Positions 1-36,063 of a DNA stretch of 36,063 nt are shown here, one piece after another (position 1 is the stretch's first letter; the number at the start of each line of letters is the position of its first letter). A program made the position numbers and the translations under genes. A model generated the notes under the pieces. That model saw nothing but the letters and a program-made list of their open reading frames with translations. It did not search any database and was not told the origin of the DNA. The DNA is from an uncultured OCS116 cluster bacterium (GTDB lineage Bacteria; Pseudomonadota; Alphaproteobacteria; Rhizobiales; TMED25), in the NCBI GenBank assembly GCA_902632055.1, contig CACPAS010000012.1:1-36063 (forward strand), read 5' to 3'.

Positions 1-1
1 A

Positions 2-625
2 CTTGAATATATCAAATTTCCCCTCGGTGATCTGACGAAGGCTGACACGAGGAAAATTGCAAAAGAACTTGATTTGGTAACATCAGATAAACCAGAAAGT
101 CAAGATATCTGCTTTGTACAGAGTGGTAACTATGTAAATTTAATTAATACACTTAAGCCGAAGTCAAATGTAAAAGGTAACTTGATTGACACAACCGGGA
201 ATGTCGTTGGTGAGCATGCTGGTATTATGAACTTCACAATCGGACAACGACGTGGCATTGGATATATAAATGGTGAACCAAATTATGTAATTGATATCGA
301 TCATGAAAGAAATAATGTTACAATTGGTCCAAAAGAAGCTCTTGCAATCAATCAAATTTCCCTGAAAAATCTTAACTGGCTCGGACCTAAAAATGGCATG
401 AATGATAAGGAAGAAATACCGGTCTTTGTTAAAATTAGGTCAACATCTGAGCCGGTACCAGCTATTATCATTAAAAATGAAGATAAAGCTAAAGTATTAT
501 TTAGAAATCCTGAATATGGTGTTGCACCAGGACAGGCATGTGTCATTTATGAGTCGCAGAAAACAATGGCAAGAGTGCTCGGTGGGGGATGGATAATCAA
601 GGATCAGACTCAGAATTTAAATTAA
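2..625 (+). CDS. mnmA: tRNA-specific 2-thiouridylase MnmA, C-terminal part (5' end outside window)
   Basis: MnmA transfers sulfur to U34 of the tRNAs for Lys, Glu and Gln. The reading frame is open from base 2, so the N-terminal PP-loop ATPase part lies to the left of the window. The visible part starts with FPLGDLTKADTRKIAKEL. It continues through SQDICFV, which carries the family's second catalytic cysteine, and through GQRRGIGY. It ends with the C-terminal beta-barrel segment EYGVAPGQACVIYES and RVLGGGWI, both typical of the family. The gene ends 62 bases before a tRNA gene. Identification is firm; only the missing 5' part limits the entry. Confidence 0.95.
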   Translation, partial: LEYIKFPLGDLTKADTRKIAKELDLVTSDKPESQDICFVQSGNYVNLINTLKPKSNVKGNLIDTTGNVVGEHAGIMNFTIGQRRGIGYINGEPNYVIDIDHERNNVTIGPKEALAINQISLKNLNWLGPKNGMNDKEEIPVFVKIRSTSEPVPAIIIKNEDKAKVLFRNPEYGVAPGQACVIYESQKTMARVLGGGWIIKDQTQNLN

Positions 626-687
626 TAAACTTATATACAATTATACTGTAATGAAGTATTAATTTAGAAGATTTTTCTAACTATGAT

Positions 688-764
688 GGCGGAGTAGCTC
701 AGTTGGTTAGAGCAGAGGAATCATAATCCTTGTGTCGGGGGTTCAAGTCCCTCCTCCGCTACCA
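688..764 (+). tRNA. tRNA-Met (CAU), elongator type
   Basis: A full cloverleaf can be folded. The acceptor stem is GGCGGAG with CTCCGCT, starting with a G-U pair. The D arm contains AGCTCAGTTGGTTAGAGC. The anticodon stem GAGGA/TCCTT holds the loop ATCATAA with anticodon CAU, and the T arm has GTTCAAGT. The discriminator is A and CCA is encoded (762-764). The sequence closely matches elongator tRNA-Met of other alphaproteobacteria. tRNA-Ile2, which also has CAU and is modified to lysidine, is the alternative. The initiator is unlikely because the stem has three G-C pairs only in the T arm, not next to the anticodon. It has no clear terminator before the next gene. Confidence 0.93.
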
Positions 765-782
765 ACATTATTATTTAACAAA

Positions 783-1985
783 ATGTATTCGATTGTAAAA
801 GATTTTCTTGAGATAAAAAACGTCAAGCCACTATCTGTTGTCAGTGCAGGACATGGAGTGACACACTGGGTGAATGGTATATTTATTGTCTTATTACCAT
901 TTATTGCACAAGATCTATCTCTTAACTACACAACTGCGGGTAGTATGGTCACTATCTTTTTTATTGCCGCTGTTACCGTAACAATTATAAGCGGCCCCGT
1001 TATTGATATTTCAAAAAAATACATACTAGCGCAATTTTTGTGCTTGATGTCAGGTGCTCTGGCGCTTTTATTAATGAGTAGTGCATCCACAACATTAATG
1101 GTGGCAATCTCAGCAGTTTTTGTTGGTATTTGTGTCAGCGGTTGGCACACGCCCTCAATACCATATTTATCTCTTTTGTATAGGAAAAATAGAGGCCTAG
1201 CCCTATCAATACACACAGTCGGGGCAAGTCTTGGTGATGGGATTGCGCCTCCAATAGCAGGGCTAATTATGCTGGTTCTCTCGTGGCAACAAACTTCATT
1301 ATTGCTGTCCATTCCAGTCGCTTTAATGGGATTTTATATTTTGAGGTCACTGCCTCAAATAAGTTCTGATGAGGACTCCGAAGATAGCTCTTCGAACAAG
1401 TATAACTACTGGGAAGGACTCAAAGGTCTTCTTGCGAATAAAGATATGTTAATACTGTGTGTACTTGCTGGATTATGGTCAATGACACAAAATGGACTTG
1501 TCGTTTTCATTCCTCTGTATTTAGTAGGTGAAATGCAATCCGGTCCGGTGCTGGTTGGATTTGCATTATTCTCGATACAAGCAGGTGCCGTTTTTGGAGG
1601 ACCAATTATTGGTACATTATCTGATCGGGTGGGAAGAAGACCAGTTGTTATTTATTCATTAATCATTTCTGCAATAATATTAATAATTATACCCCAAATT
1701 GAAAACGTTTATTTATTCATATTAATGGCTTCTTTTGCTGGTTGTTCTCTCTACTCAATACGACCAGTAATCCATAGTTGGACTATGGATATATCGGCAG
1801 GTCAAACATCAGGGAGTGCGATCAGTATGCTATTTACGGCTCAAGCGGCCCTTACTGGTTTGATACCAATAATTGGAGGTTTAACAGCAGATATATTTGG
1901 GTTAAAATTGGTTTTTGTATTATTAACACTTACAAGTATTTTAGCGTTGATGTTGTCATTCATAATGCCAAAGAGAACAATTTAA
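783..1985 (+). CDS. MFS transporter (first of two related copies)
   Basis: A 400-residue membrane protein of the major facilitator superfamily, with about 12 hydrophobic segments. It starts near GHGVTHWVNG in the first helix and has the loop 8-9 signature LSDRVGRRPVV. The TSGSAIS and TQNG segments recur in the gene at 2770. The ATG at 783 is preferred because the in-frame upstream start would lie inside the tRNA; no strong ribosome binding site is visible. An HpaI-type aldolase gene follows after 12 bases, so the carrier probably imports a substrate of that local pathway. The general form resembles fosmidomycin-resistance-like carriers, but the substrate cannot be deduced. Confidence 0.88.
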   Translation: MYSIVKDFLEIKNVKPLSVVSAGHGVTHWVNGIFIVLLPFIAQDLSLNYTTAGSMVTIFFIAAVTVTIISGPVIDISKKYILAQFLCLMSGALALLLMSSASTTLMVAISAVFVGICVSGWHTPSIPYLSLLYRKNRGLALSIHTVGASLGDGIAPPIAGLIMLVLSWQQTSLLLSIPVALMGFYILRSLPQISSDEDSEDSSSNKYNYWEGLKGLLANKDMLILCVLAGLWSMTQNGLVVFIPLYLVGEMQSGPVLVGFALFSIQAGAVFGGPIIGTLSDRVGRRPVVIYSLIISAIILIIIPQIENVYLFILMASFAGCSLYSIRPVIHSWTMDISAGQTSGSAISMLFTAQAALTGLIPIIGGLTADIFGLKLVFVLLTLTSILALMLSFIMPKRTI

Positions 1986-1997
1986 TTTTAGATAACG

Positions 1998-2765
1998 ATG
2001 ATTAATGAAACCAAAAATAAACTAGCAAATAATGAACTTACCCTTGGGGTTGGAATTGTACAGTCAAGAGTTGTTGAAGTTGTGCCATTAATGAAAACTG
2101 CAGGGTTTGACTGGCTTTTTCTTGATCTGGAGCATGGAGCATTGACTATTGATACGGTTTCGCAAATGTCTGCGATGGCACTAAAAACAGGTTTGACACC
2201 AATAGTAAGAATACCAATTAATGGATATACAATGGTCTCGAGGATACTTGATAACGGTGCGATGGGTATTGTATTACCACATGTTGAAACACCAGAAGAG
2301 GCTGCGAAATTAGTTGATACAGCAAAATTTCAGCCAGAAGGTTCACGTGGTGTTGGCGGGGGCATCGTTCACTATGATTATCGTAATGTTGATCTATCAG
2401 AGGCAACGAGACAGTTAAACTTTGAAACCTTACTCATTGCTATGGTTGAAACACCAGCTGCGATTGAGTCGATTGATGAAATAGCATCCGTCGATGGAAT
2501 TGACGTCATAATGATCGGTACAAATGATCTTGCAATGGCTAGTGGCTGTCCGCAGGACTTTGGTAATCCGAAAATACAAAAATTTTATGAAAAAACTGCA
2601 TTGGCTTGTAAAAAATATAATAAATGGCTTGGCTCTGGCGGCGTGAAAGATGAAAAAGCGGCAAAGAATTATATAGAAATGGGAGCTAATTTCTTTCTTG
2701 CTGGGCAGGATATTAGTTTCTTGCTATCTGCATCAAAAGATAGAGTTGACCGGCTCAGAAGCTAA
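1998..2765 (+). CDS. HpcH/HpaI-family aldolase (class II, pyruvate-type)
   Basis: A 255-residue TIM-barrel enzyme of the HpcH/HpaI aldolase/citrate lyase family. Members reversibly cleave 4-hydroxy-2-oxoacids to pyruvate and an aldehyde using a divalent metal. Visible landmarks are FLDLEHGA (the His of the usual EH pair), VRIP (the substrate Arg), the metal-ligand region AMVETPAAIESIDEIASVDG and then MIGTNDLAMASG, where relatives usually have GPxDLS. Length is normal for the family. It sits between two paralogous MFS genes with gaps of 12 and 4 bases, so all three are probably one transcript. The exact substrate is open: 2-keto-3-deoxy sugar acids and 4-hydroxy-2-oxovalerate or heptanedioate types are all possible. 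Confidence 0.88.
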   Translation: MINETKNKLANNELTLGVGIVQSRVVEVVPLMKTAGFDWLFLDLEHGALTIDTVSQMSAMALKTGLTPIVRIPINGYTMVSRILDNGAMGIVLPHVETPEEAAKLVDTAKFQPEGSRGVGGGIVHYDYRNVDLSEATRQLNFETLLIAMVETPAAIESIDEIASVDGIDVIMIGTNDLAMASGCPQDFGNPKIQKFYEKTALACKKYNKWLGSGGVKDEKAAKNYIEMGANFFLAGQDISFLLSASKDRVDRLRS

Positions 2766-2769
2766 AATA

Positions 2770-3999
2770 ATGGACATTGTAAAAAATATTTTAAAACCAC
2801 AAATGCCATCAATTCTTGTTGGTGCCGGTCATGGTGGCACGCATTGGGTTAATGCAGCAATATATATCCTATTACCATATATTATTTTAGATCTCGGTCT
2901 AAGCTATACACAGGCAGGTCTAATTATGACTGTATTCCACTTCTCTACTTTTTTTGCAAATGCAATAAGTGGGCCATTAGTGGATTTACGTGGAAATGAA
3001 AAATATACAAATTTCCAAGCATATTCACTCTTGATTGGCGGGTTTGCAATGGTGCTTATGAGTATGTCTACAACGATATATATGCTGTTCATCAGCGTCG
3101 CGATGATAGGAATTTGTATTAGTCTTTGGCATCCTGCAGCTATTACATATTTATCTGTAAATTATCCAGAAAATAGAGGTTTTGTTCTATCAATCCACAG
3201 TATTGGCGCAAGCTTGGGTGATGCGTTATCTCCACTACTTGCAGCATTTTTTCTTACATATGTGACAATTAATGGTAGTAATTTATCCTGGAATACGACT
3301 TCAATACTTTTATCCTTACCGCTTTTTATATTGGTGCTAATAATTATTTTCTTTTTGAAGGATAAAAAAAATAGTAATGACGAAATCATTGGCGAGAAAG
3401 ATAACAATTATTTTGCTGACTTAATACTTTTATTGAAAAATATTCAATTAATACCATTGTTTCTGGTGGCAGGGGTTAGGACTGTTACACAAAACGGTGT
3501 ACTTATATTTATGCCTTTATATCTGGTCGCGAATGTAGGCGCTAGTGCCGCAGTTATTGGGGCCTCTCTGTTCGCAATGCAAATGGGTGGCTTAATTTCA
3601 GGTCCTATCGCCGGATACTTATCTGATAAACATGGAAGAAAAATTATTGCAATCTCCTCTCTCCTAGTTTCTGGAGTTTTGGTATCATTTTATCCGCTAA
3701 TTAGCAGCAGTATATTTATTATATTACTATCAGCGTTAATTGGTTTTGCGATTTATGCTGGGCGACCAGTTGTACAAGGCTGGGCATTGGACATTGCTCC
3801 AGCTAAGACTTCCGGCAGTGTTATTAGTCTTTTATTCATGATGCAAGTTGGTTCAGCAGCACTTTTTGCAATGATTGCTGGTATTATTGCGGATAGATAT
3901 GGTTTGGCAATAATCTTTTTTATCTTGTCTGCGGTATGCATCACTACATTGGCAATTGCTTCTATAATACCATCATCAAAAACAATAAAAAGCAGCTAG
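2770..3999 (+). CDS. MFS transporter (second related copy)
   Basis: A 409-residue, 12-helix major facilitator protein. It is clearly related to the one at 783: both carry GHGxTHWVN in helix 1, HSxGASLGD in the middle, TQNG, and a late RPVVxxW...TSGSxIS segment. The loop 8-9 motif is LSDKHGRKI. The ATG at 2770, 4 bases after the aldolase stop, is chosen over the upstream in-frame start because it gives an N-terminus that lines up with the paralogue and avoids overlap. It ends 3 bases from the convergent gloA gene. Transport of a substrate or product of the neighbouring aldolase is inferred; the ligand is unknown. Confidence 0.88.
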   Translation: MDIVKNILKPQMPSILVGAGHGGTHWVNAAIYILLPYIILDLGLSYTQAGLIMTVFHFSTFFANAISGPLVDLRGNEKYTNFQAYSLLIGGFAMVLMSMSTTIYMLFISVAMIGICISLWHPAAITYLSVNYPENRGFVLSIHSIGASLGDALSPLLAAFFLTYVTINGSNLSWNTTSILLSLPLFILVLIIIFFLKDKKNSNDEIIGEKDNNYFADLILLLKNIQLIPLFLVAGVRTVTQNGVLIFMPLYLVANVGASAAVIGASLFAMQMGGLISGPIAGYLSDKHGRKIIAISSLLVSGVLVSFYPLISSSIFIILLSALIGFAIYAGRPVVQGWALDIAPAKTSGSVISLLFMMQVGSAALFAMIAGIIADRYGLAIIFFILSAVCITTLAIASIIPSSKTIKSS

Positions 4000-4002
4000 T
4001 AT

Positions 4003-4419
4003 TTATATTGTACGTGTATCTAAGTCTACGATTTCAATTTTATAGCCGTCCGGATCCTCGATAAAAGCGATATGGGTTGTGCCGTGTTTTACTGGACCCG
4101 GTTTTCGTGGTATGTTAACTCCTGCATTCTCAAGCTTGTCACAAATATCATATATTCCTCTCACTCCAAGGGCAATATGCCCATACGCTGTTCCAATTTC
4201 ATAGTCTTGGTCTTGATCCCAATTATATGTTAACTCTAAAACAGCATGCGTGTCTTCTGGTCCATAGCCAACGAAAACATTAGTGTATTTTGCCTCGGGG
4301 ACCTCCCTTTTTCTAAGTAGCGTCATCCCCAAAAATTTAGTATAAAAATCTATTGATTTATCTAAATCTCTTACTCTTAGCATCGTATGTAACATTTGGA
4401 ATTCTGTATTATTACCCAT
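4003..4419 (-). CDS. gloA: Lactoylglutathione lyase (glyoxalase I)
   Basis: Converts the hemithioacetal of methylglyoxal and glutathione to S-lactoylglutathione in the cytosol. The 138-residue product is nearly collinear with E. coli Glo[39 protein letters not shown] and EDPDGYKIE. The four metal ligands are present at His11, Glu62, His81 and Glu129. The ATG at 4419 is preferred over a TTG five codons upstream, because GGAGG lies 8 bases before it. It is transcribed away from the catabolic gene at 4524 and convergent to the MFS gene. Its place in an aldolase/oxidoreductase cluster suggests that the pathway makes a reactive 2-oxoaldehyde. Confidence 0.96.
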
Positions 4420-4523
4420 TTTTAGCGCCTCCAAAGAATAAAAAAATATTTTGATATCTTACTATTAATACATTAGCATTAAAATACTAATCATTTTTTG
4501 AATACAATAAAAGGGAAATAGTG
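4420..4523. promoter_or_regulatory. Divergent intergenic region with imperfect palindrome
   Basis: These 104 bases separate gloA (minus) from the dimeric-barrel gene (plus), so both promoters must lie here. At 4472-4491 there is a 20-base imperfect palindrome with outer arms ATTAG and CTAAT; 16 of the 20 positions match their complement. That is the layout of a dimeric regulator site. No regulator gene lies next to it, and no convincing -35/-10 pair can be assigned in the AT-rich sequence. Confidence 0.35.
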
Positions 4524-5258
4524 ATGGATAACGCAATATGGGCAATTTGGTATGATCTAGAGGATAGTAATGATCAAGAATACTTCGATTGGATGCACAA
4601 TGATTACCTTCCCTTTATTCAATCCAAAACTGGTTGTTTGTGGGCAGCTCACTATAAAGCTGGGGCAAATGAAGGAAGTGGAATGAAAGCCATAAGAGAT
4701 AATTTACCCAGAGCAATTGATGATATTGGGCAAGGATCCCAATATATACAGCTGATCGGAGCCGCATCCATTGCCACACTTACTGGAAATGAAAAGTTTG
4801 TAAATAATAGAGGTATTTCTCAACAAACCCAACTCAAAAAACGTAAAGGTATGCGCGAGTGTATATTTCAGGTTGTATCAAGAGTAGATGGCCCTGAAAC
4901 TAATACAAAAACACCAGGAACAACACCTGGTCCTGTGATACAAATGGGAAGTTTTCGAACAAAAACTATCGATGACGAGTTTGATGTATGTTCATGGTAT
5001 ACACAACACAGGCTTCCAGCGATTGCAAGGCTTTCGGGATGTATTGCAGCCAGGACGATGCTTTGCGCTGCGGGATGGGCCAAATTCTCAGTTTTGTATG
5101 AGTTCACATCTCTTGAAGATCGAAGAAAGAATTTTGAAGAAAAGCATGAAGCAATGGGGTTAACTGATGATAAATGGACGCACAAGATACATAATTATAC
5201 GGTTCATGCGCCAGGATCGCCATCAGTCGCTGAGAGATTGTGGCCTCCAATTTCATAA
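4524..5258 (+). CDS. Uncharacterised two-repeat protein, dimeric alpha/beta-barrel-like (EthD/DABB type)
   Basis: No named function is recognised. The 244-residue soluble protein appears to be an internal duplication. The N-half segment YFDWMHNDYLPFIQSKTGC (about residues 19-37) and the C-half segment WYTQHRLPAIARLSGC (about 157-172) share W, four residues, LP, one residue, I, then GC followed by alanines. That pattern is typical of small ferredoxin-like dimeric alpha/beta-barrel (EthD-like) domains. The ATG at 4524 follows AAGGGAA; a GTG one codon upstream is also possible. The GMC oxidoreductase gene follows 16 bases later and is likely co-transcribed, so a role as an accessory or small enzyme of that oxidation is plausible but inferred. 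Confidence 0.7.
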   Translation: MDNAIWAIWYDLEDSNDQEYFDWMHNDYLPFIQSKTGCLWAAHYKAGANEGSGMKAIRDNLPRAIDDIGQGSQYIQLIGAASIATLTGNEKFVNNRGISQQTQLKKRKGMRECIFQVVSRVDGPETNTKTPGTTPGPVIQMGSFRTKTIDDEFDVCSWYTQHRLPAIARLSGCIAARTMLCAAGWAKFSVLYEFTSLEDRRKNFEEKHEAMGLTDDKWTHKIHNYTVHAPGSPSVAERLWPPIS

Positions 5259-5274
5259 TTAGGAGTTTAGGTGT

Positions 5275-6978
5275 ATGTTTGATTATATAATTGTTGGGGG
5301 GGGATCAGCGGGTTCAGTCCTTGCCAACAGGCTAACCTCTAACTCAAAAAATAAAGTTTTATTATGTGAAGCTGGTCCTGACACTCCGCCAGGAAAGGTC
5401 CCGGAGCAAATTTTAGATACATATCCCGGTTATGCTTATCTTGACAAAAGATTTCATTGGACAGAGCTTAAAGTTAGTACTGAAGTTAAGTCTCATAATA
5501 TGAAGGATGAAGATCAAATTCCACTTAGGAAATACGAACAAGCAAGGGTACTTGGAGGTGGCTCGTCTATAAATGGCTTAGTCGCGAATAGAGGCGCACC
5601 AAACGATTACAGCATCTGGGAGGAAAGGGGAGCAAAAGGTTGGTCTTGGGATGACGTACTCCCATATTTCAAAAAAGTAGAAAAGGACTCAGATTTTCAG
5701 GGTCCATTTCATGGCAATGACGGAAATATCCCTGTCAGCCGAATTTTTCCCGATATTTGGAATGGTCATGCTAAAGCATCAGCATCTGCATTTGAGGAGG
5801 CAGGTTTCAAATACCTTGAAGATCAAAATGGAAAGTTTGAGGATGGCTATTTTCCTGTAACAGGCTCATTTATTTACGAGAGAAGAGTTTCAGCAGCAAT
5901 GGGCTATCTGACCCAAGGCATCCGAAATCGTAAAAACCTAAAAATAATGACTGACACATTTGTTAAAGAAATTCTTTTTGATGGAAAAAAATGTATTGGT
6001 GTAACGGTCAGAATTGAAGGAAAAGACAAGAAATTTTTTGCAAAAGAAATAATATTAAGTTCAGGCGCAATCCATTCTCCGGCCCATTTGATGAGGGCTG
6101 GAATAGGCCCTGCAATGCACCTCAAAGAAAAGGGCATAAATGTACTAAAGAATCTTGGCGGTGTTGGGCAAAGGTTAATGGATCACCCATCAATTAATAT
6201 TGCCTCATTTATAAAACCTGAGGCACGAATTAATCAATATTCAAGACGACATCTTCTTGTGGGGATGCGTTATTCATCGGGACTTAAGAATATTCCAAAA
6301 GGAGACATGTATGTCGCGGTATGTTCAAAGACAGCTTGGCATTCAATTGGTGATCAATTAGCCGCATTTATTCTATTTGTAAATAGAACTTACTCTGAGA
6401 CAGGGCAAGTAAGATTGAGCACCATAGATCCTTATGATGAGCCAATTGTTGAGTTTAATCTACTTTCCGACGAGAGAGATCTAAAGCGTCTAATAGAGGG
6501 CTTTCGGAAGATGGTTCTAATCCAACAAACTGAACCATTTCAGAGGATATCTAGAGAGGTCTTTGCTGCCGTCTATGGTGATAAGGTGAGGCAGGTTGGA
6601 AAAGTTAATCTACGGAATAAACTAATGACTATGATCTTCTCCAAAATGCTTGATGGACCGGATGCTTTGAGAAGGTATTTACTAAATAAATTTGTTATCG
6701 AAGCCCCTGAATTATCAATATTGATGTCAGAGGATGAAGTCCTCGCAGATTTTATTAAAAAATCAACTGTTGGTGTGTGGCATGCATCATGCACCTGCCG
6801 AATGGGCGCCAAAAATGATAAAATGGCCGTCACTGATAATGAAGGACGAGTACATGGAATCAGCGGTTTGAGGGTGGTTGACGCATCAATTTTTCCCATA
6901 GTACCCTGCGCAAACTTAAATTTCCCAACACTTATGACTGCGGAAAAAATTTCAGATAAGATACTAGCCTCAAATTAA
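5275..6978 (+). CDS. GMC-family FAD-dependent oxidoreductase (choline/alcohol dehydrogenase type)
   Basis: A 567-residue flavoprotein that oxidises an alcohol group. It opens with the FAD-binding beta-alpha-beta fold DYIIVGGGSAGS, followed by ARVLGGGSSINGL, the GMC signature 1 region, and SSGAIHSPAHLMRAGIG, signature 2. Near the C-terminus are VWHASCTCRMG with the catalytic His503 and PCANLNFPT with Asn547, 44 residues apart as in choline oxidase. AGGAG precedes the ATG. The substrate is unknown; sugar alcohols, choline-like and polyethylene-glycol-like alcohols are all used in this family. A run of eight G residues (5296-5303) encodes part of the GGG motif, which is unusual in such an AT-rich genome. 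Confidence 0.92.
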   Translation: MFDYIIVGGGSAGSVLANRLTSNSKNKVLLCEAGPDTPPGKVPEQILDTYPGYAYLDKRFHWTELKVSTEVKSHNMKDEDQIPLRKYEQARVLGGGSSINGLVANRGAPNDYSIWEERGAKGWSWDDVLPYFKKVEKDSDFQGPFHGNDGNIPVSRIFPDIWNGHAKASASAFEEAGFKYLEDQNGKFEDGYFPVTGSFIYERRVSAAMGYLTQGIRNRKNLKIMTDTFVKEILFDGKKCIGVTVRIEGKDKKFFAKEIILSSGAIHSPAHLMRAGIGPAMHLKEKGINVLKNLGGVGQRLMDHPSINIASFIKPEARINQYSRRHLLVGMRYSSGLKNIPKGDMYVAVCSKTAWHSIGDQLAAFILFVNRTYSETGQVRLSTIDPYDEPIVEFNLLSDERDLKRLIEGFRKMVLIQQTEPFQRISREVFAAVYGDKVRQVGKVNLRNKLMTMIFSKMLDGPDALRRYLLNKFVIEAPELSILMSEDEVLADFIKKSTVGVWHASCTCRMGAKNDKMAVTDNEGRVHGISGLRVVDASIFPIVPCANLNFPTLMTAEKISDKILASN

Positions 6979-6979
6979 T

Positions 6980-8110
6980 TTATGATAGTTTTTTAGAGAG
7001 CCATTCAAAAGATGCTGCAGCCCAATGATCTTGATACTTGAACGCGCAATGTCCAGCATCTGGGTAAATACGAGCCTCTCTTCCATGAGGCGGTCCGTTT
7101 TCCAGCATATAGTAGATATTTCCAATAGGTGCCAGATGATCCTTTTTACCATTAATTAGAAGCATTGGCTGATTTATCTTATCAAGTATACCGAGACTGC
7201 TTAATGACCACTTATCAAATAACATCTGCTCCTTTTCAACTGTCCAAGGTGGAAAAGATGGAGGGTCACCTATCTGTCCAAAGACATGCTGGGCTCTATC
7301 ATTCCGTGCTTTTACAAAATTTCTCATTTCTTCTTCTGTCATCTTGTAACCGAATGGATGCCCTGCATTTGCTACTATAGCTTTAACCATTTCAGGATAA
7401 GATCCTGCAAGTTGTACAACAGAATAGCCTCCTCTACTTATGCCAAAGGCACCTATCTTATTTTCATCAACTTCAGGTCTGCCTGCGAGGTAGTCGATAG
7501 CCGCCATCCAGGCTGACACTGACTCTGGTTCCCACGGAAATGGATTTTCTCCGGTGGCAGGCCCATCCATTACAAGCGATGCTAGATTATTATCAATGGC
7601 ATGTTGTGAGGCCCAACCTCTATCCTCCTTAAACATATCAGCTCCACACATGATGAGAACGGCTGCAATTCTATCTGCTCCTTTCGGGCATCTATAATGG
7701 CACGTTATTTCCTTATCACCACAACGGACTTTAACAATTTCAACTTCGGGCTCTAGTAGCTCGCATGCTTTCCTGTAAACCCTTGCGCATTCAGCGCTTA
7801 TTTTTTTCTTACTCTCGGTAATCTCGCCGGGATATCTTGCAATAGATAGGTAAGTTTTTGCTAGCATAAACTCATTATATGCTTCCTCATGTCTATTTTC
7901 CTTTATGAATCCGTCACCTTTTTTTTCATGTTTATTCGCAACTTCACTCCATATTGGAATCCAAGACTCTTCAGTCGTACTCTTGATCTTACTGACAGCG
8001 GTCACAAGTTCGTCTATGTCAGTCAACATAGGTATCCACCTCCTGTAGAAACCTCCATACTCAACAGCATACGGATTCTCTCCTGCGCTAAATTTAATTT
8101 GATCTCCCAT
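6980..8110 (-). CDS. Alpha/beta hydrolase with N-terminal cap (FrsA / DUF1100, DHPON-hydrolase-like)
   Basis: A 376-residue hydrolase. Residues 1-125 form a helical cap-like region. The alpha/beta hydrolase core follows, with the nucleophile elbow GISRGG (Ser225), the acid in GKKDHLAP (Asp324) and the catalytic histidine in AGHCAFKY (His364). This layout matches the FrsA/DUF1100 group, which includes the C-C bond hydrolase 2,6-dihydroxypseudooxynicotine hydrolase and related esterases. The gene ends 1 base after the convergent GMC gene and is divergent from the Gfo/Idh operon. It could hydrolyse an ester, lactone or beta-diketone intermediate of the local pathway. The ATG at 8110 follows AAAGGG, which sits inside a short palindrome. 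Confidence 0.82.
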   Translation of the reverse strand: MGDQIKFSAGENPYAVEYGGFYRRWIPMLTDIDELVTAVSKIKSTTEESWIPIWSEVANKHEKKGDGFIKENRHEEAYNEFMLAKTYLSIARYPGEITESKKKISAECARVYRKACELLEPEVEIVKVRCGDKEITCHYRCPKGADRIAAVLIMCGADMFKEDRGWASQHAIDNNLASLVMDGPATGENPFPWEPESVSAWMAAIDYLAGRPEVDENKIGAFGISRGGYSVVQLAGSYPEMVKAIVANAGHPFGYKMTEEEMRNFVKARNDRAQHVFGQIGDPPSFPPWTVEKEQMLFDKWSLSSLGILDKINQPMLLINGKKDHLAPIGNIYYMLENGPPHGREARIYPDAGHCAFKYQDHWAAASFEWLSKKLS

Positions 8111-8204
8111 TTACAAAGCCCTTTGTGTATATATAATTGAATATATATTTATTTAACAAAAAAATAAACTTACAAAATATACAGACACAGGGTATACATT
8201 TATT
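8111..8204. promoter_or_regulatory. Divergent intergenic region, hydrolase / Gfo-E1-lipoyl operon
   Basis: These 94 very AT-rich bases must carry the promoters for the hydrolase (minus) and the six-gene operon (plus). At 8113-8126 lies ACAAAGCCCTTTGT, two six-base arms around CC, directly over the likely ribosome binding site of the hydrolase. A TATATAATTGAATATATAT stretch follows at about 8129-8148. No regulator is encoded nearby and no specific promoter elements can be fixed. Confidence 0.35.
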
Positions 8205-9200
8205 ATGAAAGCAGCGGTAATTGGTCTAGGTTGGTGGGGTAAACAAATAATAAAGTGTCTCAGTGAGAGCAAAAAGATTGATATAACACACGCTTTTGAT
8301 CCTCAGGTTAGTAAAGATGACCCAATTTTTTCTGAGTTCTCTGTTGACCCGAATTTAGATTTTGATGCAATAATAAACAGTCTATCTGTTGATGCCGTGA
8401 TCCTAGCAACACCAAATCAGTTTCATGAAGAGCAAGTAATCTCTGCGGCGAACAAAGGAAAGCAGGTATTTTGTGAAAAACCAGTCGCCTTAAAATATGA
8501 TAGCATCAAGAGAATGGCCTCCGCTTGCAAGAAAAATGGTATTATTCTTGGTGTAGGCCATGAGAGACGATGGGAACCCGCCATGGTCAAGCTCAGAGCT
8601 ATGCTTGATGAAGGTATGCTTGGAGAAATCTTGCATATGGAGACAAATTTTAGTCACGACATCTTTATGAAACTAGATAAAGATAACTGGAGGTTGGACC
8701 CAGAATCTGCTCCAGCCGGTGGAATGACCGCACTGGGGATACATTTATCGGATTTTTTCGTGTCTTTCCTGGGTCCAGCAAAGACTGTTTATGCAAAAAC
8801 TGGCTCAATAGTCTTGGAGCATCCAAAAAAAGATACATTATCAGTGAATATACGGTTCCAAAATAATGTCACTGCGTCACTCGCTGTCATGATATCGACT
8901 CCATTTTATGGTCGGTTTACTGTATTTGGCGAAAAAGGTTGGGTAGAAATAAGGGAAGTATCAAATGTTGATTTTGACGATCCCGCTGAGTTTATCTATT
9001 GCGATAAACATGGCAAAAGAGTGATTGAAGAGCACCCGGTTGTAAATACTGTTAAATTGAATTTCGAAGAATGGGCGGATGCGGTTGCAGGTCATTCGAC
9101 ATATCGTATTAATATAGATGAAGTAGTATCAAATGTTCAAATATTAGAATCTATAATTAATTCTGCTGAAAAAAATCAAATTATTAAAATAATCGATTAA
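8205..9200 (+). CDS. Gfo/Idh/MocA-family NAD(P)-dependent oxidoreductase
   Basis: A 331-residue sugar- or polyol-type dehydrogenase. The N-terminal Rossmann domain has AAVIGLGWWG, VILATPNQFHEEQ and the family hallmark FCEKPVALK with catalytic Lys92. The C-terminal alpha/beta domain includes GGMTALGIHLSDFF, whose histidine fits the usual catalytic position. It is the first gene of a tight operon: the E1-alpha gene follows after 8 bases. Relatives oxidise or reduce inositols, sugars or sugar acids, so it supports a carbohydrate-like or polyol substrate for the pathway, but the specific compound cannot be told. The start at 8205 gives a normal N-terminus beginning directly with the first beta strand. 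Confidence 0.9.
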   Translation: MKAAVIGLGWWGKQIIKCLSESKKIDITHAFDPQVSKDDPIFSEFSVDPNLDFDAIINSLSVDAVILATPNQFHEEQVISAANKGKQVFCEKPVALKYDSIKRMASACKKNGIILGVGHERRWEPAMVKLRAMLDEGMLGEILHMETNFSHDIFMKLDKDNWRLDPESAPAGGMTALGIHLSDFFVSFLGPAKTVYAKTGSIVLEHPKKDTLSVNIRFQNNVTASLAVMISTPFYGRFTVFGEKGWVEIREVSNVDFDDPAEFIYCDKHGKRVIEEHPVVNTVKLNFEEWADAVAGHSTYRINIDEVVSNVQILESIINSAEKNQIIKIID

Positions 9201-9208
9201 TTGATGAA

Positions 9209-10210
9209 ATGATGTCCATCAAGAAATATGTAAATAATCTGTCCGATGAAGACCTAAAAAGACTATATAAAAAAATGCTCATGATCAGAAAATGTGAGGA
9301 GCATTTGGGAGAGGCCACAAAGAATGGAGCCTTTCCAGGCGCCGTTCATCTCTATATTGGGCAAGAAGCAATTGCCGTACCTTTATGTGATCAGTTGAAC
9401 GACTCTGATTGGATATCGAGTACACATAGAGGTCATGGACATTTCATTGCGAAAGGTGGCGATATTAAGAAAATGATGGCTGAGATTTATGGAAAATCGA
9501 CGGGGATATGTGGGGGTAAAGGTGGCTCTATGCATGTTGCTGATTTCAAGAAGGGAATAATTGGAGCAAATGGTGTTGTTGCAGGTGGTATGGGATTAGC
9601 CGTAGGTGCCGCCCTGGCGTCCAAAATGGATGGCAACGGAGCGGTTTCAATAATTTTTTTTGGGGATGGTGCAGCGAATCAAGGTGTTTTAATGGAAGCT
9701 ATGAATATATCCTCATTGTGGAACTTACCAATGATATTCATGTGTGAAAACAACCAATATTCTGAGTTTACTCACACCTCGGAGGTAACATCTGGAAAGA
9801 TTGTTGATAGGGCCAAACCTTTTGGCATTCCAAAATATGAAGTTGACGGAAATAACGCTGTTGATGTCTGGCAAGCAGCATATCAGGCAGTTCAAAGGGG
9901 GCGAAATGATGAGGGCCCATCATTTATTGAAGCGCATACATACAGGCAACGTGGGCATGTTGAATTTGAATATACATTTTTATCGCGGAACTACCGAGAT
10001 CAGAGCGAGGTTGAGTCATGGAAAACAAATGACAAAGACCCAATATTGAGGCTTGAGTTATACTTTATTGAAGATAATAAATTTTCTAGAGATGATATTG
10101 AAAAAATTCATAAGGAGGTTCAGGACGAAGTTAACGATGCAGTAAAATTTGCGATTGAAAGTCCAGAGCCAGATATTGCCAGCGCCATGGAGCATATGTT
10201 AGAGGAATAA
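9209..10210 (+). CDS. Thiamine-diphosphate dehydrogenase E1 component, alpha subunit (acetoin/pyruvate type)
   Basis: The E1-alpha subunit of an alpha2beta2 2-oxoacid or acetoin dehydrogenase; it decarboxylates or cleaves the substrate on thiamine diphosphate and passes the acyl group to lipoamide. Landmarks are GAVHLYIGQEA, STHRGHGH (His73, 76 and 78), GGKGGSMHVAD, and the ThDP/Mg motif GDGAANQG (about 162-169) ending in the asparagines near 191. At 333 residues it has the usual length. The HLYIGQEA and STHRGHGH stretches resemble acetoin dehydrogenase AcoA as much as PdhA. ATG codons at 9209 and 9212 are equally possible. It is followed by E1-beta after 3 bases. Confidence 0.93.
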   Translation: MMSIKKYVNNLSDEDLKRLYKKMLMIRKCEEHLGEATKNGAFPGAVHLYIGQEAIAVPLCDQLNDSDWISSTHRGHGHFIAKGGDIKKMMAEIYGKSTGICGGKGGSMHVADFKKGIIGANGVVAGGMGLAVGAALASKMDGNGAVSIIFFGDGAANQGVLMEAMNISSLWNLPMIFMCENNQYSEFTHTSEVTSGKIVDRAKPFGIPKYEVDGNNAVDVWQAAYQAVQRGRNDEGPSFIEAHTYRQRGHVEFEYTFLSRNYRDQSEVESWKTNDKDPILRLELYFIEDNKFSRDDIEKIHKEVQDEVNDAVKFAIESPEPDIASAMEHMLEE

Positions 10211-10213
10211 GTA

Positions 10214-11188
10214 ATGTCCAAGCAAAGAATGATGCCAGCAATAAATCTGGCATTACAAGAAGAAATGAAAAGGGATAATAAAGTTATCCTATACGGAGAG
10301 GATGCCGGTATTTCACTTTTGGGACAGACAACAGGTCTTCAAGATAATTTTGGTAGAGAGAGGGTTAGAGACACGCCAATCTGTGAGAATATTATGACAG
10401 GTATGGCTGTTGGTGCAGCAGCAGCTGGATACCGACCAATTTGCCATCTTTTATATGGAAACTTTATATATACAGGGTTTGACTCAATCGCCAACCAAGC
10501 AGCAAAATTAAAGTATATGACAGCCGGTCAAGTGAAATTACCTATAGTTTATATGGCAGTTATCGGCGGCGGGAGGTCTGCAGCTGCACAACACTCAGAT
10601 ATACCTTATCCTGCTTTGATGAATTTAGGAGGTGTAAAGATTGTTGTTCCATCAAATTCTAGAACAGCCAAAGGCTTATTGAAGTCTGCGATCAGGGATG
10701 ATAATCCAGTATTTTACCTAACAGCAGCGGGTGGTGGGCGACCAGAGGAAGTGCCAGATGATGATAACTATTTAATACCAATTGGGAAATCAGAGGTAAT
10801 AAACCAGGGAGATGACGTTACAATCATATCAATTGGTCCAATGACATTAAAAGCAGTGCAAGCAACAAAAAAACTTAATGAAAAAGGTATAGGAGTTGAC
10901 TTAATTGACCTTTTATCATTAGTGCCAATTGATGAGGACACAATCATAAGCTCATTAAAGAAAACAGGAAGAGTGATTATTGTTGATGAGGCTCGTGACA
11001 CATGTAGTGCTGCAAGTCATATATCGGCTATACTATCCGATAAGGCATTCAAATATCTAAAATCACCTATAAAAAGAGTTACTGTAAAAGATATCGCAAT
11101 CCCATACTCACCTATTTTAGAAAGCCACGTGATACCTGAGGTCGCCGATATTGTGAATTGTATTGAAAAGTTATTGGAGTCAAATTAG
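10214..11188 (+). CDS. Thiamine-diphosphate dehydrogenase E1 component, beta subunit
   Basis: A 324-residue partner of the preceding E1-alpha; together they form the ThDP active site at the subunit interface. Recognisable segments are MMPAINLALQEEM, LYGEDAGISLLGQT, the region RDTPICENIMTGMAVGAAAA around the conserved E, and GGGRSAAAQHSD, where the PdhB/AcoB family has its GxxxxxQHSQ loop. The C-terminal transketolase domain has VIIVDEARDTC and SPILESHVIP. Length is typical. The gene is 3 bases from both neighbours, which implies translational coupling and a stoichiometric complex with E1-alpha and the lipoyl protein. Confidence 0.93.
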   Translation: MSKQRMMPAINLALQEEMKRDNKVILYGEDAGISLLGQTTGLQDNFGRERVRDTPICENIMTGMAVGAAAAGYRPICHLLYGNFIYTGFDSIANQAAKLKYMTAGQVKLPIVYMAVIGGGRSAAAQHSDIPYPALMNLGGVKIVVPSNSRTAKGLLKSAIRDDNPVFYLTAAGGGRPEEVPDDDNYLIPIGKSEVINQGDDVTIISIGPMTLKAVQATKKLNEKGIGVDLIDLLSLVPIDEDTIISSLKKTGRVIIVDEARDTCSAASHISAILSDKAFKYLKSPIKRVTVKDIAIPYSPILESHVIPEVADIVNCIEKLLESN

Positions 11189-11191
11189 CCT

Positions 11192-11431
11192 ATGGAAAGA
11201 ATAGTTAAAATGCCAAGGATGGGCATGAATGTTGATGAGGGTACAATCGTTGAGTGGCATGTAAAAGAAGGTCAGAGTTTTTCAAAGGGCGATGCTTTAT
11301 ATTCCATCGAGACCGATAAGACAACTGCTGAGATAGAAGCACCGTGTGATGGTGTTTTAAATAAAATTCACGCCAATATTGGTGACGACATATCCGTTGG
11401 TGACCAGATATGCTCAATTAAAGAGACTTAA
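11192..11431 (+). CDS. Free-standing lipoyl-domain protein (acyl carrier of the E1 pair)
   Basis: A complete single biotinyl/lipoyl domain of 79 residues and nothing else. It shows the usual two-fold beta-sandwich pattern: VKMPRMGMNVDEGTIVEW, EGQSFSKGDALYSIETDK with modifiable Lys43 at the hairpin turn, APCDGVLNKI and GDDISVGDQICSI. The ETDKTT context is that of lipoyl domains rather than biotin domains (which have MKM). In pyruvate and acetoin dehydrogenases this domain is fused to a peripheral-subunit-binding domain and an acyltransferase (or hydrolase-like) domain. Here the frame stops immediately and a MATE gene follows. Its start 3 bases after E1-beta indicates that it carries the group released by this E1. 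Confidence 0.92.
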   Translation: MERIVKMPRMGMNVDEGTIVEWHVKEGQSFSKGDALYSIETDKTTAEIEAPCDGVLNKIHANIGDDISVGDQICSIKET

Positions 11432-11470
11432 TTATCAAAAATATTATTATTTATATCGATATATCCCAGC

Positions 11471-12856
11471 ATGCAATGTAGGCCAAAAAATACCTTTATG
11501 TTTCATTATTTGGATACCTTCCGCATGGGTTTTCCAATTATTATTGCAAGGACATCAATTTTGATTATGGTTACGGTTGATGCAATAATGACTGGCTGGG
11601 CCGGTCCAGATCAACTTGCATACCTTGGAATTGGACTGGCTCCAGTGATTGCTCTTATGGTTATTTTTATTGGCGCACTTAACGCGGTTGTCGTACTTGC
11701 ATCACAATCAATTGGAGCAAATGAAAGATATAAAGTTGGTACCATTTGGTACTCGGCAATGATCCATAGTATCTTATTTTCAATTATCTCTATCTTTATA
11801 TCCTTTTTCTTTGAAGATTTTTTTCTAATAACGGGGCAAGAGCTCAACATTGCAGAGGAAGGCGCAAGAGTTTCTCTAGTGTTCGCATATGGAATTCCTG
11901 GGATGTTATTTTTTGTAACAACAAACCTTATTTTAGAAGCAATGGGTTACCAAAAAGCTGGGATGTATGTCATGATTTTTGTCAATATACTAAACGTGGT
12001 CTTCAATGGTATCTTCTTACTATCATGGGGCTCATTTTTTAGTGGAGGTGGTGCTTATGAAGCAATCGTAATCTCATCAATATTGAGATGGACAGCATTT
12101 TTTCTGACCTTAATTTATCTTGCTTACATATCTAAGAAGAATGGTGATGTATTTAAGATGAAAAAAAGCCTTTTAGAAATTAGTGAGAACATGTTTACTC
12201 TAAAAGCAAGTATATCTAAGAAATTTAGAAAAATAGCGCTTCCAATGGCATTGTTGCAAGGCGTTGAAGTAATAGCTTTTGCAGCGGTTGTATTTATTGC
12301 AGGATGGTTCGGATCAGCTGCACTTGCTGCGCACCATGCAACTTACACCGTTGTGAATTTAATATACATGAGTGCGATTGGAGTTGCTGGTGCTACCTCT
12401 ATTAGGGTTGGTATTGCGGTTGGTCAGCAATCAGTTAGCGATACGAAAAGAGCAGGGCTAATGGGTATGCTAGTCGCTTTTTCAATCACGCTCCCAATAT
12501 CTGTTTTTACGCTCATAAATCCTGATGTGATTGCGCGAGTTTTCTTTGATAACCCAGAGATGATTATGATGACTCAGGAGATAATATTTTTTGTTGGATT
12601 TTTATTTATTTTTGACACTTTGATGGCAGTTTCATTGGGGGCATTGAGAGGTACTGGAGATGTATGGGGGCCATTTATTATATTATCTGTCTGTTTCTGG
12701 ATTTTTGGAATACCACTTTCATACGTCTTTGCTGTCACACTTGATTTTGGATTGATTGGATTATGGATTGGAATTGGTATTGGAATTATAAGTTCATTAT
12801 TGATTCTCGCACCAAGATTTTATATAATTTCGTCATCTCCAATTCAAAGATTATAA
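11471..12856 (+). CDS. MATE-family multidrug/metabolite efflux transporter
   Basis: A 461-residue polytopic membrane protein with about 12 hydrophobic segments and an internal twofold repeat. Features of the MATE family include MVTVDAIMTGWAGPDQLAYLGIG in the first helices, ASQSIGANE, and in the second half IAFAAVVFIAGWFGSAALAAHHAT and GVAGATSIRVGIAVGQ. MATE proteins export organic cations or metabolites against H+ or Na+. An in-frame ATG at 11498 (nine codons in) may be the true start, as neither site has a clear ribosome binding site. It is 39 bases behind the lipoyl gene and 11 ahead of the amidohydrolase, so it probably belongs to the operon. Confidence 0.88.
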   Translation: MQCRPKNTFMFHYLDTFRMGFPIIIARTSILIMVTVDAIMTGWAGPDQLAYLGIGLAPVIALMVIFIGALNAVVVLASQSIGANERYKVGTIWYSAMIHSILFSIISIFISFFFEDFFLITGQELNIAEEGARVSLVFAYGIPGMLFFVTTNLILEAMGYQKAGMYVMIFVNILNVVFNGIFLLSWGSFFSGGGAYEAIVISSILRWTAFFLTLIYLAYISKKNGDVFKMKKSLLEISENMFTLKASISKKFRKIALPMALLQGVEVIAFAAVVFIAGWFGSAALAAHHATYTVVNLIYMSAIGVAGATSIRVGIAVGQQSVSDTKRAGLMGMLVAFSITLPISVFTLINPDVIARVFFDNPEMIMMTQEIIFFVGFLFIFDTLMAVSLGALRGTGDVWGPFIILSVCFWIFGIPLSYVFAVTLDFGLIGLWIGIGIGIISSLLILAPRFYIISSSPIQRL

Positions 12857-12867
12857 GTTTGTCATTA

Positions 12868-13755
12868 ATGAGATTTCCAATAATAGATAGTCATCATCAC
12901 ATATGGAAGCAATCAGACTTAGAGTGGCTCCAAGGTGAAATACAGCCAAGAATATTTGGAGATTACACTTCGATTAAAAAGGACTATCTTATCGATGACT
13001 TTATTGAAGATGTAGTAGATTTTGGAGTGGAGCAGTCAGTTTATATCCAATGCAATTGGCCAATCGATAAATATCACGAAGAAGCAAAGTTTGTTGATGA
13101 CTCTTTCAATAATTCAGGGTGGCCGAACGCGTTTATTGGATATTGTAATTTACTAGATCCAAGTGCTCCCGAGATGCTGGATAAATTATTTGACTATCCC
13201 CTGACAAGGGGCATTAGAATGCAGCTTCATTGGCATGAACGTGAATTATATTCATTTGCATCTTCGCCAGATATTATGGAGGATCCAATATTTAATAATA
13301 ATTTTGAGTACTTGGCTAAAAAAGACTCAATTTTTGAATTACAAGTTTTTCAAAGTCAATTGAGTCATACAAAAAATCTTTTGGAAAGGTTTCCCGAAAC
13401 AACTTTTGTTCTTCAGCACGCCGGGATGCCGCATGACTTATCGAATAGTGGTTGGACTGAATGGAATACATTTATGGAAAGCCTTGCTGAATGTGAGAAT
13501 CTTTTCATTAAACTTTCAGGATTGGGAACATTTATTAATAAAAATGATCCTGAACTTATATCAAACATTGTTCAGAAAGTTTTAGCAAACTATCCATCAG
13601 ATAGGTGCTTGTTCGGATCGAATTTTCCGATTGAGAAAATCTGGTGTAGTTATGGTGATTTGATCAATGCGTTCCGAATGGCGACACGAAATATACCAAT
13701 TAATGATCAGAAAAATATTTTTCATAATACAGCAAGTAAAGTTTACGGGATTTAG
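12868..13755 (+). CDS. Amidohydrolase/lactonase, TIM-barrel (COG3618, Amidohydro_2)
   Basis: A 295-residue metal-dependent hydrolase of the COG3618 group, which includes L-fuconolactonase and galactarolactone-type lactonases. It opens with IIDSHHHIW (the HxH metal pair). It has QCNWP in the strand-2 region, TRGIRMQLHW, the strand-6 segment FVLQHAGMPHD, and the closing CLFGSNFPIEK, where COG3618 proteins have ASNFP. The ATG at 12868 starts directly at the first strand; the longer frame upstream would overlap the MATE gene by about 90 bases and is rejected. A lactonase would fit with the Gfo/Idh and GMC oxidoreductases of the block, which can produce lactones from cyclic sugars. It ends 1 base from a convergent MFS gene. 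Confidence 0.85.
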   Translation: MRFPIIDSHHHIWKQSDLEWLQGEIQPRIFGDYTSIKKDYLIDDFIEDVVDFGVEQSVYIQCNWPIDKYHEEAKFVDDSFNNSGWPNAFIGYCNLLDPSAPEMLDKLFDYPLTRGIRMQLHWHERELYSFASSPDIMEDPIFNNNFEYLAKKDSIFELQVFQSQLSHTKNLLERFPETTFVLQHAGMPHDLSNSGWTEWNTFMESLAECENLFIKLSGLGTFINKNDPELISNIVQKVLANYPSDRCLFGSNFPIEKIWCSYGDLINAFRMATRNIPINDQKNIFHNTASKVYGI

Positions 13756-13756
13756 A

Positions 13757-14968
13757 TCATCTTGCGCCGAATATAATGACAGGGCGATCCTTGATTGGGT
13801 AATGAAGTAAAGCTGCAAGCAACCCAAGTAAAACAGAAAACCACCACATAATATTATAATCACCGGTTAAGTCAAAAATCCATCCTCCCATCCAAGAACT
13901 TATGAACCCGCCTAATTGATGGCTAAAAAATACAATTCCATACAGCATCGACATATATTTAGGTCCAAAAAAGGTTGCAACAAGACCACTTGTCAATGGG
14001 ACGGTACCCAACCACAAGATACCGAGAACAAAGGTAAAAATTAATGTTGATATTACAGTGATCGGAGTAATTATATAGATTATAAATGCAATGGCTCTAA
14101 GAGAATACAAAGCTACAAGTACATCATTTTTTTTGTATTTATCACCTAAGCGCCCCGCTAATGCTACACCAAAGATATTAGCAAAGCCAATCAAAGCGAG
14201 TGAAGTTGTAGCCACATTACCCGGCAGTGACATATCTGAAATAAAAGCAGGCAGATGAGCAACAATGAAATTCACATGAAATCCACAAATGAAAAAACCA
14301 CAAACTAGCAAGAGGAAGTTTTTTGATTTCAATGCATGACTTAATACCTCACTCAATCTCTCATCGGTGTCATTAGTCTGGTTATTTTGATTAGTTATCT
14401 TATCATTTGGTGCCAGTCCATAAACTAGAGGTAACATAACCAAGGAAATTGCGGCAAGCCCAAATAGAGCCCCTGACCAACCAAATGATTCTATGAAAGT
14501 GCCTGTGACCGGAACACCCAAGAACATCCCTATTGAACCACCCATCGTCGTCAAACCTAGGGCGGTACCTCTTTTTTCAGGTGGTGCAAATTTTCCAACA
14601 GCACCAAGAATTACTGTAAACCCCAATCCGGATAGCCCAGATCCCACAATTATTCCACCAAGCAGTAATTCCTGAGGAGTGGCTGAGTTTGACAAAATCA
14701 GAATACCACACGAATAAAATAATGCACCCACTATAGCAACTTTTTTTAAACCAAATTTATCAGCTAACGCCCCCGTAAATGGTGCTAGGGCTCCCCAAAG
14801 AAGATTCACAAGTCCAATTGAAAGAGCAAATGTCTCTCTTCCGATCTGCAGTGTTGTACTAATTGGCTCCAGAAAAAGCCCAAATGATTGCCTGATACCA
14901 ACTGCAATAGCAAGAATTAGGCCGCCGCATATAATTTTAAGCTGTAAAGACGTTAATCCCTTAGTCAT
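13757..14968 (-). CDS. MFS transporter (oxalate/formate antiporter or monocarboxylate-like)
   Basis: A 403-residue, 12-helix major facilitator protein, distinct from the two at 783 and 2770. Its first helices read GIRQSFGLFLEPI and SIGLVNLLWGALAPFTGALADKFG, a pattern common in oxalate/formate-type and monocarboxylate-type MFS carriers. A hydrophilic central loop NQNNQTNDTDER separates the two halves, and a second GRLGDKYKK motif lies after helix 8. The start ATG lies inside the end of the metallophosphoesterase gene (8 bases shared), so it is translated from the same minus-strand transcript. Uptake of an organic anion is the best guess, without residue-level proof. Confidence 0.85.
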   Translation of the reverse strand: MTKGLTSLQLKIICGGLILAIAVGIRQSFGLFLEPISTTLQIGRETFALSIGLVNLLWGALAPFTGALADKFGLKKVAIVGALFYSCGILILSNSATPQELLLGGIIVGSGLSGLGFTVILGAVGKFAPPEKRGTALGLTTMGGSIGMFLGVPVTGTFIESFGWSGALFGLAAISLVMLPLVYGLAPNDKITNQNNQTNDTDERLSEVLSHALKSKNFLLLVCGFFICGFHVNFIVAHLPAFISDMSLPGNVATTSLALIGFANIFGVALAGRLGDKYKKNDVLVALYSLRAIAFIIYIITPITVISTLIFTFVLGILWLGTVPLTSGLVATFFGPKYMSMLYGIVFFSHQLGGFISSWMGGWIFDLTGDYNIMWWFSVLLGLLAALLHYPIKDRPVIIFGAR

Positions 14969-15848
14969 AAGTATTACTCATTAAAATTTGTGTTTCAAAC
15001 TTTTTAGTTTGCATGATGTAGCTGCGACGATACACCTTCAGACGCCACTTGTCATTCACTTTGTCAATGTTATATTTTAAGAATGTTAGTTTGCCCCCGT
15101 CTGCCCGAGAGGTTGATGGAGCACCAAAGCAGGGGACATCAACATCTTTTAGAGATATTTTTTTTTGACTTTCAGTGTGCAAGTGACCGTGCAATATCAA
15201 ATTTATATTAAAATCGTTAAGTATTTTAATCAATGAGTTCTTATTGAGCAGACCTTTAAAGTTTAGAAAACCGAATTCATGCAAAGGATGATGTAATAGT
15301 AATATTATGAAATAATTATCTTTTGACAATGAATGTAATATCTCCGTGATGGCGTTTAATTGTATTTCTGAAACACGCCCCCAAGACATTAATGGAGGGG
15401 ATGTGACAGCAGTTGAAATTCCAACGATTGCAATATCATTTATTAATTTTAGATATGGAAAGAGCGATCCTTGTCTGTGGTCAGAGTTATCAGACGTATA
15501 TCTTCGCAACATATACATTGAATCTTCATAATTACATTTTACGTAATTATCATGGTTCCCAGGTATAATCGATAGCTTCTCTTTCGGGAAGTAGCTCCCC
15601 AAGAAATCACTGGCCGACTCGAACTCACTGCGCAGTGACAAATTAACTATATCTCCTGTTAAAATTGTATGTCCGTCAGGATTTTTTAATATATCATGGA
15701 ATATCATTTTAAGATTTTCAATGTCATGAATTTTTTTTCTGTTCGATGTATGATTAATGTAGCCAAACAATCTCTTATTCAGTAAATCACTAAAACTCGG
15801 CTGAACTGTTATTGGAAGATGGATGTCTGAAATGTGGGATATAATCAT
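14961..15848 (-). CDS. Metallophosphoesterase (CpdA / calcineurin-like)
   Basis: A 295-residue cytosolic phosphoesterase with the full set of calcineurin-like metal motifs: HISDIHLP near the N-terminus, LTGDIVN, IPGNHDNY, LLLHHPLHE and HGHLHTES. This is the arrangement of class III cyclic-nucleotide phosphodiesterases (CpdA) and other small-molecule phosphoesterases, so the substrate is uncertain. The ATG at 15848 is preferred; an in-frame GTG three codons upstream at 15857 is an alternative. The gene follows msrA after about 33 bases and overlaps the MFS gene by 8, so it sits third in a four-gene minus-strand operon. Confidence 0.88.
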   Translation of the reverse strand: MIISHISDIHLPITVQPSFSDLLNKRLFGYINHTSNRKKIHDIENLKMIFHDILKNPDGHTILTGDIVNLSLRSEFESASDFLGSYFPKEKLSIIPGNHDNYVKCNYEDSMYMLRRYTSDNSDHRQGSLFPYLKLINDIAIVGISTAVTSPPLMSWGRVSEIQLNAITEILHSLSKDNYFIILLLHHPLHEFGFLNFKGLLNKNSLIKILNDFNINLILHGHLHTESQKKISLKDVDVPCFGAPSTSRADGGKLTFLKYNIDKVNDKWRLKVYRRSYIMQTKKFETQILMSNTYD

Positions 15849-15881
15849 ATTATACACATTTTATGAAAACTTCTTTTGATT

Positions 15882-16343
15882 CTATCTAAATAGATATTTT
15901 TGATGGTAATTTTCGGCTTCAAAGAAGGTCATATTTTCGTAAAGAATAGTCGAAATCGGATTGTTGTAGCGCTTTGATGCATTAAGAGTCTCAATAGCAT
16001 TTTTAGCAATCTTGATGTATGGCTCATAATTCGAAAATATACAAGATCTGTATTGTGTACCAATGTCAACACCTTGTCTATTGATTTGAGTTGGATCATG
16101 AATATCCCAAAAGATATCTAGTAGCTTACTAAAATCAATTATATTTGGATCAAATTCAACTTTTACAACTTCAGCATGCCCCGTTTGACCTGAACAAACA
16201 TCAGCGTAGGTTGGGTTTTCTGTGGTACCGCCTGCATAACCAACTTTTGTACTTAAAACCCCTTCTGTTCTGTGGAATATCATCTCTGGATGCCAGAAAC
16301 ACCCGGAACCGAGTAGAACAATATTTGCCTTATTTTTATCCAC
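15882..16343 (-). CDS. msrA: Peptide methionine sulfoxide reductase A
   Basis: Reduces the S-epimer of methionine sulfoxide in proteins and free amino acid. The 153-residue protein has the catalytic motif GSGCFWH (Cys15), then KVGYAGG, PTYADVCSGQTGHAEVV, FWDIHDPTQINRQG.DIGTQYRS and the C-terminal AENYHQKYL. Relatives normally read GCFWG; here His18 replaces the glycine. No distal C-terminal resolving cysteine is present beyond the core, as in the shorter MsrA class. It starts with GTG directly after the stop of the upstream reductase gene, with GAGGT inside that gene as ribosome binding site, so the two are translationally coupled. Confidence 0.95.
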   Translation of the reverse strand: MDKNKANIVLLGSGCFWHPEMIFHRTEGVLSTKVGYAGGTTENPTYADVCSGQTGHAEVVKVEFDPNIIDFSKLLDIFWDIHDPTQINRQGVDIGTQYRSCIFSNYEPYIKIAKNAIETLNASKRYNNPISTILYENMTFFEAENYHQKYLFR

Positions 16344-17318
16344 TTAATTACCTCTATTGTGTGGTTGAGCAAAATCGAACGTGGGTCCAGCTGCGACTAC
16401 ACCACTAGGATTTATTGTTTCATGACTACCATAGTAATGGAGCTTACTATATTCGTCATCGTAAGTATTGGAAATCCCTGGATATTGATACAACTCTCTC
16501 GCATAATTGAAAAGATTCTCATATTCTTTGATTTTTTTCTTATTGCATTTGAAGTGTCCATGATAAACACTATCGAATCTCAATAATGTTGGTAATAACC
16601 TCCAGTCAGACTCTGTTATCTCGTTACCGATTAAATACCTTTGCTGTGATAGTATACTATCTAGCTTATCCAAACCAAGAAAAAGTGTTTCTATCGCTTC
16701 ATTATAAGCGTCTTGAGTTGTTGCGAAACCAGATCTATACACACCATTATTTATGTTTTGATAAATATAGTCATTCATATTATCTATGGAGGTTCTTTTA
16801 TTTACGGGATAATAATCACCTGACTCTGCACCAATATCATCAAATTCTGAATTGAACATTCTAATTATATCCGCGGATTCGTTGTTAACTATGGATGAAG
16901 TTTTTTTGTCCCAAAGCAAGGGTACTGTTACTCTACCTGAGTAATTTTTATCCTCTTCTAAATATACTTCATACAGATATTTTTTGTTATTTATGCTATC
17001 TGCAATAACACCTTGACCATCATCGAATGTCCAGCCGTGCGAACGCATTATGGCATTTACGACAGAGATTGATATTATATCTTCTAATCCTTTTATAGCT
17101 CGATAAATAAGCGTTCTGTGAGCCCACGGACAAGCCCAAGATACATAGAGATGATATCTATCTTTTTCTGCCATAAAACCATCTCTGCCCGTTGGTCCTG
17201 CTGCTCCATCTTTTGTTATCCAATTTCTGTAAATTGATGGTTTTCGGACATAACGACCTTTTGTTTCCTTAGTATTATGCCATTGATCGATCCATTTACC
17301 ATTTTCTAATCTGCCCAT
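16344..17318 (-). CDS. Glutathionyl-hydroquinone reductase (Xi-class glutathione transferase)
   Basis: A 324-residue enzyme that uses glutathione to reduce glutathionyl-hydroquinones (YqjG/PcpF/EcM4 family). The signature YVSWACPWAHRTLIYRAIKG (catalytic Cys63) lies in the thioredoxin-fold part. SSIVNNESADIIRMFN is the gamma-glutamyl binding segment. The all-helical domain contains NNGVYRSGFATTQDAYN and EITESDWRLLPTLLRFD, typical of the class. It is the first gene of the minus-strand operon with msrA, which suggests oxidative or quinone stress handling. Length is normal. The promoter must lie in the 109-base divergent gap shared with the GNAT gene. Confidence 0.94.
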   Translation of the reverse strand: MGRLENGKWIDQWHNTKETKGRYVRKPSIYRNWITKDGAAGPTGRDGFMAEKDRYHLYVSWACPWAHRTLIYRAIKGLEDIISISVVNAIMRSHGWTFDDGQGVIADSINNKKYLYEVYLEEDKNYSGRVTVPLLWDKKTSSIVNNESADIIRMFNSEFDDIGAESGDYYPVNKRTSIDNMNDYIYQNINNGVYRSGFATTQDAYNEAIETLFLGLDKLDSILSQQRYLIGNEITESDWRLLPTLLRFDSVYHGHFKCNKKKIKEYENLFNYARELYQYPGISNTYDDEYSKLHYYGSHETINPSGVVAAGPTFDFAQPHNRGN

Positions 17319-17427
17319 GAAGCCAAATCCTTATACAAAATAATTAGTTGTAGTATTTCTAGCATTTTTATTTTATTAATGCCAACAGAACGTTTTATTA
17401 TACTGTGCTATTGAGAGCAATTTCAAC

Positions 17428-17937
17428 ATGAACATGAATGAGTCAATATTTATACGAAAAGAGCAGGAAATAGATAAAGAAGAAATAGATAGTCTATATC
17501 TCAGCTCCTTTGGACCAGGGCGTTACGCGAAGAGCGCTTTTCGCTATCGAGAAAAATATGATCACATACTCGATATTTCTCAGGTCCTTATTCACCAAAA
17601 TACATTAATTGGCACAATTAGGTTTTGGAATATCTGTGTGAATAATGAAAATTCCCTGCTATTAGGGCCCATAGCGATGCATCGAGATTTTAGGGGGCAG
17701 GGTTATGGGATGGAGCTTCTTAAAAATAGCATAATGAACTGTAAAAATCATGGACATAATCTAATTATACTTGTTGGTGATTTATCTTACTATTCAAAAG
17801 TTGGTTTCAAAAGAATTGTGCCAAAGAAAATCTCATTTGAAGGTCCTGTAAATTTCGAACGCGTCTTGTATATTGAATTTAATAAAAGTATAATCGAGGA
17901 TAGCCTAGAGATTAAAATTAATAAATTTATAGATTAA
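17428..17937 (+). CDS. GNAT-family N-acetyltransferase
   Basis: A 169-residue acetyl-CoA-dependent acetyltransferase of the YhbS-like GNAT group. The acyl-CoA pyrophosphate loop is visible as HRDFRGQGYGMELLKNSI (motif A), preceded by LLLGPIAMH (beta-4) and followed by LIILVGDLSYYSKVGFKR (motif B), where the SYYxxxGF pattern is characteristic. The acceptor is unknown; relatives modify small molecules or proteins. ATG codons at 17428 and 17434 are alternatives. It begins a plus-strand series and lies 5 bases before the DUF1285 gene, so the two are probably co-transcribed. Confidence 0.88.
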   Translation: MNMNESIFIRKEQEIDKEEIDSLYLSSFGPGRYAKSAFRYREKYDHILDISQVLIHQNTLIGTIRFWNICVNNENSLLLGPIAMHRDFRGQGYGMELLKNSIMNCKNHGHNLIILVGDLSYYSKVGFKRIVPKKISFEGPVNFERVLYIEFNKSIIEDSLEIKINKFID

Positions 17938-17942
17938 GAAGA

Positions 17943-18455
17943 TTGCCAAAAACCAATAATAATTATCAAAATAAAGATCCACAGGCGAAGTTCCAAATTG
18001 ATGGAGAATGCCGCTGGTTCTATGATGGGACTGAGATAAAAAGGCACGCAATGGTATGCCTATTCTCTCGATATTTAAAAAGGGATAGTGATGGTGCATA
18101 TAATATTGTGACACCATATGAACGTGTTGCTGTAGGGGTTGAGCACGCGCCGTTTAAAGTGATAAATATTTGGATGAAGGGTAAGGGTAATTCGTGTAAT
18201 TTTTTCGTTGAGACAAATGTGAATGATATCATAAAAATAGAGACAGAAGATCAGTTAAGTTATTTAGCGGATGAAAAAAATCAGGGAATTGTTCCATACA
18301 TTAATATTAGAGAAAATATTACAGCTGTTTTTACTAGATCGTGCATGCTCGATTTAATAAACTACTGCGATTATCATGAAGTAAATGGCCTACAAACTTT
18401 TGGCTTTTGGAGCAACAGAACGTTATTTCCTGTTAACTTGATTGAAGATTCATAA
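17943..18455 (+). CDS. DUF1285 family protein
   Basis: A 170-residue soluble protein matching the DUF1285 family. Typical segments are CRWFYDGTEIKRHAMVCLFSR, YNIVTPYERVAVGVEHAPF, FFVETNVNDII and VFTRSCMLDLINY. The biochemical function of this family is not known to me. The gene starts with TTG. In many alphaproteobacteria it sits next to a NudL-type CoA pyrophosphatase and the CCA-adding enzyme, as it does here, which suggests a conserved functional link without saying what it is. There are no membrane segments or signal peptide. Confidence 0.8.
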   Translation: MPKTNNNYQNKDPQAKFQIDGECRWFYDGTEIKRHAMVCLFSRYLKRDSDGAYNIVTPYERVAVGVEHAPFKVINIWMKGKGNSCNFFVETNVNDIIKIETEDQLSYLADEKNQGIVPYINIRENITAVFTRSCMLDLINYCDYHEVNGLQTFGFWSNRTLFPVNLIEDS

Positions 18456-18472
18456 ACACAAAAAATATCTCC

Positions 18473-19069
18473 ATGGACTACACGCAAAAATTAATAAAAA
18501 ATATGCCACTCTTTAGCACCCAATCATCAATAAAGGAGGCTGAAGCAAAATATTACTCCGTAATAGATGGAATTGAATATAGAAATTCAGCGGTGCTGGT
18601 TCCTTTAATTCAGAGTCGTAATGGTATGGAGATTATCCTAACCGTTCGCTCCAATGATTTACCTTCACATGCTGGTCAAATATCTTTCCCAGGTGGAAAA
18701 GTGGATACTAAGGATAAGAGTCCAGTCGATACTGCATATAGAGAAGCTTTTGAAGAAATAGGCTTGTTAAAAGAGCAGGTTAAGAAGCAGGGATATCTTG
18801 ACCTTACTACCACAGGGACGAATTACATGATATTACCGGTTGTTGGACTTGTAGATATAGATTTTGTTCCGCAAATAAATAGAAATGAGGTTGAACATTT
18901 AATATATCTACCAATGGAATTCATAGAAAATAAGAATAATTTAGAGTTTGTAGATAAGAAATTCAATGGAATAAGAAAATCATTTTATTTATATCAATAC
19001 AAGGAGTATTCTATCTGGGGGGCAACAGCCCGTATATTAAAATCACTTTCTGAAAGGTTTTTTCAATAA
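18473..19069 (+). CDS. CoA pyrophosphatase (NUDIX hydrolase, NudL-like)
   Basis: A 198-residue NUDIX enzyme that probably splits CoA into phosphopantetheine and 3',5'-ADP. The CoA-specific lead-in LPSHAGQISFPGGKVD runs straight into the NUDIX box. REAFEEIG supplies the metal-binding glutamates (Glu91, Glu94, Glu95). As in NudL relatives, the first box position is more variable than in generic NUDIX proteins. Its final base overlaps the start of the next gene (19069), so translation is coupled. It lies between DUF1285 and DUF6111 genes. Confidence 0.93.
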   Translation: MDYTQKLIKNMPLFSTQSSIKEAEAKYYSVIDGIEYRNSAVLVPLIQSRNGMEIILTVRSNDLPSHAGQISFPGGKVDTKDKSPVDTAYREAFEEIGLLKEQVKKQGYLDLTTTGTNYMILPVVGLVDIDFVPQINRNEVEHLIYLPMEFIENKNNLEFVDKKFNGIRKSFYLYQYKEYSIWGATARILKSLSERFFQ

Positions 19070-19335
19070 TGGCAAAATTAATAATATTACATTTACTAAT
19101 TCTATCCATCCCCTTTATATTGATGAGCCTCTTTTATATAATTAGCGGACGTTCAAAAGCACTCAGAGATATTCCGGAAGTTTATGGTTATAAATTGCTA
19201 ATATTAGGTTTATCAATTTCAATAATAATTTTTTATTTAAACCCAATACTATCGGGTGTATCAAGAGATAATAATTATACACCTCCTTACATTGAAGACG
19301 GAAAGATTGTTTCAGGTAATGTAAATGAGAATTAG
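19069..19335 (+). CDS. Small membrane protein, probably DUF6111
   Basis: An 88-residue protein with two strongly hydrophobic segments, about residues 3-25 and 43-60. They are joined by a basic loop containing GRSKALRDI, and a polar tail of about 25 residues follows. Position between the CoA pyrophosphatase and the CCA-adding enzyme, size and topology fit the DUF6111 family of alphaproteobacteria. That assignment rests on context plus general pattern, not on a diagnostic motif. No function is known. Its ATG overlaps the end of the NUDIX gene by one base. Confidence 0.68.
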   Translation: MAKLIILHLLILSIPFILMSLFYIISGRSKALRDIPEVYGYKLLILGLSISIIIFYLNPILSGVSRDNNYTPPYIEDGKIVSGNVNEN

Positions 19336-19344
19336 AAGATATTT

Positions 19345-20601
19345 ATGGGAAAAATCCTATCAATAGATAAATATAGCCGGAAAAAAATAGACCTAAGCAA
19401 TTTATTAGATATCAATATTTGCCGGTTAAATGCCTTATTCACAGAAAATGGACTGAATTTACTCATAACTGGAGGAGCCGTAAGGGATCATATTTTGGGG
19501 AATAAACCAAATGATATTGATTTTACAACAGATGCAAACCCAGATGAAATTATCAGTAAGTTGAAAAACAATAGAGATTTTCTTGTTATAGATGATGCAA
19601 AAAAATACGGTTGTATCTCTTTCAAGAAAAATGAAAAAAAATATGAAGTCACAACCTTGAGGGAGGATGTTAATACGTTTGGTCGATCTGCTGATGTACG
19701 TTTTACGAAAGATCTCTACAAAGATGCAATGAGACGAGATTTTTTTTGTAATTCAATGTATCTCTCATTTGATGGTATGCTCTATGATCCATTAAATGCT
19801 TACCAGGACACTTTAGGTCGCAAAGTTTCATTTATCGGTGATACTTTTGATAGAATTCAAGAAGATCACCTAAGAATACTTAGATATATAAGATTTTCGT
19901 CCAAATTAGACTCCAAGAACATAATCCCTGAAGAATTAGAGGTTTGTATAAAAGAAAAGGCTTTGTTACTTCGAATATCAAAAGAGAGAATAAAAAGTGA
20001 GATTTTAAAGTTGATGCAATCAATAAAGTCACCTGAGATAATTTCAGCATTGTCTCTCAGAGAGTTTTTGGGTCTTTTTGATATCAAAATAAATAATTGT
20101 ACTCATATCCCAAAGCTTGCATCAATAAAGAAAAGATTTGATAATTTTTTTCAAAATCCACTTTTTGAATTTACTCTTACACTGGATAATACTGTACCTT
20201 TTGATAATACATTAAATATGCTAAGAGAGCTTAGGTTTACAAATCATGAAATTAAGCAAATTAAAATATTCTCAGACTTACTTGAACAACGCACTGTCTC
20301 AGTTGTAGATAATATTGATGCCTATATTTATAAATACGGTAGGGAATTTACCGGATACGCCGTTATCATTTTTTGTTTGTTTGAGTCAAAAAAAATACAA
20401 AATAAATCCCTTTTGACGCTATTCAATAGTATAAGTGAAAAAGCAATACCAAATTTTCCTATTAAATCAGAAGATATTTTAGGACTAGGTGTTAAACCAG
20501 GAAAGGATGTGGGTCTAATTATAAAAAAGTTTGAGAAAGAATGGTTATCAAGTAATTGTCAGCTGACCAAAGATGAGCTTCTTGCAAAAATAAATCTCTG
20601 A
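19345..20601 (+). CDS. cca: CCA tRNA nucleotidyltransferase (poly(A) polymerase family)
   Basis: Adds or repairs the 3' CCA of tRNAs. The 418-residue protein begins its catalytic head with LLITGGAVRDHILGNKPNDI, whose GG and following DFTTDA provide nucleotide and metal binding (the DxD pattern). The template-recognition part is ...EDHLRILRYIRFSSKL and KERIKSEILKLM, typical of class II CCA enzymes. Length is normal. Because tRNA-Met in this window already encodes CCA, repair is the likely role for at least that tRNA. The stop abuts the stop of hemF on the other strand with no base between. Confidence 0.93.
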   Translation: MGKILSIDKYSRKKIDLSNLLDINICRLNALFTENGLNLLITGGAVRDHILGNKPNDIDFTTDANPDEIISKLKNNRDFLVIDDAKKYGCISFKKNEKKYEVTTLREDVNTFGRSADVRFTKDLYKDAMRRDFFCNSMYLSFDGMLYDPLNAYQDTLGRKVSFIGDTFDRIQEDHLRILRYIRFSSKLDSKNIIPEELEVCIKEKALLLRISKERIKSEILKLMQSIKSPEIISALSLREFLGLFDIKINNCTHIPKLASIKKRFDNFFQNPLFEFTLTLDNTVPFDNTLNMLRELRFTNHEIKQIKIFSDLLEQRTVSVVDNIDAYIYKYGREFTGYAVIIFCLFESKKIQNKSLLTLFNSISEKAIPNFPIKSEDILGLGVKPGKDVGLIIKKFEKEWLSSNCQLTKDELLAKINL

Positions 20602-21474
20602 CTACCAACTTACTAAAGGGGGCAAGGAAGATAAAATTGAGTCAACATTGCCACCAGTCTTTAGGCCAAATAATGTTCCTTTGTCATACATCAAATTAAA
20701 TTCTACATACCTACCCCTGAAATGCAACTGTTCTTCTTTTTCTTTTTTAGTCCATTTTTTTTCAATATTGTCTTCGATAATAATTTTATATGCTTCAATA
20801 AAATTATGGCCAACTTGTTTGAGAAAAGATAAATCTCTACTCGAATTTCTTGACTTATAATTATCGAAAAAGATACCGCCGGTTCCTCTACTCTCATTTC
20901 TGTGTTTTATATAGAAATAAGCATCGCAATTTTTCTTAAATTTATCATATTCATCTATTGATGAACCATCGCATGCAGATTTTAAATATTTTTGAAAGAG
21001 AACTGTATCTTTATCTTTTTCTGACCTTTTTATTTTTAGCATAGGAGTCAGGTCGGCGCCGCCTCCAAACCAATATTTATCTGTTGCAATCATTCTAAGG
21101 TTAAGGTGAGCAGAGGGTATATGAGGGCTTTGAGGATGAATAATGACTGAAATACCTGAAGCCCAAAAATCACAAACATCGCTTTTCTCATCGTTAAGCG
21201 CACCCGCTGGCAGCTCACCATATACAGTTGAAAAGTGCACCCCAGCTTTTTCAATAATTGATCCTCTTAGAATACTTGAGATACCACCGCCACCTTCATT
21301 TCTTACCCACCTATTAACTTGGAATTTTTCTTGTCTTTTTGATGACTTATTTTCATACTCTTCTAAATTTTTACAAATGTTATCACGTAGACTTATGAAA
21401 ATTTTTTCTGCATCTTCCCTTATAGATTTTGTGTCATTTAGAGTTTTTTCATGAATTTTTTTTTTATATTTCAT
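20602..21474 (-). CDS. hemF: Coproporphyrinogen III oxidase, oxygen-dependent
   Basis: Catalyses the two oxidative decarboxylations of coproporphyrinogen III to protoporphyrinogen IX using O2. The 290-residue product has RNEGGGGISSILRG, EKAGVHFSTVYGELP, HPQSPHIPSAHLNLRM, YWFGGGADLTPML, the GGIFFDNY segment, and RGRYVEFNLMYDKGTLFGL near the C-terminus, all characteristic of HemF. It is 6 bases downstream of trmL and probably in the same transcript. An O2-dependent enzyme, with no anaerobic HemN in view, fits an aerobic lifestyle. Confidence 0.97.
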   Translation of the reverse strand: MKYKKKIHEKTLNDTKSIREDAEKIFISLRDNICKNLEEYENKSSKRQEKFQVNRWVRNEGGGGISSILRGSIIEKAGVHFSTVYGELPAGALNDEKSDVCDFWASGISVIIHPQSPHIPSAHLNLRMIATDKYWFGGGADLTPMLKIKRSEKDKDTVLFQKYLKSACDGSSIDEYDKFKKNCDAYFYIKHRNESRGTGGIFFDNYKSRNSSRDLSFLKQVGHNFIEAYKIIIEDNIEKKWTKKEKEEQLHFRGRYVEFNLMYDKGTLFGLKTGGNVDSILSSLPPLVSW

Positions 21475-21480
21475 ATCACA

Positions 21481-21951
21481 TCAAGCTGAAATTTGTCTAA
21501 TTGCTTCGCCCATTATAATAGCGCAAGAATTTGAAATATTAAATGATCTAATATTATTTTGCATTATTATTCTAATTCTGATATCTGAATTATCATGTAC
21601 TGCGTCCGGTACACCAGAGCTCTCTCTTCCAAAAACTATCACGTCACTCGATTGATATTCAACATCAAGATAAGACCGGCTTGCTTTTGTTGTTGCTAAC
21701 AGAATTCTTTTTGATTGAGATCTAGACCAAGAGTAGAACTTATCCCAAGAGGGATGCCTTACTAGTTCTAAGTATTCAGTATAATCCATTGCAACTCTTT
21801 TGAGTCTTTTATCATCAATCACAAATCCTGCTGGCTCAATTATGTGAAGGATGAACCCAAAGCATGCAGCTAGGCGAATAATTGAACCAGTATTTTGTGG
21901 AATATCAGGTTGATATAGTGCGACGGAAATTTTATTTTTCTGATTCTTCAC
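21481..21951 (-). CDS. trmL: tRNA (cytidine/uridine-34-2'-O)-methyltransferase TrmL
   Basis: A 156-residue SPOUT (trefoil-knot) methyltransferase that methylates the wobble ribose of some tRNA-Leu. Typical segments are ALYQPDIPQNTGSIIRLAAC, EPAGF, the family's MDYTEYLELVRH, the knot strand VIVFGRESSGVP, and the C-terminal IRSFNISNSCAIIMGEA. The start codon is GTG with GGATGAG upstream. It opens the minus-strand trmL-hemF pair and is divergent from petABC. The length is that of the stand-alone catalytic domain. Confidence 0.94.
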   Translation of the reverse strand: MKNQKNKISVALYQPDIPQNTGSIIRLAACFGFILHIIEPAGFVIDDKRLKRVAMDYTEYLELVRHPSWDKFYSWSRSQSKRILLATTKASRSYLDVEYQSSDVIVFGRESSGVPDAVHDNSDIRIRIIMQNNIRSFNISNSCAIIMGEAIRQISA

Positions 21952-22107
21952 ATCTCATCCGTTTAAAAAATTATTAAATATTCTTATATATATAAATGAA
22001 GTTAGAGTTTTTATAATTTATAACAAAAAATCAATTAATAACGTGTATAAATATATAGCATTTTTTTTTAAATCAGTATAAATATATAGAGTAATTAAGA
22101 GGCCCAA
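21952..22107. promoter_or_regulatory. Divergent promoter region trmL-hemF / petABC-apt
   Basis: These 156 bases, the longest gene-free stretch of the window, must hold both promoters. They are extremely AT-rich. A TATAAT at 22012-22017 could be a -10 box toward petA, but no matching -35 is clear. Further down are two identical 14-base repeats and a run of nine T residues (22061-22069). No riboswitch-like conserved fold was recognised. Confidence 0.4.
22045..22089 (+). repeat. Two identical 14-base direct repeats upstream of petA
   Basis: GTATAAATATATAG occurs at 22045-22058 and again at 22076-22089. The start-to-start distance is 31 bases, about three turns of the DNA helix, so both copies face the same side. 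They lie 19-63 bases before the petA start codon. They could be binding sites for one regulator, twin -10-like elements, or just AT-rich coincidence. Confidence 0.6.
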
Positions 22108-22683
22108 TTGTCAGATAAAGATCCAAAAGAACCATCGCGCAGAGATTTTATTTTTTTAGCTACAGGTGCTTTTGCTGCAGCGGGTGTAGTTGGTGTTGCG
22201 TGGCCTCTCGTTCATCAAATGAACCCCGATGCAACAGCTCTCGCACTTTCAAAGATTGAGGTTGATATAAGTCAGCTCGATAGGGGTCAAGCAATTACAG
22301 TAAAATGGAGAGGAAAACCCGTCTTTATAAGAAGAAGAACGGATGAGGAAATTCAGATGGCTTCACGAGTAGATGTAAATAGCTTACCTGATAAAAATGC
22401 TCGAAATTATAATTTAAGCTCTGACTCATCCGCAACGGATGAAAATAGATCGCTCGATGAGAGCAAAGAGTGGCTCGTAATGGTTGGGGTTTGCACACAC
22501 CTAGGTTGTGTTCCCAAGGGTCAGTCTCTGGGTGATACCAAAGGTGACTTTGGGGGTTGGTATTGTCCATGTCATGGTTCTCATTATGATACTGCTGGTA
22601 GGATAAGGAAGGGGCCAGCGGCAAAAAATCTTGATATACCAATGGCAGAATTTATAAATCAAAACGTAATTAGAATAGGTTGA
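22108..22683 (+). CDS. petA: Ubiquinol-cytochrome c reductase, Rieske iron-sulfur subunit
   Basis: The 191-residue Rieske protein of complex III, which carries the 2Fe-2S cluster that takes electrons from ubiquinol. A twin-arginine-like signal anchor [17 protein letters not shown] near residues 10-26 holds it in the inner membrane with its head in the periplasm. The cluster ligands are in CTHLGC (Cys129, His131) and CPCHGS (Cys153, His156), with the disulfide cysteines Cys134 and Cys155. Translation starts at TTG with GAGG six bases upstream. petB follows after 7 bases. Confidence 0.97.
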
Positions 22684-22690
22684 TAATAAA

Positions 22691-23950
22691 ATGAGTAAAG
22701 AGTCTACATATATACCAAAGTCAGGTTTATCAAAGTGGTTTGATCAAAGGTTGCCGCTACAAAGAATGATGCATGACAATATAAATGCCTTTCCAACGCC
22801 AAGAAATTTAAATTACTGGTACACTTTTGGAGGCATTTTAACTTTCTGTCTGGTTACACAAATAGTAACCGGAATTGTTCTCGCAATGCATTATACAGCA
22901 GATGCTAACCTAGCATTCGCATCTGTTGAACACATCATGCGGAATGTAAACTATGGATGGCTTATAAGATACATTCATGCTGTCGGTGCCTCAATGTTTT
23001 TCTTGGCTGTCTATGTGCATATATTTAGAGGATTGTATTACGGATCATATAAAGCACCCAGAGAAGTCCTATGGATCCTTGGAGTTGTTATCTACTTATT
23101 AATGGTTATTACAGCATTCATGGGATATGTACTCCCATGGGGACAGATGAGTTTCTGGGGAGCAACTGTTATAACAAATCTATTTTCTGTGATACCCGTT
23201 GTTGGCACAACAATAACGGAATGGTTGTGGGGTGGATTTGCCGTAGATAATGCAACACTTAAGAGATTTTTTAGTCTGCATTACCTGATGCCATTCATGA
23301 TTTTTGGTGTTGTCATTCTTCATATTTGGTCATTGCATGTCACAGGTAATAATAATCCAGTAGGAGTTAGCGTAAAAGAGAAACAAGATACAGTTCCTTT
23401 TGCACCCTATTATACAGTAAAAGATGCATTCTCACTGGTTTGTTTCCTGATACTCTTTGCATGGTTCATTTTCTTCAATCCAAATATACTTGGGCACACG
23501 GATAATTATATTATGGCGGATCCACTGGTGACGCCTGCTCATATTGTGCCTGAATGGTATTTACTTCCATTCTATGCAATATTGAGAGCAATACCATCCA
23601 AGCTAGGTGGTGTTTTAGTTATGGGTGGGGCAATTGCAATTTTATTCATACTACCTTGGCTTGATACATCGAAAGTGAGGTCAGCAACTTTTAGACCTTT
23701 ATATAAGCAGTTTTATTGGATATTTCTAGTTAATTGTATTGCTCTTGGGTATCTAGGATCACAGAACCCAGAAGGTCTATTTCTAGTAGCTTCACGAATA
23801 TGCACCGCATACTACTTTATTCATTTTCTCTTAGTGCTACCAATCTTGGGTTTAGTTGAAAAGCCAAAGCCAATACCTGAGAGTATAACAAAGGCTGTTC
23901 TTGAAAAGATTGAAATCAAAAACATTAAAGAAAGAAGAGCGGAGGCTTAG
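22691..23950 (+). CDS. petB: Cytochrome b of the bc1 complex
   Basis: The 419-residue membrane core of complex III, binding two b-type hemes and ubiquinone. Helix B contains [20 protein letters not shown], and helix D contains [18 protein letters not shown]; each supplies two heme-ligating histidines spaced 13-14 residues apart. The Qo-site motif PEWY is in [15 protein letters not shown]. Eight hydrophobic segments are seen. Length and order are normal for alphaproteobacterial petB. The stop lies 10 bases before petC. Confidence 0.98.
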
Positions 23951-23960
23951 CTCAAAGAAT

Positions 23961-24809
23961 ATGTCTAAATTATCTATTCATAAGTTGACGATCTGCGTAG
24001 TATTTCAAATACTATTTGTTTTCTTCATAACTGCTGAAGTCTTTGCTGCAGGAGAACAAAAAAGAGTGAAAAAGCACCATTGGTCCTTCGCTGGAATATT
24101 TGGTCATTATGATGATGCGCAACTACAAAGAGGTTTCCAAGTATACAGGGAAGTATGCTCCTCGTGCCATTCGATGAACTATGTTTATTACAGGAATTTG
24201 GCCGAGGAAGGCGGTCCAGGATTCACAGTAGAAGAAGTTAAGGTAATTGCGTCCGAAGACATGATAATGGATGGGCCAGATGAATATGGTGAGATGTTTG
24301 AAAGGCCAGGAAAACCTAGTGATATATTTGTATCACCATATGCCAATCAGAATGAAGCCCGTGCATCAAACGGTGGCGCCTATCCTCCAGATTTTAGTGT
24401 ATTAGCAAAAGCAAGGAGTACACTCAGAGGGTTTCCTTGGTGGTTTATCGACCTATTTACTGGTTACCAAGAGCAGGGTGTGGATTACATTTATGCGCTA
24501 CTTAACGGCTATAGTGAGCCACCAACAGAATTCAATCTGCAATCCGGTATGCATTATAATGAATACTATCCTGGCAAACAAATAGGCATGGGTCAGCCTC
24601 TTTATGATGAATCAGTAGAATATGCTGATGGAACCATTGCATCTGTTGAGCAAATGGCGGAAGATGTGTCTGCTTTCATGATGTGGGCAGCTGAGCCAAA
24701 GCTTGAAATGCGCAAAAGAATGGGTTTTAAAGTTGCTATATTTTTATTCGTCCTTGCTGGTTTACTATATTATTCAAAGAAGAAGATATGGGCGAGAATT
24801 GAACATTAG
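23961..24809 (+). CDS. petC: Cytochrome c1 of the bc1 complex
   Basis: A 282-residue heme c subunit with an N-terminal signal peptide (hydrophobic stretch to AEVFAAG). The heme attachment site is CSSCH (Cys66, Cys69, His70), and the sixth ligand is the Met in IGMGQPLYDE. The C-terminal segment VAIFLFVLAGLLYYSKKK anchors it in the inner membrane. The ATG at 23961 is chosen because the longer in-frame reading would run into petB and displace the signal peptide. Together petA, petB and petC form a complete minimal complex III operon, with apt 4 bases behind. Confidence 0.97.
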   Translation: MSKLSIHKLTICVVFQILFVFFITAEVFAAGEQKRVKKHHWSFAGIFGHYDDAQLQRGFQVYREVCSSCHSMNYVYYRNLAEEGGPGFTVEEVKVIASEDMIMDGPDEYGEMFERPGKPSDIFVSPYANQNEARASNGGAYPPDFSVLAKARSTLRGFPWWFIDLFTGYQEQGVDYIYALLNGYSEPPTEFNLQSGMHYNEYYPGKQIGMGQPLYDESVEYADGTIASVEQMAEDVSAFMMWAAEPKLEMRKRMGFKVAIFLFVLAGLLYYSKKKIWARIEH

Positions 24810-24813
24810 ACCG

Positions 24814-25359
24814 ATGTTTACTAATACATTAAAAAATAATATAAATTTTCTTGAAAAAAAAATACGAGCGATAAAAGACTATCCTAAAAAGGGTATTATT
24901 TATCAAGATATAACCCCCCTCTTGAGAGATCCGCTGGCCTTTTCACTTGCTATAGATCTGTGTTGCGAACAAGTAGACGTCGATGTTGATTTAATAGCAG
25001 CTATTGATGCAAGAGGTTTTATTTTAGGTTCAGGAATTGCTTACAAGACTGGTAAGGGAATTATACCAGTTCGTAAAATTAATAAACTACCGTATGAGGT
25101 AATAACCGAGAAATATTCACTTGAGTATGGGTATGATCAAATAGAATTACACACCGACTCAATTGAGAGTGGACAAAAAATTGTCTTAGTTGATGATGTT
25201 TTGGCAACAGGTGGAACAACAGAAGCTGCAATTAAATTAATTGATAGATTGGGAGGGCACATATCCGCGATTATTTTCCTGTTGGAACTTACAGATCTGA
25301 AAGGCCGTAAAAAGATAGCAAAATATGCAGACAATATCCACTCCTTGATTGAGCTTTAA
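24814..25359 (+). CDS. apt: Adenine phosphoribosyltransferase
   Basis: Salvages adenine to AMP using PRPP. The 181-residue protein shows YPKKGIIYQDITPLLRDP, AAIDARGFILGSGIAYK and the PRPP-binding loop VLVDDVLATGGTTEAA. The ATG at 24814 lies 4 bases after the petC stop; a longer in-frame reading would overlap petC by over 100 bases and adds unrelated residues, so it is rejected. It is probably the last gene of the pet transcript. Its stop codon shares bases with the stop codon of ychF on the opposite strand. Confidence 0.95.
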   Translation: MFTNTLKNNINFLEKKIRAIKDYPKKGIIYQDITPLLRDPLAFSLAIDLCCEQVDVDVDLIAAIDARGFILGSGIAYKTGKGIIPVRKINKLPYEVITEKYSLEYGYDQIELHTDSIESGQKIVLVDDVLATGGTTEAAIKLIDRLGGHISAIIFLLELTDLKGRKKIAKYADNIHSLIEL

Positions 25360-26453
25360 TTATTGCTCCTGAAGTGCATTATATCTCCATCTTGGACAAT
25401 ATATTCCTTGCCTTCCAACCTCATTTTACCAGCTTCCCTTGCTCCATTTTCACCATTATAGCTACAAAAATCTTCATATGATGTAGTTTCTGCCCTTATA
25501 AACCCTCTCTCAAAATCTGTATGAATAACGGATGCAGCTTTTGGTGCATATGTATTTTTTTTTATTGTCCAAGCTCGAGTTTCCTTTCGACCACTTGTAA
25601 AATAAGTTATAAGGTCAAGTATGTAATAGCCTGTTTTAATGACTTTATTGAGGCCCGTCTCATCAAGACCGATACTTTTTAGATATTCATCCTTCTCCAA
25701 CTCATCAAGAATTGACAATTCCGACTCAGTTGATGCTGAGATTGTTATGCAATGGGAATTTGATTTTGCTGCATATTCATTAACTTTTTTAGAAAAAGTA
25801 TTTCCTGATGCTGCATCAGACTCTTCCACGTTACATATATAGAAGATTGGCTTTGATGTGAGAAGATTTAACTCATTATATGTTTTCTGATGAATATCAT
25901 CTACATTAAATTCCCTCGCCGGTTTGCCAGAGTCTAAAAAAACTATGACCTTGTCAATAAGCTCGTTAGTTAATTTCGCCAGCTCATCATTTCCCTTAAT
26001 TTTTCTCTCTAATCCTTTTTTTCGATTTTCAAGGTTTTGTATATCAGCAAGGAGTAATTCGGTTTCAATCGATAGTATATCTGATATTGGATCTATTTTA
26101 TTATTTACATGGGTGATATTATCATTTTCGAAGCATCTGACAACATGCGCTATTGCGTCTGTATCCCTTATATTTGATAAAAATTTATTACCAAGACCTT
26201 CTCCTTTTGATGCGCCCTCAACTAATCCTGCTATATCTACAAAATTCAATTTAGTTGGTATTGTATTAATTGAATTTGATATTTTACTCAAGTTTACAAG
26301 TCGTTCGTCAGGAACCGATACCTCGCCTATGTTAGGCTCTATAGTACAAAATGGATAATTGCTAGCTTCAGCATTCGCAGTCTGAGTGAGCGCATTAAAT
26401 AAAGTTGATTTTCCAACGTTTGGTAATCCCACTATGCCACATTTAAAACCCAT
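25356..26453 (-). CDS. ychF: Ribosome-binding ATPase YchF (Obg-related)
   Basis: A conserved 365-residue P-loop NTPase that binds the ribosome and prefers ATP over GTP. It has the Walker A loop GLPNVGKSTLFNAL and the switch region TIEPNIGEVSVPD. DIAGLVEGASKGEGLGNKFL is the G3 region, and NVEE takes the place of the GTP-specific NKxD. A C-terminal TGS domain ends in YIVQDGDIMHFRSN. Length matches the family. It follows pth by 9 bases in the minus-strand operon prs-rplY-pth-ychF. Confidence 0.97.
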   Translation of the reverse strand: MGFKCGIVGLPNVGKSTLFNALTQTANAEASNYPFCTIEPNIGEVSVPDERLVNLSKISNSINTIPTKLNFVDIAGLVEGASKGEGLGNKFLSNIRDTDAIAHVVRCFENDNITHVNNKIDPISDILSIETELLLADIQNLENRKKGLERKIKGNDELAKLTNELIDKVIVFLDSGKPAREFNVDDIHQKTYNELNLLTSKPIFYICNVEESDAASGNTFSKKVNEYAAKSNSHCITISASTESELSILDELEKDEYLKSIGLDETGLNKVIKTGYYILDLITYFTSGRKETRAWTIKKNTYAPKAASVIHTDFERGFIRAETTSYEDFCSYNGENGAREAGKMRLEGKEYIVQDGDIMHFRSNN

Positions 26454-26462
26454 AATACGCTC

Positions 26463-27074
26463 TTACTTAAATAAACCTAAAATCTTTCTTATTGGATTAT
26501 TCTCTTGATAATGGGCTTCTTCAAGCTCAAAATTTATGCCAAATTTCTCTCTCTTATTTAGTATTTCATTCATATTATGAGTTAAATAATTCAAAATTTG
26601 ATTAAGATTATTTTTTTCATATCCTGTGAAGTTACCCATTACATGACCATTAACCCTCTCTTTTCTGCCTGGATGTCCGATACCAAGCCTGATCCGTATG
26701 TAGTTATTGTCAATATGATTTGTAATTGATTTTAGTCCGTTGTGACCTGCATTACCCCCACCAATTTTAATTCGAATTTTCCCAAATGGTATGTCAAGTT
26801 CATCATGTAAGACAAATATATTATTTGATTTTATTTTATAAAAATTTGCAATTTGAGAAACAGCTTCACCAGAATTATTCATGTATGTTTCGGGTTTTAC
26901 AAGGATTACTCTGTTTTTATCTATTTGCACTTCACAAATAATAGAATTAAATTTCTTTTTAATTTTATAATCTTGTTGTGCCAAAATAATATTTTCGACT
27001 GCCATGTATCCGATATTATGGCGTGTGTTTTGATATTTTTTCCCTGGGTTTCCGAGGCCAACTATAAGTTGCAT
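26463..27074 (-). CDS. pth: Peptidyl-tRNA hydrolase
   Basis: Recycles peptidyl-tRNA released from stalled ribosomes. The 203-residue protein shows VGLGNPGKKYQNTRHNIGY with the catalytic histidine, KPETYMNNSG, the acidic VLHDELDIPFG and GGGNAGHNGLKSI, all diagnostic for bacterial Pth. It lies 14 bases after rplY and before ychF, an order common in bacteria. The C-terminus is slightly longer than in E. coli and basic, which is not unusual. Confidence 0.97.
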   Translation of the reverse strand: MQLIVGLGNPGKKYQNTRHNIGYMAVENIILAQQDYKIKKKFNSIICEVQIDKNRVILVKPETYMNNSGEAVSQIANFYKIKSNNIFVLHDELDIPFGKIRIKIGGGNAGHNGLKSITNHIDNNYIRIRLGIGHPGRKERVNGHVMGNFTGYEKNNLNQILNYLTHNMNEILNKREKFGINFELEEAHYQENNPIRKILGLFK

Positions 27075-27088
27075 TACACTATTTATTT

Positions 27089-27739
27089 TTACTCTTGGCT
27101 ATCTTCATTATCAGAGGTTTCTTGTGCATCACTCTCTTCTGCTTCCTCTGTTTCCTCAGCTTCCTCACTGATACCAGCTGGGGCCGCGATTGTAGCAATT
27201 GTAAAATCCCTGTCAGTGATCGTAGGTAATACATCTTCAGGCAGGCTCACTGCTGAAATATGAATTGAGTCACCGGTGTCTGCATCAGATAGATCTACCA
27301 CAATATTTTCGGGTATTGCATCGGCTGGGCATGATAATTCAACATTATATCGAACAACATTAAGTACACCGCCTTTTTTAATTCCCGGGCAAACATCATC
27401 ATTTATAAAAGATACGGGGACTTCTACGACAACCTTTGCTTCTTTTGAAAGCAAGAGAAAGTCAACATGAAGCGGTATATCTTTCACTGGATGAAGTTGT
27501 ACATCTTTTGGTATCACACGTGTTTTCTTTCCATCCAAATTTAGATCATACAATGTTGATAGAAATCTGCCGGTTTGGAAGTGTTTAACAAGTACTTTTG
27601 TTTCAATTGTAATGTTTATTGGATCAATACCAGTACCATAAAGTATACCTGGAGTATTGCCGTCTCTTCTGATAGCGCGAGAGCCCCCCGTACCAATCTG
27701 ATTTCTCACTTTAACATCGATTTTTTGTATTTCGGCCAT
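27089..27739 (-). CDS. rplY: 50S ribosomal protein L25/general stress protein Ctc
   Basis: The 216-residue, two-domain (TL5/CTC) form of L25, which binds 5S rRNA. The N-terminal domain has RNQIGTGGSRAIRRDGNTPGILYG and PVKDIPLHVDFLLL, and the C-terminal beta domain has VVRYNVELSCPADAIPENI and DSIHISAVSLPEDV. From about residue 190 the protein ends in a strongly acidic tail of mostly Glu, Asp and Ser. Such tails occur in alphaproteobacterial L25. It lies 92 bases downstream of prs. Confidence 0.95.
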   Translation of the reverse strand: MAEIQKIDVKVRNQIGTGGSRAIRRDGNTPGILYGTGIDPINITIETKVLVKHFQTGRFLSTLYDLNLDGKKTRVIPKDVQLHPVKDIPLHVDFLLLSKEAKVVVEVPVSFINDDVCPGIKKGGVLNVVRYNVELSCPADAIPENIVVDLSDADTGDSIHISAVSLPEDVLPTITDRDFTIATIAAPAGISEEAEETEEAEESDAQETSDNEDSQE

Positions 27740-27831
27740 TTTTATCTAAATATCTATCTATGAGTTTGTTATAAGGTCTATGATTATTATCTATAAATAA
27801 TTTTTAAACAAAAAGAAAGATTTTTTATTTA

Positions 27832-28788
27832 TTAAATGAAGAGGCTTGAAACAGACTCTTCATTTGACGTTCTCATTATTGCATCACCTAGTAGCTTTGC
27901 AACAGAAATTATTTTGATTTTTTGAGATCCATTACCGATACTTTCGTTGAATATGGTATCGCTTACAACAAGATTTTTAAGATCTGAGATATTTATTCTT
28001 TCTATTGCTTCACCTGATAAAACGCCATGCGTAATATAGGCACTAACTTCCTTTGCGCCAGACTCCAATAATTTGCTGGCAGCATTACATAGTGTTCCAC
28101 CTGAGTCTATAATATCATCAACGAGAATGCAGGACCTACCGCTAACATCCCCTATAATATTCATTACTTCTGACTGACCAGGTTTATCTCTTCTTTTATC
28201 AACAATTGCCAATGGCGCACCACCTATTCTTTCGGCAATCAGACGCGCCCTTACAACACCACCAACATCTGGAGAGACAACTGTAATTTTATCGATATCA
28301 AGCGTGTCTTTGATGTTTGCAACAATGACAGGAGCAGCCGACAAGTTATCTGTTGGTATATCAAAGAAACCTTGTATTTGACCTGCATGAAGATCAATAG
28401 TTAAAACTCTATCAGCACCTGCATTTGTAATAAGGTTTGCAACTAGTTTGGCTGAGATCGGAGTTCTACCTGATGTTCTTCTATCTTGACGTGCATATCC
28501 ATAGTAAGGTATTACTGCCGTAATTCTCCTTGCTGAAGACCTTTTTAGGGCATCAATTAGTATTAACAATTCCATTAGGTGGTCATTAGCAGGATATGAC
28601 GTTGATTGTATTATAAAAACATCCTCACCTCTTACGTTCTCAAGAACTTCGACGAATACTTCCATATCAGCAAACCTTCGAACGTTGCATTTAGTTAGGG
28701 GTATTTTGATATAATTTGCAATATCATTAGCTAGACTCAAATTTGAGTTTCCAGCAACGATTTTTATGTTTTGATCTTGTTTTTTCAT
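27832..28788 (-). CDS. prs: Ribose-phosphate pyrophosphokinase
   Basis: Makes PRPP from ribose 5-phosphate and ATP for nucleotide, histidine and tryptophan synthesis. The 318-residue protein contains [32 protein letters not shown], the ATP-site [18 protein letters not shown], the catalytic-loop region [10 protein letters not shown], and the PRPP motif [13 protein letters not shown]. Length is exactly that of bacterial Prs class I. A 79-base AT-rich gap upstream, with a TATAAT on the minus strand, probably holds its own promoter. Confidence 0.97.
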
Positions 28789-28867
28789 ACTAAAAGTAGA
28801 GTTATCTGCTCTTACAATATCACGTTATTATAATAAGTAAATATTAAGGTCCTTTTATAGAAAACAT

Positions 28868-29632
28868 TTATTTTTTTAGAGTAATTGCATTTGCCTGTCT
28901 TCCATAATCGATTTCTTTATCATGTAGCGATCTTCTGAAAGAAAAAAATTCGTCACTATTTTTGTAAGTGCATTTTTTGATATTGTCAATTTCAGTGACG
29001 CCGTAATTTTTAATTTTATTTATGCAATATTGTGGTAAATCAAAATAGTATTTTTGATTTTTTTGGATAAAGAATTTTCTATTATTGTCATCATCGATAA
29101 TAAAATTCTTAAAAAATTCAATTCCAACTTCATATGAGTCTTGTTGTATGCATGGACCTATTATTATTGATATATTCTCTATTTTTCCTCCTAATTTCTG
29201 AACTTGCATTATTGTATTTTCAATAATATTATTTTTTGCCCCTTTCCATCCTGCATGAATTGCGCCGATAATATTTTCATTTTTCTCATGAAGTAATAGG
29301 GGAACACAATCTGCTGTTAAAATACATAGAATTAATTTTTCACTTTTTGTAACTATTGCATCTGCTTTGATATTTTTGTATTGTTTCTCATCAACTATTT
29401 CGCATATATTTGTGTGTTTTTGTATAGGTATGATAAGATTTCCATCTTCTTTACCGAGTTCTTCTATGACTTTCATTCTATTTTTATGAGTATTAATTTT
29501 TGAGTCGTCCGATCTTCTACTGCAATTTAGACTCTCATAAATACCTTTAGAGTAGCCTCCATTACGTGTAAAGAAACCATAGCTACAGCCACTAAGATAA
29601 TTTTTTTTTGATTTTATATGGTTTTTTTTCAT
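28868..29632 (-). CDS. pgeF: Peptidoglycan editing factor / multicopper-type purine nucleoside phosphorylase (PgeF, YfiH)
   Basis: A 254-residue DUF152/laccase-domain protein. The metal-binding landmarks of the family are present: CILTADCVPLLL, GAIHAGWKGA, and the closing CTYKNSDEFFSFRR. Homologues act on purine nucleosides (FAMIN-like) and on mis-incorporated peptidoglycan precursors, so the precise role here is inferred. Its ATG overlaps the stop of the MidA-like gene by 4 bases, implying translational coupling in the lgt-midA-pgeF operon. The gene is markedly AT- and lysine-rich. Confidence 0.92.
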   Translation of the reverse strand: MKKNHIKSKKNYLSGCSYGFFTRNGGYSKGIYESLNCSRRSDDSKINTHKNRMKVIEELGKEDGNLIIPIQKHTNICEIVDEKQYKNIKADAIVTKSEKLILCILTADCVPLLLHEKNENIIGAIHAGWKGAKNNIIENTIMQVQKLGGKIENISIIIGPCIQQDSYEVGIEFFKNFIIDDDNNRKFFIQKNQKYYFDLPQYCINKIKNYGVTEIDNIKKCTYKNSDEFFSFRRSLHDKEIDYGRQANAITLKK

Positions 29633-30711
29633 TTCATTCCTTCGGGAACTGATGATCTATTATTTGAAAAGTACAGGACCTTAAATAATTCACCCATTTT
29701 ATCCGGATCAATCAAATGATGATACTGTCTATCAAGTATATTTTTATTTTCATCACTCGCGTGCGATTTTAAGATTTTATATCTCTCATAGATACCTAGA
29801 TTTAACAGGAATTCACATTGATTAATTGGACCAAATGAATTTATATTCATATTTCTTCCAATTTCTATGTATCTTTTCATATCGACTAAGCAAGTTAAGT
29901 CAGTATCACCCGGTTGATAGAAAATAGATCTTTTCTTATGTGCTGAGATAGCTTGCAATGTGTCACCTACGCCGCCATTCATTTTAGCGTAATCAATTAT
30001 TAAGAGGCCGCCATTTTCTGATATATTTTTAAAAATTATTTTCAATATATTATCTTGTTTTGGAGAGATTTCATAAATGGTATTATTTTTGAACAAATAA
30101 GAAACTGAGTCTAAATCAGCTAGGTTCATACTATTTTTATCAATAAAAGAATAGGTAAGTTGACCAATATCATTAATATCAATAGCCCTTTCTTTCCAAT
30201 TCTTGCCTTTGCGTATGAATTGTTTTATTGGAATTGCATCGAAAAATTCGTTTGCAATGAAGAAGTTTATACCATCAGGTAATGTTTCGAGGCTGTTAAT
30301 TCTACTGTAATCACAATCTATATTTCTTGATTGCTCTTTAGCAAGAGTCTTACTTGTTTCATACAAGCAAATTTTCATTGAATTATAAAAATCAGGAAAT
30401 TTTTTTGAAACTCTCTGAATATCATCCATCATATAGCCATTTCCTGGACCTAATTCTATTAAATTAATTTTTTTCTTTCCAATATTTTCCCATGCGCTGA
30501 TAAGCCAGAGCGCAATCATTTCGCCAAACATCTGACTGACTTCCGGCGCAGTAATAAAATCTCCATCAGCTCCAATTGGCTTCTTGTATTTATAGTAGCC
30601 ATCTTCTTCATCTTGAAGGCACATTGACATATATTCCTCGACAGTCATTGGTCCATCTTGAAGGATTTTTTTCTTAATTTTTTCTTCTAGATTTCTAAAT
30701 TCTTTTTCCAT
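29629..30711 (-). CDS. SAM-dependent protein methyltransferase, MidA/NDUFAF7 family (DUF185)
   Basis: A 360-residue protein related to mitochondrial NDUFAF7, which methylates an arginine of a complex I subunit during assembly. The N-terminus has GPMTVEEYMSMCL and the family hallmark DFITAPEVSQMFGEMIALWL. The SAM-binding glycine motif is LIELGPGNGYMMDDI. Later NEFFDAIPIKQFI and LIIDYAKMNGGVGDTLQAI are typical. Overlaps of 17 bases with lgt and 4 with pgeF place it mid-operon, a common alphaproteobacterial order. A role in complex I assembly is inferred from the family. Confidence 0.9.
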   Translation of the reverse strand: MEKEFRNLEEKIKKKILQDGPMTVEEYMSMCLQDEEDGYYKYKKPIGADGDFITAPEVSQMFGEMIALWLISAWENIGKKKINLIELGPGNGYMMDDIQRVSKKFPDFYNSMKICLYETSKTLAKEQSRNIDCDYSRINSLETLPDGINFFIANEFFDAIPIKQFIRKGKNWKERAIDINDIGQLTYSFIDKNSMNLADLDSVSYLFKNNTIYEISPKQDNILKIIFKNISENGGLLIIDYAKMNGGVGDTLQAISAHKKRSIFYQPGDTDLTCLVDMKRYIEIGRNMNINSFGPINQCEFLLNLGIYERYKILKSHASDENKNILDRQYHHLIDPDKMGELFKVLYFSNNRSSVPEGMK

Positions 30712-31504
30712 TTTCTCTCTTTAATAATATTATTCCTAGAATAAGCATAGGAAGAGAAATAATCATTCCAGTTGTAACCTGATCGAAAATATATCCGATT
30801 TGTTCATCTGGCACTCTATATATTTCACATATTATCCTGAAGAGTCCATAAAAAATAAGGAAAACGGCTGACGCCTTACCTGGCGTCTTAAGAATTAGAT
30901 ATTTCTTACAAGCGAATAATAATATTAAAAATAAAATCAAACCTTCGAGTATGGCCTCATATATTTGAGATGGATGCCTAGAAATAGCTTCTCCTGTGGG
31001 ATATATAACAGACCATGGAAGATCAGATGGTTTACCAATTAATTCATGATTTATAAAATTTGATACTCTCCCGAAGAATATTCCTATTGGAGCTGAAATT
31101 GCTAACAGGTCCATCAAAGACAAGAAGTTTAGGTTATTTCTTTTTGAAAATAATAGTATTGATAGAATTACACCCACTAGTCCACCATGAAAAGACATAC
31201 CGCCATTCCAAATTTTATATGTTTCATCAAGATTTTTCAAAAAATATGAAAGATCATAAATTAATATATACCCAATACGACCGCCAAGTATTATGCCAAA
31301 AATAATCCATGGAAGCAGATTGCTGATCGTTTCAGTGCCAACAAATTTATCTCCAGATTTATCACGAACAAATCTTGAAGATGCATATATCCAGCCGAGC
31401 AATAGCCCCATGCCATAAGACAAGCCATACCAATGAATATTAACTGGACCAATTTGAATAGCCACGGGGTCAATGAGAGGTACAAGCATTCCAATCACAT
31501 ACAT
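30695..31504 (-). CDS. lgt: Prolipoprotein diacylglyceryl transferase
   Basis: Transfers diacylglycerol from phosphatidylglycerol to the lipobox cysteine of prolipoproteins in the inner membrane. The 269-residue polytopic protein has IHWYGLSYGMG, MSFHGGLVGV, and the Lgt signature GRVSNFINHELIGKP with the essential Arg and Asn, then RHPSQIYEA. The ATG at 31504 is the longest choice; a second ATG five codons later (31489) aligns equally well. It is first in the lgt-midA-pgeF operon and divergent from ubiK. Confidence 0.96.
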   Translation of the reverse strand: MYVIGMLVPLIDPVAIQIGPVNIHWYGLSYGMGLLLGWIYASSRFVRDKSGDKFVGTETISNLLPWIIFGIILGGRIGYILIYDLSYFLKNLDETYKIWNGGMSFHGGLVGVILSILLFSKRNNLNFLSLMDLLAISAPIGIFFGRVSNFINHELIGKPSDLPWSVIYPTGEAISRHPSQIYEAILEGLILFLILLFACKKYLILKTPGKASAVFLIFYGLFRIICEIYRVPDEQIGYIFDQVTTGMIISLPMLILGIILLKRENGKRI

Positions 31505-31585
31505 TAATAATATTTAACTTTAATTTTCAATTTTAATATACCATAATTAACTAATAAAATATTTATAACAATTAATGGAGAAACT

Positions 31586-31858
31586 ATGAGTGATTCGAGC
31601 TCAAAGTTATTAAGTAAATTAACAGAGATACTGTCCGAAACAGCTGGAGCTGCAAGCGGGATAAAAAAGGAAATTGAAGTAATAGTAAAAACTCAAGTTG
31701 AGAAAATACTGAATGATTTTGAAGTTGTTCAGCGCGATGAATTTGATCTGTTAAAAGAAATGCTTATTAAGGAAAGCGAAAGAGCCACTGCTCTTGAAAA
31801 AAGATTGGATCAACTGGAAAAGAAATCAAAGAAAAGCAAATCCAAAAGTAGTGGATAA
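31586..31858 (+). CDS. ubiK: Ubiquinone biosynthesis accessory factor UbiK
   Basis: A 90-residue BMFP-family (YqiC) protein that helps the Ubi enzymes work during aerobic ubiquinone synthesis and interacts with lipids. It shows the amphipathic N-terminal helix SKLLSKLTEILSE and the coiled-coil segment VVQRDEFDLLKEMLIKESE, with the conserved Ala-Leu-Glu-x-Arg pattern (ALEKRLDQLE), and then a lysine/serine tail. GGAG lies five bases before the ATG. Divergent from lgt, followed by a weak terminator-like hairpin. Confidence 0.9.
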   Translation: MSDSSSKLLSKLTEILSETAGAASGIKKEIEVIVKTQVEKILNDFEVVQRDEFDLLKEMLIKESERATALEKRLDQLEKKSKKSKSKSSG

Positions 31859-31932
31859 CTTAAGAAATTGATCAAGATAAAACCATAACCCTCGCAAGCG
31901 TAAATAAAAAATTAATCATTTAGCTTAAAATG

Positions 31933-31956
31933 GTAAATGTAAAAATTTACTTTTTT
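31933..31956 (+). terminator. Weak intrinsic-terminator-like hairpin after ubiK
   Basis: GTAAAT (31933-31938) pairs with ATTTAC (31945-31950) around a six-base loop, and six T residues follow directly (31951-31956). The stem is short and almost all A-T, so it may terminate poorly. It is the only stem plus T-run arrangement noticed in the window, and it ends 5 bases before the next start codon. Confidence 0.35.
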
Positions 31957-31961
31957 GTGTA

Positions 31962-32459
31962 ATGGAAAATTTATTATTTTTAAATAAGAAAAAACATCCT
32001 CTTGATGTGATTGAAGAAATTATAGACCTACAAAGCTACACATTTAGTAGGTCCTTTCGAGATGAGTTGGACTTGTGGATATCAAGCAAAAGCTCAAATT
32101 TTCGCATAAATTTTAACTGGAATAGCAAATTAGAGGGTATCCACATCATTGTTTTTTTTGAAACAAAGATCCCCGAGTATCGTCAAGGTGAGGTATTTAA
32201 ATTAACAATAAGAATCAATCAATTAATTTGGTTAGGTCATTTTGATATTTGGGGTGATGAACTAGTGCCAGTATTTAGATATAATTTATTACTATCTGGA
32301 GGTTTATTACCGACTAATGCTCAATTCAATTCTTTACTAGGGCATATTCTGGATACTTGTGAAAAATTTTTTCCCTCATACCAATATGTAATTTGGGGGG
32401 GAAATAATGCAGAGGAAGCAATAAAAAATTCAATATTTACAACTGTAGGGGAATCTTGA
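31962..32459 (+). CDS. YbjN domain-containing protein
   Basis: A 165-residue soluble protein of the YbjN (sensory-transduction-type) family, related in fold to type III secretion chaperones. Typical parts are the N-terminal helix KHPLDVIEEIIDLQ, the strand pair IIVFFETKIPEYR, VFKLTIRINQLIWLGHFDIW and the C-terminal helix. Its biochemical role is unknown. Its stop overlaps the TTG start of proC (4 bases shared), and in many alphaproteobacteria a YbjN gene precedes proC. A run of seven G residues (32395-32401) encodes part of IWGGNN near the end. Confidence 0.8.
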   Translation: MENLLFLNKKKHPLDVIEEIIDLQSYTFSRSFRDELDLWISSKSSNFRINFNWNSKLEGIHIIVFFETKIPEYRQGEVFKLTIRINQLIWLGHFDIWGDELVPVFRYNLLLSGGLLPTNAQFNSLLGHILDTCEKFFPSYQYVIWGGNNAEEAIKNSIFTTVGES

Positions 32460-33277
32460 GTTTACAAACAATAAAAAAATTAACACTTATTGGATTTGGT
32501 CGGATGGGTAAATCTATGGTACGTGGTTGGTTAGACGGCGGTTTATCTAGTAATGCGATTCAGATTATTGATCCCAATATTAGTAGTACTGATAAATTCA
32601 TAACTGAGAATAATCTTAGTATGAATTCTCTAGAAAAAATTGATTTAAGCCAAGGAATGATAGTTCTTGCCGTAAAACCTCAAGTTTTAGAGAGTATACT
32701 AAGTTCGATTAAGGAGAAGGTAACATTAGAGTCAATAATCATATCGATTGTTGCAGGTTACCCAATAGAAGACATAAGGAGTTACATTGGAGTAGGTCCT
32801 AAATTAATTAGGACAATGCCAAATACTCCAGCTGCGATCGGAAAAGGTATGACGGCAATATTTTCTGACAGCGCCCTCGACCAGCATACTAGATTAGAAG
32901 CTGAGTCTCTTTTCGGTACAATTGGAAAGTATTGCTGGATAGAAAATGAAGATCATATGCATCTGATAACAGCTATATCTGGGAGTGGTCCGGCTTATTA
33001 CTATTTACTGACAGAATGTCTAATAGAAATTGCTCTGAGCGGAGGTCTTGACATAGAGATTGCAAGGTTGCTTGTTGAACAAACCTTCACCGGATCCGCG
33101 GCATTGGCAGAGAAATTCCCAGATATTTCTCCAGCACAACAGCGCCAAAATGTTACCTCACCTGGTGGAACGACAGAAGCAGCATTGAAAATATTGATGG
33201 AAGATGATAAATTAAAAAAACTATTAGGTTTAGCTATTAATAGTGCAGCAGAGAGAAGTAAAAGCCTCTCAAAGTAA
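32456..33277 (+). CDS. proC: Pyrroline-5-carboxylate reductase
   Basis: Last step of proline synthesis, reducing 1-pyrroline-5-carboxylate with NAD(P)H. The 273-residue protein has the dinucleotide motif IGFGRMGKSMVRGW, then VKPQVLE, IRTMPNTPAAIGKGM and SGSGPAYYYLLTE. The substrate-binding signature is NVTSPGGTTEAAL near the C-terminus. The start is TTG, overlapping the stop of the YbjN gene, so translation is coupled. Length and motifs are complete. Confidence 0.96.
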   Translation: MSLQTIKKLTLIGFGRMGKSMVRGWLDGGLSSNAIQIIDPNISSTDKFITENNLSMNSLEKIDLSQGMIVLAVKPQVLESILSSIKEKVTLESIIISIVAGYPIEDIRSYIGVGPKLIRTMPNTPAAIGKGMTAIFSDSALDQHTRLEAESLFGTIGKYCWIENEDHMHLITAISGSGPAYYYLLTECLIEIALSGGLDIEIARLLVEQTFTGSAALAEKFPDISPAQQRQNVTSPGGTTEAALKILMEDDKLKKLLGLAINSAAERSKSLSK

Positions 33278-33301
33278 TTTATCATTTTTGAGGTCAATTA
33301 A

Positions 33302-33913
33302 TTGGCAAATTCAAATAAAGAGAAGATCATTATAGCTTTTTTAGATTTTTTAAAGAGAAATAGCTATAGCACAATCACAATTGAAAAAATTGCAAGAAAA
33401 GCAAAGGTCAAAAAAGAAGTAATTATGGCGGAGTTTATTGATGTTGACTCAATTGCAATGCAATATCTTAATGAAGTTGATATTGAAACACTGCATTTGG
33501 TGAAAGAAGACTCGGAACCCAATAATCCCAAAGACATTATGTTTAATATAATAATCAATAGACTAGAAATCTACGAAAGGGACCGCACATCGGTTATTAA
33601 TTTATTAGGTAGTAAATCTGACTTTAGGATGAAATATATATCAACGATGCCAAGGTTAGTAAAAATCTTTGACGTTGTTTATAAAAATAAAAATAATGTG
33701 AGTGTAAAAAAATTATCTAGAGACATTGGGTTTTTATATATCTATAAGCAAGTATTACGTGAGTGGATGGCAAATAGAGAGGTATCGGAGCTTATGTCTT
33801 TAACTGATAAAAAACTAACAAGAGCGGGTGAAATATATAGCTATCTAAGCAAACCAGTTACTATTTTAGACGATCTATTATCTAAGTCCTTAAACTCTAG
33901 GAATAATAAGTAA
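33302..33913 (+). CDS. TetR-like transcriptional regulator
   Basis: A 203-residue protein with a TetR-type N-terminal helix-turn-helix (about residues 5-45): KEKIIIAFLDFLKRNSYSTI followed by TIEKIARKAKVKKEVIMAEF, which fits helix 2, turn and recognition helix. The remaining all-helical part lacks recognisable ligand motifs. The start codon is TTG, 24 bases after proC. COQ9-type proteins share the TetR fold without DNA binding, but the basic HTH here favours a DNA-binding regulator. Targets cannot be deduced; co-transcription with proC is likely. Confidence 0.7.
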   Translation: MANSNKEKIIIAFLDFLKRNSYSTITIEKIARKAKVKKEVIMAEFIDVDSIAMQYLNEVDIETLHLVKEDSEPNNPKDIMFNIIINRLEIYERDRTSVINLLGSKSDFRMKYISTMPRLVKIFDVVYKNKNNVSVKKLSRDIGFLYIYKQVLREWMANREVSELMSLTDKKLTRAGEIYSYLSKPVTILDDLLSKSLNSRNNK

Positions 33914-34004
33914 TTAAAAATAAAAATATATAGATTTTTTCTTCCAGAAAAGTTAACAATATTGTATATACTTCATATAAGTATTTCAAATATAGAGATG
34001 GTTT

Positions 34005-34874
34005 ATGGGTCCACATTTTGATAATAGAGAAGGTTATATTTGGTTCAATGGTAATTTTGTAGATTGGGCAGATGTAAAGTTACATGTCTTAAGCCATGCT
34101 CTTCATTATGCAAGCTCTGTCTTTGAGGGAGAAAGAGTTTATAAGAAAAAAATATTTAAGCTCAAAGAGCATACTGAGCGGCTTTTCTACTCAGCAAAAA
34201 CTATGGATATGGAAATACCTTTCACAGTGGAAGAAGTAAACGAAGCTTGTGACTCTACTGTCAAAAAAAATAATATTATTGATGGTTATGTAAGACCAAT
34301 TGCTTGGAGAGGTGCAGAAATGATGGGTGTATCTGCGCAAAATACAAAAATCAATTTTGCAGTTGCTGTATGGGAATGGCCATCATACTTCGATCCGAAA
34401 GAAAGGCTAAAAGGTATTCGACTGTCTGTATCTAAGTGGAGAAGACCTTCACCTGAGACTATACCTTGTGATACCAAAGCCGCCGGCTTGTATATGATCT
34501 GCACTCTATCAAAGCATGATGCTGAAAGAAACGGATACGCAGACTCATTAATGTTAGATTATGAAGGTTTTGTTGCTGAGGCGACGGGAGCAAATGTTTT
34601 CTTCATAAAGAATAATGAAATTCACACGCCTAGCCCAGATTGTTTTTTAGATGGTATAACAAGGAGAACAGTGATAGAGCTCGCCAAGATCAGAGGCTTA
34701 TCAATTATCGAAAGAAAGATATTACCAGATGAAATGGCTGACTTTACTGAATGTTTCTTGACGGGAACCGCTGTTGAAGTTACCCCTGTATCACAAATTG
34801 GTGAATATGATTTCACGCCTGGGCAGATCACAAAAGATTTAATGGAAGACTACACAAATCTCGTAAATAGATAG
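34005..34874 (+). CDS. ilvE: Branched-chain amino acid aminotransferase
   Basis: A class IV PLP aminotransferase of 289 residues that makes or degrades leucine, isoleucine and valine. Landmarks are HALHYASSVFEGERVY, the PLP-lysine segment DTKAAGLYMICTLSKHDAE, the signature SLMLDYEGFVAEATGANVFF, and the phosphate-binding GITRRTVIELA and FLTGTAVEVTPV. The length is slightly shorter than E. coli IlvE (309) but typical for alphaproteobacteria. It has 91 bases of upstream AT-rich sequence and is convergent with moaE. Confidence 0.95.
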   Translation: MGPHFDNREGYIWFNGNFVDWADVKLHVLSHALHYASSVFEGERVYKKKIFKLKEHTERLFYSAKTMDMEIPFTVEEVNEACDSTVKKNNIIDGYVRPIAWRGAEMMGVSAQNTKINFAVAVWEWPSYFDPKERLKGIRLSVSKWRRPSPETIPCDTKAAGLYMICTLSKHDAERNGYADSLMLDYEGFVAEATGANVFFIKNNEIHTPSPDCFLDGITRRTVIELAKIRGLSIIERKILPDEMADFTECFLTGTAVEVTPVSQIGEYDFTPGQITKDLMEDYTNLVNR

Positions 34875-34897
34875 ATCTTTTGTCTGATATTACTAAA

Positions 34898-35344
34898 TTA
34901 AATATTTTCCCATTGTTGTAACTTCTTCAAGTCACTTTCATTTTGTTCAATCCATATCTCTTTATCCGAGTATATTTCTTTTTTCCAGAATGGCGCTAAG
35001 CTTTTCAGGAAATCCATTATGAACTCATTGGCGCTCATACAATCAGCTCGATGACGAGATCCGATAATTAATAAAACGATGTTATCGTTCGGCTTTAATA
35101 AACCATATCTGTGTATTATTCTAATTTTATCAAGAGTCCATCTAGAGCGTGCAATTTCCGCAACGTTTTTGATTTCTTTTTGAGCCATTTCAGGATAGCA
35201 ATCAATCTGCATTTTCTTGAGGCCATTCTCTGGCCGAACCTTACCAATAAAAATTGAGATAGCCCCATAATTATATTTATTATGATTAAACCTATTCATC
35301 TCCCTAGTAAGATCAAAATCATCTTTTGTGATATTAATATGCAT
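34898..35344 (-). CDS. moaE: Molybdopterin synthase catalytic subunit
   Basis: Transfers sulfur from the MoaD thiocarboxylate into precursor Z to make molybdopterin. The 148-residue protein has the segment GAISIFIGKVRPENG, LTREMNRFNHNKYN, the conserved GSRHRADCMSANEFIMDFLK with the His/Arg anion pocket, and the catalytic lysine in APFWKKE. It begins 1 base after the moaD stop in the same minus-strand operon. Its presence implies that the organism has at least one molybdoenzyme. Confidence 0.95.
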   Translation of the reverse strand: MHINITKDDFDLTREMNRFNHNKYNYGAISIFIGKVRPENGLKKMQIDCYPEMAQKEIKNVAEIARSRWTLDKIRIIHRYGLLKPNDNIVLLIIGSRHRADCMSANEFIMDFLKSLAPFWKKEIYSDKEIWIEQNESDLKKLQQWENI

Positions 35345-35345
35345 A

Positions 35346-35597
35346 TTAACCGCCGGTCATTGGAGGAAAAAAGGCTACCTCATCAGTTTTTGATATCAAT
35401 TCATTTTCATTCACTAGTACTTGATTCACTGCAAATTTGATATTTTTTCTTTTTTCGAAAGCTTTCTCGTATGCTTCATCAATTGAAGATAGATAGTCAA
35501 TGAGCTGCCCCACTGTTTCTATTTTCGACGGTATTTCCAAACTTTCTTCGCGTTTATCAATAATTTCCGCTATCCATGCAAAATACTTAAGTTTCAT
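35346..35597 (-). CDS. moaD: Molybdopterin synthase sulfur-carrier subunit
   Basis: An 83-residue ubiquitin-fold sulfur carrier. It ends in the required Gly-Gly (Gly82-Gly83) in FFPPMTGG, which is thiocarboxylated by MoeB, and it contains VNQVLVNENELISKTDEVAF as in MoaD. The start of moaD overlaps the end of pgsA by 11 bases and its end lies 1 base before moaE, forming a tight pgsA-moaD-moaE operon as in many alphaproteobacteria. Confidence 0.95.
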   Translation of the reverse strand: MKLKYFAWIAEIIDKREESLEIPSKIETVGQLIDYLSSIDEAYEKAFEKRKNIKFAVNQVLVNENELISKTDEVAFFPPMTGG

Positions 35598-36063
35598 TTT
35601 TTTCTTTAATACTTCTATGAACAGTTTTTATATATATCGCAAGCGATGTTAAACTTACTATTGCTGTGGTAAATATAAAAATATTGGTAAGATTTAATAT
35701 TTGCGTATCTGAACTACGAGTGAGTGAAACCAAAAAAAGCAGAGCTAGTGAAATAAATTGTAATGTAGTTTTTAACTTAGATAGTCTAATTACATCTATC
35801 ATAATTCCTAGATGTGCTGTTATTTCTCGCATCGTCATTACAATTATCTCTCGTGCTGTGATAATCAGTATCCCTATCGTGGTATATGCATTCAGCATAT
35901 CAGAATTTATAAACATCATAAATGCCAATATAACCAATAACTTATCAGCAATTGGGTCTAGGATTTTTCCAAGTAGCGATGTCTGATTTAATTTTCTCGC
36001 GAGATATCCGTCAAGAAAATCAGATAGAGACGCCAGAATAAAAATTATAAAAGCCAATAATTG
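35587..36063 (-). CDS. pgsA: CDP-diacylglycerol-glycerol-3-phosphate 3-phosphatidyltransferase, N-terminus cut by window edge
   Basis: Makes phosphatidylglycerol phosphate in the inner membrane. The frame is open to base 36063, so the first 20 or so residues lie outside. The CDP-alcohol phosphatidyltransferase motif is complete: LDGYLARKLNQTSLLGKILD and then PIAD, that is D-G-x2-A-R-x8-G-x3-D-x3-D. About five hydrophobic helices follow, and a basic tail (HRSIKEKNET) ends the protein. PG made by this enzyme is also the lipid donor of Lgt encoded in the same window. Confidence 0.94.
   Translation of the reverse strand, partial: QLLAFIIFILASLSDFLDGYLARKLNQTSLLGKILDPIADKLLVILAFMMFINSDMLNAYTTIGILIITAREIIVMTMREITAHLGIMIDVIRLSKLKTTLQFISLALLFLVSLTRSSDTQILNLTNIFIFTTAIVSLTSLAIYIKTVHRSIKEKNET

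Follow-up and report, generated by a model that had tools for sequence, protein, structure and literature searches.

Closest described systems

Five characterised lipoate-dependent complexes were listed in 2018 (PMC6067878). Acetoin dehydrogenase (AcoA/AcoB/AcoC with a shared E3) resembles the locus analysed here in that an E1-alpha/E1-beta pair is followed by a lipoyl-bearing gene. However, the lipoyl domain of AcoC is fused either to a catalytic acyltransferase (CAT) domain or to an alpha/beta hydrolase, whereas in the triplet described below the carrier stands alone, without an acyltransferase part, and the E1-beta belongs to a separate clade. With the pyruvate and branched-chain 2-oxoacid dehydrogenases the triplet shares the catalytic residues of E1 and the lipoyl fold, but it has no E2 core, no subunit-binding domain (PSBD), an altered E1-alpha loop and a carrier signature of its own. 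The glycine cleavage H protein and LbpA of the Hdr-like sulfur pathway (PMC6067878) are, like the triplet carrier, free-standing lipoyl proteins that act between enzymes; they have GcvH-like sequences, whereas the triplet carrier shows no GcvH match and has a thiamine E1 as partner. No description of an E1-alpha/E1-beta/lone-lipoyl module was found in the open-access literature, which is weak evidence of novelty. Because the E2 features tested for were not found, the module is classed as a variant of the E1-alpha/beta dehydrogenases rather than placed with the acetoin or pyruvate dehydrogenases.

The triplet and its conservation

The window, that is, the whole stretch of 36,063 nt that was analysed, contains the triplet in the following setting:

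5275..6978, + strand: GMC oxidoreductase, a neighbour kept in the window's family
6980..8110, - strand: FrsA-like alpha/beta hydrolase, kept in the window's family
8205..9200, + strand: Gfo/Idh/MocA NAD(P)-dependent dehydrogenase, 8 nt 5' of E1-alpha, its upstream place kept in the window's family
9209..10210, + strand: E1-alpha (TPP-dependent 2-oxoacid/acetoin-type dehydrogenase E1), PF00676, TPP motif GDGAANQ
10214..11188, + strand: E1-beta, PF02779 and PF02780, stop codon at 11186-11188
11192..11431, + strand: stand-alone lipoyl carrier protein of 79 aa, PF00364, ATG at 11192, stop codon ending at 11431
11318..11320, + strand: codon of Lys43, predicted lipoylation site, in the motif IETDKTTAE
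11471..12856, + strand: MATE transporter, 39 nt 3' of the lipoyl gene, marking the end of the triplet

Coordinates and Pfam matches agree with the earlier note, which had described an E1-alpha/E1-beta pair followed after 3 bases by a complete 79-residue lipoyl protein with Lys43 in ETDK. The gap between the E1-beta stop codon and the lipoyl ATG is exactly 3 nt, and E1-alpha and E1-beta are likewise 3 bases apart. The note's statement that the window lacks an acyltransferase, a subunit-binding domain and an E3 also holds, as no E2 or E3 gene is encoded in the 36,063 nt and the lipoyl ORF matches neither CAT nor PSBD. The Gfo/Idh/MocA gene and the triplet are likely one operon; this dehydrogenase is a candidate source of the E1 substrate and suggests an oxidised polyol or sugar derivative. 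The surrounding conserved cluster (1998-14968) has a catabolic appearance, with an HpcH/HpaI aldolase, a VOC protein, the GMC oxidase, the FrsA-like hydrolase, a fuconolactonase-like amidohydrolase and MFS transporters; no recognisable pathway was found in it, and the protein at 4521-5258 matches no model in Pfam or NCBIfam.

A frameshift concealing the rest of an E2 after 11431, or a normal E2 directly downstream in relatives, had been named as findings that would overturn this picture, and neither was encountered. The closest named relatives of the window's genome are marine "Rhodobiaceae" of the OCS116 cluster / TMED25, and the synteny of the triplet is kept in at least 10 OCS116/TMED25-type genomes. 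The lipoyl gene is intact at 62-99% identity in six relatives, five from the window's own genus and one from a second, and in these six synteny is complete from the MFS/HpcH/GMC genes through the MATE gene and beyond; further named assemblies agree. The same MATE gene always lies 3' of the lipoyl gene in the window's family, and no E2 remnant lies between the two. Among closer relatives the lipoyl gene evolves with a dN/dS of about 0.03-0.06, similar to that of E1-beta, and these comparisons support the view that the triplet is evolutionarily stable and strongly constrained. An assembly frameshift or a decayed E2 fragment is thus a practically negligible explanation: the gene is intact and constrained in all relatives and in independent assemblies, there is no CAT remnant, and synteny rules out a hidden E2 downstream.

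An E2-type lipoyl domain with its own signature

PF00364 spans residues 5-76 of the 79-aa carrier with 71.6 bits (cut-off 22.1), and in Pfam the protein matches this and related single-domain models only, with no match to CAT (PF00198), PSBD or GcvH. Its best NCBIfam match is NF011457, the model of acetoin dehydrogenase E2, and covers the N-terminal 79 of the model's 372 residues. The AlphaFold2 model, obtained with an alignment of 27 homologues, is a confident lipoyl barrel (pLDDT 90.9) that places Lys43 in the beta-turn between strands 35-40 and 45-49, and its nearest PDB matches are E2 lipoyl domains. The carrier therefore displays one E2-type trait, a lipoyl domain with the lysine in a beta-turn, and lacks another, the CAT domain. 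The H-protein-like shuttle once offered as an example of a new use of the carrier gains no sequence support, given an E2-type domain without a GcvH-family match in Pfam or NCBIfam. A biotin carrier would be conceivable in so far as the Pfam family also covers biotinyl domains, but it is highly improbable, since the lysine lies in E[T/S][D/E]K and not in the AMKM biotinylation motif of BCCP, the gene is linked to an E1, and the genome has a normal, separate BCCP.

Across lone carriers Lys43 is invariant (79/79), within the motif E[T/S][D/E]K, and a distinct signature accompanies it: F30 (79/79, against 5/64 fused or other domains), Y37 (79/79), C74 (77/79, against 0/64) and N13 (73/79), the last not being among the leading residues of the 64 fused or other domains. 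Cys74 replaces Ala or Gly of the fused domains and probably serves core packing, for which reason no redox role is claimed for it. In public annotation this carrier type appears as "lipoyl domain-containing protein" (WP_007682525.1).

The E1 clade

In an 87-row tree, the window E1-beta falls within one long-stemmed clade of 57 rows (SH-aLRT 100), of which 55 have a lone carrier and two have none; the deep branching order is unsure because this was a quick tree in which several long branches were flagged. Lone carriers outside the clade have separate origins. In f82, a group of streamlined alphaproteobacteria, the E1-beta is sister to that of the window family's own third, fused complex (L221), whose E1 is the closest relative of the lone-lipoyl E1 of f82, and the E1-beta of genome G072 is placed inside the AcoC type.

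The catalytic residues checked are retained throughout the clade: the GDG TPP motif and the lipoyl-acylation loop His of E1-alpha in 78/78 members, and the E1-beta His corresponding to H128 of the human and B. stearothermophilus enzymes in 81/81. The lipoyl-facing loop of E1-alpha, in contrast, carries Glu in 78/78 members versus Asp in 23/23 other E1s (HSMSDP in human PDH) and has gained residues, reading RGHVExExxF in the clade and RGHVEFEYTF in the window. The change from Asp to Glu marks the clade as a variant, although Asp is not a textbook defining feature, and the altered loop might mean a different chemistry. Both E1-alpha and the carrier thus bear subfamily marks that match, as expected if the association is long-standing. 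A further candidate mark, Tyr89 to His in E1-alpha, was rejected as not diagnostic.

Distribution and neighbours

The earlier note had pointed to other genomes as a place to look for the triplet, and it proved to be widespread. Loci were chosen by E1-beta alignment across 84,980 species genomes, without reference to the lipoyl gene, and 80 were kept; a lone lipoyl protein directly follows E1-beta in 78 of them, a figure that describes the clade and not all E1s, given that these loci are by design the nearest E1-beta relatives. The gap is mostly -4 to +10 nt, and the lone proteins measure 78-89 aa (median 80). The two exceptions are L133 (Hyphomicrobium zavarzinii) and L160, in which an IS6-family transposase gene (L160:6867) interrupts the E1-beta of Sphingobium ummariense. 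Hosts belong to the Alpha-, Beta- and Gammaproteobacteria, to Pseudonocardia and other Actinomycetota, and to Acidobacteriota MAGs; taxon labels of MAGs may be wrong, as for Planktophila in L186, which is nearly identical to a proteobacterial MAG, and genes in high-GC sequence were called by a simple script. Nearly all loci lack both E2 and E3 over a distance of about 6 kb: a CAT domain occurs in the flanks of only two of the 80, and no E3 was found in the fetched flanks of any. Apparent E3 matches near five Burkholderiales triplets were rejected as FAD monooxygenases.

The genes around the triplet change from lineage to lineage. SDR proteins occur at 29 and VOC proteins at 20 of 69 loci outside the window's family, and no neighbour or pathway common to all triplets was found across the loci. 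With neighbours so variable no shared pathway can be named, and the substrate therefore probably differs between loci; upstream NAD(P)-dependent dehydrogenases suggest ketone- or 2-oxoacid-type substrates.

E2, E3 and lipoylation in the host and in other lineages

A genome search of the kind proposed in the earlier note found a PDH E2 and E3 genes. The window genome (1.03 Mb, 77% complete) has three E2 genes, which belong to OGDH, PDH and a third complex and all encode an N-terminal lipoyl domain, as well as at least two E3 genes adjoining E2s, and lipA is present in all tested genomes of the window's family; given the lipA and E3 genes, the carrier can be lipoylated and an E3 is available. 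The third complete complex of the family, with a fused E2 (L221:1079-8555), has as neighbours a TPP enzyme as well as proteins of the M24 and cyclase types. In seven family genomes all E2s detected are full length and carry a lipoyl domain of their own; a lipoyl-less E2 core was found neither in the window's genome nor in the six relatives, which are 90-99% complete, nor in G228 and G328, single-contig triplet-bearing genomes of other lineages. A dedicated acceptor is therefore not evident, and use of a resident E2 is assumed.

Such CAT-only cores are seen, however, in three other triplet-bearing lineages. In L178/L186 a 272-aa CAT-only E2, without lipoyl domain or PSBD, lies immediately 5' of the E1-alpha, E1-beta and lipoyl genes, and in Novosphingobium ERN07 a 263-aa CAT-only E2 is found elsewhere in the genome; the split-E2 trait of a CAT-only core in the same genome was recorded in L178/L186, G072 and G580, and not in the window's family. 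In G072 (L046:5385-8573), inside the AcoC-type clade, E1-alpha, E1-beta, a 98-aa lipoyl protein and a CAT-only E2 are separate genes, apparently a recently split E2; this is a draft MAG, in which a frameshift between lipoyl and CAT is possible. A further apparent CAT-only E2, in G581, was rejected as a SucB cut by the contig end. Pseudonocardia dioxanivorans has lipoyl-bearing E2s and one CAT in a 1294-aa frame, which we take to be the actinobacterial KGD fusion. In some relatives (L026:2469-3488, L024:474-1460, L020:2360-3790) the protein after the E1 pair combines one or two lipoyl domains with a PSBD-like stretch, and its approximately 170 C-terminal residues have no Pfam match and are possibly a degenerate or unrecognised acyltransferase.

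How the free carrier may work

We favour, at a probability of about 0.62, a dissociated, E2-less E1-alpha/E1-beta dehydrogenase in which E1 acylates a free carrier that is probably unloaded to an E2 core in trans and served by a shared E3. Using thiamine diphosphate, the E1 heterotetramer would decarboxylate or cleave a substrate of the 2-oxoacid or acyloin type and then reductively acylate the lipoyl-lysine of the carrier encoded 3 bases 3'; judged from sequence, both lipoylation of the carrier and its acylation by this E1 are predicted, and it is reasonable to regard a free carrier serving E1 as chemically plausible. The acyl-carrier would diffuse and be unloaded in trans, most likely by the core of an E2 from another locus that transfers the acyl group to CoA; in the window organism this E2 would be one of the three resident ones and in some relatives a dedicated CAT-only E2. 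The dihydrolipoyl carrier would be reoxidised by the shared E3. The identity of the acceptor as an E2 core is more tentative, at somewhat less than even odds. Counted in favour of the dissociated dehydrogenase are the spacing of the triplet, its recurrence at nearly all loci, the E1-beta clade, the invariant His and Lys residues, purifying selection, the CAT-only cores, lipA and the fold match; counted against it are the lack of a lipoyl-less E2 in the family, the lack of a nearby E2 or E3, the variable neighbours and the altered E1-alpha loop. Of the split dehydrogenase put forward in the earlier note, then, the stable and constrained free carrier stands, while the matching lipoyl-less E2 core was found neither in the 77%-complete genome nor in its six relatives.

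The same E1 and free carrier could also operate without a CAT-type E2, the acyl group being released by a non-CAT enzyme, such as an alpha/beta hydrolase in the role of an acyltransferase or thioesterase, or by hydrolysis followed by reactivation of the acid by an acyl-CoA ligase. This is a fairly unlikely alternative. The carrier's closest NCBIfam model is the acetoin E2 NF011457, the AcoC-type protein of L018 joins a lipoyl domain to an Abhydrolase, the conserved FrsA-like hydrolase near the window triplet is a possible acyl acceptor or hydrolase, and in one subclade (L121/L122/L125/L156) Abhydrolase_3 directly follows the lipoyl gene; moreover, six loci and two Sphingobium plasmids have an AMP-binding acyl-CoA ligase gene that overlaps E1-alpha or lies directly next to it, with the overlap seen on pMI2 and pSRL1 and the direct adjacency in Burkholderiales. 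Yet no single hydrolase or ligase goes with most triplets, and some have CAT-only E2s. Also fairly unlikely is a further type of lipoate-dependent system, a thiamine E1 with a dedicated free carrier and without any dihydrolipoyl acyltransferase, in which non-CAT enzymes differing by pathway release the acyl group and E1 plus carrier form a mobile plug-in for C-C cleavage in many catabolic clusters. It is very unlikely that the carrier takes electrons only, with E1 oxidising an aldehyde-level intermediate, E3 making NADH and the product leaving E1 as free acid; the missing local acyltransferase and the variant E1-alpha loop would fit, but all checked residues for reductive acylation are invariant and E3 is never linked.

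For the favoured dissociated dehydrogenase, a conserved multi-phylum family with a free arm and no linked E2 would show that the system can do without substrate channelling by an E2 core. Many entries annotated only by their lipoyl domain would also receive a correct name, and attention would be drawn to candidate C-C cleavage steps in marine catabolism and in the breakdown of xenobiotics, among them clusters on linX-carrying Sphingobium plasmids.

Further occurrences on plasmids and in an inositol operon

On Sphingobium plasmid pTK4 (L223:7651-8870), IS6100 lies directly 5' of E1-beta, with no ligase or E1-alpha annotated there. Two Sphingobium plasmids (L224:7397-11220 and L225:7397-11220) carry an overlapping operon of acyl-CoA ligase, E1-alpha, E1-beta and lipoyl genes that is situated near IS6100, with linX about 8 kb away.

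A second, independent lone-lipoyl triplet lies inside a nearly complete myo-inositol operon (L083:254-12997; L101:10477-18501, in G228; L081; L082). The idea that the triplet replaces IolD was rejected: this triplet is of a different E1 lineage, iolD lies outside the operon in two of three f82 genomes (none turned up in the third, G455, which is 94% complete), and the window's family has no iolB. The operon comprises an ABC transporter, IolG- and IolE-like proteins, an SDR, an M24 protein, E1-alpha, E1-beta, the lipoyl protein, an ALDH, a Gfo/Idh protein, IolC, IolB and an aldolase.
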